42,585 nt of DNA from Oscillospiraceae bacterium (GTDB taxonomy: Bacteria > Bacillota > Clostridia > Oscillospirales > Oscillospiraceae). Position 1 is the first letter of the stretch; each line of letters opens with the position of its first letter. The notes beneath the pieces were generated by a model. The model was not told where the DNA came from, did not search any database, and was given only the letters and a program-made list of their open reading frames with translations. Positions 1 through 42,585 of this stretch are shown here, in pieces. The position numbers were made by a program, and so were the translations under genes. The DNA is taken from NCBI GenBank assembly GCA_021203045.1, contig JAJQBY010000118.1, positions 1-42,585 of the forward strand, read 5' to 3'.

Positions 1-118
1 ACAGCCATTCGTAATCCATGACCCTCTCCACCTTCCGCAGCAGGTGGTCTTGAGGTACCAGTGCATCTATGTCTATCATCACGACTTCCCGCCGTGCATC
101 CTTTTGCCAGTTCTCCAT
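1..118 (-). CDS. IS1182-family transposase, N-terminal fragment (cut by window edge)
   Basis: Reading the minus strand from ATG at 118 gives about 39 residues, including the segment VPQDHLLRKVERVMDYEWL. This matches the conserved N-terminus (DUF772-like) of IS1182/IS5-related transposases, which usually reads VPxDHLLRKID. A strong ribosome binding site (AGGAGGGG) sits just upstream at about 128-138. The catalytic DDE part lies outside the window. Whether the element is intact cannot be judged. Family assignment is from memory of the motif. Confidence 0.75.
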   Translation of the reverse strand, partial: MENWQKDARREVVMIDIDALVPQDHLLRKVERVMDYEWL

Positions 119-189
119 GTTTTTACACCCCCTCCTTCTATTTTACCACTTCTTTCTCGGCGGGGGTATGCTTTCTTTGACAGACTGAG

Positions 190-214
190 GAGCGCTGCAG
201 AACGTGCAGTGCTC
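190..214. repeat. Hairpin in the IS 5' region
   Basis: GAGCGCTGCA (190-199) and TGCAGTGCTC (205-214) can form a 10-pair stem with one G-T pair and a 5-base loop. It lies just inside the presumed end of the insertion sequence. It could be a transposase binding or control structure; this role is inferred. Confidence 0.5.
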
Positions 215-232
215 CCGTTTTTATACTGTCAA

Positions 233-464
233 TAATGCTGGGCTCACCCATCTCCACCACCTTCGCCCCAAAGCGGGACCATTCCAAGCAGAAGCTCTGC
301 AAAGCGCCGGCACTGATCTGGGGACAATACGATCCGCCAAAGTCAGCCGTGGGCTTAATATAAATACCAGCGTAAAAATCGTCTGTTTTCTCTTGACGAA
401 ACAGGTCGATGTTGCTACGATAAAGAAAACAAACCGGCTCATCCGGCAGGATAGCTGCATTCAT
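233..464 (-). pseudogene. Gene remnant abutting the insertion sequence (possibly WYL/WCX-like)
   Basis: Minus-strand reading from 464 gives MNAAILPDEPVCFLYR and ends in WSRFGAKVVEMGEPSI just before the presumed IS end. The FGAKVVEMGEPS segment recalls the C-terminal part of WYL/WCX-domain regulators (FG..V.EP..L), but this is weak. There is no convincing ribosome binding site at 464. No DNA-binding domain lies upstream, where the nitroreductase gene begins. The frame continues into the element and stops at 138. It is most simply a decayed gene cut by the insertion. Identity uncertain. Confidence 0.35.
393..421 (+). promoter_or_regulatory. Probable promoter of the nitroreductase gene
   Basis: TTGACG (393-398), a 17-base spacer and TACGAT (416-421) precede the nitroreductase start by about 78 bases. 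It lies inside the remnant on the other strand. Confidence 0.45.
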
Positions 465-498
465 CGCCAGGCATTTCCGCGAAAGGAGAAAACGCCTT

Positions 499-1101
499 AT
501 GAAAACGAACGAAACCATCGAAAACCTTATAAACCGTCAGTCCTGTCGCAAATACCTCACGGACTCCATCGATCCGGAGATCATTGAGGCCATCGTCACG
601 GCGGGGACCTATGCGCCCAGCGCAGGCGGCGGCCAGCCGTGGACGATCACCGTCCTTTCCGATAAGGAAAAGCTCGCCTGCTTCGGCGAGCTAATGACAG
701 CCGATCTGGCGGCCCATATCCCGGGCTTTCAGCCCGGGGCAGTCGTCGATAACCACGGCACGCGGGGACATATCCTCTGCGGAGCTGATTTCGCGCCCCT
801 GCTGATTGTTGTATCGGAGGCGCCGAACCAGCGCACGCCGGTCGTCTCCTCAGCGCTGGCCTGCGAGAATATGATGATCGCCGCCCAGTCCTTCGGTGTT
901 GCCTCCTGCTGGCCGGGGGCAGTCACCGCCAATCTGATCGCCCCCGCGCTGGAGGCCGCAGACGGAGACCCGCTCCTGAAAAGCCTTGTGCCGGAGGGCA
1001 ACCGTCTGATCGGCGCTATCGCCTTCGGCTATCCTGCGCCGGACGGGTTCCGTGAGCCCAGGGTCCCCCGGCGGGAGGGGGCAGTGATCTATTTACAATG
1101 A
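499..1101 (+). CDS. Nitroreductase-family FMN oxidoreductase
   Basis: The 200-residue protein belongs to the nitroreductase fold, which uses FMN to reduce nitro groups, quinones or similar electron acceptors in the cytoplasm. Seen: the N-terminal FMN phosphate-binding pattern R13-x-S15-x-R17-Y, the APSAGGGQPW segment (about 40-49), and the C-terminal GVASCWPG region expected near the flavin. Length is normal for a small single-domain member. The ATG at 499 follows a good ribosome binding site (GAAAGGAG, 481-488). It is monocistronic: own promoter upstream and strong terminator at 1139. The physiological substrate cannot be read from the sequence. Confidence 0.9.
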   Translation: MKTNETIENLINRQSCRKYLTDSIDPEIIEAIVTAGTYAPSAGGGQPWTITVLSDKEKLACFGELMTADLAAHIPGFQPGAVVDNHGTRGHILCGADFAPLLIVVSEAPNQRTPVVSSALACENMMIAAQSFGVASCWPGAVTANLIAPALEAADGDPLLKSLVPEGNRLIGAIAFGYPAPDGFREPRVPRREGAVIYLQ

Positions 1102-1138
1102 CCTGATTGAGAACGCTCCCCCGCCGGAGAAAAGCTGA

Positions 1139-1180
1139 AGCTCCCGCTGTCACCTGAGGGATGACGGCGGGGGCTTTTCT
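1139..1180 (+). terminator. Rho-independent terminator after the nitroreductase
   Basis: A 14-base arm at 1139-1152 pairs with 1162-1175, with two mismatched positions, and is followed by TTTTCTT. Confidence 0.85.
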
Positions 1181-1202
1181 TAGTCGAGGCTCCAAATTTT
1201 TA

Positions 1203-1231
1203 TTGCAGAAACATTACGGCTCGTATATAAT
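1203..1231 (+). promoter_or_regulatory. Consensus promoter for the secreted beta-helix-like protein
   Basis: TTGCAG (1203-1208), exactly 17 bases, then a perfect TATAAT (1226-1231). The start codon is 34 bases further on, leaving a short leader. Confidence 0.8.
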
Positions 1232-1264
1232 GAAATTAACATTTCGAAAGGAGAAATATCAGCA

Positions 1265-3325
1265 ATGACAAAAAGACTGTGCGCACTGCTTATGGCTGTG
1301 GTGTTTGCGCTGACGCTGTGCACGGGGGCGTTCGCCTCTGAGGAGTTCACAGACTATGCCGGCGGCAGCTCTCTCTCCATGGGCGATTCCGGCGCTTCCG
1401 GCGAGGCGTCTGGGGAAACCTCCTCCGCTGTCTCCGTTTACACGGTGGACGGGGATGTGACCCAGGCAGAGGAGGACGAGAGCGTCTACTCCATCACCAT
1501 CGAGCCCACCATCACCTCCGAGGACGGCGTGACGGTGATCGACGGCCTGGAGATGAGCATCGACGACTTCACCGCTAACGGTATATCCGTTTCCGGCAGT
1601 GACGACGTGGTGTATCTGAAAAACGCTGTCATCGACAAGCTGGTCACCGGCGAGATCAGCGGCACCTCCGGCGGCTATATTGCCGGCACCCTTGGCGGCA
1701 CCCTGTATATCCAGGACTCCATCCTGACAGAGGACGGCCGTGGCGGCGTAGGCGGCAACTATACCGTTTATGCCAGCGCCGGTACCCTGGTGGTGGAAAA
1801 CTCCTCCATCATCCAGCTTGGCGAGGATGAGGGAGGCTATACCTCCAGCATCGGCGAGCCGGGCTCCAACGGTGGCCTGCTGGTCTACGGCACCGCCCGG
1901 GCCAATATGTCCATCGGCACCTCTCACACCTATTACTTCTATTCCTATGTGGAGACGGAAGGCTGGGCCGCCATGTCCACCGACGCAGGCAACGGCGTGC
2001 AGTTCTTCTCCTATTGCTCCACCGCACGGGCTGTGAACGGCGGCTATGGCATATATGCCGACAACGGCTGCTATGACTATATCTACGGCACCACACTCCT
2101 GGGAGCGGAGATGGGCGCCATCATCGCCGGCGGCGGCGAGGTGCACATTTACGGCTCCGACTCTGCGGACGAGACCATCACCGACATGATGGATATCACC
2201 GAGCCCACTGCCGGCGTCCGCAGCCTGGTCGTGGCCAACCGCACCGGCATTATGATTCACTCCCCTGACGAATCCCATTCCGGGGACAACGGCAACTCCA
2301 CCGCCTCCGTTTTCTCCGCCAGCGAGACCGATTTCGTCATGACCGACGACATGAACGCCTACTGGGAGAGCAATGAATTCTATGACGGCGAGACCTGGGA
2401 GCCGGAGTATCAGGATTATTCCGAGAAGTATGACGTGGCCGTGGGCGAATATATCGAGTTCATCCGTGGCGCGGCCATCCTGGTGAAATCCACCAGCGCC
2501 TCCATCGACCTGGACGACGTGACCTTCACCCTGGAAAACGGCACCTATGGCAATAACGCCATCATCATGACCGTGATAAACTCCGATGAAAACGGCCGCT
2601 GGGTCCAGTCCGGCCAGGCCATCGATGACATCCAGGGCACCGTGGCAAATATCTCCAACAGCACCATTTCCGGCGACTTCAAAAACTATGACTATCAGCG
2701 CAAGCTGACCGTGAACCTTGACGCCGTGGACTGGACGGGCGCTTCCTACACCTGGGATGCGGAGACCTTCAACAGCATCTGGAGCGAGGAATGCCTGGCC
2801 GCTGAGCGCTGCCTCTGGATTCTGGACAGCGAGAGCTATATCACGGACGTCACCATGGGCACCTATCTGACCTTCACCAACGGCTCCGTATGGAATGTGA
2901 CCGATGAGTCCGTCCTGGCGTATCTCGCCTGGGACGAGACCTGCACCATCAACGGCACGGTCACCGTGGACGGCGAGGAGGTCACCGAGCCCGGCGAATA
3001 CGAGGGCGTTATCGTCGTGACCCCGGCAGAAGCCTCCGGTGAGGCCTCCGGCGAGACAGAGGTCAGCTCCGAGGCGGATATGATCGCCGCTACGGCGGAA
3101 TATGAGATCACTGTGAACGGCGTCACCGCCGTGGCCTCCTATCAGGACACGGACGACGGCACCTCCGAGGTGAAGGGCTTCATCATCACCTTCGACGGAC
3201 AGGAGATCGAGGGCGTCATCAATATGGGCGTCTGGACGGCCTCCTCCGGCGACGAGGAGGACCAGGCGGTGTGTGATGCGTTCCAGGTGGTCTATGAGGC
3301 CAACAACCTGATCGGCCCGGGCTGA
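1265..3325 (+). CDS. Large secreted protein with beta-helix-like repeats
   Basis: A 686-residue acidic exported protein. The signal peptide is clear: MTKR, a hydrophobic stretch, and a likely cut after GAFA (residue 24). A flexible ASGEASGE linker follows at 44-51, and the same motif recurs near residue 590, framing the body of the protein. The middle is rich in Gly, Thr, Ser, Asn and Asp with short strand-like turns (for example GGTLYIQDSIL, GTLVVENSSII), as in right-handed parallel beta-helix proteins of the pectate-lyase type. No catalytic motif, LPXTG signal or C-terminal membrane segment is seen, so anchoring is unknown. The ATG at 1265 follows AAAGGAG (1247-1253). It has its own promoter and terminator. 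Possible roles are adhesion or glycan binding; both are inference. Confidence 0.8.
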   Translation: MTKRLCALLMAVVFALTLCTGAFASEEFTDYAGGSSLSMGDSGASGEASGETSSAVSVYTVDGDVTQAEEDESVYSITIEPTITSEDGVTVIDGLEMSIDDFTANGISVSGSDDVVYLKNAVIDKLVTGEISGTSGGYIAGTLGGTLYIQDSILTEDGRGGVGGNYTVYASAGTLVVENSSIIQLGEDEGGYTSSIGEPGSNGGLLVYGTARANMSIGTSHTYYFYSYVETEGWAAMSTDAGNGVQFFSYCSTARAVNGGYGIYADNGCYDYIYGTTLLGAEMGAIIAGGGEVHIYGSDSADETITDMMDITEPTAGVRSLVVANRTGIMIHSPDESHSGDNGNSTASVFSASETDFVMTDDMNAYWESNEFYDGETWEPEYQDYSEKYDVAVGEYIEFIRGAAILVKSTSASIDLDDVTFTLENGTYGNNAIIMTVINSDENGRWVQSGQAIDDIQGTVANISNSTISGDFKNYDYQRKLTVNLDAVDWTGASYTWDAETFNSIWSEECLAAERCLWILDSESYITDVTMGTYLTFTNGSVWNVTDESVLAYLAWDETCTINGTVTVDGEEVTEPGEYEGVIVVTPAEASGEASGETEVSSEADMIAATAEYEITVNGVTAVASYQDTDDGTSEVKGFIITFDGQEIEGVINMGVWTASSGDEEDQAVCDAFQVVYEANNLIGPG

Positions 3326-3346
3326 GCTGAACCGCATGAATAATTG

Positions 3347-3392
3347 AACGTCCCCCACCGGGTGCCTTCCGCACCTGGTGGGGGACGTTTTA
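3347..3392 (+). terminator. Strong terminator after the secreted protein
   Basis: Arms at 3347-3365 and 3371-3389 form a long GC-rich stem with one mismatch and a 5-base loop. It is followed by TTTTAT. Confidence 0.9.
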
Positions 3393-3462
3393 TCAGGGAG
3401 CGGCAAATTCAGCTCGTAGGCGCCCCTTCATGCTATACGCCTGGCGGCGTCCGCAACCCGGA

Positions 3463-3491
3463 TAGACAAATGCGCAAAACTCAGGTAAAAT
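3463..3491 (+). promoter_or_regulatory. Probable promoter of the cysteine hydrolase
   Basis: TAGACA (3463-3468), a 17-base spacer and TAAAAT (3486-3491), 30 bases before the start codon. Confidence 0.6.
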
Positions 3492-3520
3492 AGGCACAGC
3501 CTTGATACAGGAGGTCTGTC

Positions 3521-4150
3521 ATGGATACGAAATACGCACTGATCGTCATCGACATGCAAAACGGCTTTATAAACGAGGGCTCCGCCCAGTGCATCAAGGG
3601 CGCGAGAGCCACTGTGCCCGCCTGCGCCCGGGTGATAGAACACTTCCGGGCCCAGGGCATCCCTGTCTTTTTCGTATCGCGGCGATACAGAACGGACGGC
3701 AGCGATGTGGAGCACACACGCTTCAAAAGCTGGTTGGACGGGGGCAGGGCCCTGTCCGATAGTTGCCCGGAGGATATATCCGCCAGCGCACCGGAGGAGT
3801 TCGGCATCTGCGACAGGGATTATCTCATCATAAAGCCCCGTTATTCCGCCTTTTTCCACACAGAGCTGGACCTTATTCTGCGCCGATTGGGGATAAACAC
3901 CGTCGTCCTCATCGGAACGACCACCCCAAACTGCATCCGCACCACATGCTACGACGGCATATCCCTTGAATATAATGTGGTCGTCCTCAGCGACTGCACC
4001 TCGTCCCAGACGGAGGAGATACAGCAGAGTAACCTGCGCGACATGAACAATGTTGGCGCGCAGATCATGACGGCGGAGGAGCTCATCTCCGGCACGCAGC
4101 TCGCAGACACGGTGACGGAGACACGGGAAGCCGTGCTGGGCGGCATATAG
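3521..4150 (+). CDS. Isochorismatase-like cysteine hydrolase
   Basis: The 209-residue protein belongs to the isochorismatase/nicotinamidase superfamily, cytosolic hydrolases acting on amides or vinyl ethers. The catalytic triad is visible: D11 in LIVIDMQNGF, K105 in IIKPRYSAFF, and C138 in GTTTPNCIR, the last preceded by the usual cis-peptide region. Length is typical. The ATG at 3521 follows a perfect AGGAGG (3509-3514). It appears to be a single-gene unit. Substrate is not determined: it could be a nicotinamidase, a ureidoacrylate-type amidase or another member. There is no nicotinamide gene beside it. Confidence 0.88.
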   Translation: MDTKYALIVIDMQNGFINEGSAQCIKGARATVPACARVIEHFRAQGIPVFFVSRRYRTDGSDVEHTRFKSWLDGGRALSDSCPEDISASAPEEFGICDRDYLIIKPRYSAFFHTELDLILRRLGINTVVLIGTTTPNCIRTTCYDGISLEYNVVVLSDCTSSQTEEIQQSNLRDMNNVGAQIMTAEELISGTQLADTVTETREAVLGGI

Positions 4151-4203
4151 CCTAAAATTGTTAAATAAGCGGTACCGCCGGAGCCATAAGATACGGATAT
4201 GTA

Positions 4204-4380
4204 CTATTTCCATCCCCGTCTTTTGGCTAAATCCAGTAAGGCAAAGCAAAAGCGCTGCCACGGCTTCAATGTTGTCTGTAACGGGTCACCCTCACGGATA
4301 CGCATAGTGCGGCGGATCTCCTTGGGAATAACGACCCGTCCCAGGTCGTCGATCCGCCGCACAATCCCTGTTGCTTTCAT
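4204..4380 (-). pseudogene. Truncated AbrB/SpoVT-type DNA-binding protein
   Basis: Starting at ATG 4380, the first 33 residues (MKATGIVRRIDDLGRVVIPK and on through IRREGDP-like sequence) are a near-perfect AbrB/SpoVT swapped-hairpin DNA-binding domain. From residue 34 the sequence switches to LQTTLKPWQRFCFALLDLAK and ends at 58 residues. This is unlike the EIF...KYSP continuation normal for the family, and the regulatory half is missing. An excellent ribosome binding site (AGGAGG at about 4386-4391) remains, so a short protein with an almost complete domain may still be made. It begins the AT-richer accessory stretch. Called a broken gene because the junction is abrupt. Confidence 0.6.
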
Positions 4381-4616
4381 CTTTATCCTCCTGTCAGCTT
4401 TTTGTTTGACAGGATTTATTATCCGCAAATCTTGCCAGCCTATACAAACGGGCGAAATTTGGCAAAGATACAGGCGCGGTTCGGGTCTGACACTGCATTT
4501 GCTTTCCGCGAATCCAGCCAGAGCAGATGCTAGTCTACATTTCCCCGGTGATAGTGGAGCTTCTGTCGTATGCAAAGGGAAGGTGCTTGGACACCGCGTT
4601 CCACTGGATAATATTG

Positions 4617-4645
4617 AAGACCGTATGTAAATCATACGGTCTTTT
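4617..4645. terminator. Hairpin at the end of the small unknown gene
   Basis: GACCGTATG (4619-4627) pairs perfectly with CATACGGTC (4633-4641) around a 5-base loop. The plus-strand side has a TTTT run. The minus-strand side, where the gene ends at 4632, has only a poor T stretch, so function as a terminator is uncertain. Confidence 0.4.
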
Positions 4646-4919
4646 CTGTTTCCCAAACACCATCTACAAGAGCACGGATTCGTACATACTCACCATCCCC
4701 GGAGGACGTGATATGCAGATGGTCTATGGACGGCAGGAGATTGACAAATTCCTGTAACTCCTCAAGAGAGGCATCGAATGTAATCACACTGATTTCAATT
4801 CCCATACACCCTTGAACTAAATCGGCGATTTCCTGCGTCACTTCGCCGCCGAACTGTTCGGCGTAATCAGCAAAGAACTGCTTTACCTTCTGTGCTTTCT
4901 GGTAGTTTTCTTGGTTCAT
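4632..4919 (-). CDS. Small acidic protein of unknown function
   Basis: A 95-residue protein I do not recognise. It has a helical N-terminus (MNQENYQKAQKVKQFFADYA) followed by alternating strand/helix patterns. It is acidic and has no signal or membrane segment, so probably cytosolic. A strong AGGAGG-type ribosome binding site (about 4926-4934) lies inside the end of the upstream gene. That gene's stop codon is at 4921-4923, one base away, so the two genes are translationally linked. The pairing suggests a membrane-anchored protein with a small soluble partner; this is inference. Confidence 0.7.
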   Translation of the reverse strand: MNQENYQKAQKVKQFFADYAEQFGGEVTQEIADLVQGCMGIEISVITFDASLEELQEFVNLLPSIDHLHITSSGDGEYVRIRALVDGVWETEKTV

Positions 4920-4920
4920 A

Positions 4921-5622
4921 TTATTCCTCCTCCTTTATATTGGCAAACCATATATCGTCATACCTGTCACCCGGATGAGCATCCGACCAGTTTCCATGGT
5001 CGTTTGTTAGAATGGTATGCGGGAACCCAGTTATATTTAGCCCACCTCTTGCGGATACCCATGTATACCAACCATCCACCAATGGTAGTGCCGGGTCATC
5101 TACTCGCGTACAGTAATCACTACTAGCCTCGTGTAAATAAATGGGTTGCGGCTCACTAATGTTAAATCCGTGTTGATCTCCTCTTTTGACAAAGACCATA
5201 TGCTCAGGGAACCCATGAGACACAAGCTCTCTATCTAACCAAACCATAAACATACGCAATATAGCCGCATCTGAAGCATTTTTAAATGAGGAAAGAACGC
5301 CACCTTCCTCTATGCGATAAGCTGTAGTCCTTCCTCGCTGAGCCAGCACGCCAAGCGAAATCATATCTAATGAAACAAACGGTACGCCAGATTCAACTTT
5401 TATCCTACGCCTCACTTCTTCCCACTCGTCAGTGTTGCCGTAATTTTTATATACATCCATGTCGTGCAGAGGTTCAGTATATTCCATTAGTTTCTCTCGG
5501 TCAGACCGCATAGACTGTATATGCTCATCAGTAGTAATTCGCGCCGCCTGACTCCTAACTCCGTCAGTTACTTTAATAAAGCCAAAGGCAAGCACTAAAA
5601 TTAAAGCAATGGCGATTCCCAT
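4921..5622 (-). CDS. Membrane-anchored protein of unknown function
   Basis: A 233-residue protein with an N-terminal hydrophobic segment (MGIAIALILVLAFGFIKV) that looks like an uncleaved anchor. A long polar domain follows, rich in aromatic residues, Asp and His (WYTWVSARGG, DHGNWSDAHPGDRYDDIW). I see no known catalytic motif. The ATG at 5622 follows AGGAGGAGG-like sequence. The promoter at 5650-5678 overlaps a perfect inverted repeat. It forms a two-gene unit with the small protein at 4632-4919. Base composition is lower in GC than the flanking housekeeping genes, suggesting an acquired segment. Confidence 0.7.
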   Translation of the reverse strand: MGIAIALILVLAFGFIKVTDGVRSQAARITTDEHIQSMRSDREKLMEYTEPLHDMDVYKNYGNTDEWEEVRRRIKVESGVPFVSLDMISLGVLAQRGRTTAYRIEEGGVLSSFKNASDAAILRMFMVWLDRELVSHGFPEHMVFVKRGDQHGFNISEPQPIYLHEASSDYCTRVDDPALPLVDGWYTWVSARGGLNITGFPHTILTNDHGNWSDAHPGDRYDDIWFANIKEEE

Positions 5623-5649
5623 ACACGTCCTCCTCCCAGACTATGTTAA

Positions 5650-5693
5650 ATTATACCACATATTAGCATTATTAGCAACACTAATATGTGGTA
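5650..5693 (-). promoter_or_regulatory. Promoter overlapped by a 13-bp perfect inverted repeat (operator candidate)
   Basis: On the minus strand TTGCTA (5678-5673), 17 bases, then TATAAT (5655-5650) lead into the gene starting at 5622. TACCACATATTAG (5654-5666) and CTAATATGTGGTA (5681-5693) are perfect inverted arms. They cover the spacer and -10 on one side and the region upstream of -35 on the other. A repressor bound here would block the promoter; no regulator for it is identified. Confidence 0.6.
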
Positions 5694-5785
5694 ACGCCCG
5701 CCAGTTACTCAGCCCGTGCTTGCTATAAAGCACACGAATCAAAGGAAGAAAAATTTGTTTTGTAAGTAGCGGGGCATAAACAATA

Positions 5786-6007
5786 TTAGTTGCCGTTGCA
5801 AGCCTTATCTATATTGAACTTCTCTACCAACTCCAAAGGATTCTTTGACCTGCCAAGCTTGGCGAGCTTCTTATCCGTTCCTACTTCATACAGGAAGTAG
5901 AATTCCCGCGTGGGCTTGCTGGTCATGATGAAGCGCAGGTTCCCGGCCTTATCATAGTAATCGACCCAGCCGATTTCTCCGGCTGGGAGCTTTATATCAG
6001 CAGCCAC
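5786..6007 (-). CDS. Small protein of unknown function, possible fragment
   Basis: Reading from a GTG at 6007 gives 73 residues with coherent protein character: LPAGEIGWVDYYDKAGNLRF, then a lysine-rich end. A weak GGAGA precedes the GTG. An in-frame ATG at residue 28 is an alternative start. The frame stays open upstream to 6184, but that part overlaps a terminator hairpin and the next gene's end and looks non-coding. It may be the C-terminal remnant of a larger gene. No family recognised. Confidence 0.45.
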   Translation of the reverse strand: MAADIKLPAGEIGWVDYYDKAGNLRFIMTSKPTREFYFLYEVGTDKKLAKLGRSKNPLELVEKFNIDKACNGN

Positions 6008-6042
6008 GGAGCATCTCCACACATTCTCTGATCGCACTGTGC

Positions 6043-6075
6043 ATAAAATTCCCACCAGATGAATAACCTGGTGGG
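6043..6075 (-). terminator. Terminator after the tandem paralogue pair
   Basis: CCCACCAG (6051-6058) pairs perfectly with CTGGTGGG (6068-6075). On the minus strand the stem is followed by AATTTTAT. It lies 22 bases past the stop of the gene at 6097. Confidence 0.7.
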
Positions 6076-6096
6076 TTGATTGGACTTGATTCAGTT

Positions 6097-6624
6097 TTAC
6101 TCGGCAGAGGACAGGACATTCTCTACCGTCACACCGATACTCACGGTTCCGTCTAACTTTGGGTATACCTCGAAGGTACTGCAATTCCGCAGAGCGCGGC
6201 CAAGAACAAAAATTCCTTCTCTGTCCAATTCTATCGCGGGCTCTGTGAATGTAACACCGCCGGAATTGAATGCCCTGTGTATCTCACACTTTGGTTTATT
6301 CCCCTTACTACAGAGCACGCTTAACAGCGCATATACAGCCAGGAGGGTTTTATATCCTTCCGTGTTCATCGTTTTCTTTTCGTGCTCCATTTCCGCTATG
6401 ATAGGCAGAACATTTTCCTCTGCGTAGTCGCTTAATTCCTCACACGCACGATCAAGTAACCCCTCGGGGAGCTGTGCCTGGATTTCCTCAATTGTTTCAT
6501 CGTCGATACATACCTCGTCCGGATCTACCCCTGCCTGTATCACTTGCTCACGAATGATGCTGCGGATTAGGGCATCCTTCAATTCCTTCGGTGCCTTGTT
6601 CGCAGACTGCATTTCTTCGTTCAT
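6097..6624 (-). CDS. Unknown protein, paralogue 2 of a tandem pair
   Basis: A 175-residue acidic, soluble protein with no recognised family. It shares long blocks with its upstream neighbour: LPEGLLDRACEELSD (about residues 53-67), YKTLLAVYAL then SVLC (about 93-108), RAFN then GV, and a C-terminal strand-rich part with RALRNC and VTV..V..SAE. The conserved core looks like an N-terminal helical half joined to a C-terminal beta-rich half. The start at 6624 follows GAAGGAGG. It lies 19 bases after the first paralogue and is followed by a terminator. Divergence is even along the length, so this is an old duplication. Function unknown. Confidence 0.75.
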   Translation of the reverse strand: MNEEMQSANKAPKELKDALIRSIIREQVIQAGVDPDEVCIDDETIEEIQAQLPEGLLDRACEELSDYAEENVLPIIAEMEHEKKTMNTEGYKTLLAVYALLSVLCSKGNKPKCEIHRAFNSGGVTFTEPAIELDREGIFVLGRALRNCSTFEVYPKLDGTVSIGVTVENVLSSAE

Positions 6625-6643
6625 ATATCGGCCTCCTTCTATT

Positions 6644-7189
6644 TTATTCGGCGCTCATGATAACATCTTTTACCGTCACGCTGAACCACACGCTTCCGCT
6701 TTTCTCAGGAACAATTGAAAGCGTCTCACAATTCCGCAAAGCACGGGCAAGGAGGGAAATATCGTGTGCATCCCACTCAAACACAACGGCTGTAACACTT
6801 ACTCCGCAACCATTGAAGGCGCGATACACTTTTATTTCCGGTTTGTTTTCCTCGCCGCACAGTACGGAGAACAGAGCATACACAGCCAAAAGAGTTTTAT
6901 ACTGCTCCTTATTCAGTATCTTCTTCTCTGTGGCCATTTCCCTTAATATATCAGAAAGCGAATCTTCTACGGCATCACTTAATTCCTCGCACGCACGATC
7001 AAGCAGACCTTCCGGGAGCTGGCTTTCCAAGAACTCTATGTCCTCATCGTCCAGCTCTATTACATCCAGGTTCTCTCCTTCCCGTTCCATCGGAGATTTA
7101 GCAACGATTTCGAGCAGCTTATTCTTCAATTCCTGTGGCATTTTCTTTCCCTGGCCCCCTATAGGCGCCTGCATTTCCTCATCGGCCAT
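6644..7189 (-). CDS. Unknown protein, paralogue 1 of a tandem pair
   Basis: A 181-residue acidic protein starting MADEEMQAPIGG. The ATG at 7189 is chosen because AAGGAGGTC lies right before it; an upstream in-frame ATG at 7246 has no such site and overlaps the promoter. The same blocks as in the next gene are present (QLPEGLLDRACEELSD, YKTLLAVYAL, RALRNC, SAE at the end). No signal peptide, membrane segment or catalytic motif is visible. The pair shares one consensus promoter at 7214-7242. Tandem divergent copies of small acidic proteins in an accessory stretch can be immunity or anti-phage related; that is speculation here. Confidence 0.75.
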   Translation of the reverse strand: MADEEMQAPIGGQGKKMPQELKNKLLEIVAKSPMEREGENLDVIELDDEDIEFLESQLPEGLLDRACEELSDAVEDSLSDILREMATEKKILNKEQYKTLLAVYALFSVLCGEENKPEIKVYRAFNGCGVSVTAVVFEWDAHDISLLARALRNCETLSIVPEKSGSVWFSVTVKDVIMSAE

Positions 7190-7213
7190 AATATGACCTC
7201 CTTCCTCGATTGT

Positions 7214-7242
7214 ATTATACAGTATATTTCGCATTAAGACAA
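7214..7242 (-). promoter_or_regulatory. Promoter of the tandem paralogue operon
   Basis: On the minus strand TTGTCT (7242-7237), 17 bases, TATAAT (7219-7214). The start codon is 25 bases downstream. Confidence 0.75.
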
Positions 7243-7281
7243 CCACCGGAAGAATATCCGATTTGCTGCCATCATGCCTGA

Positions 7282-7330
7282 AAAAATAAAGCTATAGCCA
7301 CTGTTTTTCAGCAGCCATAGCTTTATTTTT
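7282..7330 (-). terminator. Terminator of the metK-ahcY operon
   Basis: AAATAAAGCTAT near 7284-7295 pairs with ATAGCTTTATTT near 7317-7328, with A and T tracts on both sides. It is 21 bases past the ahcY stop and can work in both directions. Confidence 0.85.
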
Positions 7331-7350
7331 AATCGATTTTCCTTGACCCT

Positions 7351-8586
7351 TTATGTTCCGATGTACTCCCGCTGCTCGGGGGTCAGGGTATCTATCGCTA
7401 TGCCAAGGGTAGAGAGCTTTTTGCGGGCTACCTCCAGGTCCGTCTCCCGGGGGACGGGAACTACGCCGGGAGCGAGCTTGCCCCGGTTATCGGCCAGATA
7501 GCGGGCGCTCAGAGCCTGGATGGCAAAGCTCATATCCATGATCTCCGCAGGGTGGCCATCCCCGGAAGCCAGGTTCACCAGCCGCCCCTCCGCAATGACG
7601 AACACCGTCCGGCCATTGGGCAGGCGGTAGCCGGTGATATTCTGGCGGGCCTCGTATTTATCCAGCGCATAAGCCTCCAGCGCCTCCATATCCACCTCCA
7701 CATTGAAGTGGCCGGCATTCGTAAGGATAGCGCCGTCCTTCAGCAGGGGAAAATGCTCCCGCCCGATGACCTTGCAGTCCCCGGTAACGGTGCAGAAAAT
7801 ATCTCCCAGCTCCGCAGCCTGGGCCATGGGCATAACCCGGTAGCCGTCCATCACTGCCTCGATGGCCCGGATGGGGTCGGTCTCCGTCACGATGACCCTG
7901 GCCCCCAGGCCGTTGGCCCGCATGGCCACGCCCTTGCCGCACCAGCCGTATCCGGCCACCACCACGTCCTTCCCCGCCACGATCAGGTTCGTGGTGCGCA
8001 TGATGCCGTCCCATACGGACTGGCCGGTGCCGTAGCGGTTGTCGAAAAGGTGCTTGCAGTCCGCCTCGTTCACCATGACGGCGGGAAACCGCAGCGTTCC
8101 GGCCTTTGCCATCTGCTTCAGGCGGATGATGCCGGTGGTGGTCTCCTCACAGGAGCCGATGACGCCGGGGAGCAGCTCCGGGAATTTCTCATGGATGCGG
8201 TGGACCAGATCGCCCCCGTCGTCAATAATGATATTGGGTCCTGCCGCCAGGACCTTGTCGATATTTGCGTCATATTCCTCCGCCGTACAGCCATGGACGG
8301 CATGGACCTCCAGCCCTCCCGCCGCCAGGGCGGCGGCCACGTCGTCCTGCGTGGACAGGGGATTGGAGCCGGTGATGTGCATCTCCGCGCCCCCCTGGGC
8401 AAGCACCCGGCAGAGATAGGCCGTCTTGGCCTCCAGATGGACGGACAGGGCGATCTTCAGCCCGGCAAAGGGCTTATCCCGCTGGAAATCCTCCGCAATA
8501 GCGCTGCAAAGAGGCATATTCCGGGCCACCCAGGCAATCTTCCGCTCTCCGGAGGGGGCCAGTTGTATGTCTCGAATGGTACTCAT
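7351..8586 (-). CDS. ahcY: Adenosylhomocysteinase (S-adenosylhomocysteine hydrolase)
   Basis: This 411-residue cytosolic enzyme splits S-adenosylhomocysteine into adenosine and homocysteine, relieving product inhibition of methyltransferases. Seen: the N-terminal substrate domain (DIQLAPSGERKIAWVARNMP), the hinge-region motif DNRYGTGQSVWDGIMRTTN, the NAD-binding GYGWCGKG fold, and the C-terminal RLVNLASGDGHPAEIMDMSF. It lacks the insert of eukaryotic forms, and its length fits the compact bacterial/archaeal type. Some members of that type prefer the inosyl derivative, which cannot be told apart here. The start at 8586 follows AAGGCGG. It lies 34 bases after metK, so it is expected to share the SAM riboswitch control. 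Confidence 0.95.
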   Translation of the reverse strand: MSTIRDIQLAPSGERKIAWVARNMPLCSAIAEDFQRDKPFAGLKIALSVHLEAKTAYLCRVLAQGGAEMHITGSNPLSTQDDVAAALAAGGLEVHAVHGCTAEEYDANIDKVLAAGPNIIIDDGGDLVHRIHEKFPELLPGVIGSCEETTTGIIRLKQMAKAGTLRFPAVMVNEADCKHLFDNRYGTGQSVWDGIMRTTNLIVAGKDVVVAGYGWCGKGVAMRANGLGARVIVTETDPIRAIEAVMDGYRVMPMAQAAELGDIFCTVTGDCKVIGREHFPLLKDGAILTNAGHFNVEVDMEALEAYALDKYEARQNITGYRLPNGRTVFVIAEGRLVNLASGDGHPAEIMDMSFAIQALSARYLADNRGKLAPGVVPVPRETDLEVARKKLSTLGIAIDTLTPEQREYIGT

Positions 8587-8620
8587 AGTGTTCCGCCTTT
8601 CCGCATAGATTGATGACAGC

Positions 8621-9814
<1,194 letters not shown>

Positions 9815-9874
9815 TATTTGTCTAACTCCTTTTTTTCCTGCGCTTTACACGCAGACCTTGATGATAAAAGCCAT

Positions 9875-9905
9875 AAAAAAAGCGCCGCCGGGAAACCGGC
9901 AGGCA
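9875..9905 (-). terminator. Regulated intrinsic terminator of the metK leader
   Basis: On the minus strand a GC-rich stem (GCCTGCCGG with CCGGCGGCGC) runs straight into seven Ts. It sits between the SAM aptamer and the metK ribosome binding site, the usual expression platform of S-box leaders. Confidence 0.85.
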
Positions 9906-9923
9906 CAGAACAGAGACATGTTC

Positions 9924-10021
9924 CTTATCTTTCGATCTATACCGCCGGATTTGGCACCTTGCGCATGAATGCACAGGTTGCCGGGCTTCACAGGGCCGGT
10001 CCCTCCGCCACTCTCGATAAG
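9924..10021 (-). promoter_or_regulatory. SAM-I (S-box) riboswitch controlling metK
   Basis: On the minus strand the leader reads CTTATC, GAGAGTGG, GGAGGGACCGGCCC, TGAAGCCCGGCAACC, then AAGGTGCCAAATCC, and closes with AAAGATAAGG. These are the conserved S-box elements in order. P1 pairs CTTATC (10021-10016) with GATAAG (9929-9924). When SAM binds, P1 forms and the downstream terminator can fold, stopping transcription of metK and ahcY. Confidence 0.96.
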
Positions 10022-10038
10022 GCTATTGATTTGTAAAC

Positions 10039-10066
10039 ATTTTACCACGCTGCGGCGGAATGTCAA
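10039..10066 (-). promoter_or_regulatory. metK promoter
   Basis: On the minus strand a perfect TTGACA (10066-10061), 16 bases, then TAAAAT (10044-10039). The -35 box forms one arm of an 8-bp inverted repeat (10061-10068 with 10073-10080). The other arm holds a TTGACA pointing towards the divergent VanZ-like gene. Confidence 0.75.
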
Positions 10067-10109
10067 TAGGGATATTGACAAAAACAGCTTTTTAGCGGAA
10101 AATAGGGAC

Positions 10110-10646
10110 ATGGGAAAGACAGCGCGAAAAATCGTTATCGTATTGATGGGGCTGATGATCCTGTTCATCTGGGGCAATTCCATGCTCCCGGCGGACATCT
10201 CCAGCGAGGAGAGCGAGTGGGTCCGGTCTCTTATGGAGCCAATACTGAGCGTCCTGCAAAGCGGACGGATACAGGCGTCTCTGACCCGGATAGCGGACGG
10301 CGTCACGGAGCCAAGGCTGCAGGCCCTGCTGTATAAGGGCATCGCCTGGCTGGACGAACACATCCTGTCCCAGACCGCCTCTTATCTGGTGCGGAAGGCC
10401 GCCCACTTCACGGAATATATGATCCTGGGTGTCCTGATGGGTCTGCTTCTGTCAAAACCAAACGGCGGAGCCCGCTTCTGGTGGCCGGAGATTATGTGCC
10501 TGGCGGTGGCCTCCATCGACGAGACCATCCAGCTCTTTTCAGAGGGCCGGGGCGCGGCGTTCCGGGATGTGATGATAGACCTGTCCGGCGCCACTCTGGG
10601 CGTCATATTGGCCGCCCTCGTTCTTTTTATCCTGCGAAAGCGATAA
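10110..10646 (+). CDS. VanZ-like membrane protein
   Basis: A 178-residue integral membrane protein of the VanZ family, some members of which give low-level teicoplanin resistance while most are of unknown role. Seen: an N-terminal membrane helix (VIVLMGLMILFIWGNSMLP), a polar stretch, then helices with the family motif RKAAHFTEYMILG, the DETIQLFSEGRGAAFRDVMID segment, and a final helix ending in RKR. The ATG at 10110 is chosen because the MGKTARK start immediately precedes the first helix; its ribosome binding site (AGGG) is weak. It is divergent from metK and shares a short intergenic region with it. There is no vancomycin resistance cluster nearby. Confidence 0.85.
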   Translation: MGKTARKIVIVLMGLMILFIWGNSMLPADISSEESEWVRSLMEPILSVLQSGRIQASLTRIADGVTEPRLQALLYKGIAWLDEHILSQTASYLVRKAAHFTEYMILGVLMGLLLSKPNGGARFWWPEIMCLAVASIDETIQLFSEGRGAAFRDVMIDLSGATLGVILAALVLFILRKR

Positions 10647-10673
10647 CGTTTTGAAAAAATCAGCGGAACAGGC

Positions 10674-10702
10674 TTGTCGGAACCATAAATGTGTGATATA
10701 CT
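10674..10702 (+). promoter_or_regulatory. Promoter of the hibernation factor gene
   Basis: TTGTCG (10674-10679), 17 bases, TATACT (10697-10702), 22 bases before the start codon. Confidence 0.65.
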
Positions 10703-10723
10703 TTTCACAGAGGAGGTACTGCC

Positions 10724-11269
10724 ATGACTTTTACATTTACCAGCAAAAAATATGAGGAGTCCGATGAGCTGAAAGCCTACGCGGAAAAGAAGATCGGCAA
10801 GATCGACCGTCTGTTCCGCTCGGAGAGCGAAGCGTCCGTCACCTTCAGCGAGGAACGGGGCCGCTATCTGGCTGAGGTCACGCTCCGCAATAACGGGATG
10901 TACTACCGTGTCAGCGAGACGACCAGCGACATGTTCGCCTCCATCGATTCCGCCGTGGCCGCTATCGAGCGCCAGGTGCGGAAAAACAAGACCCGTCTGG
11001 CCAAGCGCCTGCGGGACGGTGCCTTCGAGCGCACCGCCGCCATCCCCGCTCCGGCGGACGATCAGGATGAGACGGAATATCCCATCATCCGCACCAAGCG
11101 GTTCTCCATGAAGCCCATGTCCCCGGAGGAGGCCATCCTCCAGGTGGACCTGCTGGGCCATGAGTTCTTTGCCTTCCGCAATGAGCAGGACGACGACGCC
11201 TTCGCTGTGGTCTACAAGCGCAAAAACGGCGGCTATGGTCTGATTTCCGACGCGGAGGATGAGGCGTGA
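10724..11269 (+). CDS. hpf: Ribosome hibernation-promoting factor, long form
   Basis: The 181-residue protein binds the 30S subunit and pairs ribosomes into inactive 100S dimers in starved cells. Two parts are visible: an N-terminal S30AE domain (MTFTFTSKKYEESDELKAYA onward, to about residue 100), a charged linker, and the C-terminal dimerisation domain (about 118-175, FSMKPMSPEEAILQVDLLGH). The latter is specific to the long form in Firmicutes. A consensus AGAGGAGG site precedes the ATG. It is monocistronic, with its own promoter and terminator. Confidence 0.95.
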   Translation: MTFTFTSKKYEESDELKAYAEKKIGKIDRLFRSESEASVTFSEERGRYLAEVTLRNNGMYYRVSETTSDMFASIDSAVAAIERQVRKNKTRLAKRLRDGAFERTAAIPAPADDQDETEYPIIRTKRFSMKPMSPEEAILQVDLLGHEFFAFRNEQDDDAFAVVYKRKNGGYGLISDAEDEA

Positions 11270-11302
11270 CCTCCGGCGAGGTCCACCCTTAAACAAACAG
11301 GA

Positions 11303-11337
11303 CAGGCCCTGCGGCGAATGTCGCAGGGCCGTTTTCC
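11303..11337 (+). terminator. Terminator after hpf
   Basis: GGCCCTGCG (11305-11313) pairs perfectly with CGCAGGGCC (11322-11330), followed by GTTTTCCTT. Confidence 0.85.
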
Positions 11338-11457
11338 TTGCAGTGCCCTGCCGTCTCACACATAAGAAATACTTATTCTATTTTTCAAAAAATCCACATA
11401 TATTCTCTCCCTGTCCGGTCTTCTACTGGAGAATGTGCTGTTTTTCACTCTGGTGGC

Positions 11458-11486
11458 TTGAAATGGGAGAGAGAATCCTTTATAAT
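11458..11486 (+). promoter_or_regulatory. Strong promoter of the pyrG-led operon
   Basis: TTGAAA (11458-11463), 17 bases, perfect TATAAT (11481-11486). The expected RNA start is about 11492-11495, some 165 bases before pyrG, leaving a long leader. The 120 bases upstream of this promoter (11338-11457) show no gene. Confidence 0.8.
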
Positions 11487-11493
11487 AAGTGCG

Positions 11494-11593
11494 CAAGGTT
11501 TGGTGCTACGGGTTCTGGCAGACACAAGCCAATACAACAGCATACAAGATCAGACCTTGAGCATGGGGCTCCCCATCGCCCAGGGGCTTTTTT
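11494..11593 (+). ncRNA. Structured leader RNA upstream of pyrG (unassigned)
   Basis: The transcript's 5' end can fold into nested stems. CAAGGTTTG (11494-11502) pairs with CAGACCTTG (11551-11559) over nine pairs, one of them G-T. Inside it TGCT (11504-11507) pairs with AGCA (11539-11542), and TGGC (11516-11519) with GCCA (11528-11531). Next come ATGGGG/CCCCAT (11563-11576), a GGGG at 11583-11586 that could compete for the same CCCC, and six Ts (11588-11593). This looks like an aptamer or attenuator followed by a terminator. It matches no riboswitch class I know, and the last stem is short. Confidence 0.45.
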
Positions 11594-11656
11594 CTTGCCA
11601 AACCGCTGAAAATCCCTTCCCCAGCAGACAAACGGAGAAAGATCGAGGTTCAAAGC

Positions 11657-13273
11657 ATGACAAAGTATATTTTCGTGACCGGCGGCGTCGTTTCCGGCCT
11701 TGGCAAGGGCATCACCGCCGCATCTCTGGGACGGCTTTTGAAATCCCGGGGACTGAAGGTCGCCGCCCAGAAGCTGGACCCTTACATAAACGTAGACCCC
11801 GGTACCATGAGCCCCTACCAGCACGGAGAGGTCTATGTCACCGAGGACGGCGCGGAGACAGACCTTGACCTGGGTCACTATGAGCGCTTCATCGACGAGG
11901 ATCTGAACAAATACTCGAACCTGACCACCGGCAAGGTGTACTGGAACGTGCTGAACAAGGAGCGCCGGGGAGAATACCTGGGCAGCACCGTGCAGATCAT
12001 CCCCCATATCACCAACGAGATCAAGACCTTTATATATAACGTGGGCAAAAAGACCAACGCCGACGTGGTCATCACGGAGATCGGCGGCACCACCGGCGAT
12101 ATCGAGAGCCAGCCCTTCCTGGAGGCCATCCGCCAGGTGGGCCATGAGGTGGGTCCTCACAACGCCCTGTTCATCCACGTCACCCTCGTCCCCTTCCTCC
12201 ACGGCAGCGACGAGCACAAGACCAAGCCCACCCAGCACTCCGTCAAGGAGCTGCAGGGCATGGGCATCGCCCCGGATATCATCGTCCTGCGCAGCGACGT
12301 ACCCATCAAGGACGACGGCATCTTCCGCAAGATCGCCATGTTCTGCAACGTAAAGCCGGAGTGCGTCATCGAGAACCTGACCATCCCCGTACTGTATGAA
12401 GCCCCGCTCATGCTGGAGCGCAGCGACTTTTCCGGCATCGTGTGCCGGGAACTGGGCATGTGGACAAAGGCCCCGGATCTGAGCGAGTGGCAGGCCATGG
12501 TAGACAGCATCCACAGTCTGTCCCACACCGTTTCCATCGCCCTGGTGGGCAAATACGTCCAGCTTCACGACGCGTATCTCTCCGTGTCCGAGGCGCTCAA
12601 GCACGCGGGCTACACCAAAGGCACCAGCATCGACATCCGCTGGATAGACTCCGAGACCGTCACCCCGGAAGCGGCAGACAGCCTGTTTTCCGGCGTGGAC
12701 GGCATCCTGGTCCCCGGCGGCTTCGGCAACCGTGGCATCGAGGGAAAGATTCTGGCCGCCCAATACGCCCGGGAGCACAACATCCCCTATCTGGGCCTGT
12801 GTCTGGGCATGCAGATCGCGGTGATCGAATTCGCCCGGCACGTGGCCGGCATGGAGGGAGCTAACTCCAGGGAATTCGACGAATACGCCCCCTACCGGGT
12901 CATCGACTTCATGCCCGGTCAGAACGATGAGATCGACAAGGGCGGCACCCTTCGCCTGGGCGCCTATCCCTGCCACATCAAGCCCGGCACCGTGATGGAA
13001 AAATGCTATGGCACACTGGAAATATCTGAGCGTCACCGGCATAGATATGAATTCAACAACGACTACCGCCAGCGCCTGGAGGATGCAGGCCTTGTGATCA
13101 GCGGCCTGTCCCCGGACGGCCGTCTGGTAGAGACCGTGGAGGTCGCCGGCCATCCCTTCTTCGTCGGCGTGCAGTATCATCCGGAGTTCAAGAGCCGTCC
13201 CAACCGGGCTCATCCCCTGTTCGTGGGCTTCGTCTCGGCCGCTCTGGACAATTCCCCTGAGCGAAAGGAGTAA
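11657..13273 (+). CDS. pyrG: CTP synthase
   Basis: The 538-residue enzyme aminates UTP to CTP using ATP and glutamine. The N-terminal synthase domain begins [20 protein letters not shown] with the P-loop. The C-terminal class I glutaminase domain (from about 290) has the nucleophile loop LGLCLGMQ and the [12 protein letters not shown] histidine/glutamate motif. Length and order are standard. The start at 11657 is set by the conserved N-terminus; a GGAGAAAGATCGAGG stretch lies upstream. It heads a long co-directional block, with glmS only 5 bases downstream. Confidence 0.98.
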
Positions 13274-13278
13274 TTTCC

Positions 13279-15117
<1,839 letters not shown>

Positions 15118-15127
15118 ATATCATATT

Positions 15128-16561
15128 ATGAAAAAAGAAATTTATGAAAATCCCCTGTGCGCCCGGTACGCCTCCCGCACCATGCAGCACATCTTCTCCC
15201 CCGACTTCAAGTTCTCCACCTGGCGCCGCCTATGGATTGCCCTGGCGGAGAGCGAGCAGGAGCTGGGCCTGCCCATCACAGATGAGCAGATAGAGGAAAT
15301 GAAGGCCCATGTGGACGACATCGACTACGACAAGGCCGCGGAGTATGAAAGCCGCCTGCGCCATGACGTAATGGCCCACATCCGCACCTATGGGGACCTG
15401 TGCCCCAAGGCAAAGCCCATCATCCATCTGGGCGCCACCTCCTGCTATGTGGGGGACAACACGGATATCATCCAGCTCCGGGAGGGGCTTATCCAGATCC
15501 GGAAGCTGCTGGTGAACGCCATCGACGCCCTGGCTGCCTTCGCCCGGACAAACAAGGACGTCCCCACCCTGGCCTATACCCATTATCAGGCCGCCCAGCC
15601 CACCACCGTGGGAAAGCGGGCCTGCCTGTGGCTCCAGGATCTGCTGATGGACCTGGACCGGCTGGAATTTGAGCTCGATCACCTGCGGCTGCTGGGCTGC
15701 AAGGGCACCACCGGCACCGGGGCCAGCTTTCTGGAGCTTTTCGGCGGCGACGGGAACAAGGTCGTAGCCCTGGAGGAGAAGATCGCCGCAAAAATGGGCT
15801 TTTCCGCCTGCATGCCCGTATCCGGTCAGACCTATTCCCGCAAGGTGGACGCTTATGTGCTGAACGTTCTGGCGGATATCGCCCAGAGCATGTGCAAAAT
15901 GGCCACCGATCTGCGGCTGCTGGCCCATATGAAGGAATTCGACGAGCCCTTTGAGGCCGAGCAGGTCGGCTCCTCCGCCATGGCCTATAAGCGCAATCCC
16001 ATGCGTTGTGAGCGGGTATGCTCCCTGTCCCGGTATGTGATAAACGCCGTGCGGAACACGGCGGACACCGCCTCCTCCCAGTGGCTGGAGCGGACGCTGG
16101 ACGATTCCGCCAACCGGCGGATAACCCTGCCGGAGGCGTTCCTTGCCACGGACGGGGCTCTGACCCTGATCATCAATGTCATCCGGGGCGGCCGGATATA
16201 TCCCAAGGTAATGGAAAAGCACCTGAACGAGGAAATGCCCTTCATGGCTACGGAGAACATCCTGATGCACGCTGTCACCCAGGGGGGCGACCGGCAGGAG
16301 CTGCACGAGGCCATCCGCCAGCACTCCCAGGCCGCCGCCGCCAAGGTAAAGCTGGAGGGCGGCGAGAACGACCTGCTGGAGCGGCTGTTGGCCGACCCGG
16401 CCTTCCACCTGACCCGGGAGGATCTGGAGACCGTGCTGGACGTGCGGAAATTCGTGGGCCTGGCCCCGGAGCAGGCCCAGGCCTTCCTCGACCAATACGC
16501 AGAGCCCGTTCTGAGGCGCTATGCCGATGACCTGGGCATCCAGGCCACCACCAATGTGTAA
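15128..16561 (+). CDS. purB: Adenylosuccinate lyase
   Basis: The 477-residue enzyme catalyses two purine steps: SAICAR to AICAR and adenylosuccinate to AMP. The fumarase/aspartase superfamily signature is seen as GSSAMAYKRNPMRCERVCSL, along with HLGATSCYVGDNTDI and the THYQAAQPTTVGKR region. Length is typical of the larger purB group. It is 10 bases after glmS with GTGGAG overlapping the glmS end. It sits directly before purA, so both AMP-forming steps are coupled. Confidence 0.97.
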   Translation: MKKEIYENPLCARYASRTMQHIFSPDFKFSTWRRLWIALAESEQELGLPITDEQIEEMKAHVDDIDYDKAAEYESRLRHDVMAHIRTYGDLCPKAKPIIHLGATSCYVGDNTDIIQLREGLIQIRKLLVNAIDALAAFARTNKDVPTLAYTHYQAAQPTTVGKRACLWLQDLLMDLDRLEFELDHLRLLGCKGTTGTGASFLELFGGDGNKVVALEEKIAAKMGFSACMPVSGQTYSRKVDAYVLNVLADIAQSMCKMATDLRLLAHMKEFDEPFEAEQVGSSAMAYKRNPMRCERVCSLSRYVINAVRNTADTASSQWLERTLDDSANRRITLPEAFLATDGALTLIINVIRGGRIYPKVMEKHLNEEMPFMATENILMHAVTQGGDRQELHEAIRQHSQAAAAKVKLEGGENDLLERLLADPAFHLTREDLETVLDVRKFVGLAPEQAQAFLDQYAEPVLRRYADDLGIQATTNV

Positions 16562-16604
16562 ATTTTTTCCCACACGGGAAATTTTATAAGGAGAGACACA
16601 CAAA

Positions 16605-17879
16605 ATGATTACAGCAGTCGTCGGAATCAACTGGGGCGATGAGGGCAAGGGCCGCATGGTGGACCTGCTCAGCAGCCAGTATGACATCGTATCCCGCTAC
16701 CAGGGCGGCAACAACGCCGGCCATACCGTAGTCAATGAGCGGGGCAAATTCATTTTGAATCTGCTGCCCTCCGGCATCCTGCGGCCGGAGACCGTGAACG
16801 TCATGGGCCCCGGCATGGTCATCGACCTGGAGCACCTGGCCGGGGAGACCGCCTCCCTGCGGGAAAAGGGGGTGGAGGTCGGCCCCGATAACCTGAAGAT
16901 CAGCGACCGGGCCACCATTTGCCTGCCCTATCACAAGCTGCTGGACGGTCTGGAGGAAGACCGCATGGGGGACAAAAAGCAGGGCTCTACCCGCCGGGGC
17001 ATCGGCCCGGTGTATTCCGACAAATACATGCGCAAGTCCGTCCGCGTGGGCGACCTGCTGTTCCCGGAGATTTTGAAGGAGCGGCTGGGGGACATCGTGG
17101 AATGGAAGAACCTGACCGTGGCCGGAGGCTATGGTCACGAGCCTCTCAGCGCCACTGAGCTTTACGACTGGCTGATGCGTTACGGCGAGCCGATCGTGGA
17201 TAATATCTGCAACACAACGGACTATCTGACCCGGGCGGACGAGGCGGGTAAGTCTATCCTGCTGGAGGCCCAGCTGGGCGCCCTGCGGGATCTGGACTTC
17301 GGTATCTTCCCCTATACCTCCTCCTCCTGCACGCTGGCGGCCTATGCGCCCCTGGGGGCGGGCATCCCGGCCAAGCGGCTGGACAATATCGTGGGCATCA
17401 TGAAGGCCTATTCCTCCTGCGTGGGCGGCGGCCCCTTCGTGTGCGAATTCTTCGGCGACCAGGCCTATGAGCTGCGGGAGGCCGGCGGCGAATACGGCGC
17501 GGCCACCGGACGGCCCCGCCGGGTAGGCGGCTTCGACGTGCCCGCCTCCCGCTACGGCGTGCAGCTCCAGGGCGCTACAGAGCTTGCCCTGACAAAGCTG
17601 GACGTGCTGTCCGGACTGGAAAAGATCCCCGTCTGCACCGCCTATGAGCTGGACGGCCAGCGCATCGACGCCTTCCCCCTGGAGCCGGTGCTGGAAAAAT
17701 GCACCCCTGTCTATGAATATATGGAGGGCTTCTCCGGGGATATCACCGGCTGCCGGAACTTCTCCGATCTGCCCATGGCGGCCCAGAAATACGTCCGCTA
17801 CCTGGAGGAGGCCGTAGGCTGCAAGATCGGCTACGTCTCCGTTGGCGCGGACAGAGATCAGTACATCCGTATGAGCTGA
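16605..17879 (+). CDS. purA: Adenylosuccinate synthetase
   Basis: The 424-residue enzyme joins IMP and aspartate using GTP, the first committed step to AMP. Motifs: the N-terminal GINWGDEGKGRMVDLL P-loop, QGGNNAGHTV with the catalytic histidine, GTTxGIGP-type STRRGIGPVYSDK, and RRVGGFD near residue 305. The ATG at 16605 follows AAGGAGAG. It lies 43 bases after purB. Confidence 0.97.
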   Translation: MITAVVGINWGDEGKGRMVDLLSSQYDIVSRYQGGNNAGHTVVNERGKFILNLLPSGILRPETVNVMGPGMVIDLEHLAGETASLREKGVEVGPDNLKISDRATICLPYHKLLDGLEEDRMGDKKQGSTRRGIGPVYSDKYMRKSVRVGDLLFPEILKERLGDIVEWKNLTVAGGYGHEPLSATELYDWLMRYGEPIVDNICNTTDYLTRADEAGKSILLEAQLGALRDLDFGIFPYTSSSCTLAAYAPLGAGIPAKRLDNIVGIMKAYSSCVGGGPFVCEFFGDQAYELREAGGEYGAATGRPRRVGGFDVPASRYGVQLQGATELALTKLDVLSGLEKIPVCTAYELDGQRIDAFPLEPVLEKCTPVYEYMEGFSGDITGCRNFSDLPMAAQKYVRYLEEAVGCKIGYVSVGADRDQYIRMS

Positions 17880-17930
17880 TATAACCGCTCTTACAACAAA
17901 TCAAATCCATAACGCAAGGAGGAAACTGCA

Positions 17931-18659
17931 ATGCGGGACTATGAAAAGGAATTTGAAAGCCGGATATCCTTTGTAAAGGATCTGCTGGCAAAAAGCGGTG
18001 CAAAGGGCATCGTTTACGGCAACAGCGGCGGCAAGGACTCCGCCCTCGTGGGCATCATCTGTAAGGCCGCCTGCGATAATACGGTGGGCATCCTTATGCC
18101 CTGCGTATCCCAGCGCAATTTCAGCATCGACCTGGCCGACGGCAAGGAGGTCGCTGAAAAATTCAACATCGAGACCCGCATGGTAGATCTGACTCCCCTG
18201 CGTGAGCAGGCGGTGAAAAGCCTGGAGACCATCACCGATCTGACCCCCGCCGCCATCGCCAACATTGCCCCCCGCCTGCGCATGACCACCCTCTATGCCG
18301 TGGCCGGGGCAGAGGGCCGCCTGGTGGCCGGCACCGGCAACGCCAGCGAGGCATATATGGGCTACTTCACCAAATGGGGGGACGGAGCCTACGACTTCAA
18401 CCCCATCGCCGACCTGACCGTTACGGAGATCTTTGAATTTCTGGCCTATCTGGACGCGCCTATGTCCGTGCGGACAAAGGCCCCCTCCGCCGGTCTTTTC
18501 GAGGGCCAGACGGACGAGAGCGAAATGGGCATCTCCTACGCTAAAATAGACCAGTATCTCCTGACCGGCACGGCCACGGAGGAGGACAAAAAGATACTCG
18601 ACCGCTTCCACAATGCCAGCGAGCACAAGCGCGTCCCCCAGGTTGTATACGGCGCATGA
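17931..18659 (+). CDS. nadE: Ammonia-dependent NAD synthetase
   Basis: The 242-residue enzyme turns nicotinate adenine dinucleotide into NAD using ATP and ammonia. The pyrophosphatase P-loop NSGGKDSALVG (about 31-41) and the GTGNASEAYMGYFTKWGDGA substrate region are clear. There is no glutaminase (nitrilase) domain, so it must use free ammonia or a separate donor. AAGGAGG precedes the ATG. Its stop overlaps the start of the fumarase alpha gene by 4 bases (ATGA). Confidence 0.96.
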   Translation: MRDYEKEFESRISFVKDLLAKSGAKGIVYGNSGGKDSALVGIICKAACDNTVGILMPCVSQRNFSIDLADGKEVAEKFNIETRMVDLTPLREQAVKSLETITDLTPAAIANIAPRLRMTTLYAVAGAEGRLVAGTGNASEAYMGYFTKWGDGAYDFNPIADLTVTEIFEFLAYLDAPMSVRTKAPSAGLFEGQTDESEMGISYAKIDQYLLTGTATEEDKKILDRFHNASEHKRVPQVVYGA

Positions 18660-19423
18660 GCATGACGGAGATCACCGCCGCCCGGATAACGGATACCGTG
18701 GAGCGGCTGTATGTAGAGGCCTGCCTCCATCTGCCGGAGCCTGTGAAGCAGCGACTGTATGACTTTGGAAACCCCTATATCATCGAAAATTTTGAGAAAA
18801 ACGGCATCATCCCCCTGTGCCAGGATACAGGGCTTGCCGCCGTGTATCTGGAGGTCGGCCAGGAGGTACACATCTCCGGCTCCATCCAGAGCTCGGTGGA
18901 CGAGGGCGTCCGCCGCGCGGTGAAGGTCGGATACCTGCGGGCCTCCATCGTCTCCGACCCTCTGCGGCGAGAAAACACGGGAGACAACACCCCCGCCCTG
19001 GTATATATGGACCTGGTGCCGGGGAACACCCTGAAGATCACCGTGGCCCCCCGGGGCTTCGGATGCGAAAACAAGGCCCGGGTCTCCATGCTGGCTCCGG
19101 CGGACGGACTGGAGGGCGTGAAGCGCTTCGTGCTGGAAACCGCCCGCCTGGCCGTGCCGGACGCCTGCCCCCCGGTGATGATCGGCGTCGGCATCGGTGC
19201 CAGCTTCGACCGGGTAGCCTATCTATCCAAAAAGGCTGTGCTGCGCATGGAGCCGAACCCCGACCCCTATTATGCCGCCCTGGAGCAGGAGCTTTACGAG
19301 CAGGTGAAGAAATTCTCCATCGGCGTGAACATCATCCAGGCTCCCACTCATATCGCCGGTCTGCCCTGCGCTGTCAGCGTAGGGTGCCACAGCCTGCGCT
19401 ACGCATCGGAGGTGCTGCAATGA
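18656..19423 (+). CDS. Fumarate hydratase, class I, alpha subunit
   Basis: A 255-residue subunit of the two-part 4Fe-4S fumarase that interconverts fumarate and malate. The conserved IIPLCQDTGLA, MIGVGIGASFD and C-terminal AVSVGCHSLRYA segments are visible. Candidate iron-sulfur ligands are C55, C171 and C244 (or C238). It is slightly shorter than many alpha subunits, which run to about 280. An L-tartrate dehydratase alpha subunit is the main alternative, but the malic enzyme in the same block favours fumarase. ATG overlaps the nadE stop; the MSMTE start has a second ATG two codons later. Confidence 0.9.
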   Translation: MSMTEITAARITDTVERLYVEACLHLPEPVKQRLYDFGNPYIIENFEKNGIIPLCQDTGLAAVYLEVGQEVHISGSIQSSVDEGVRRAVKVGYLRASIVSDPLRRENTGDNTPALVYMDLVPGNTLKITVAPRGFGCENKARVSMLAPADGLEGVKRFVLETARLAVPDACPPVMIGVGIGASFDRVAYLSKKAVLRMEPNPDPYYAALEQELYEQVKKFSIGVNIIQAPTHIAGLPCAVSVGCHSLRYASEVLQ

Positions 19424-19956
19424 CCGCTCCTGTTCAAATCCAAACGCCCCTGACCCCGGAGGCGGTCAAGAACCTTCACGCAGGGGATGAGGTGCGCATC
19501 ACCGGCACCATATACACCGCCCGGGACGCCGCCCATAAAAAGCTGTGCCAGCTTCTGGACGAGGGGGCTCCCCCGCCCTTCGACATAAGAGACCAGATCA
19601 TCTTCTACACCGGCCCCCCCCCGGCCCCGCCGGGATATCCCATCGGCTCCTGCGGCCCCACCACCTCCTATCGGATGGATCGGTATACCCCAAGGCTCCT
19701 GCGCCTTGGCCTGCGGGGCATGATCGGCAAGGGCCGCCGGGGCCAGCCGGTTATAGACGCCATCGTGGAAAACACCGCCGTGTATTTCTCCGCCGAGGGC
19801 GGCTGCGGCGCGCTGCTGGCCCGGTATATCCTGGAAAGCGAGCTCGTGGCCTTCCCCGAGCTCGGCACCGAGGCCATCCGCCGTCTGAAGGTGGAAAATT
19901 TCCCGGTCAGCGTCTTTTGCGACTGCGGCGGCAATATTTATTCGCCGTATCTGTAA
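19420..19956 (+). CDS. Fumarate hydratase, class I, beta subunit
   Basis: The 178-residue partner of the preceding subunit, corresponding to the C-terminal domain of single-chain class I fumarases. Seen: IIFYTGPPPAPPGYPIGSCG, TTSYRMDRYTP, and GMIGKGRRGQP, the usual substrate-binding segments. The start (MTAPVQIQTP) is set by the ATGA overlap with the alpha gene, giving coupled equal synthesis. Together with malic enzyme downstream it converts fumarate, released by purA/purB, to malate and then pyruvate. Confidence 0.92.
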   Translation: MTAPVQIQTPLTPEAVKNLHAGDEVRITGTIYTARDAAHKKLCQLLDEGAPPPFDIRDQIIFYTGPPPAPPGYPIGSCGPTTSYRMDRYTPRLLRLGLRGMIGKGRRGQPVIDAIVENTAVYFSAEGGCGALLARYILESELVAFPELGTEAIRRLKVENFPVSVFCDCGGNIYSPYL

Positions 19957-19958
19957 AA

Positions 19959-20696
19959 ATGAGGAAGCGGATTTACGCCATTGTTGAATCGGCAGAGAAC
20001 GGAGACAGGTTAAGCGCGGCCTACGACTACGTCATGATGGCGGTCATCGTTGCCAGTCTTATCCCCCTTGCCTTCAAGGGGACGACCGGCCTTTTGTCAG
20101 CGGTCGAACGCATAGCAACCGCCATTTTCATTTTGGACTACCTGCTTCGCCTTGCGACAGCCGATCTCAAGCTGAAAAAGGGAGGTCTCTCTTTCGTTCT
20201 GTACCCCTTTACCCCGCTGGCCATTATCGATCTGCTGTGCATTCTGCCGTCCTTTAACCTTTTAAGCGCCGGTTTTCGTCTTCTGAAGATCATCCGTCTC
20301 TTTCGGGCGTTCCGGGTATTTCGCGTTTTTAAATTATTTCGATATTCAAAAAGTCTCCGAATCATCCTCAAGGTGATAGCAAGCCAGAAAGCGCCGCTTG
20401 TATCCGTTGGCGTTTTGGCTGTCGGATATGTTTTAATAGCGGCGCTGGTTATTTTTAACGTGGAGCCGGACACATTCGGCACATTTTTCGATGCCGTATA
20501 CTGGGCCACGGTCAGCCTCACCACGGTGGGGTACGGCGATATATACCCGGTATCTGTCGCCGGGCGGATCGTTACCATGCTATCGTCCTTTGTGGGCATT
20601 GCTATCGTCGCCCTGCCATCCGGCATTATCACCGCAGGATACATGACGGAGATCAACCACCGATCAGAGGATAAAACCCCATCAGAGCAGCCCTGA
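19959..20696 (+). CDS. Voltage-gated-type potassium channel
   Basis: A 245-residue six-helix cation channel subunit of the plasma membrane. The S4-like voltage sensor is striking: arginines and lysines every third residue from about 107 to 134 (FRLLKIIRLFRAFRVFRVFK). The pore carries the K+ selectivity filter TTVGYGD (188-194). It lacks a long cytoplasmic regulatory domain (no RCK/TrkA part). The start at 19959 is 2 bases after the fumarase stop, so it is probably coupled to it, although there is little ribosome binding site. Being embedded among central metabolism genes is unusual. Confidence 0.93.
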   Translation: MRKRIYAIVESAENGDRLSAAYDYVMMAVIVASLIPLAFKGTTGLLSAVERIATAIFILDYLLRLATADLKLKKGGLSFVLYPFTPLAIIDLLCILPSFNLLSAGFRLLKIIRLFRAFRVFRVFKLFRYSKSLRIILKVIASQKAPLVSVGVLAVGYVLIAALVIFNVEPDTFGTFFDAVYWATVSLTTVGYGDIYPVSVAGRIVTMLSSFVGIAIVALPSGIITAGYMTEINHRSEDKTPSEQP

Positions 20697-20735
20697 GACA
20701 AACAGGCTGTAATCACACAAACGGAGGAAATATCT

Positions 20736-21908
20736 TTGGATTACCTACAGCGCTCTCTGGAGGAGCATTATAAGTGGCGGGGCAAGCTGACGACCCAGCC
20801 TAAAATGCGAGTGGACAGTGCCGACGCGCTCTCGCTGGCCTATACGCCGGGCGTGGCCGCTCCCTGCCTGGAGATCCAGAAGGACCCGGCCAAAAGCTAT
20901 GAACTGACGGGCCGGTGGAACACCGTCGCCGTGGTGACGGACGGCACCGCCGTCCTGGGGCTGGGCGATATCGGTCCAGAGGCGGGTATGCCCGTCATGG
21001 AGGGCAAGTGCGTTCTGTTCAAGGAATTCGGCGGCGTGGACGCCGTGCCCCTGTGCATCCGTTCCAAGGAGCCGGACGATATCGTGAACACCGTGGCCCT
21101 CCTGGCAGGGAGCTTCGGGGGCATCAATCTGGAGGACATCTCCGCCCCCCGCTGCTTTGAGATAGAGCGGCGCCTGAAGGAGCTCTGCGACATCCCCATC
21201 TTCCATGACGATCAGCATGGCACTGCCATCATTGCCCTGGCCGGTATGCTCAACGCCCTGAAGGTGGTAGGAAAAGCCCTGCCCGACGCGCGCATCGTCA
21301 TAAACGGCGCAGGCGCGGCGGGAACGGCCATCGCCCGGCTGCTGGTATCCGCCGGGGCCGGGGACGTGATCGTCTGCGACCGCAAGGGCCCTATCGCCGC
21401 CGGCCGAGATGGGCTGAACCCCGCCAAGGCGGATCTGGCAAAAATCACCAACAAGACCGGCCTGACCGGCACGCTGGCGGACGCCCTGCAGGGCGCGGAC
21501 GCCTTCATCGGCGTATCCTCTCCCGGGGTGGTCACCGGGGAGATGGTACGCTCCATGGCGAGAGACGCCATTATTTTCGCCTGCGCCAACCCCACGCCGG
21601 AGATATTCCCCGATGAGGCCAAGGCCAACGGGGCCGCGGTGGCCGCCACGGGCCGGAGCGATCTGCCGAACCAACTCAATAACGTGCTGGCCTTCCCCGG
21701 CGTCTTCCGGGGCGCACTGGATGTGCGGGCTTCGGACATAAACGACGCCATGAAGGAGGCCGCCGCCTATGCCCTGGCCGGTCTGGTCAGCGAGGCGGAG
21801 CTGAACGCCGAATACATCATCCCCCGCCCCTTCGACCCCCGGGTGAAGGACGCCATCGCCGCCGCCGTGGCCCAGGCCGCCCGCGATACCGGCGTGGCAC
21901 GGATATGA
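20736..21908 (+). CDS. Malic enzyme (malate to pyruvate)
   Basis: The 390-residue short bacterial malic enzyme decarboxylates malate to pyruvate, giving NADH or NADPH. Seen: SLAYTPGVAAPCLEI, the catalytic region FHDDQHGTAIIALAGMLNAL, the nucleotide fold INGAGAAGTAIARLLV, and FACANPTPEI. It starts at TTG 20736, supported by GGAGGAA at about 20723-20729 and the conserved MDYLQRSLEEHYKWRGKL. It is the last gene before the terminator. Together with the upstream fumarase it would drain fumarate to pyruvate; cofactor choice cannot be told. Confidence 0.95.
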   Translation: MDYLQRSLEEHYKWRGKLTTQPKMRVDSADALSLAYTPGVAAPCLEIQKDPAKSYELTGRWNTVAVVTDGTAVLGLGDIGPEAGMPVMEGKCVLFKEFGGVDAVPLCIRSKEPDDIVNTVALLAGSFGGINLEDISAPRCFEIERRLKELCDIPIFHDDQHGTAIIALAGMLNALKVVGKALPDARIVINGAGAAGTAIARLLVSAGAGDVIVCDRKGPIAAGRDGLNPAKADLAKITNKTGLTGTLADALQGADAFIGVSSPGVVTGEMVRSMARDAIIFACANPTPEIFPDEAKANGAAVAATGRSDLPNQLNNVLAFPGVFRGALDVRASDINDAMKEAAAYALAGLVSEAELNAEYIIPRPFDPRVKDAIAAAVAQAARDTGVARI

Positions 21909-21931
21909 TTGTTCGGTTTGGTGTTAAGCAA

Positions 21932-21970
21932 TAAAAAAGGCAGCCATTCGAGATGACTGCCCTTTTTTAT
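21932..21970. terminator. Bidirectional terminator between malic enzyme and the secreted hydrolase
   Basis: AAAAAAGGCAG (21933-21943) pairs with CTGCCCTTTTTT (21957-21968) with one mismatch. It has an A tract on one side and a T tract on the other. It ends the long pyrG-led block and the convergent minus-strand gene. Confidence 0.9.
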
Positions 21971-21990
21971 TTGGTTTTATTTTTTCCGCC

Positions 21991-23745
21991 TCAGCCGGCA
22001 TCCTCGAGAATCGTACCGTCGGCGCTGCGGGAGAAGTGGGACAGGAAATCCCATGCGATGGAGGCATACAGATCGGAGACACAGTGCCCAGCGCCGATCA
22101 TGGAAACCAGCTCAAAGACCGGGTTCTCGTAATCATCCGTGTAGAAATAGTTCAGCTCATAGGTGAACCCCTTATTCTCGACGGTCTCGGTCTCATCGCC
22201 CACATACCCCCAAATGTTGAGGGAATAATCAGGATCGGTGAGAGTTACCCCGTTGTAGGCCGCCATGGACTCGATGGGCGTGTCGGACATCCCGGCAAAA
22301 TAGGTGTTTCCTGCCTCGTCCTCCGCGACGTTATTGGGGTCCTCGCTGCCGCAAATGAAGATCGTGGGCAGATCGAGCACATCGCCATCGGCCAGATACG
22401 AAGAAATATCAGACGTGCCCGCCATAGGCGCGATAGCGGCAAACACGCCGGCGTTGGCATAGCCCACCAGCATCGTATTCGCGCCTCCCATGGAGAAGCC
22501 GGAGAGATAAATGCGGCTGGCGTCCACGTTGTAATTCTCCTGCATATACTCTACCATATACATGACCGCGTCACAGTTGGCCTCAGCGTCTCCGGTATTG
22601 CCGGGGTAGTCTATGGAGATCAGCAGGAAGCCCTCCTCGGCAGCCACATTCGCCCAGCCCGATCCGTTCACAGAATACAGGGGATCCTCCGACATGCCAT
22701 GCAGAACGACAACAAGCGGCACGGCCTCCTCTCCCGTGTAGGAATCGGGAATAAATGTATAGTAATGATACTCAACGTCGTTGCTGGTATAGTAGTCCTT
22801 TGTGACGGTCAGGCCAAGCTCATCAAAGTTCGGCCAGGTCAGCAGCGTCCACTCGCCCATGACCATGGTATCCGTAACAACATTTTCCGTCAGACTGAAG
22901 CGGGTCCGCTGGGACAGGAAATCCGCCCAGGCCTCGGCGATCACATCGGCGTCAAAGGAGTCGGAGCCCTCGGCCACAACGACCTGTTTTTCAGTATAGG
23001 AGGAATTCGTATAGATATTATCCTCCTCAGTATCTGTCTCATTTGCGGCCTTCCAGTATTCAACGGCAGTATCACTGGCGTTCACTAGATACGCCGGCAC
23101 GGCATAGCCTATGTCAAGCTCCTCGTCGATCTCGCCGCCAAAGGTCAAGATTCCGGCGATGCGGCCCGCATTCTGAGACAGGTAATTGTTTACAAATGTA
23201 GCGCCATCGCCTTCGGCAAGGATATATTGGAGATTATTATACACACAGCGATCATATTCACCGGTGGTATCAGAAACGATCTTTCCTCCAGCCAAATAGA
23301 TCTGCGCAGTGTAGTACACGTTTATATCCTCTTCCGTGTAGTATTCTCCGTTCAACGGCAGAGGGATTATGATATAGCCCGGCGCAGACTCCGCAATATC
23401 AATAAGTCCCATGCTCTCCAGCAGCGCATATGCCTCCTCCTCCGACTGGGGGATCGTGTCAGGATATACAAAGTATACCGCATTGAGCAAGCCGGACATT
23501 ACATCAAAATCGTACGGTTCTGAGGGCGAATACAGGTAAAAAGCATTATGCTCGGTGTTATATTCGCTGTCCGTTACGACCACATCCGTGAGCAGCTCGA
23601 AGGACGCCCCCTCAGGCAGTCCGGACTCCCCGCTCGCTTCCCCGCTGGCCTCGTCTGACCCCTGGGCGAAGCCGGAGGATGTCAGCCCTAACGAGAGCAT
23701 CATCGCTACTGCCAATAAAACTGAGCAGAACCGTTTGAATTTCAT
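21991..23745 (-). CDS. Secreted alpha/beta hydrolase (esterase, PHB-depolymerase/LpqC-like)
   Basis: A 584-residue exported protein. The signal peptide (MKFKRFCSVLLAVAMM, cut likely after GFA at residue 27) is followed by the linker ASGEASGE (33-40), an N-terminal unknown region of about 290 residues, and a C-terminal esterase domain. That domain has an oxyanion segment VVLHGMS (about 346-352), nucleophile S418 in GFSMGG, an acid in ICGSEDP and a histidine in GAGHC. It resembles feruloyl-esterase or polyhydroxybutyrate-depolymerase relatives; the substrate is unknown. AGGAGGA precedes the ATG. It is divergent from a LysR regulator, which may control it. Confidence 0.88.
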   Translation of the reverse strand: MKFKRFCSVLLAVAMMLSLGLTSSGFAQGSDEASGEASGESGLPEGASFELLTDVVVTDSEYNTEHNAFYLYSPSEPYDFDVMSGLLNAVYFVYPDTIPQSEEEAYALLESMGLIDIAESAPGYIIIPLPLNGEYYTEEDINVYYTAQIYLAGGKIVSDTTGEYDRCVYNNLQYILAEGDGATFVNNYLSQNAGRIAGILTFGGEIDEELDIGYAVPAYLVNASDTAVEYWKAANETDTEEDNIYTNSSYTEKQVVVAEGSDSFDADVIAEAWADFLSQRTRFSLTENVVTDTMVMGEWTLLTWPNFDELGLTVTKDYYTSNDVEYHYYTFIPDSYTGEEAVPLVVVLHGMSEDPLYSVNGSGWANVAAEEGFLLISIDYPGNTGDAEANCDAVMYMVEYMQENYNVDASRIYLSGFSMGGANTMLVGYANAGVFAAIAPMAGTSDISSYLADGDVLDLPTIFICGSEDPNNVAEDEAGNTYFAGMSDTPIESMAAYNGVTLTDPDYSLNIWGYVGDETETVENKGFTYELNYFYTDDYENPVFELVSMIGAGHCVSDLYASIAWDFLSHFSRSADGTILEDAG

Positions 23746-23794
23746 GGATTTTCCTCCTGTATTGCGTTATAATTAACCAGGTTCTATAGAATAA

Positions 23795-23824
23795 AGTATA
23801 ATATACAGTCTCTTACCTGTCCAA
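23795..23824 (-). promoter_or_regulatory. Probable promoter of the secreted hydrolase
   Basis: On the minus strand TTGGAC (23824-23819), 18 bases, TATACT (23800-23795). It lies in the 139-base region shared with the divergent LysR gene. Confidence 0.5.
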
Positions 23825-23884
23825 CAGGTTTTCTTCTGGAATCACAGGAAAAATACGATGTTCCCATGCCTATGGAGATACGCT

Positions 23885-24814
23885 ATGAACTTCACACAGC
23901 TCGAATACTTTCTGACCATCGCACAGACCGGCAGTATCACAGCGGCCGCCAGGCAGCTGTTTATATCCCAGCAGACCTTGAGCGAATCCCTCCGCCGGCT
24001 GGAGGACGAGCTGGGCGTCACTCTGATACACCGCACAAGACCTATCGCCTTGACGGAGGCCGGGCAGTGCGTGGCCGATGGAGCCAGAGACATCCTTGCC
24101 CGAAAAGTCCAAATGCTTCAGCAGCTGGAAACCTCAACCGACAATGACGGTCTTGTCATTTACGTCGCCCCGACAGCGTCTCCGCCCTTTCTCACCAAGC
24201 TTTTGCTTTCCTTCGGGCAAAGCTGCCCGACCGTCAAGGCCAGCGTGCAGGTTCTTGACGAGACAAGTCTGCTCAGCACCGGCGTCTGTTTTTCCCTTAC
24301 CTTTGCCGAGCTGGACAAACGCCTCAGCTGGTATCCTGTCCTGCGTGATAACTATGCGGTTTTAATCAGACCGGAGCTGCTGGACAAGCGCTTTGGCCCG
24401 AATGCCGATGCACTTCGTCAGGGGCTGCGGGAAACCGGCGACCTGGCCCTGCTCCGGACAATGCCGTTTGCCATTCCCGCATCTCCGCCCAGCCATCCTG
24501 ACCCCACCGTTGATGCGCTACAAAGAGCTGGCATTGACAGCGCGTCCATCCAGCGGATACAGCAGCCCCATCTGGTGCATGTCCTGTGTGAGTCCGGCGC
24601 CGCTGCCGCCATAGCCCCGCTGAGCAGCCTGTATTTCGGATTTGAACGCCAGATAGCCGATGGCAGCCTGGAGCTGTTTCCCCTGGCGGAGCGGTATGGG
24701 TCCTACCTTCTCCACATCGGATGCCGAAAGCACTGCAAGCCGCAAAGCATAGAACAACAGTTTATCCGCTTCACGCAGGAGTTTATGGAACGTGAGATCA
24801 TGCAGCGCAAATGA
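23885..24814 (+). CDS. LysR-family transcriptional regulator
   Basis: A 309-residue regulator with an N-terminal winged helix (FTQLEYFLTIAQTGSITAAA, then SQQTLSESLRRLEDELG) and a C-terminal LysR substrate-binding domain from about residue 90. The ATG at 23885 matches the usual LysR start (MNFTQLEYF) and follows GGAG; an earlier ATG at 23858 is less likely. LysR proteins usually act on the divergent neighbour, here the secreted hydrolase, in response to a small ligand. The ligand-binding half has drifted and gives no hint of the inducer. Confidence 0.92.
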   Translation: MNFTQLEYFLTIAQTGSITAAARQLFISQQTLSESLRRLEDELGVTLIHRTRPIALTEAGQCVADGARDILARKVQMLQQLETSTDNDGLVIYVAPTASPPFLTKLLLSFGQSCPTVKASVQVLDETSLLSTGVCFSLTFAELDKRLSWYPVLRDNYAVLIRPELLDKRFGPNADALRQGLRETGDLALLRTMPFAIPASPPSHPDPTVDALQRAGIDSASIQRIQQPHLVHVLCESGAAAAIAPLSSLYFGFERQIADGSLELFPLAERYGSYLLHIGCRKHCKPQSIEQQFIRFTQEFMEREIMQRK

Positions 24815-24820
24815 AAAAAA

Positions 24821-24855
24821 CAGGAGCGATCCAACCGGGTCGCTCCTGCTTTTAT
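24821..24855. terminator. Terminator between LysR and CarD genes
   Basis: CAGGAGCGA (24821-24829) pairs with TCGCTCCTG (24840-24848). Plus-strand T run CTTTTAT and minus-strand TTTTTTT allow use in both directions. Confidence 0.85.
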
Positions 24856-24876
24856 ATCGTTTCTATAATAGATATT

Positions 24877-25395
24877 TTACTCTGCGTTGGCGGCCATGCT
24901 CAGCCGGTCATGGATGAAGTCCTGCACATTTTCCCGCGTGATATCCAGCGCCACGGCAAGCTCGCCGAAAAGAAGGTTTTCCGCCCGCTCCATATAGCGC
25001 CGATCCACCGCGCCGAATTTCAGCTTGGCCTGCTCCCGCTCCGCCTTTTTGCGATAGGTGGACATGGTCAACCGCAGAAGATCCAGGCAGTCATGACTCT
25101 CCAGCTCGGATTTATAGTGGTTTTCCAGCTGCTGCAGGTTCTGATTGTTATACGCCTCCGCCTGGATGGTGGGTATCTGATCGATCAGTCTCATAGCCTC
25201 CTCCCGGCTGATGACCGGGCGGGTAAAGACCTTGTCGTTATCCACCGGCGTGGTGATGGTACCAGTCTGATATAACGGGGTCAGCACATAATACAATCTC
25301 TCCGGGGCCGTTCTGCTGGCCCGCTTCGGCACGATTTCCGTCACCCGGCACACGCCGGTCCCCCCATATAAAATCAGATCGCCCACCTTATACAA
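24877..25395 (-). CDS. CarD-family transcription regulator
   Basis: A 172-residue protein with the N-terminal CarD/CdnL RNA-polymerase interaction domain (YKVGDLILYGGTGVCRVTEI, about 1-60) and a C-terminal helical domain. CarD-type proteins bind the RNA polymerase beta subunit and tune promoter opening. I prefer the TTG at 25395, which gives the usual MYKVGD start behind GAGGGAG. A TTG at 25413 would add six residues with no Shine-Dalgarno. Its promoter, a leader with an inverted repeat, and T-rich flanks precede it. Confidence 0.9.
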   Translation of the reverse strand: MYKVGDLILYGGTGVCRVTEIVPKRASRTAPERLYYVLTPLYQTGTITTPVDNDKVFTRPVISREEAMRLIDQIPTIQAEAYNNQNLQQLENHYKSELESHDCLDLLRLTMSTYRKKAEREQAKLKFGAVDRRYMERAENLLFGELAVALDITRENVQDFIHDRLSMAANAE

Positions 25396-25425
25396 AGTTC
25401 TACACTCCCTCAAAAAAATTCGGAT

Positions 25426-25456
25426 ACTGCACCCATCTGAAAAAAACGAGTGCAGT
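25426..25456 (-). promoter_or_regulatory. Inverted repeat in the CarD-gene leader
   Basis: ACTGCAC (25426-25432) and GTGCAGT (25450-25456) are perfect arms around a T-rich loop on the transcribed strand. A run of seven Ts follows on the minus strand (25417-25411). It could be an attenuator or a protein binding site between promoter and start codon. Confidence 0.45.
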
Positions 25457-25472
25457 TCCCCCTTGCATACAC

Positions 25473-25501
25473 ATTATAGCACTTTTTTACGGAAGATGTA
25501 A
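25473..25501 (-). promoter_or_regulatory. Promoter of the CarD gene
   Basis: On the minus strand TTACAT (25501-25496), 17 bases, perfect TATAAT (25478-25473). Confidence 0.75.
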
Positions 25502-25550
25502 GTATTTTTTTCGTTTTTTTATCGCTTTTTTATAAAAAATTATGACACAA

Positions 25551-25572
25551 GCCCGGCCACAGAGGGCCGGGC
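25551..25572 (-). terminator. Hairpin after the MFS transporter gene
   Basis: GCCCGGCC (25551-25558) pairs perfectly with GGCCGGGC (25565-25572). On the minus strand the T-rich stretch starts about ten bases later, so it is an imperfect terminator. Confidence 0.55.
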
Positions 25573-25602
25573 CTGTTCATTTGTCAGGTCATGAGAGCGG
25601 CA

Positions 25603-26847
25603 TCAGCCCTCGGCCTTCGCAGCGTCCCGCTTGTTCAGCGTGCGCTGAATGATGATCATGAGCACCACGGGGATCAGTGCTGTCACAGCGCCCATGATGA
25701 AGGTGGAGGTGACGTTTTCCACGGTGGCCTTCAGAATGTTGTTGGACACCCAGTTGAAGAAGATGGAGCTGAAGCCAAGAGCCAGCATGGCTACGCCGTA
25801 GTTGGTGCCGGAATGCTTCGCACCGAACAGATCGGTGCAGAGAGCAGCGTTCAGGGCAGAGGGTCCGCCATAGGCGAAGGCAATGACCGCGATGGTGGCA
25901 AAGTAGCCATAGCCGGTGATGAAGGTCATCAGCACGGCGCCTGCAAAGGTCAGGGCGCACAGGATATACATGGTCTTGGCGCGGCCCAGCTTATCGCTCA
26001 GGGTAGACATGATGATACGCCCCAGGGCGTTGGTGATGCCGGTAAAGGACACACAGGCGATAGCTGCGCTCTCCGCCAGGCCACGGGCCATACCCAGATC
26101 CTTTATCAGCGGTACGCAGAGGTTCCAGGTCCCGTTGATAAAGAAGATGGAGAAGAACAGGCACCAGAATGCAGGCTGCTTCATGGACTGACCCAGGGTG
26201 TAGTTCTCCCCGCCGGAAACCGCCTTCTCCGGCAGGTTCAGGCTCTTTATGTATTCCTCACCGGGCAGGCTGACGAAAGAGCTGGCGATAAGTCCCAGCA
26301 CCAGGAACACACCGGCCAGGATCAGGAACACCGGCATGAAGTTCACAACGCCATCTGTGGTGAATACGTTCATCAGAGCGTTGGACAGGGGCGTGAACAC
26401 CACCGTAGACAGGCCGAAGGCCCCGCAGGCCAGGCCGGAGGCCAGGCCCCGGCGATGAGGCAGCCACTTCTGGATGCAGCTGATGCAGGCGCCGTAGGCG
26501 AAGCCGGAGCCCAGGCCGCCCATGACGGCATAGGTCACATAGATGAGAGAGATGGTCTTTTCCGTCAGAAACGCGGTCAGACCAACGCCCAGGGAGAACA
26601 GGATGACGCCCAGGAAGCAGGTCAGCCCGGGTCCCTTCTTGTCGTTGATAAAGCCGCCGATCAGGTTGCCGAACACAAAGGCAAAGATCATATACGAGGA
26701 GACCATCCCCGCAGCGGAGGCGTTCCAGTTGAACGCAGTGACGATGGGCGTTTTGAACACGCTCCACAAATACAGGATGCCCACGCAGAGCTGCACGACC
26801 AGTGCGCCGATGATAGCGGGCAGCGGCTTATTATTGCTTTTCTTCAT
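25603..26847 (-). CDS. MFS transporter, oxalate/formate antiporter (OFA) type
   Basis: A 414-residue, twelve-helix major facilitator. The N-terminus (PAIIGALVVQLCVGILYLWSVF) and the GFINDKKGP loop between helices 2 and 3 are typical of the OFA group, which exchanges small carboxylates. The second half has ALGRIIMSTLSDKLGRAKTM. The ATG at 26847 is preferred over an upstream in-frame start because GGAGG lies 5 bases ahead. It is a single gene with a consensus promoter. The substrate could be oxalate, formate or another monocarboxylate; no decarboxylase gene is nearby. Confidence 0.9.
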   Translation of the reverse strand: MKKSNNKPLPAIIGALVVQLCVGILYLWSVFKTPIVTAFNWNASAAGMVSSYMIFAFVFGNLIGGFINDKKGPGLTCFLGVILFSLGVGLTAFLTEKTISLIYVTYAVMGGLGSGFAYGACISCIQKWLPHRRGLASGLACGAFGLSTVVFTPLSNALMNVFTTDGVVNFMPVFLILAGVFLVLGLIASSFVSLPGEEYIKSLNLPEKAVSGGENYTLGQSMKQPAFWCLFFSIFFINGTWNLCVPLIKDLGMARGLAESAAIACVSFTGITNALGRIIMSTLSDKLGRAKTMYILCALTFAGAVLMTFITGYGYFATIAVIAFAYGGPSALNAALCTDLFGAKHSGTNYGVAMLALGFSSIFFNWVSNNILKATVENVTSTFIMGAVTALIPVVLMIIIQRTLNKRDAAKAEG

Positions 26848-26900
26848 GCTTCCTCCAAAAAAATATGCCCTTCCGCAGAAGAGACTAAAATCATACATAT

Positions 26901-26929
26901 ATAATATTCCTATTTTCCCTGTCTGTCAA
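26901..26929 (-). promoter_or_regulatory. Promoter of the MFS transporter
   Basis: On the minus strand perfect TTGACA (26929-26924), 17 bases, TATTAT (26906-26901). Confidence 0.8.
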
Positions 26930-26972
26930 CGCCTGACCTTGATATTATCCCAAGGTTTTTTGCCAGAAATGC

Positions 26973-27001
26973 AAAACCGGGCGGTCAAGGCCCCCGCCCG
27001 G
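26973..27001 (-). terminator. Terminator of the TetR gene
   Basis: CCGGGCG (26977-26983) pairs with CGCCCGG (26995-27001). On the minus strand TTTTGC follows. It is 16 bases past the TetR stop. Confidence 0.7.
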
Positions 27002-27016
27002 CTCTCCGGCCTGCCG

Positions 27017-27591
27017 TTATCGTGATATCCCCCGGTCTCTAATGGACAGTACATCTGCGCGCAGCACCGCCATCTCCTCCGGGGTCTCCTTCATCCCGGA
27101 CTGGAGCCAGCCCCGGATGATGTTCACAAACGCCCCCTCAAAGGCCAGGTTTCGATAATGCTCCCCCGTGCTTTGAGACGGACCGTCCCATTCAGTCAAG
27201 GACGGCTGAGACAGCACCGTTCCCATGGGCATTTGTATGAGCAGCAGATTATTCGCCAGTCTCCTATTTCCCCATAGCTTCTGAAAAAAGCCAGATACTG
27301 GTCATACGCCCCACCCCGGAGGGCGGCCCGGAGCAATCCGCTGATGTCCTGGGCTACTCCGTCCGCAATTTCGGCCAGCAGCTCCTCCTTGGTAGCGTAA
27401 TTCCGGTAAAACGTGGCCCGGGACACCCCGGCCCGGCCGACCAGCTCCGTGACGGATATTTTTTGTATATCCTTCTCGCTGAGCAGATGGATAAGCGCCA
27501 TTCGCAGGCATTCCCTGGATATGCGGTTGGATTCCTCCCCGGACAGGCGCTGTATCCTGCGCTTTTCCAGCTCTGTTTTTTCTCCCGGCAT
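27017..27591 (-). pseudogene. TetR-family regulator, frameshifted at a T6 run
   Basis: The first part (ATG 27591) has a complete TetR helix-turn-helix (QKISVTELVGRAGVSRATFY) and an effector domain up to YLAFF. There the minus strand has six Ts (27289-27284). In the current frame translation goes RSYGEIGDW and stops at 27196. One extra T restores FQKLWGNRRLANNLLLIQ and joins smoothly to the second frame, ending at 27017. The full protein would be about 190 residues, normal for the family. The DNA-binding part is intact, so the short form of 131 residues might still be made. A palindromic operator sits 18 bases upstream of its start. Confidence 0.85.
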
Positions 27592-27609
27592 AACATATAC
27601 TCCCTATTA

Positions 27610-27624
27610 TGTATCTATGATACA
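27610..27624. promoter_or_regulatory. Palindromic TetR operator candidate
   Basis: TGTATC (27610-27615), TAT, GATACA (27619-27624) form a perfect 15-base palindrome between the TetR start and the divergent promoter. Size and symmetry fit a TetR dimer site, so self-control is likely. Confidence 0.65.
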
Positions 27625-27636
27625 AATTCATTTTAA

Positions 27637-27664
27637 TTGTCTATTTTCAGTTGTTTCCTATAGA
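27637..27664 (+). promoter_or_regulatory. Possible promoter of the HdeD/AI-2E/GH79 operon
   Basis: TTGTCT (27637-27642), 16 bases, TATAGA (27659-27664). Downstream at 27698-27711 a second inverted repeat, GAGACA-TT-TGTCTC, could be another regulator site in the leader. Confidence is limited by the weak -10. Confidence 0.4.
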
Positions 27665-27798
27665 TTTTTCCTTTTCCATGTGCTACTATTGTCCGCAGAG
27701 ACATTTGTCTCACCGATTCAATCGTATCACCTTCGGCGGCAAATGTCAACCAAAAGCGAATCTGCGGCCTATATCATGGGCGGAAAGGTGTCTTTTTT

Positions 27799-28362
27799 AT
27801 GAAAACGATCAAGGAAAATTCCAGCAGCCTGCTTGTCAGCGTGGTGGAAATTATCGTGGGCATACTGCTCTTTATCAATCCCACTGCGTTCACCTCCGGC
27901 ATCATCGTCCTGGGCGGCATCGTTCTGGTGGTGATGGGCGCCATCAACATCATCGCTCACCTGCGTCAGCCGGCGGAGCTGGCCATACACGAGCGGCGGC
28001 TGACCGTGGGCCTGGTGGAAATCGCCGTCGGCCTGTTCTTCATCATCCGCCCGAGCTGGCTCACCGCCGTTTTCCCGGCAGTGACCATTATCTACGGCAT
28101 CGTCATGCTGGTGATGGGCTTTGTGAAGGCGCAGTATACCGTTGACCTGCTCCGGCTGAAGCAGCCCCAGTGGTTCATGGCGCTGATCAGCACGGTCATC
28201 TCCATCGTGGCCGCCATCGTCATTCTCAGTCATCCCCTCTCCACCACCGCGTTCCTGTGGAACTTCACCGCCATTATGTTGATCGTAGAGGCTGTGCTCG
28301 ATATCGTCACCGTGTTCTTCAAGGGCGGCAGGAAGGCCGGGGATGAAGCCCCGGAGCAGTAA
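27799..28362 (+). CDS. HdeD-like (DUF308) membrane protein
   Basis: A 187-residue integral membrane protein with about six helices built from three repeated hairpins, each with the G-I-..-L/V-hydrophobic pattern (IIVGILLFINPTAF, EIAVGLFFIIRPSWL). This is the DUF308 family named after E. coli HdeD, linked to acid or stress tolerance there; the function in Firmicutes is unknown. AAAGGTG precedes the ATG. It is first in the apparent operon divergent from TetR. Confidence 0.85.
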   Translation: MKTIKENSSSLLVSVVEIIVGILLFINPTAFTSGIIVLGGIVLVVMGAINIIAHLRQPAELAIHERRLTVGLVEIAVGLFFIIRPSWLTAVFPAVTIIYGIVMLVMGFVKAQYTVDLLRLKQPQWFMALISTVISIVAAIVILSHPLSTTAFLWNFTAIMLIVEAVLDIVTVFFKGGRKAGDEAPEQ

Positions 28363-28393
28363 GACCGGCCGTTCCGTCAGGTGATTTAACACA

Positions 28394-29608
28394 ATGAAAC
28401 AGGTCAAACACCCTTACATCAGACTCATGCTGGCGTTCTTCGGAGCGGCAGCATTGAGTATATCGTTCTATTTTATTCTGTCAAACGCCGCCTCCATCGG
28501 TGCCGGTCTGAACGTCCTTAAGGGCGTTCTGGCCCCCTTTATCATCGGCGCGGTCATCGCCTATCTTCTCAAGCCGGTTTGTAATTTTTTCGAGCGAAAG
28601 CTCTCCGACCTGCGGCGGAACAAGGGAAAGGCACCGGGCAAGGGTGTTGAGGCACTGAGCATCGTTCTCTCTCTGGTGTCGGCACTGGCGGTCATCTGCA
28701 TTCTACTGGTGCTGGTGCTACCCACGCTGGTGGAAAGCATCCAGTCCCTGCTCCTGCAAATACCCGATGCTCTCCAGCGCCTGACAAATTGGCTGCTCCA
28801 GCTGGCCGGAAACAACGAGACGCTATACAATTATATTACCAATCTTTCAGAAAGCGCCGCCCAGTCCATCCCCGAATGGCTGACCGATACGCTGCTCCCG
28901 GCGCTGGAGACGCTGATCGGCAGCGTCTTCACCGGCGTGTCCTCTGTTATTACCCTGGCAAAAAACATTCTGGTGGGCGTGATCGCCGCCGTGTATATCC
29001 TGGGGAACCGCAAACGGTTCGCAGTCCAGGCAAAAAAACTGAGCTACAGCGTTCTGGGTGGCAAGTGGTCCCGCCGGCTGACGAACGAGGTCCGCTACGC
29101 CGACCGGGTGTTCGGCGGCTTTATCACCGGTCGGGTAATCGATTCCCTTATCATCGGCCTGATCTGCTTTGCGGGAACGCTGATCTTCCGGATGCCCTAT
29201 GGCGTGCTGGTCAGCGTCATCGTGGGCGTGACAAACATCATCCCCTTTTTCGGTCCCTTCATCGGAGGCATCCCCTCCTTCCTGCTGATTTTGATGACAG
29301 CTCCTGCAAAGGCCGTGATCTTCCTGATCTTCATCGTAGTATTGCAGCAGTTTGACGGCAACTTCCTGGGACCGAAGATTCTGGGGAATGTGACCGGGCT
29401 GTCCGGCTTCTGGGTGCTGTTTTCCATCATGGTGTTCGGCGGGCTGTTCGGCTTTCCGGGAATGCTGCTGGGGGTGCCGGTGTTCGCGGTGATCTATGAC
29501 ATCATCCGCAAGCTGGTGAACAAGGGCGTCGCCCGGCGCTCCGCCAAGGAAGCCCCGGCGGAGACCGTGGTCTGTGAAAATAATGAGATCGAAGGAGAGA
29601 AACCATGA
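28394..29608 (+). CDS. AI-2E-family membrane transporter
   Basis: A 404-residue protein of the AI-2E (PerM/TqsA/YtvI) family, with about eight membrane helices. Typical segments are APFIIGAVIAYLLKP near the N-terminus, FGGFITGRVIDSLIIG, the PFFGPFIGGIPSFLLI loop and the NFLGPKILGNVTGLSGFWVL signature. Members export autoinducer-2 or act as ion antiporters; the substrate here is unknown. It lies 31 bases after the HdeD-like gene, and its stop overlaps the GH79 start by 4 bases (ATGA). Confidence 0.92.
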   Translation: MKQVKHPYIRLMLAFFGAAALSISFYFILSNAASIGAGLNVLKGVLAPFIIGAVIAYLLKPVCNFFERKLSDLRRNKGKAPGKGVEALSIVLSLVSALAVICILLVLVLPTLVESIQSLLLQIPDALQRLTNWLLQLAGNNETLYNYITNLSESAAQSIPEWLTDTLLPALETLIGSVFTGVSSVITLAKNILVGVIAAVYILGNRKRFAVQAKKLSYSVLGGKWSRRLTNEVRYADRVFGGFITGRVIDSLIIGLICFAGTLIFRMPYGVLVSVIVGVTNIIPFFGPFIGGIPSFLLILMTAPAKAVIFLIFIVVLQQFDGNFLGPKILGNVTGLSGFWVLFSIMVFGGLFGFPGMLLGVPVFAVIYDIIRKLVNKGVARRSAKEAPAETVVCENNEIEGEKP

Positions 29609-31137
29609 CACAGCATATCACCCTATCCCCTGCGGCCCTGAAGCCTCTGCGGCGCATCGACCCTATGTTGATGAGCTATAACATCGAGTTTGCGGAGGTT
29701 ACCGGCGGGACATTCTGGAAGGCCTACACCCCGGGGCAGATTGCCGGGACGGAGCCCTTTTATATAGAGCCGTCTCAGAACGGGATTGAGGCTATGTACA
29801 AGGACCTGATGCAGGTCTATCCCCCCATCGCCCTGCGAAACGAACGGCTCATCGCCCTGACGAAGGCCCTGGGTCCTGCCTGGGTGCGGGTGTCCGGCAC
29901 ATGGGCCACCAAGACCTATTATGATTTTGACGGCGTCACCGGCGGCAAGGCCCCGGATGGGTATCTGAACGTACTTACAAAGGAGCAATGGCTGGGAGTA
30001 CTGGATTTCGTAAAGGCCACCGGCACGAAGCTGATGATCTCCCTGGCCAACTGCCCCGGCCTCCACAGTGCTCACCAGCCATGGCATCCCGCCGAGGCGG
30101 AGAAGATATTCTCTCTCAGCCGGGACTACGGTGTTCCCATCGCAGCGGCGGAGTTCGCCAACGAGCCGAATATGATGGAGGGCACCGGCTTTCCCAAGGG
30201 CTATACCCCTGCCGATTACCGCCGGGATCAGGATTTGTTTTTCCGCTGGGTGCGGGCCAATTATCCGGACTGTCTGTGCATCGGCCCCAGCTCCACCGGC
30301 GGGGACAGCGTCACCGTCGGTCGCTTAGACATCTCCGGCAAGGTTGGCGGCATCGAGCAGCTTATGCCTGACATATGCGGGTGCGATGCCCTGCTGGAGG
30401 GAACCACAGAGCCGCTGGATGTTTTCAGCTACCACTATTATAACGGTGCCTCTGACCGGCTGGCCTCCCTCCTGCCGGAGGGCCACTGGCAGCCGGAGGA
30501 GGCCACCGGTGAGGCGTATCTGGACACGGCGATGGCCTTCGCCCGCACCTATGTCCCCTTCCGGGATAAATACTGCCCCGGCGGGGCCATGTGGGTCACA
30601 GAGTCCGGAGACGCCGGCGGGGGCGGGGACACCTGGGCCTCCACCTATCTGGACGTATTCCGCACTCTCAACGAGCTGGGCGGCTTTGCCGCCATCACGG
30701 ACGGGGTGATATTCCACAACACCCTGGCCTCCTCGGATTACGGGTTCCTGGCCCGGCAGTCCTTTGAGCCCCGGCCCAATTACTTCGCGGTGCTGCTGTG
30801 GAACCGGCTGATGGGGACCACCGTATACGACACCGGCGAGCCCATCCGGGAGGGCGCCCATGTCTACGCCCATTCCCGCCAGGACGGAAGGCCGGGAGCC
30901 GCCTATCTCATCATCAACAATTCCCGGACGGAGACCACCCAGGTCACGCTCCCCGTACCCGCGCAGCGCTATACCCTGGCCGGAGCAGACGGAGACCTGC
31001 GAGCCGCCGTCATGACACTGAACGGCCGTCCCCTGATTCTGGGCCGGGGCGACGCGCTCCCCGACCTCTCCCCTGCGCTCCAGCCCGCCGGTATCGCGGA
31101 GCTGGCCCCGGGGACCTGCACATTTCTGGTGATGTGA
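29605..31137 (+). CDS. GH79-type glycoside hydrolase (heparanase/beta-glucuronidase-like), cytosolic
   Basis: A 510-residue (beta/alpha)8 glycosidase. The proton donor fits E187 in AAEFANEPNMM, and the nucleophile fits E333 in MWVTESGDAGGGG. Both contexts match heparanase (NEPN, then E-S/T-S-xx-GGG). The downstream Y-F-A-V-L-L-W-N-R-L-M-G-T segment and C-terminal beta-sandwich also fit the family. There is no signal peptide, unlike many extracellular members, so it should act on imported small glucuronides or oligosaccharides. ATG overlaps the AI-2E stop. A terminator follows. Substrate (glucuronide, hyaluronan or heparan fragment) is not determined. Confidence 0.8.
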   Translation: MTQHITLSPAALKPLRRIDPMLMSYNIEFAEVTGGTFWKAYTPGQIAGTEPFYIEPSQNGIEAMYKDLMQVYPPIALRNERLIALTKALGPAWVRVSGTWATKTYYDFDGVTGGKAPDGYLNVLTKEQWLGVLDFVKATGTKLMISLANCPGLHSAHQPWHPAEAEKIFSLSRDYGVPIAAAEFANEPNMMEGTGFPKGYTPADYRRDQDLFFRWVRANYPDCLCIGPSSTGGDSVTVGRLDISGKVGGIEQLMPDICGCDALLEGTTEPLDVFSYHYYNGASDRLASLLPEGHWQPEEATGEAYLDTAMAFARTYVPFRDKYCPGGAMWVTESGDAGGGGDTWASTYLDVFRTLNELGGFAAITDGVIFHNTLASSDYGFLARQSFEPRPNYFAVLLWNRLMGTTVYDTGEPIREGAHVYAHSRQDGRPGAAYLIINNSRTETTQVTLPVPAQRYTLAGADGDLRAAVMTLNGRPLILGRGDALPDLSPALQPAGIAELAPGTCTFLVM

Positions 31138-31172
31138 GCCGATACACCCGCAGGAAAAATCCATACAAAGCC

Positions 31173-31216
31173 GTCCGCGGTAGCTGATAAAAACAGCTGC
31201 CGCGGACTTTTTTACC
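31173..31216 (+). terminator. Terminator after GH79
   Basis: Arms at 31173-31185 and 31194-31207 (GTCCGCGG...AGCTG with CAGCT...CCGCGGAC) form a strong stem followed by TTTTTT. Confidence 0.9.
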
Positions 31217-31306
31217 GGAATAACAGAAAAATATCCCGCTCCCTGTCACGTTTTCCGGTTTTTCTGCGTTTATATAAGTAAATACGACCACACGGGAGAT
31301 ACAGCC

Positions 31307-32764
31307 ATGAAAAAGCAGATCAGCATCCTTCTTATAACGGCGCTGCTGCTGATCGCGGCGGGCTGCCAGGCCACGCCGGAGACCAGCGCTGTTACCAGCA
31401 AGAACGACGGGGCCCTGGAGGCCGCCATCGAAGCATCCGCCGCGCCGGAGACTGAGACGGCGGAATCGGAAGATCAGGAGGAAACGCCGGTATCCTATAC
31501 AGACAGCTTTACCAACTCGGACGGGACGATCACCTATACCATCGACCTACAGGATATCTCGCTCTCATCGGCAGCCGCTCCGGTCATTCAGGTGACGCCC
31601 CACACCATCACGGCGGAGGAAGCGGAGCAGACGGCGGAGCTCCTTTTCGGAGATGCGGAGCTATACGAATACTCCGCCGAGCGGAGCAAGACCGAGCTGG
31701 AGGAGGTCATTCTGGAGCTGAAGCAGTTTATCAGCGACTGGGACACGCTGGTGGAGTACTACGGCGGGGACGAAGCCACCGCCGCCATGGTCCAGGCGGA
31801 TTACGAGGAACGCATCGCCAGATATGAGGAGCAGTACGCCTCCGCCTCGGACACTGTGGAAAAGCAGCCGTGCCAATGGACCTTTTACCCCAAATCCCAT
31901 TATGTAGACGCCGGCTGGAGCCTGACAGACGCCGACGGCGAGGACACGTCAGAGCAGATTCTTGCCACAGTGGAGACCGGCGATCTCGCCTATATCTACT
32001 CTGTGACGAACCGCGACGCGGACGACTACCGCATCCACAGCATTTACGCCTATGTGAACGATCTGCTGGTATCCACCACGGAAAAATACAGCGCCCAGAA
32101 GCTGACCGACGAGGATGTGACCGACGCGCTGGAAGCGGCGGAAAACATCCTGGCCCAGCTCCCCTTCGGGGATTACATTGTGGACAGCTACATAGCGAGC
32201 GAGTTCACGGACCCCGACACAGGTCTTACCATGAACACCATCAGCGTCACCGCCTGCCCGGTGTATGAGGGCGTCCAGGTGACGCGCCAGACCCAGCTGG
32301 CAAGCATAAAATCCGACGACGCCTACGCCTCCAACTATTATTATGAGGATATTCAGATGCAGTTCAGCGGCGGTCGGCTGATCTACTTTGAATATTATTC
32401 CCCCATGGATGTTGTGAGCGTGGTGAATGAGAACGTGGAAACCCTGTCCTTTGAGGAGGCTGTGGCTGCCCTGACCGCCCAGCTGAAGCTGAATATTCTG
32501 ACGGAGGAGGACATCGGAGAGCTCCCCGCCAGCGCGGAATATACCATCAGCGAGGTGGAGCTCGGCCTGGTGCGGACGCGGATAAAAAACAACGAGACGG
32601 ACTTCTATCTTCTGCCCGCCTATACCTTCCGGGGAACCTATACCCTGTATGACGCGGACGGAAGCGTCATCATGAGCAGCGAGGATTTCAGCGGAGGCGC
32701 GGAGACTATTCTGGTCGTCAACGCCGTAGACGGCAGCATCATCGACACCACGCTGGGATACTGA
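31307..32764 (+). CDS. Lipoprotein, copy 1 (DUF6034-like)
   Basis: A 485-residue lipoprotein. The lipobox IAAGC places the lipid-bearing cysteine at residue 20. A short acidic Ser/Thr/Glu-rich spacer (to about 65) leads to a large extracellular domain with repeated alpha/beta elements and no cysteine-rich or catalytic motif. The end reads AVDGSIIDTTLGY. From memory it resembles a family of Firmicute lipoproteins of unknown function (DUF6034). GGGAG precedes the ATG. It precedes an ABC cluster and is paralogous to the next gene. A substrate-binding or sensor role for that transporter is inferred. Confidence 0.8.
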   Translation: MKKQISILLITALLLIAAGCQATPETSAVTSKNDGALEAAIEASAAPETETAESEDQEETPVSYTDSFTNSDGTITYTIDLQDISLSSAAAPVIQVTPHTITAEEAEQTAELLFGDAELYEYSAERSKTELEEVILELKQFISDWDTLVEYYGGDEATAAMVQADYEERIARYEEQYASASDTVEKQPCQWTFYPKSHYVDAGWSLTDADGEDTSEQILATVETGDLAYIYSVTNRDADDYRIHSIYAYVNDLLVSTTEKYSAQKLTDEDVTDALEAAENILAQLPFGDYIVDSYIASEFTDPDTGLTMNTISVTACPVYEGVQVTRQTQLASIKSDDAYASNYYYEDIQMQFSGGRLIYFEYYSPMDVVSVVNENVETLSFEEAVAALTAQLKLNILTEEDIGELPASAEYTISEVELGLVRTRIKNNETDFYLLPAYTFRGTYTLYDADGSVIMSSEDFSGGAETILVVNAVDGSIIDTTLGY

Positions 32765-33054
32765 ACATTCTTGCAAGGATCCTATCTATGCGCTTTCTTG
32801 TCCGGAGCTTCCATATGGTGACAATAAGGACGCTTATAATTGTCCGATGAGTCAATTTATTAATGTTTAAATCGAATATTTTTTATGATTATTCATTTTA
32901 TAAAAAGTCCCATTTCTGCCGATTTCTGGGTCAAATATGCAGAAATGATGCAGGACGGATTTATAATGCCAGACAATAGAATTCTTATTCCATACAGCAA
33001 TTGTTGTCCTAACCGTTCCCAACAAATAAAATCAACCATCTGGAGGTACCGTTT
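32765..33054. other. AT-rich gap between the two lipoprotein genes
   Basis: These 290 bases hold no convincing gene, hairpin terminator or clean promoter. The sequence is clearly richer in A and T than what lies on either side. A TTATAAT at about 32834-32840 lacks a well-placed -35 box. The ribosome binding site GGAGGT for the next gene is at 33042-33047. Confidence 0.5.
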
Positions 33055-34479
33055 ATGGAAAAGAGATTTATTGCACTGGTCTTGCCAGGCACCTTGTTAG
33101 CAATGGCCACAGGTTGCCAAACCACGCCGGAGACCAGCGCGGTAACTAGCAAAAATAATGGTGCTCTTGAAAGTGCAATATATAGCGAAAGCAATACAGG
33201 TAACCAAGATGAAAAATCGGAGGATTTACAGGATTATACACTTTCCAGCGCAGATGGCACAGTGCGCTATACAATTTCACTTGACGATAATACGTCCTCA
33301 GATGCGCCTATGCCGGTTATACGAGTAACGCCTCATAGCATAACATCCGAGGAAGCGCGGACGGTTGCACAGCTGTTTTTTGGAAGCGAAGATGTTTATA
33401 CCTATTCCGAGCAAATGAGTAAGTACGAGATCGAGGAAAAAATTTTATCACTGAAGCAGGCCATCAACGACAGAAGCACGCTGGTTTCTAAATACGGCGA
33501 CGATGATGAATTAATTGACGCCGTCATTGCACAGTATAATTCCATGATTTCATATTATGAGCTTCAATACGAGTCAGCGCCGGAAACCGTGGAGAAAACA
33601 TTATGCGATTGGACATTTCACCCTTTGTCCTACTATATGGATGAGGCTGGACTGGATACAAGCACAGAGGATTATATCGGCTACAATCAAACAGTGTATA
33701 TACGAGCCCTGTCTCAAATAGATAATATTCAATATCAATTCTGGGCCTGTAATCGGGACGAAGCGGATTATCGGGTTCATTATTTAAATGTTTTCATGGA
33801 TTATACAGGCGCAGATCGTGATTTGTACAGCACCGTCAAGCCAACAGACGAACAAATTGTACAGGTTTGCGAAAAAGCAGAAACAATCTTATCGCAACTG
33901 AATATGGGCCAATGGGAAATTGCTTCGTGCGAAGTAATGGAAAGTATGAATAGTGACGGAGAAACCGTATATCACATTTATATCATTGCCATGCCTGTTT
34001 ATGAAGGGATCACGATGACTTACTTGGGTACTCTGATTGACCAGGACACATCGGATGCTTACATCTCCAACTATGACTATGAGGGAATCACATTTGATTA
34101 TAGCGGCAGCAGCTTAATCTCCTTCCGATATGAAGGCATGCTGGACGTGGTGGAGGTTTTAAATGACGATACATCCGTGTTGTCCCTCACGGAGGCGGCA
34201 GAGCTATTTGAAGCCTATGCCTCCTATCTAAAGGCCGATACATATTCTTCAAGCGCCGCCAGTCTGGACGTAGATGTAAACCATGTGGAATTGGGGCTGG
34301 TAAGAATCCGCATACAAAACAATGAAACCGATTTTTATCTGGTGCCTACCTATACCTTTTATGGAACCACTATCTCTTATAACGAGGACGGCGATATATT
34401 GGCGGAAACAGAGGATGTCCAGCTCGCCGTCATCAACGCCGTAGACGGCAGCATCATCGACACCACGCTGGGGTACTGA
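33055..34479 (+). CDS. Lipoprotein, copy 2 (DUF6034-like), composition mosaic
   Basis: A 474-residue paralogue of the preceding lipoprotein. Lipobox ATGC puts the lipidated cysteine at residue 21. The same architecture follows, with shared ETSAVTSKN after the lipobox, VTPH-I-T-EEA near 95, YASN/YISN-Y and NNETDFYL near the end, and the identical C-terminus AVDGSIIDTTLGY. The two genes share exactly identical DNA at both ends (19 bases at the 5' side, 40 at the 3' side), while the middle of this copy is much more AT-rich than its neighbours. This implies recombination with foreign DNA. GGAGGT precedes the ATG. The next gene starts 22 bases downstream. Confidence 0.85.
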   Translation: MEKRFIALVLPGTLLAMATGCQTTPETSAVTSKNNGALESAIYSESNTGNQDEKSEDLQDYTLSSADGTVRYTISLDDNTSSDAPMPVIRVTPHSITSEEARTVAQLFFGSEDVYTYSEQMSKYEIEEKILSLKQAINDRSTLVSKYGDDDELIDAVIAQYNSMISYYELQYESAPETVEKTLCDWTFHPLSYYMDEAGLDTSTEDYIGYNQTVYIRALSQIDNIQYQFWACNRDEADYRVHYLNVFMDYTGADRDLYSTVKPTDEQIVQVCEKAETILSQLNMGQWEIASCEVMESMNSDGETVYHIYIIAMPVYEGITMTYLGTLIDQDTSDAYISNYDYEGITFDYSGSSLISFRYEGMLDVVEVLNDDTSVLSLTEAAELFEAYASYLKADTYSSSAASLDVDVNHVELGLVRIRIQNNETDFYLVPTYTFYGTTISYNEDGDILAETEDVQLAVINAVDGSIIDTTLGY

Positions 34480-34501
34480 CCGGCAAGAGGAGGGATACAA
34501 G

Positions 34502-35266
34502 GTGAAAAACACAGTGCTTTCCTGCATACGCCAGGCCGTATGCTCCCGGCGGTTTCTGCTGGGAGCGGCGGCTGTGGCGGCGCTTGTGTTTTTCGCCTCC
34601 CTGGAAACGCTGCTGACTGACCTCCGCTCGGAGGAGCTGCTGGCCTATGGCGCTCATGGGAGCATGGTGGTCGGAGCGCTGGGGTCGGATACGCTCATCA
34701 TCGCCCTGCCCATCGTGTGCGTGCTGCCCTATGCCTGCTCCTATGTGGAGGACATAAAGACCGGGTATGTGCGGCAGTACCTGAGCCGCACGTCCCGGCG
34801 GGCCTATCTTACGGGAAAGGCGGCGGGGTGCATCCTCAGCGGCGGCTTGGTGCTGGTGGCGGGGATATGGACAGCCTACGGGCTGTCCGCCCTGGCGCTT
34901 CTGCCCATGGAGGCGGCCCCGGAGGAGGGAGCCGCTGCGCCGGGCTATTTTATGCAGCTCGCGGGGATAAGCGGACGCTTTTTCCTGTCCGGCGGGCTGT
35001 GGGCCATGGTGGGCATGGCCCTCTCCGCCGGGATGGAGAGCCGGTATGTGGCCTATGCCGCACCGTTTATTTTATATTATGTACTTATTATATTGTATGA
35101 ACGATATTTCGACTGGCTTTATGTGCTGTATCCCAAGGGCTGGCTGGCCCCTGGGGAGGAGTGGGTCACCGGCCCGTGGGGCGCGGCTCTGGTGATGGCG
35201 GAGCTCACGGCGACGGCGGCCCTGTGCTTTGCCGCAGCGGCGGAAAGGAGGCTTTCTGACCTATGA
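34502..35266 (+). CDS. ABC-2-type membrane permease, first of a pair
   Basis: A 254-residue membrane protein with about six helices, from a GTG start supported by AGGAGGG just upstream. Helices are seen around residues 20-36, 60-80, 105-130, 155-175, 180-200 and 225-245. Between helices 2 and 3 lies YVEDIKTGYVRQYLSRTSRR, recalling the cytoplasmic coupling loop of ABC-2 permeases such as antibiotic-immunity (LanE/G, BcrB) types. It overlaps the next gene by 4 bases. A partner in export or membrane extraction with the ATPase below is inferred. No single family identified with confidence. Confidence 0.75.
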   Translation: MKNTVLSCIRQAVCSRRFLLGAAAVAALVFFASLETLLTDLRSEELLAYGAHGSMVVGALGSDTLIIALPIVCVLPYACSYVEDIKTGYVRQYLSRTSRRAYLTGKAAGCILSGGLVLVAGIWTAYGLSALALLPMEAAPEEGAAAPGYFMQLAGISGRFFLSGGLWAMVGMALSAGMESRYVAYAAPFILYYVLIILYERYFDWLYVLYPKGWLAPGEEWVTGPWGAALVMAELTATAALCFAAAAERRLSDL

Positions 35267-36159
35267 ACGGGATACGGCAGATTTGGGCCGTGGCGGCCTA
35301 TAACTTCCGGCAGTGGCGGAAAAATCCCCGCTTTTTCATCACCTTCGCCCTGGCGTTCATCCTGTGCTTTCTGCTGTCGGACAAGGCCGTCCGCTTCGCG
35401 GTGGAGCATGGGACGACCATGCAGCTTGCGGAGGCGTTCATCTGGACGTTCGGGGACAGCGACTCTATTCTTCTGGTGTCTCTGCTGCTGATCCTGCTGT
35501 TTACAGATATGCCCTTCCTATCCCCCGGCACGCCCTTTTTCCTCATGCGTATTGACCGGCGGAAATGGGTGGCGGGACAGCTTGTGTATACCATATCGGC
35601 CACCGGGCTGTTTCTCCTGTTCGTGCTGGGGTCTACCATATTGGTGTGCATCCGGCAGTCCTATGTGGGAAACGTATGGAGCGAGACGGCGGCCATTCTG
35701 GGCTATTCCAGGGCGGGAGAGGCTATCGCTCTGCCGTCGCTGGTAAAGACGCTGGAGATGTCCTTTCCCTATCGGTGTATGGTCACCATTTTCGGGCTTA
35801 TGCTGTGCTATACCCTGGTGATGGTGCTGGTGATGCTGTTTTTTAACCTTCGCTGCGGCCACGGAGCGGGGATCGTCAGCGGCTTCGCCTTCACGGTATA
35901 CGGCTTTCTGCTCAAGCCCGACACCATCGACGCGGTGTTTCAGCTCCCCGCGGCGCTGTATTACAAGGCAAACGTGGCGGTAGGATGGCTCTCGCCCTTG
36001 AATCACGCCACCTATCATATGCACAATTTCGGCTACGACCTGCTGCCCCGGATGTGGCAGTCCTTCGCCGTATTCGGCGGGCTGATCGTTCTGGGGGCGC
36101 TGGCCTCCCTGTGGGCGGTGAGAAAATATAATTTTGTCTTTACAGGAACGGAGGGATGA
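35263..36159 (+). CDS. ABC-2-type membrane permease, second of a pair
   Basis: A 298-residue protein with a cytoplasmic N-terminus (MNGIRQIWAVAAYNFRQWRK) and about six helices, the last near 270-288 followed by a basic tail. Like its neighbour it has no periplasmic domain of note. Both permease genes overlap their neighbours by ATGA, pointing to a fixed stoichiometry: two permeases and the ATPase encoded next. It is longer than the first permease and only distantly similar to it. Confidence 0.75.
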   Translation: MNGIRQIWAVAAYNFRQWRKNPRFFITFALAFILCFLLSDKAVRFAVEHGTTMQLAEAFIWTFGDSDSILLVSLLLILLFTDMPFLSPGTPFFLMRIDRRKWVAGQLVYTISATGLFLLFVLGSTILVCIRQSYVGNVWSETAAILGYSRAGEAIALPSLVKTLEMSFPYRCMVTIFGLMLCYTLVMVLVMLFFNLRCGHGAGIVSGFAFTVYGFLLKPDTIDAVFQLPAALYYKANVAVGWLSPLNHATYHMHNFGYDLLPRMWQSFAVFGGLIVLGALASLWAVRKYNFVFTGTEG

Positions 36160-36812
36160 GCGTGGAAAGCGGCAATGCGGCGGTCAGCGTGCAGAACGTG
36201 TCCAAGAGCTTTGGAGACGCCAGGGTGCTGACGGAAGTATCCCATGATTTCCGGGCGGGGCAGATACACGGCATCGTGGGCAACAACGGCAGCGGCAAGA
36301 CCGTGCTGATGAAGTGCATCTGCGGGTTCCTGCCGCCGGGAGAGGGATGCATCCTGGTGCGGGGCCGTCAGGTGGGCCGGGATATGGATTTCCCGCCGGA
36401 CACCGGGGTCATTATCGAGACGCCGGGGTTTCTACCCAATCTCTCCGGGATAAAAAATCTGGAGCTGCTGGCCTCCCTTCAGCGGCGCGTAGGCCGGGAG
36501 GGCATCCGCCAGGCCATCGAGCGGGTGGGACTTGACCCGGATATGAAAAAGCCCGTGGGAAAGTATTCCCTGGGTATGCGCCAGCGGCTGGGTATCGCCC
36601 AGGCCATCATGGAAAATCCATCCCTGCTGATACTGGACGAGCCATTCAACGGCCTGGACAAGCACGGCGCGGCCCACATGCGGACGCTTATCAAGGAGCT
36701 GCGCGTCCAGGGCAAGACCATTCTGCTGGCAAGTCATAACCAGGTGGACATCGACGAGCTGTGCGACACCGTCTGCGAGATGGACGCGGGCGTGTTGACT
36801 GTGGTGAAGTGA
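36156..36812 (+). CDS. ABC transporter ATP-binding protein (functional type)
   Basis: A 218-residue ATPase. All motors are intact: Walker A GNNGSGKT (42-49), signature SLGMRQR (138-144), Walker B LLILDEP with E162, and H194 in ASHNQ. Length is that of a bare nucleotide-binding domain, close to the bacitracin/lantibiotic-immunity (BcrA-like) group. ATG overlaps the previous stop; its own stop overlaps the next start (TGATG). It should power the two permeases at 34502-36159. Confidence 0.93.
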   Translation: MSVESGNAAVSVQNVSKSFGDARVLTEVSHDFRAGQIHGIVGNNGSGKTVLMKCICGFLPPGEGCILVRGRQVGRDMDFPPDTGVIIETPGFLPNLSGIKNLELLASLQRRVGREGIRQAIERVGLDPDMKKPVGKYSLGMRQRLGIAQAIMENPSLLILDEPFNGLDKHGAAHMRTLIKELRVQGKTILLASHNQVDIDELCDTVCEMDAGVLTVVK

Positions 36813-37468
36813 TGGAATACGCAGTGATACTGGAAAACGTGGTAACACCGGGACGGGACGGACGCGGCCAGCTCCGGGGAGCCAGCCTCTCCATCCCGCA
36901 GGGCCGGCGGGTGCAGATCTCCGGCGGGCAGGACGGGAGCGGCCAGACGCTTCTGGAGCTTATAGGCGGCCTTCAGCGTCCCGCGTCAGGCCGGGTGCTG
37001 GTGCTGGGACAGGATATGAACGACCTGAACGAACGGCAGACCGCTGCCTTTCGGGGCGGACATATAGGCTTCGTGTCCGGGCGGCCCGCCTTCTGGCCGG
37101 GAATGACCATGGCGGAGAACGTGGCCCTGCCCCTGCGGCTCCGGGGCCGGACGGAAGATGTGGGCGCGGCCCAGACATTGGAATCTGTAGGGATGGGGCA
37201 TATCGCCTGGGCCTATCCCAAAAGCCTGTCGCAGACGGAAATGCGGTGCGCAGCTCTGGCGAGGGCCATGATCGCCGGGCCGGAGCTGCTGATACTGGAC
37301 AGGGTTGCATCCGGCCTGAATCGCCGGGAGGCGGAACGATTCCGGGAGGCACTCCGGGCCGTGCTGACGGATAAAATAACGCCGCTGTCCCTGGATGAGG
37401 ACGGCCCGGATGAGACAGATACCGACATGGCCTGCGCGCTCAGATACGGGAGGATAGAAAGATTATGA
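36812..37468 (+). CDS. Degenerate ABC ATPase-like protein (LolD/MacB-type), likely inactive
   Basis: A 218-residue protein that keeps the overall ABC fold but has lost the chemistry. The P-loop reads GGQDGSGQT, with the essential lysine replaced by Q45. The signature LSGGQ is LSQTE (139-143). Walker B ends ILDR, with the catalytic glutamate replaced by R164, and no switch histidine follows. Q-loop region and family-specific segments (FWPGMTMAENVALPL) still resemble LolD/FtsE-type ATPases. Length is full and the frame clean, so it is a conserved protein rather than a fresh pseudogene. It may be a structural partner for the MacB-like protein at 39051. Confidence 0.85.
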   Translation: MEYAVILENVVTPGRDGRGQLRGASLSIPQGRRVQISGGQDGSGQTLLELIGGLQRPASGRVLVLGQDMNDLNERQTAAFRGGHIGFVSGRPAFWPGMTMAENVALPLRLRGRTEDVGAAQTLESVGMGHIAWAYPKSLSQTEMRCAALARAMIAGPELLILDRVASGLNRREAERFREALRAVLTDKITPLSLDEDGPDETDTDMACALRYGRIERL

Positions 37469-39054
37469 AACGGAAGAAAAATATACTCACGGCTATATTG
37501 CTCCTGCTGATTGCAGCGGCCCTGCTCCCCTTCGCCGTCCTGGCAGATGAGACGGAAGCTGATACGACAGAACCTACAGCGACAGCAGAGCCAACAGCGA
37601 CAGTCGAACCAACTGCCACACCGGAGCCGACTGCCACAACAGCCCCAACGGAGACGCCGGAAGCAACTGCCACGGCGACTCCTACAGAAGTCCCGGAGTC
37701 CACAGCAGTCGTCACCTCCGGCGTCGTTACCCTGTCCATCGACGATGAAAACATCTACGAGGGCATGGACAAAGCCTATAAAGACGGCTATGTCCCCCAG
37801 GTGGCCGACGGCATGGTGACAGTGGTGCTGCCGCTCATCGCCAGCGGAGCGCTGCAAAGCGACCAGCTCACCGTCACCCCCTCTCTGGGGGACACGAGCA
37901 GCACTCCTATCGTGTATAAAAACTACCAGAAAACCTTCTATCTGGCAGACAATCCTGTGAACCCGGACAGCGATGGAAATGCCACGGGAACAGTCTCCTC
38001 CTATCTGGTCAGCTTCCAGATGGAGCTGGACGAGGACAGGCAGAATGGGACATATCCCGTCACCCTGGACGTATCCGCTCAGACGGAGGACGGAACCGAG
38101 GTGACAGCCAGCTTCACCTGCTATATCACTATCACAGACGGAACCTCCGACAATGACAGCTCGGATACGGCGGTGTCCTACAGTAGCGGCACCAGCAGCA
38201 CCGTGGAATTTCAGCCAAAGGTGCTGATAAGCCGGTACAGCACCGACCCGGCCACCGTTCCGGCAGGCGAGGAATTTACCGTCACCGTGACCCTGCGCAA
38301 CACCAGCGATACCCAGGACGTGCAGAACATGGTGGTGTCCGTATCCTGTAGCAGCGATAATTTCCTTCTGAAAAACGACAGCAGCGATATTTACATAGAC
38401 GAGCTGAAGGCCGGCGAGACCATAGATGTCCCCATCACCTATGCCACCGATCTGGAGACTGCCGCCCAGCGGTATGCCATCACTCTCTCCATGCAGTATG
38501 ACAACAGCAGCGGCTCTACTCTGTCCTCCACCGGCACGGTGACGGTCACAGTGGTGCAGGTGCCGGAGGTGGAGCTGTCCCCCTTCACGCTGGATGAGTC
38601 GCTGAACGCCGGGGATACGGTGCAGCTTGCCTTCCAGGTGATGAATCTGGGGCGCTGCCCGGTGTATAACGTCCGCCTGGAGCTGGACGTGCCGGGCCTG
38701 TCCGCCGTGGGGACGGCCTTTATCGGCATCATGGAGGCGGGCACATCGGCAGATACCTCTGTGAATGTGTTTGTGGGAATGAAGGATATTGAGGAGGGCC
38801 AGGACGCCTCAGAACGGTACGGAGACACCAGCGGCGTGGTGCGCCTGATCTATGAGGACGCCGCCGGGGAGGAATATACCCAGGAGATCGAGGTGTCCAC
38901 CAGCATCCAGGCCCTGACTATTACTGCCGCAGATACGGCAGACGAGGAGGAAGACGAGGCCCGTGCCGTCCAGTGGTGGGTGTTTGTCCTGGCGGGAGCC
39001 GCCGTCATTGCGGTGCTGGCTGTTCTGCTGGTCAGGCGGCGGATACGCCGATGA
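37465..39054 (+). CDS. Membrane-anchored surface protein with Thr/Pro stalk
   Basis: A 529-residue exported protein with a signal peptide (cut likely after AVLA, residue 27), then a Thr/Pro/Glu stalk (about 30-80, units like EPTATA). Beta-rich domains follow: an N-terminal one with VTPSLGDTS, then repeats like those in CARDB/COG1361 S-layer-type proteins (GEEFTVTVTLRNTSDTQDVQ and GDTVQLAFQVMNLGRCPVYN). A final helix (about 500-522) is followed by VRRRIRR. The whole body is therefore outside, anchored at the C-terminus. It starts by ATGA overlap with the inactive ATPase gene and ends overlapping the MacB-like gene. Confidence 0.88.
   Translation: MKRKKNILTAILLLLIAAALLPFAVLADETEADTTEPTATAEPTATVEPTATPEPTATTAPTETPEATATATPTEVPESTAVVTSGVVTLSIDDENIYEGMDKAYKDGYVPQVADGMVTVVLPLIASGALQSDQLTVTPSLGDTSSTPIVYKNYQKTFYLADNPVNPDSDGNATGTVSSYLVSFQMELDEDRQNGTYPVTLDVSAQTEDGTEVTASFTCYITITDGTSDNDSSDTAVSYSSGTSSTVEFQPKVLISRYSTDPATVPAGEEFTVTVTLRNTSDTQDVQNMVVSVSCSSDNFLLKNDSSDIYIDELKAGETIDVPITYATDLETAAQRYAITLSMQYDNSSGSTLSSTGTVTVTVVQVPEVELSPFTLDESLNAGDTVQLAFQVMNLGRCPVYNVRLELDVPGLSAVGTAFIGIMEAGTSADTSVNVFVGMKDIEEGQDASERYGDTSGVVRLIYEDAAGEEYTQEIEVSTSIQALTITAADTADEEEDEARAVQWWVFVLAGAAVIAVLAVLLVRRRIRR
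37561..37695 (+). repeat. Imperfect tandem repeat encoding the Thr/Pro/Glu stalk
   Basis: Short units encoding E-P-T-A-T-x recur about seven times with drifting codons. Length variation between strains would be expected here. Confidence 0.7.
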
Positions 39055-40022
39055 GAGGACGGGTATTGCTGCGGTGCGCCTTCCAGAGCCTTCGGCCCGG
39101 TCTGACAGCAGCGCGGCTGGGGCTGACCGCCCTGGGGATGCTGTGTCTGATGCTCGCCGCATCCCTGGGAATAGGGATAATGCAGGCAAAGCGTCAGCCC
39201 TGTGAGCTGACCGTGACAGCCTCTCAGTATCAGACCATCACAGAGCAGACGGTGCAGGACATTCTAACGCTGGAGGATGTGACGGCAGCCACCGGCGTGT
39301 TGGAGCTTTCCGCGACCGTCACCACCGGCAGCTATTCCGCCAGCCTCACCGTTCTGGGCATAGACCGGGATTATCTGGCCCTGGATTTTCAAACAGGGGA
39401 GCTGTTTCCGGCAAGCAGTGACATGCCCCGCCTCATTCTGAGCCAGAGCGCGGCAAAGGAATTCCTAGACCCGGACGACCCGCCCACCGGCGGCAAAACC
39501 TATGAGCCGGACATAGACTGGCTGGATGCAGATTTCACCCTCCGGACCGGGGACAGCACCGTTCCCGCCGCTGTCAGCGGCATATACACGGACGAGGACG
39601 CAGGAGCCGCCTATATGGATCTGTCTCTGGCGAAGGAGCTGGCAGGGACTGCAACGTATTCTTACGCCCTGGTGCGCATCACCGATACCGGCACGGTGGA
39701 GACCATCTCCGCCGCCATCGCCGCCCTGGGCTATGCGGTCACGGATGAGACTGCCGCGCTGGGGGAGGAATGGGCAGGCAATGCCGAACGGGCCGCCTAT
39801 CGGACTGCACTGGCCCTGGCGCTGCTTCTGTCTGCCGCGCTGATAAAACGCATAGACACGCTGCAAAGCCAACTGGAAGATACCGGCCTGCGCCGGGATA
39901 TGCTCTGGATGGGCGCGGAGGAAGCAGCTCTCCGGCAGGCGGCGCGGCGCCGGGAGTCGCTTCTGGCCCTCGCCGCCGCAAGTTTGGCGGCGGCTGTGTT
40001 TCTGATTGCAAACAGCATATAA
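39051..40022 (+). CDS. MacB/FtsX-like membrane protein, short C-terminus
   Basis: A 323-residue protein. It has an N-terminal helix (about 21-44), an extracellular region of about 190 residues with MacB periplasmic-core character (VTASQYQTITEQTVQDILTL, LTVLGIDRDYLAL), and only two further weak helices (about 243-262 and 297-320). A standard FtsX/MacB permease has four helices, so one is missing or the C-terminal part is reduced. The start at 39051 is fixed by the ATGA overlap. It would be the natural partner of the LolD-like ATPase at 36812, which is inactive. It is last in the operon. Confidence 0.75.
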   Translation: MRGRVLLRCAFQSLRPGLTAARLGLTALGMLCLMLAASLGIGIMQAKRQPCELTVTASQYQTITEQTVQDILTLEDVTAATGVLELSATVTTGSYSASLTVLGIDRDYLALDFQTGELFPASSDMPRLILSQSAAKEFLDPDDPPTGGKTYEPDIDWLDADFTLRTGDSTVPAAVSGIYTDEDAGAAYMDLSLAKELAGTATYSYALVRITDTGTVETISAAIAALGYAVTDETAALGEEWAGNAERAAYRTALALALLLSAALIKRIDTLQSQLEDTGLRRDMLWMGAEEAALRQAARRRESLLALAAASLAAAVFLIANSI

Positions 40023-40025
40023 AAC

Positions 40026-40056
40026 CCACAGGGCTTCCGGACCGGAAGCCCTGTGG
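40026..40056. terminator. Bidirectional hairpin between the ABC operon and the XRE regulator
   Basis: CCACAGGGCTTC (40026-40037) pairs perfectly with GAAGCCCTGTGG (40045-40056). The minus side has GGGTTTTAT, the plus side only CTCATTGTGTTT, so it works best for the minus-strand gene. Confidence 0.7.
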
Positions 40057-40084
40057 CTCATTGTGTTTAGTTCCGCGCCGCGCC

Positions 40085-41434
40085 TTATCCCTTCCGCTGT
40101 TTTCGATAGACGACAACCGTGACGACGGTCTCTGCCACATAGGCCGCGACAAACAGGATATTCAGCCAGAAGATAACAAAGTCCGCGTGGGCCAGGGCCT
40201 CATCATCGTATGTAACGATGGGCAAATAACCGCTGGACTCGCCGCCATAGCGGATACAGCTGACGGATCGGTTTCTCCACACCCACTTGCACAGCAGATT
40301 TCCTTCCCCGTCCACCAGGGCGTCCCCGTAGGTCACATTGCTCAGAGAGTTTACATAACTTTCGCTCACAGGGCTTCCATTTTCATCGAAATACAGCGAC
40401 TCCCAATCCTCCGTAAACGCCTGATAAATCAGCACAGCTTCTTCCTCCGGCTCAGAGACCACCGCAACGGCTTCGGTACCGTAATAATCGGTATCTCTCG
40501 AAACCACCTCCTCGATGTAGGCCACGAAGCTGTTATAATCCTCAAACAGCGTTCCGCTGGTGAAAACCGTTGCATCCACCGCGTTGACCCCAATTTGGGC
40601 CGCAAGGGTGATAACCAACGCCACGCACAGCCTGACGCCGTATTTTCGCTGAAGCCGGTGCTTTTTCCAATAGCAGGCCTCCGCCGCTTCATCCATCCGC
40701 AGGACGCCTTTTTTCACCAGGGAGGCGTTGACGGCCCAGCATATTACGACATAAACGACGGTCAAGACAGCCGCCGCCAGCAGGCCATAGGCAAGCCAGC
40801 TGGCAGCGCTCAGCCCCAGATAGGCGGCCACAAACAGAAGCGGCAGCGCCACGCCCAGCAAAAACACGTCAAGGCCGAAGGAATACTCCCCCAGGCGCAC
40901 CACGCTTCTTTTATAATTGTATAAATCCTTGCCCTCGTCTATCCCGGCCACGGCGGCAAAGGCGTTGTTGATGAAAATGAGCTGGCAGACGACCCCGGCA
41001 ATCAGAAATATCATGGCCACGGAAAACCCGATGATGGCATAGAGAAAGCCCAGGTTCAATATCATGGCGGCGGCCAGGCCCGCCAGGGATACGCCCATGG
41101 CAATATAGGTGTGGTTTTTGTACCTGGTGAGGCCGGCGGCCAGCAATCGCTGCCGCTGCTTCTGCCCTCTGGCGGTGGCGCTCTCCCCCTCGGCCTCGGC
41201 TTCGTCGGCCCGCTCCTCCGGAGCCCTGCGCTCGCCGCGGAGAAGCTCGTCGCAGGTCACGCCGAAAATCTCCGCAATCACGGGTATCAGGGAGAGGTCA
41301 GGCGCGCCCTCATCCCGCTCCCAGCGGCTGACGGTTTTATCGGATACGTTCAGCCTGTCGGCCAAATCCTTTTGGGTCATGCCGTTGGCCTTTCGCAGCG
41401 CGGCGATGAAGGCTCCTATGGATTTCTGTCCCAT
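40085..41434 (-). CDS. XRE-family regulator fused to a membrane domain
   Basis: A 449-residue protein. The N-terminal helix-turn-helix (about 1-65: MTQKDLADRLNVSDKTVSRW) is followed by a charged linker to about 100 and then seven or so membrane helices. An extracellular region (about 300-410) ahead of the last helix is rich in Asp, Glu and Tyr. This layout suggests a membrane-bound sensor-repressor. The ATG at 41434 is chosen because AGGAGG lies just before it; the frame extends further upstream without a good site. It follows the CPBP gene by 87 bases. Orthologues are commonly annotated only as helix-turn-helix proteins. Confidence 0.85.
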   Translation of the reverse strand: MGQKSIGAFIAALRKANGMTQKDLADRLNVSDKTVSRWERDEGAPDLSLIPVIAEIFGVTCDELLRGERRAPEERADEAEAEGESATARGQKQRQRLLAAGLTRYKNHTYIAMGVSLAGLAAAMILNLGFLYAIIGFSVAMIFLIAGVVCQLIFINNAFAAVAGIDEGKDLYNYKRSVVRLGEYSFGLDVFLLGVALPLLFVAAYLGLSAASWLAYGLLAAAVLTVVYVVICWAVNASLVKKGVLRMDEAAEACYWKKHRLQRKYGVRLCVALVITLAAQIGVNAVDATVFTSGTLFEDYNSFVAYIEEVVSRDTDYYGTEAVAVVSEPEEEAVLIYQAFTEDWESLYFDENGSPVSESYVNSLSNVTYGDALVDGEGNLLCKWVWRNRSVSCIRYGGESSGYLPIVTYDDEALAHADFVIFWLNILFVAAYVAETVVTVVVYRKQRKG

Positions 41435-41521
41435 CGTGCATACCTCCTCAGGCATTTTGTTGTCCTTACGCCTGAAATTCTAACAATATGTCAGCGAGAA
41501 TACCACCCAACAGACCGGGAA

Positions 41522-42346
41522 TCACTCTCGGATTTCGAGAATTTGAGCCTCCCGGCCCGTGATCTGGTCCATTTTCTTCCGCCGGAGGAGGAACACAGCC
41601 AGGCCCACATACAGCGCCACGCTCAGCAGCCGCTCCGGGCCATAGGAGGATATGACCTCCACCTCGGAGGCGACGCCCCATACGCCGGTGCTCATCAGCG
41701 CGACAAAATCGTTCACCGCATGCAGGCAAATCAGCGCCCACAGATTGCCGCACCGGACATATATGGCCCCGAAATATATCCCCACGCCCACCGCCGCCGC
41801 AGCCTGCAGGATACCCGCCGCCGGGGTAAGCCCTGCGGTGAGAATGTTGGAAAGATGGGCCAGACCAAAGATCGCTCCGGAGACGATGACGGTCAGCCAC
41901 ACGCCCTTAGCCCTGTCCCGGCCGAAGCAGTCCGCCAGCACGTTCAGGATAAGCCCCCGGAACAGCAGCTCCTCCGCCAGCCCAACGGCAAACATATCGA
42001 AGGTATAGCCCAGTATCACCGCCGCCGGCTGTATCGAGCCCTGGGAGAGCCCCTCTATCAGGCCGCCGATCAGCAGCAGCGCGATCAGAACGACCAGAAA
42101 TCCCCCCGCCCGGATACCGGCCAGCAGTCCCCGGCCACGGTCCGTCAGGATATGAAACTTTTTCAGCCGCCACAGCGCCAGAAGCGTCAGCGCCGCCAGG
42201 AGCATATCGATGAGCCCCTCTACCCAGTACAGGTTTCCATTGGGGAGCAGCAGGGCAAAGCCTACGCCCAGCAGCCAGCCCAGAATCACGAAGGCGACCG
42301 CCGCACCGACGCAAAACAAACAGGACAAAAATTTTTTCTCTTTCAT
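41522..42346 (-). CDS. CPBP-family intramembrane metalloprotease
   Basis: A 274-residue, eight-helix Abi/CPBP (type II CAAX-protease-like) protein. The motif AEELLFRG (EExxxR, first zinc-binding glutamates) sits near residue 130. The second and third motifs FGLAHL and CLHAVND carry the histidines. The ATG at 42346 follows GGGAG after a leader containing a 7-bp hairpin. Members are linked to bacteriocin self-immunity, quorum peptides or membrane-anchor proteolysis. The neighbouring regulator suggests a shared signal. It heads the two-gene unit with the XRE protein. Confidence 0.9.
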   Translation of the reverse strand: MKEKKFLSCLFCVGAAVAFVILGWLLGVGFALLLPNGNLYWVEGLIDMLLAALTLLALWRLKKFHILTDRGRGLLAGIRAGGFLVVLIALLLIGGLIEGLSQGSIQPAAVILGYTFDMFAVGLAEELLFRGLILNVLADCFGRDRAKGVWLTVIVSGAIFGLAHLSNILTAGLTPAAGILQAAAAVGVGIYFGAIYVRCGNLWALICLHAVNDFVALMSTGVWGVASEVEVISSYGPERLLSVALYVGLAVFLLRRKKMDQITGREAQILEIRE

Positions 42347-42395
42347 GTGCTTTCTCCCTGTGTCTCTTTGATGAGGAGCCATCGGCTCCTTCGTT

Positions 42396-42424
42396 ATTTT
42401 ACAGGCGCGCCTCCCGCCTGTCAA
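42396..42424 (-). promoter_or_regulatory. Promoter of the CPBP-XRE unit
   Basis: On the minus strand perfect TTGACA (42424-42419), 17 bases, TAAAAT (42401-42396). Its leader contains the hairpin AGGAGCC/GGCTCCT (42374-42390). Confidence 0.8.
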
Positions 42425-42470
42425 GTGATACCGGCCGCGCGGCCGCTCCGTCCGGAGCGCCATATAAGCA

Positions 42471-42503
42471 AAGAGCGTGTACCCTTGTCAGATACACGCT
42501 CTT
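42471..42503 (-). terminator. Terminator of the gene at the right edge
   Basis: AAGAGCGTGTA (42471-42481) pairs perfectly with TACACGCTCTT (42493-42503). On the plus side ATTTTCC follows; on the minus side TTTGC. It lies 17 bases past the stop codon of the edge gene. Confidence 0.8.
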
Positions 42504-42519
42504 ATTTTCCATTGTCGAT

Positions 42520-42585
42520 TCACCAGCCGGCCACAGCCTGCTCCATATCCAGAAGATTGTCATAGGCCTGCATACACAGGGGCAA
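42520..42585 (-). CDS. C-terminal end of an unidentified protein (cut by window edge)
   Basis: The minus strand is open from the right edge to a TGA at 42520-42522 and gives 21 residues ending LLDMEQAVAGW. The terminator just beyond supports a real gene end. Another minus frame is also open to the edge here, so the assignment rests mainly on position. Too short to name. Confidence 0.45.
   Translation of the reverse strand: MPLCMQAYDNLLDMEQAVAGW

Follow-up and report, generated by a model that had tools for sequence, protein, structure and literature searches.

The Ytr system of Bacillus is described, in the parts of two papers drawn on here, as YtrB2CD plus YtrE2F2, an ABC-2 unit and a type VII unit encoded in one operon (PMC11466899, PMC12772383). 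According to these and similar parts of a third paper, the B. subtilis ytr operon is induced by lipid II-cycle inhibitors (PMC11466899, PMC12772383, PMC8060467). YtrB and YtrE serve as markers of cell-wall-synthesis inhibition, and the function and stoichiometry of Ytr are still disputed, as the portion cited puts it (PMC12772383). The same portion reports no consistent resistance phenotype for B. subtilis ytr mutants (PMC12772383), so a Ytr-like layout is no proof of protection. In the excerpt on ytr overexpression, the thicker wall and the competence effects persisted in strains without YtrB or YtrE (PMC8060467), which fits a role not needing the second ATPase.

The LanFEG and BcrAB types of transporter give another point of comparison. 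They have one ATPase and two different ABC-2 permeases, and a fast-evolving lipoprotein, LanI, stands in front of them.

We analysed a window of 42,585 nucleotides, which is contig 8 of the 2.59-Mb draft genome (144 contigs) of an Oscillospiraceae bacterium. Its positions 31307..40022 hold eight ORFs, all on the + strand. A sequence-only reading had listed these ORFs, and their positions stand except for two starts, as the likeliest start codons are the ATG at 36812 for ATPase 2 and the one at 39051 for the MacB-like protein. A terminator-like hairpin upstream (31173..31207, + strand, a 14-pair stem followed by TTTTTT), which is a consensus match only, parts the block from the preceding gene.

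The genes from permease 1 through the MacB-like one form one tightly packed run. That reading had the last six genes mostly joined by overlaps, and we read four ATGA overlaps (permease 1/permease 2, permease 2/ATPase 1, ATPase 2/CARDB and CARDB/MacB) and one TGATG junction (ATPase 1/ATPase 2) in the sequence. Lipoprotein B ends 22 nt ahead of permease 1, and lipoprotein A is not tightly joined to the block because an AT-rich gap of 290 nt (32765..33054, + strand, 35.5% GC) precedes lipoprotein B. One promoter-like site falls in this gap (33004-33032), and the gap region shows no excess of such sites, with 6 found versus 5.6 expected from shuffling. The block is more than a chance assembly, because the relatives keep its gene order and the dN/dS ratios between two of them are low.

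Lipoproteins A (31307..32764, 485 aa, GC 58%) and B (33055..34479, 474 aa, GC 44%, GC3 48%) are paralogues as claimed, being 45% identical and both members of DUF6034. They score 151.8 and 116.4 bits, respectively, against the curated PF19499 cut-off of 27 bits (E 3.9e-44 and 2.1e-33). Lipoprotein A has its lipobox cysteine at Cys20, with a conserved TPE..VxxK segment after it and a conserved NAVDG segment at the C terminus. The two genes have an exact 40-nt run in common near the 3′ end and a 19-nt run near the start, which suggests recombination between the copies.

The lipoprotein is the fastest-diverging part of the system. Those of the window and of G216, a genome of the same genus with two loci (a and b), are 32-40% identical, versus 78% for permease 2 and 78-82% for permease 2 and ATPase 1 together. 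Lipoprotein B (44%) and the G216a lipoprotein (40%) are GC-poor in operons whose other genes have 56-65% GC, and the G216b lipoprotein has 52%. Tandem copies recur, as G662 has three, G587 has two that are fused, and G000:C5 (76% identical) and G231 (99.6% identical) have a pair each. Such rapid divergence and frequent duplication are as expected for a ligand-facing part.

In G587, DUF6034 is fused to a BlaR1-type M56 peptidase adjoining BlaI, twice, ahead of the same operon. Sensing as well as immunity is therefore likely for the duplicated lipoprotein. Six other relatives have a two-component system next to DUF6034, and of the 13 loci where that side of the lipoprotein is visible, 9 have signalling genes no more than about 1.5 kb away from it. 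The window copy has none adjoining. DUF6034 matches were found in 2 of 295 genomes of the order, our own and G425, and in none of 14 control genomes. The predicted DUF6034 structure has a mean pLDDT of 48, so its fold matches are a hint at most. Our full-text literature search found no paper on DUF6034 and likewise none on DUF2712.

Permease 1 (34502..35266, 254 aa, GTG start) and permease 2 (35263..36159, 298 aa) are ABC-2-like, each with five hydropathy peaks and about 5-6 TM helices. The former has a sub-threshold match to PF12679 (ABC2_membrane_2, E 0.039) and keeps its position in the relatives. The latter has no Pfam, NCBIfam or PDB sequence match, is the best marker of the system with 46-78% identity in five relatives, and gave no match in a plasmid search.

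ATPase 1 (36156..36812, 218 aa) is a BcrA/DrrA/LanF-type ABC ATPase (PF00005, E 1.6e-28) with intact Walker A (GNNGSGKT) and Walker B (LLILDEP). Its closest NCBIfam model is TIGR03740, and its 169.8 bits are 140 short of the 309.75-bit cut-off. All ten matches to the PADLOC anti-phage models fell on ATPase 1 and were generic ATPase matches, and no defence system was assigned.

ATPase 2 (36812..37468, 218 aa from the revised start) is a LolD/YtrE-type pseudo-ATPase. Its Walker A lysine, signature and catalytic Walker B glutamate are all replaced, and no H-loop histidine was found by comparison with four degenerate relatives and the intact ones. The pairing of an intact with an inactive-looking ATPase, already seen in the sequence-only reading, thus holds, and hydrolysis by ATPase 2 was probably lost in the window lineage. 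Its best PDB match is YtrE (9o9x_A, E 2e-22), which alone does not single out Ytr because LolD and YbbA follow closely.

The CARDB protein (37465..39054, 529 aa; PF07705, E 4.9e-07) has a signal peptide, a Thr/Pro-rich stretch, a conserved N-terminal domain and two CARDB stretches. A hydrophobic helix at about 505-523 provides the C-terminal membrane anchor that had been proposed for it. It is 46-52% identical in four relatives. A profile search matched 85 of 250 family genomes, and since most of the listed places cover just the signal peptide and Thr/Pro-rich start, only those covering the body of the profile were accepted. The own-genome matches outside the window fall in query residues 5-136, and L077, the one such place inspected, has no such operon. 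A phage search gave two CARDB matches, both partial, at 26% and 21% identity in unannotated faecal records.

The MacB/FtsX-like protein (39051..40022, 323 aa from the revised start) consists of TM1, an extracellular MacB-type domain, TM2 and TM3. By hydropathy and alignment it stops there in the window, one helix short of a four-helix YtrF-like permease, and it reaches TM4 in G662, G587 and G876. The helix counts come from a crude hydropathy scan, which gives two peaks in G216b, three in L006 despite a longer tail, four in G055 with one in the ectodomain, and five in G587 with two adjoining. Matches to the protein were found in 3 of 250 family genomes. Its profile has YtrF as a weak best PDB match (E 0.27), versus 6.4e-38 for the stand-alone four-helix relatives. 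Its predicted structure is weak too (pLDDT 57.5), with LolE, MacB and YknZ heading both fold lists.

As far as the cited parts describe ytrGABCDEF, the block resembles YtrBCDEF in having an ABC-2 ATPase, two unlike permeases, a LolD-type ATPase and a MacB/FtsX permease in one operon. The two permeases are putative counterparts of YtrC and YtrD. The window differs in its DUF6034 lipoproteins and CARDB protein, in gene order, in the degenerate second ATPase and in the missing MacB helix. No GntR-family repressor such as YtrA was matched among the block proteins or the neighbours scanned.

The block also resembles LanFEG/BcrAB plus LanI, with one ATPase, two unlike ABC-2 permeases and a fast-evolving lipoprotein ahead. 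However, ATPase 1 is far below the TIGR03740 cut-off, no lantibiotic genes were seen in the window, a CARDB/MacB half is added, and DUF6034 is much larger than LanI. Hence, of the proposal that immunity-type and MacB/LolD-type exporters are merged here, the joining of a BcrA/LanF-like ABC-2 half to a LolD/MacB-like half stands and LanFEG membership does not. Nor is the merger a one-off, since its layout is that of Bacillus YtrBCDEF.

Unlike MacAB, YknWXYZ and other type VII exporters, the window has no HlyD/MacA-type adaptor among the Pfam matches of the eight block proteins, its type VII ATPase is degenerate, its MacB has three TM helices and the CARDB gene lies between those of ATPase 2 and MacB. 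The ATPase 2/MacB half in the window seems not to be a functional MacB exporter. The bacterial family also has stand-alone LolD-CARDB-MacB units (L080, L081, L083 and L086) with the same three gene kinds in the same order, but with intact ATPase motifs, a longer MacB with a C-terminal helix and a longer CARDB protein in which the match starts only at residue 251; none of them was seen next to a DUF6034 core. As in BlaR1/BlaI, the G587 DUF6034 follows the M56 part in the place of the sensor domain, whereas in the window it is a separate lipoprotein, and neither an M56 nor a BlaI partner lies alongside. Literature searches found no paper joining CARDB domain, FtsX, ABC transporter and operon, or joining BlaR1, M56, ABC transporter, bacitracin and lipoprotein.

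With permease 2 as the orthologue marker, 15 of 250 genomes of the family match at E up to 1e-3 (7 below 1e-29) and 11 of 391 of the class at 1e-20 (8 below 1e-42), both including our own genome, which is also one of the two matching at 1e-5 among 249 of the phylum. With so few matches, the system is rare and patchy. The orthologous set has 17 loci, in which G055 counts once, its parts on two contigs probably belonging to one operon; G347, G713, G743 and G1076, cores from the class and phylum at a greater distance, are outside it. L006 is known from ATPase 1 onward only, and several gene absences are inferred from draft genomes.

The full order of lipoprotein, permease 1, permease 2, ATPase 1, ATPase 2, CARDB and MacB occurs at five other loci in four genomes, namely two in G216 and one each in G662, G587 and G876 from other families of the class. 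The G587 lipoprotein in this operon is the one fused to BlaR1. G058, G683 and L006, whose contigs are cut, are consistent with the order, and in G683 a 219-aa lipoprotein-like ORF follows the DUF6034 end and precedes permease 1. The eight genes had been taken for one block, and the gene-order check across genomes supports one conserved unit, the homologues having been found in the same order and not scattered.

The CARDB gene is present at 12 of the 17 loci, and ATPase 2 is absent from eight. Among the latter, G055 has CARDB and a short MacB, G425 has CARDB with two-component genes between its lipoprotein and permease 1, G714 has CARDB alone beyond the core, and G241 (with the lipoprotein convergent with the rest), G217, G240, G859 and G663 are core-only. 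A 248-aa ORF after the G425 CARDB is a doubtful MacB remnant, as its hhalign match is weak (E 0.0016, probability 15.8%). We also considered ATPase 2 as an obligate partner of ATPase 1 and rejected it on the eight loci lacking it. Since some operons are core-only, ATPase 1 can do without ATPase 2.

Walker A is lost in five of the nine ATPase 2 genes, those of the window, both G216 loci, L006 and G058, and Walker B is altered in them too. The degradation is unequal, as G216b retains the Walker B glutamate and a near-signature LSLGE. The motifs are intact in G662, G683, G587 and G876; the second ATPases of G683 and G876 have ATPase 1 as the best BLAST query and are named ATPase 2 by position, LolD-like sequence and likeness to that of G587. 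In a tree of permease 2 plus ATPase 1, which omits the incomplete L006, the degenerate loci form one clade with 100% support and the intact ones another with 99%, and the CARDB-bearing loci without ATPase 2 have low support.

We favour, with a probability of roughly one half, a Ytr-like system for sensing envelope antimicrobials and protecting against them, run by ATPase 1, in which a retired second motor is kept as a scaffold. The BlaR1 fusion and the signalling genes near the lipoprotein in relatives speak for this reading, and the lack of such genes beside the window copy speaks against it. The DUF6034 lipoproteins, on the outward side of the membrane, would bind or sense a cell-wall-active molecule, the candidates being bacteriocins, other antimicrobial peptides and inhibitors of the lipid II cycle. 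The presumed heterodimeric permease pair and ATPase 1 would then remove the molecule or alter the envelope in response. The CARDB protein would be a membrane-anchored surface stalk, and the former type VII unit of ATPase 2 and MacB-like protein, no longer hydrolysing ATP, may remain as its scaffold in an assembled complex. A putative role in envelope or antimicrobial-peptide defence, as the sequence-only reading had it, stays plausible.

A more specific proposal is put forward only tentatively. It holds that the type VII (MacB/FtsEX-like) unit is a selected non-hydrolysing pseudo-transporter scaffold holding the CARDB stalk for the ABC-2 motor, and that DUF6034 senses cell-wall-active ligands, as a domain common to the transporter lipoprotein and BlaR1-type receptors.

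It is rather unlikely that the block serves instead as orphan self-immunity to a bacteriocin, where LanI- and LanFEG-like parts would intercept and expel a specific secreted peptide whose gene the window has lost. Small secreted protein genes lie near the lipoprotein at both G216 loci, and of 15 similar cores at a greater distance that were examined, some on cut contigs, 7 have one beside it. AgrB genes lie near two of these loci, L033 and L090, and a LytTR regulator near L033. The fast-evolving lipoproteins, two of four in the window and G216 being markedly GC-poor, and TIGR03740 as the nearest NCBIfam model of ATPase 1 point the same way, but that model's cut-off is far from reached. Also, the ORF lists of 11 of the 13 DUF6034-type loci showed no small gene of this sort next to the lipoprotein, and any antimicrobial activity of the small secreted proteins is putative. 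Those of G216 carry a PG_binding_1 domain and have five matches in the genome of the window (best E 3.9e-11), which we read as generic PG-binding domains or signal peptides. From 31137 to 40085 in the window, no small secreted, lantibiotic/bacteriocin or modification gene was recognised by eye in the ORF lists, in agreement with the sequence-only reading, and the gaps hold only short frames with no signal peptide evident by eye.

Still less probable is envelope homeostasis or signalling in place of defence, with DUF6034 in control of a histidine kinase or a sensor of the BlaR1 type, in the way that YycH/YycI control WalK, and the transporter conveying flux or mechanical state.

As to constraint, the G216 copies give dN/dS values of 0.22 (ATPase 2), 0.15 (MacB), 0.12 (CARDB), 0.11 (ATPase 1), 0.18 (permease 1) and 0.07 (permease 2) when compared with each other, which are low values from one pair of loci. 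Between the window and G216b the ratio is higher, at 0.52 (ATPase 2), 0.39 (MacB) and 0.33 (CARDB), with ATPase 1 at 0.15 and permease 2 at 0.18. All were obtained by simple counting, with dS of 0.5-1.4 for the G216 pair and 0.9-1.5, near saturation, for the window and G216b. On the G216 values, the degenerate ATPase 2 looks constrained, and neither it nor MacB and CARDB seem free to drift. A decaying relic, with ATPase 2, CARDB and MacB drifting and the lipoprotein-ABC-2 core alone at work, would account for the lost motifs and TM4, the relatives without ATPase 2 or MacB and the ratios of 0.33-0.52, but is improbable given the low G216 ratios and the still open frames of all five degenerate ATPase 2 genes.

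In the favoured reading of a sensing and protection system driven by ATPase 1, the operons themselves offer the means of dissection. The related operons form a series, with both motors intact, with the second ATPase degenerate, with it absent, and with MacB absent and CARDB kept. This series makes it testable which parts of the double system serve what, and the BlaR1-type fusion is a functional lead for the uncharacterised family DUF6034.

The tandem lipoprotein genes A (31307-32764) and B (33055-34479), the latter AT-rich, share an exact run of 40 nt near the 3′ end and a second identity of 19 nt near the lipobox. The shared runs suggest that the two copies have undergone recombination or gene conversion with each other. 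Another core in the same genome (G000:C5, L040:4722-9702), distant from the window's system, comprises a tandem lipoprotein pair (76% identical), permeases and an ATPase, and is followed downstream by two-component-like genes on the opposite strand.

In a relative, DUF6034 is fused to a BlaR1-type M56 peptidase in two genes (L118:9954-12614 and 13115-15766), each of which adjoins a BlaI-like gene; both precede an operon of the same kind as the window's block. Elsewhere, a Peptidase_M23 domain is joined to a BlaR1-type M56 protein whose gene (L088:2009-3442) lies beside BlaI as well as a related ABC-2 core.

A convergent gene immediately downstream of the block (40085-41455, minus strand) encodes an HTH_3 regulator whose C-terminal part is hydrophobic, and a CPBP/Rce1-like intramembrane protease gene is also nearby (41522-42463, minus strand). 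Such protease genes are associated with bacteriocins in some cases.

Near the two operons of the same-genus genome G216 are secreted proteins with a PG_binding_1 domain (L033:13050-13520 and L034:17177-17683, respectively), whose upstream regions, judged by eye, appear similar and each include a palindrome.

Small secreted proteins of about 140-166 aa adjoin lipoprotein/ABC-2 cores (L041:5801-6229 and 15981-16481, L079:7854-8285, L089:10544-10984, L090:9593-10030, L092:5680-6129 and L093:4128-4592). A few of them carry a GxWxP-like tail and one has a sub-threshold DUF2712 match. These small proteins are possibly bacteriocins.
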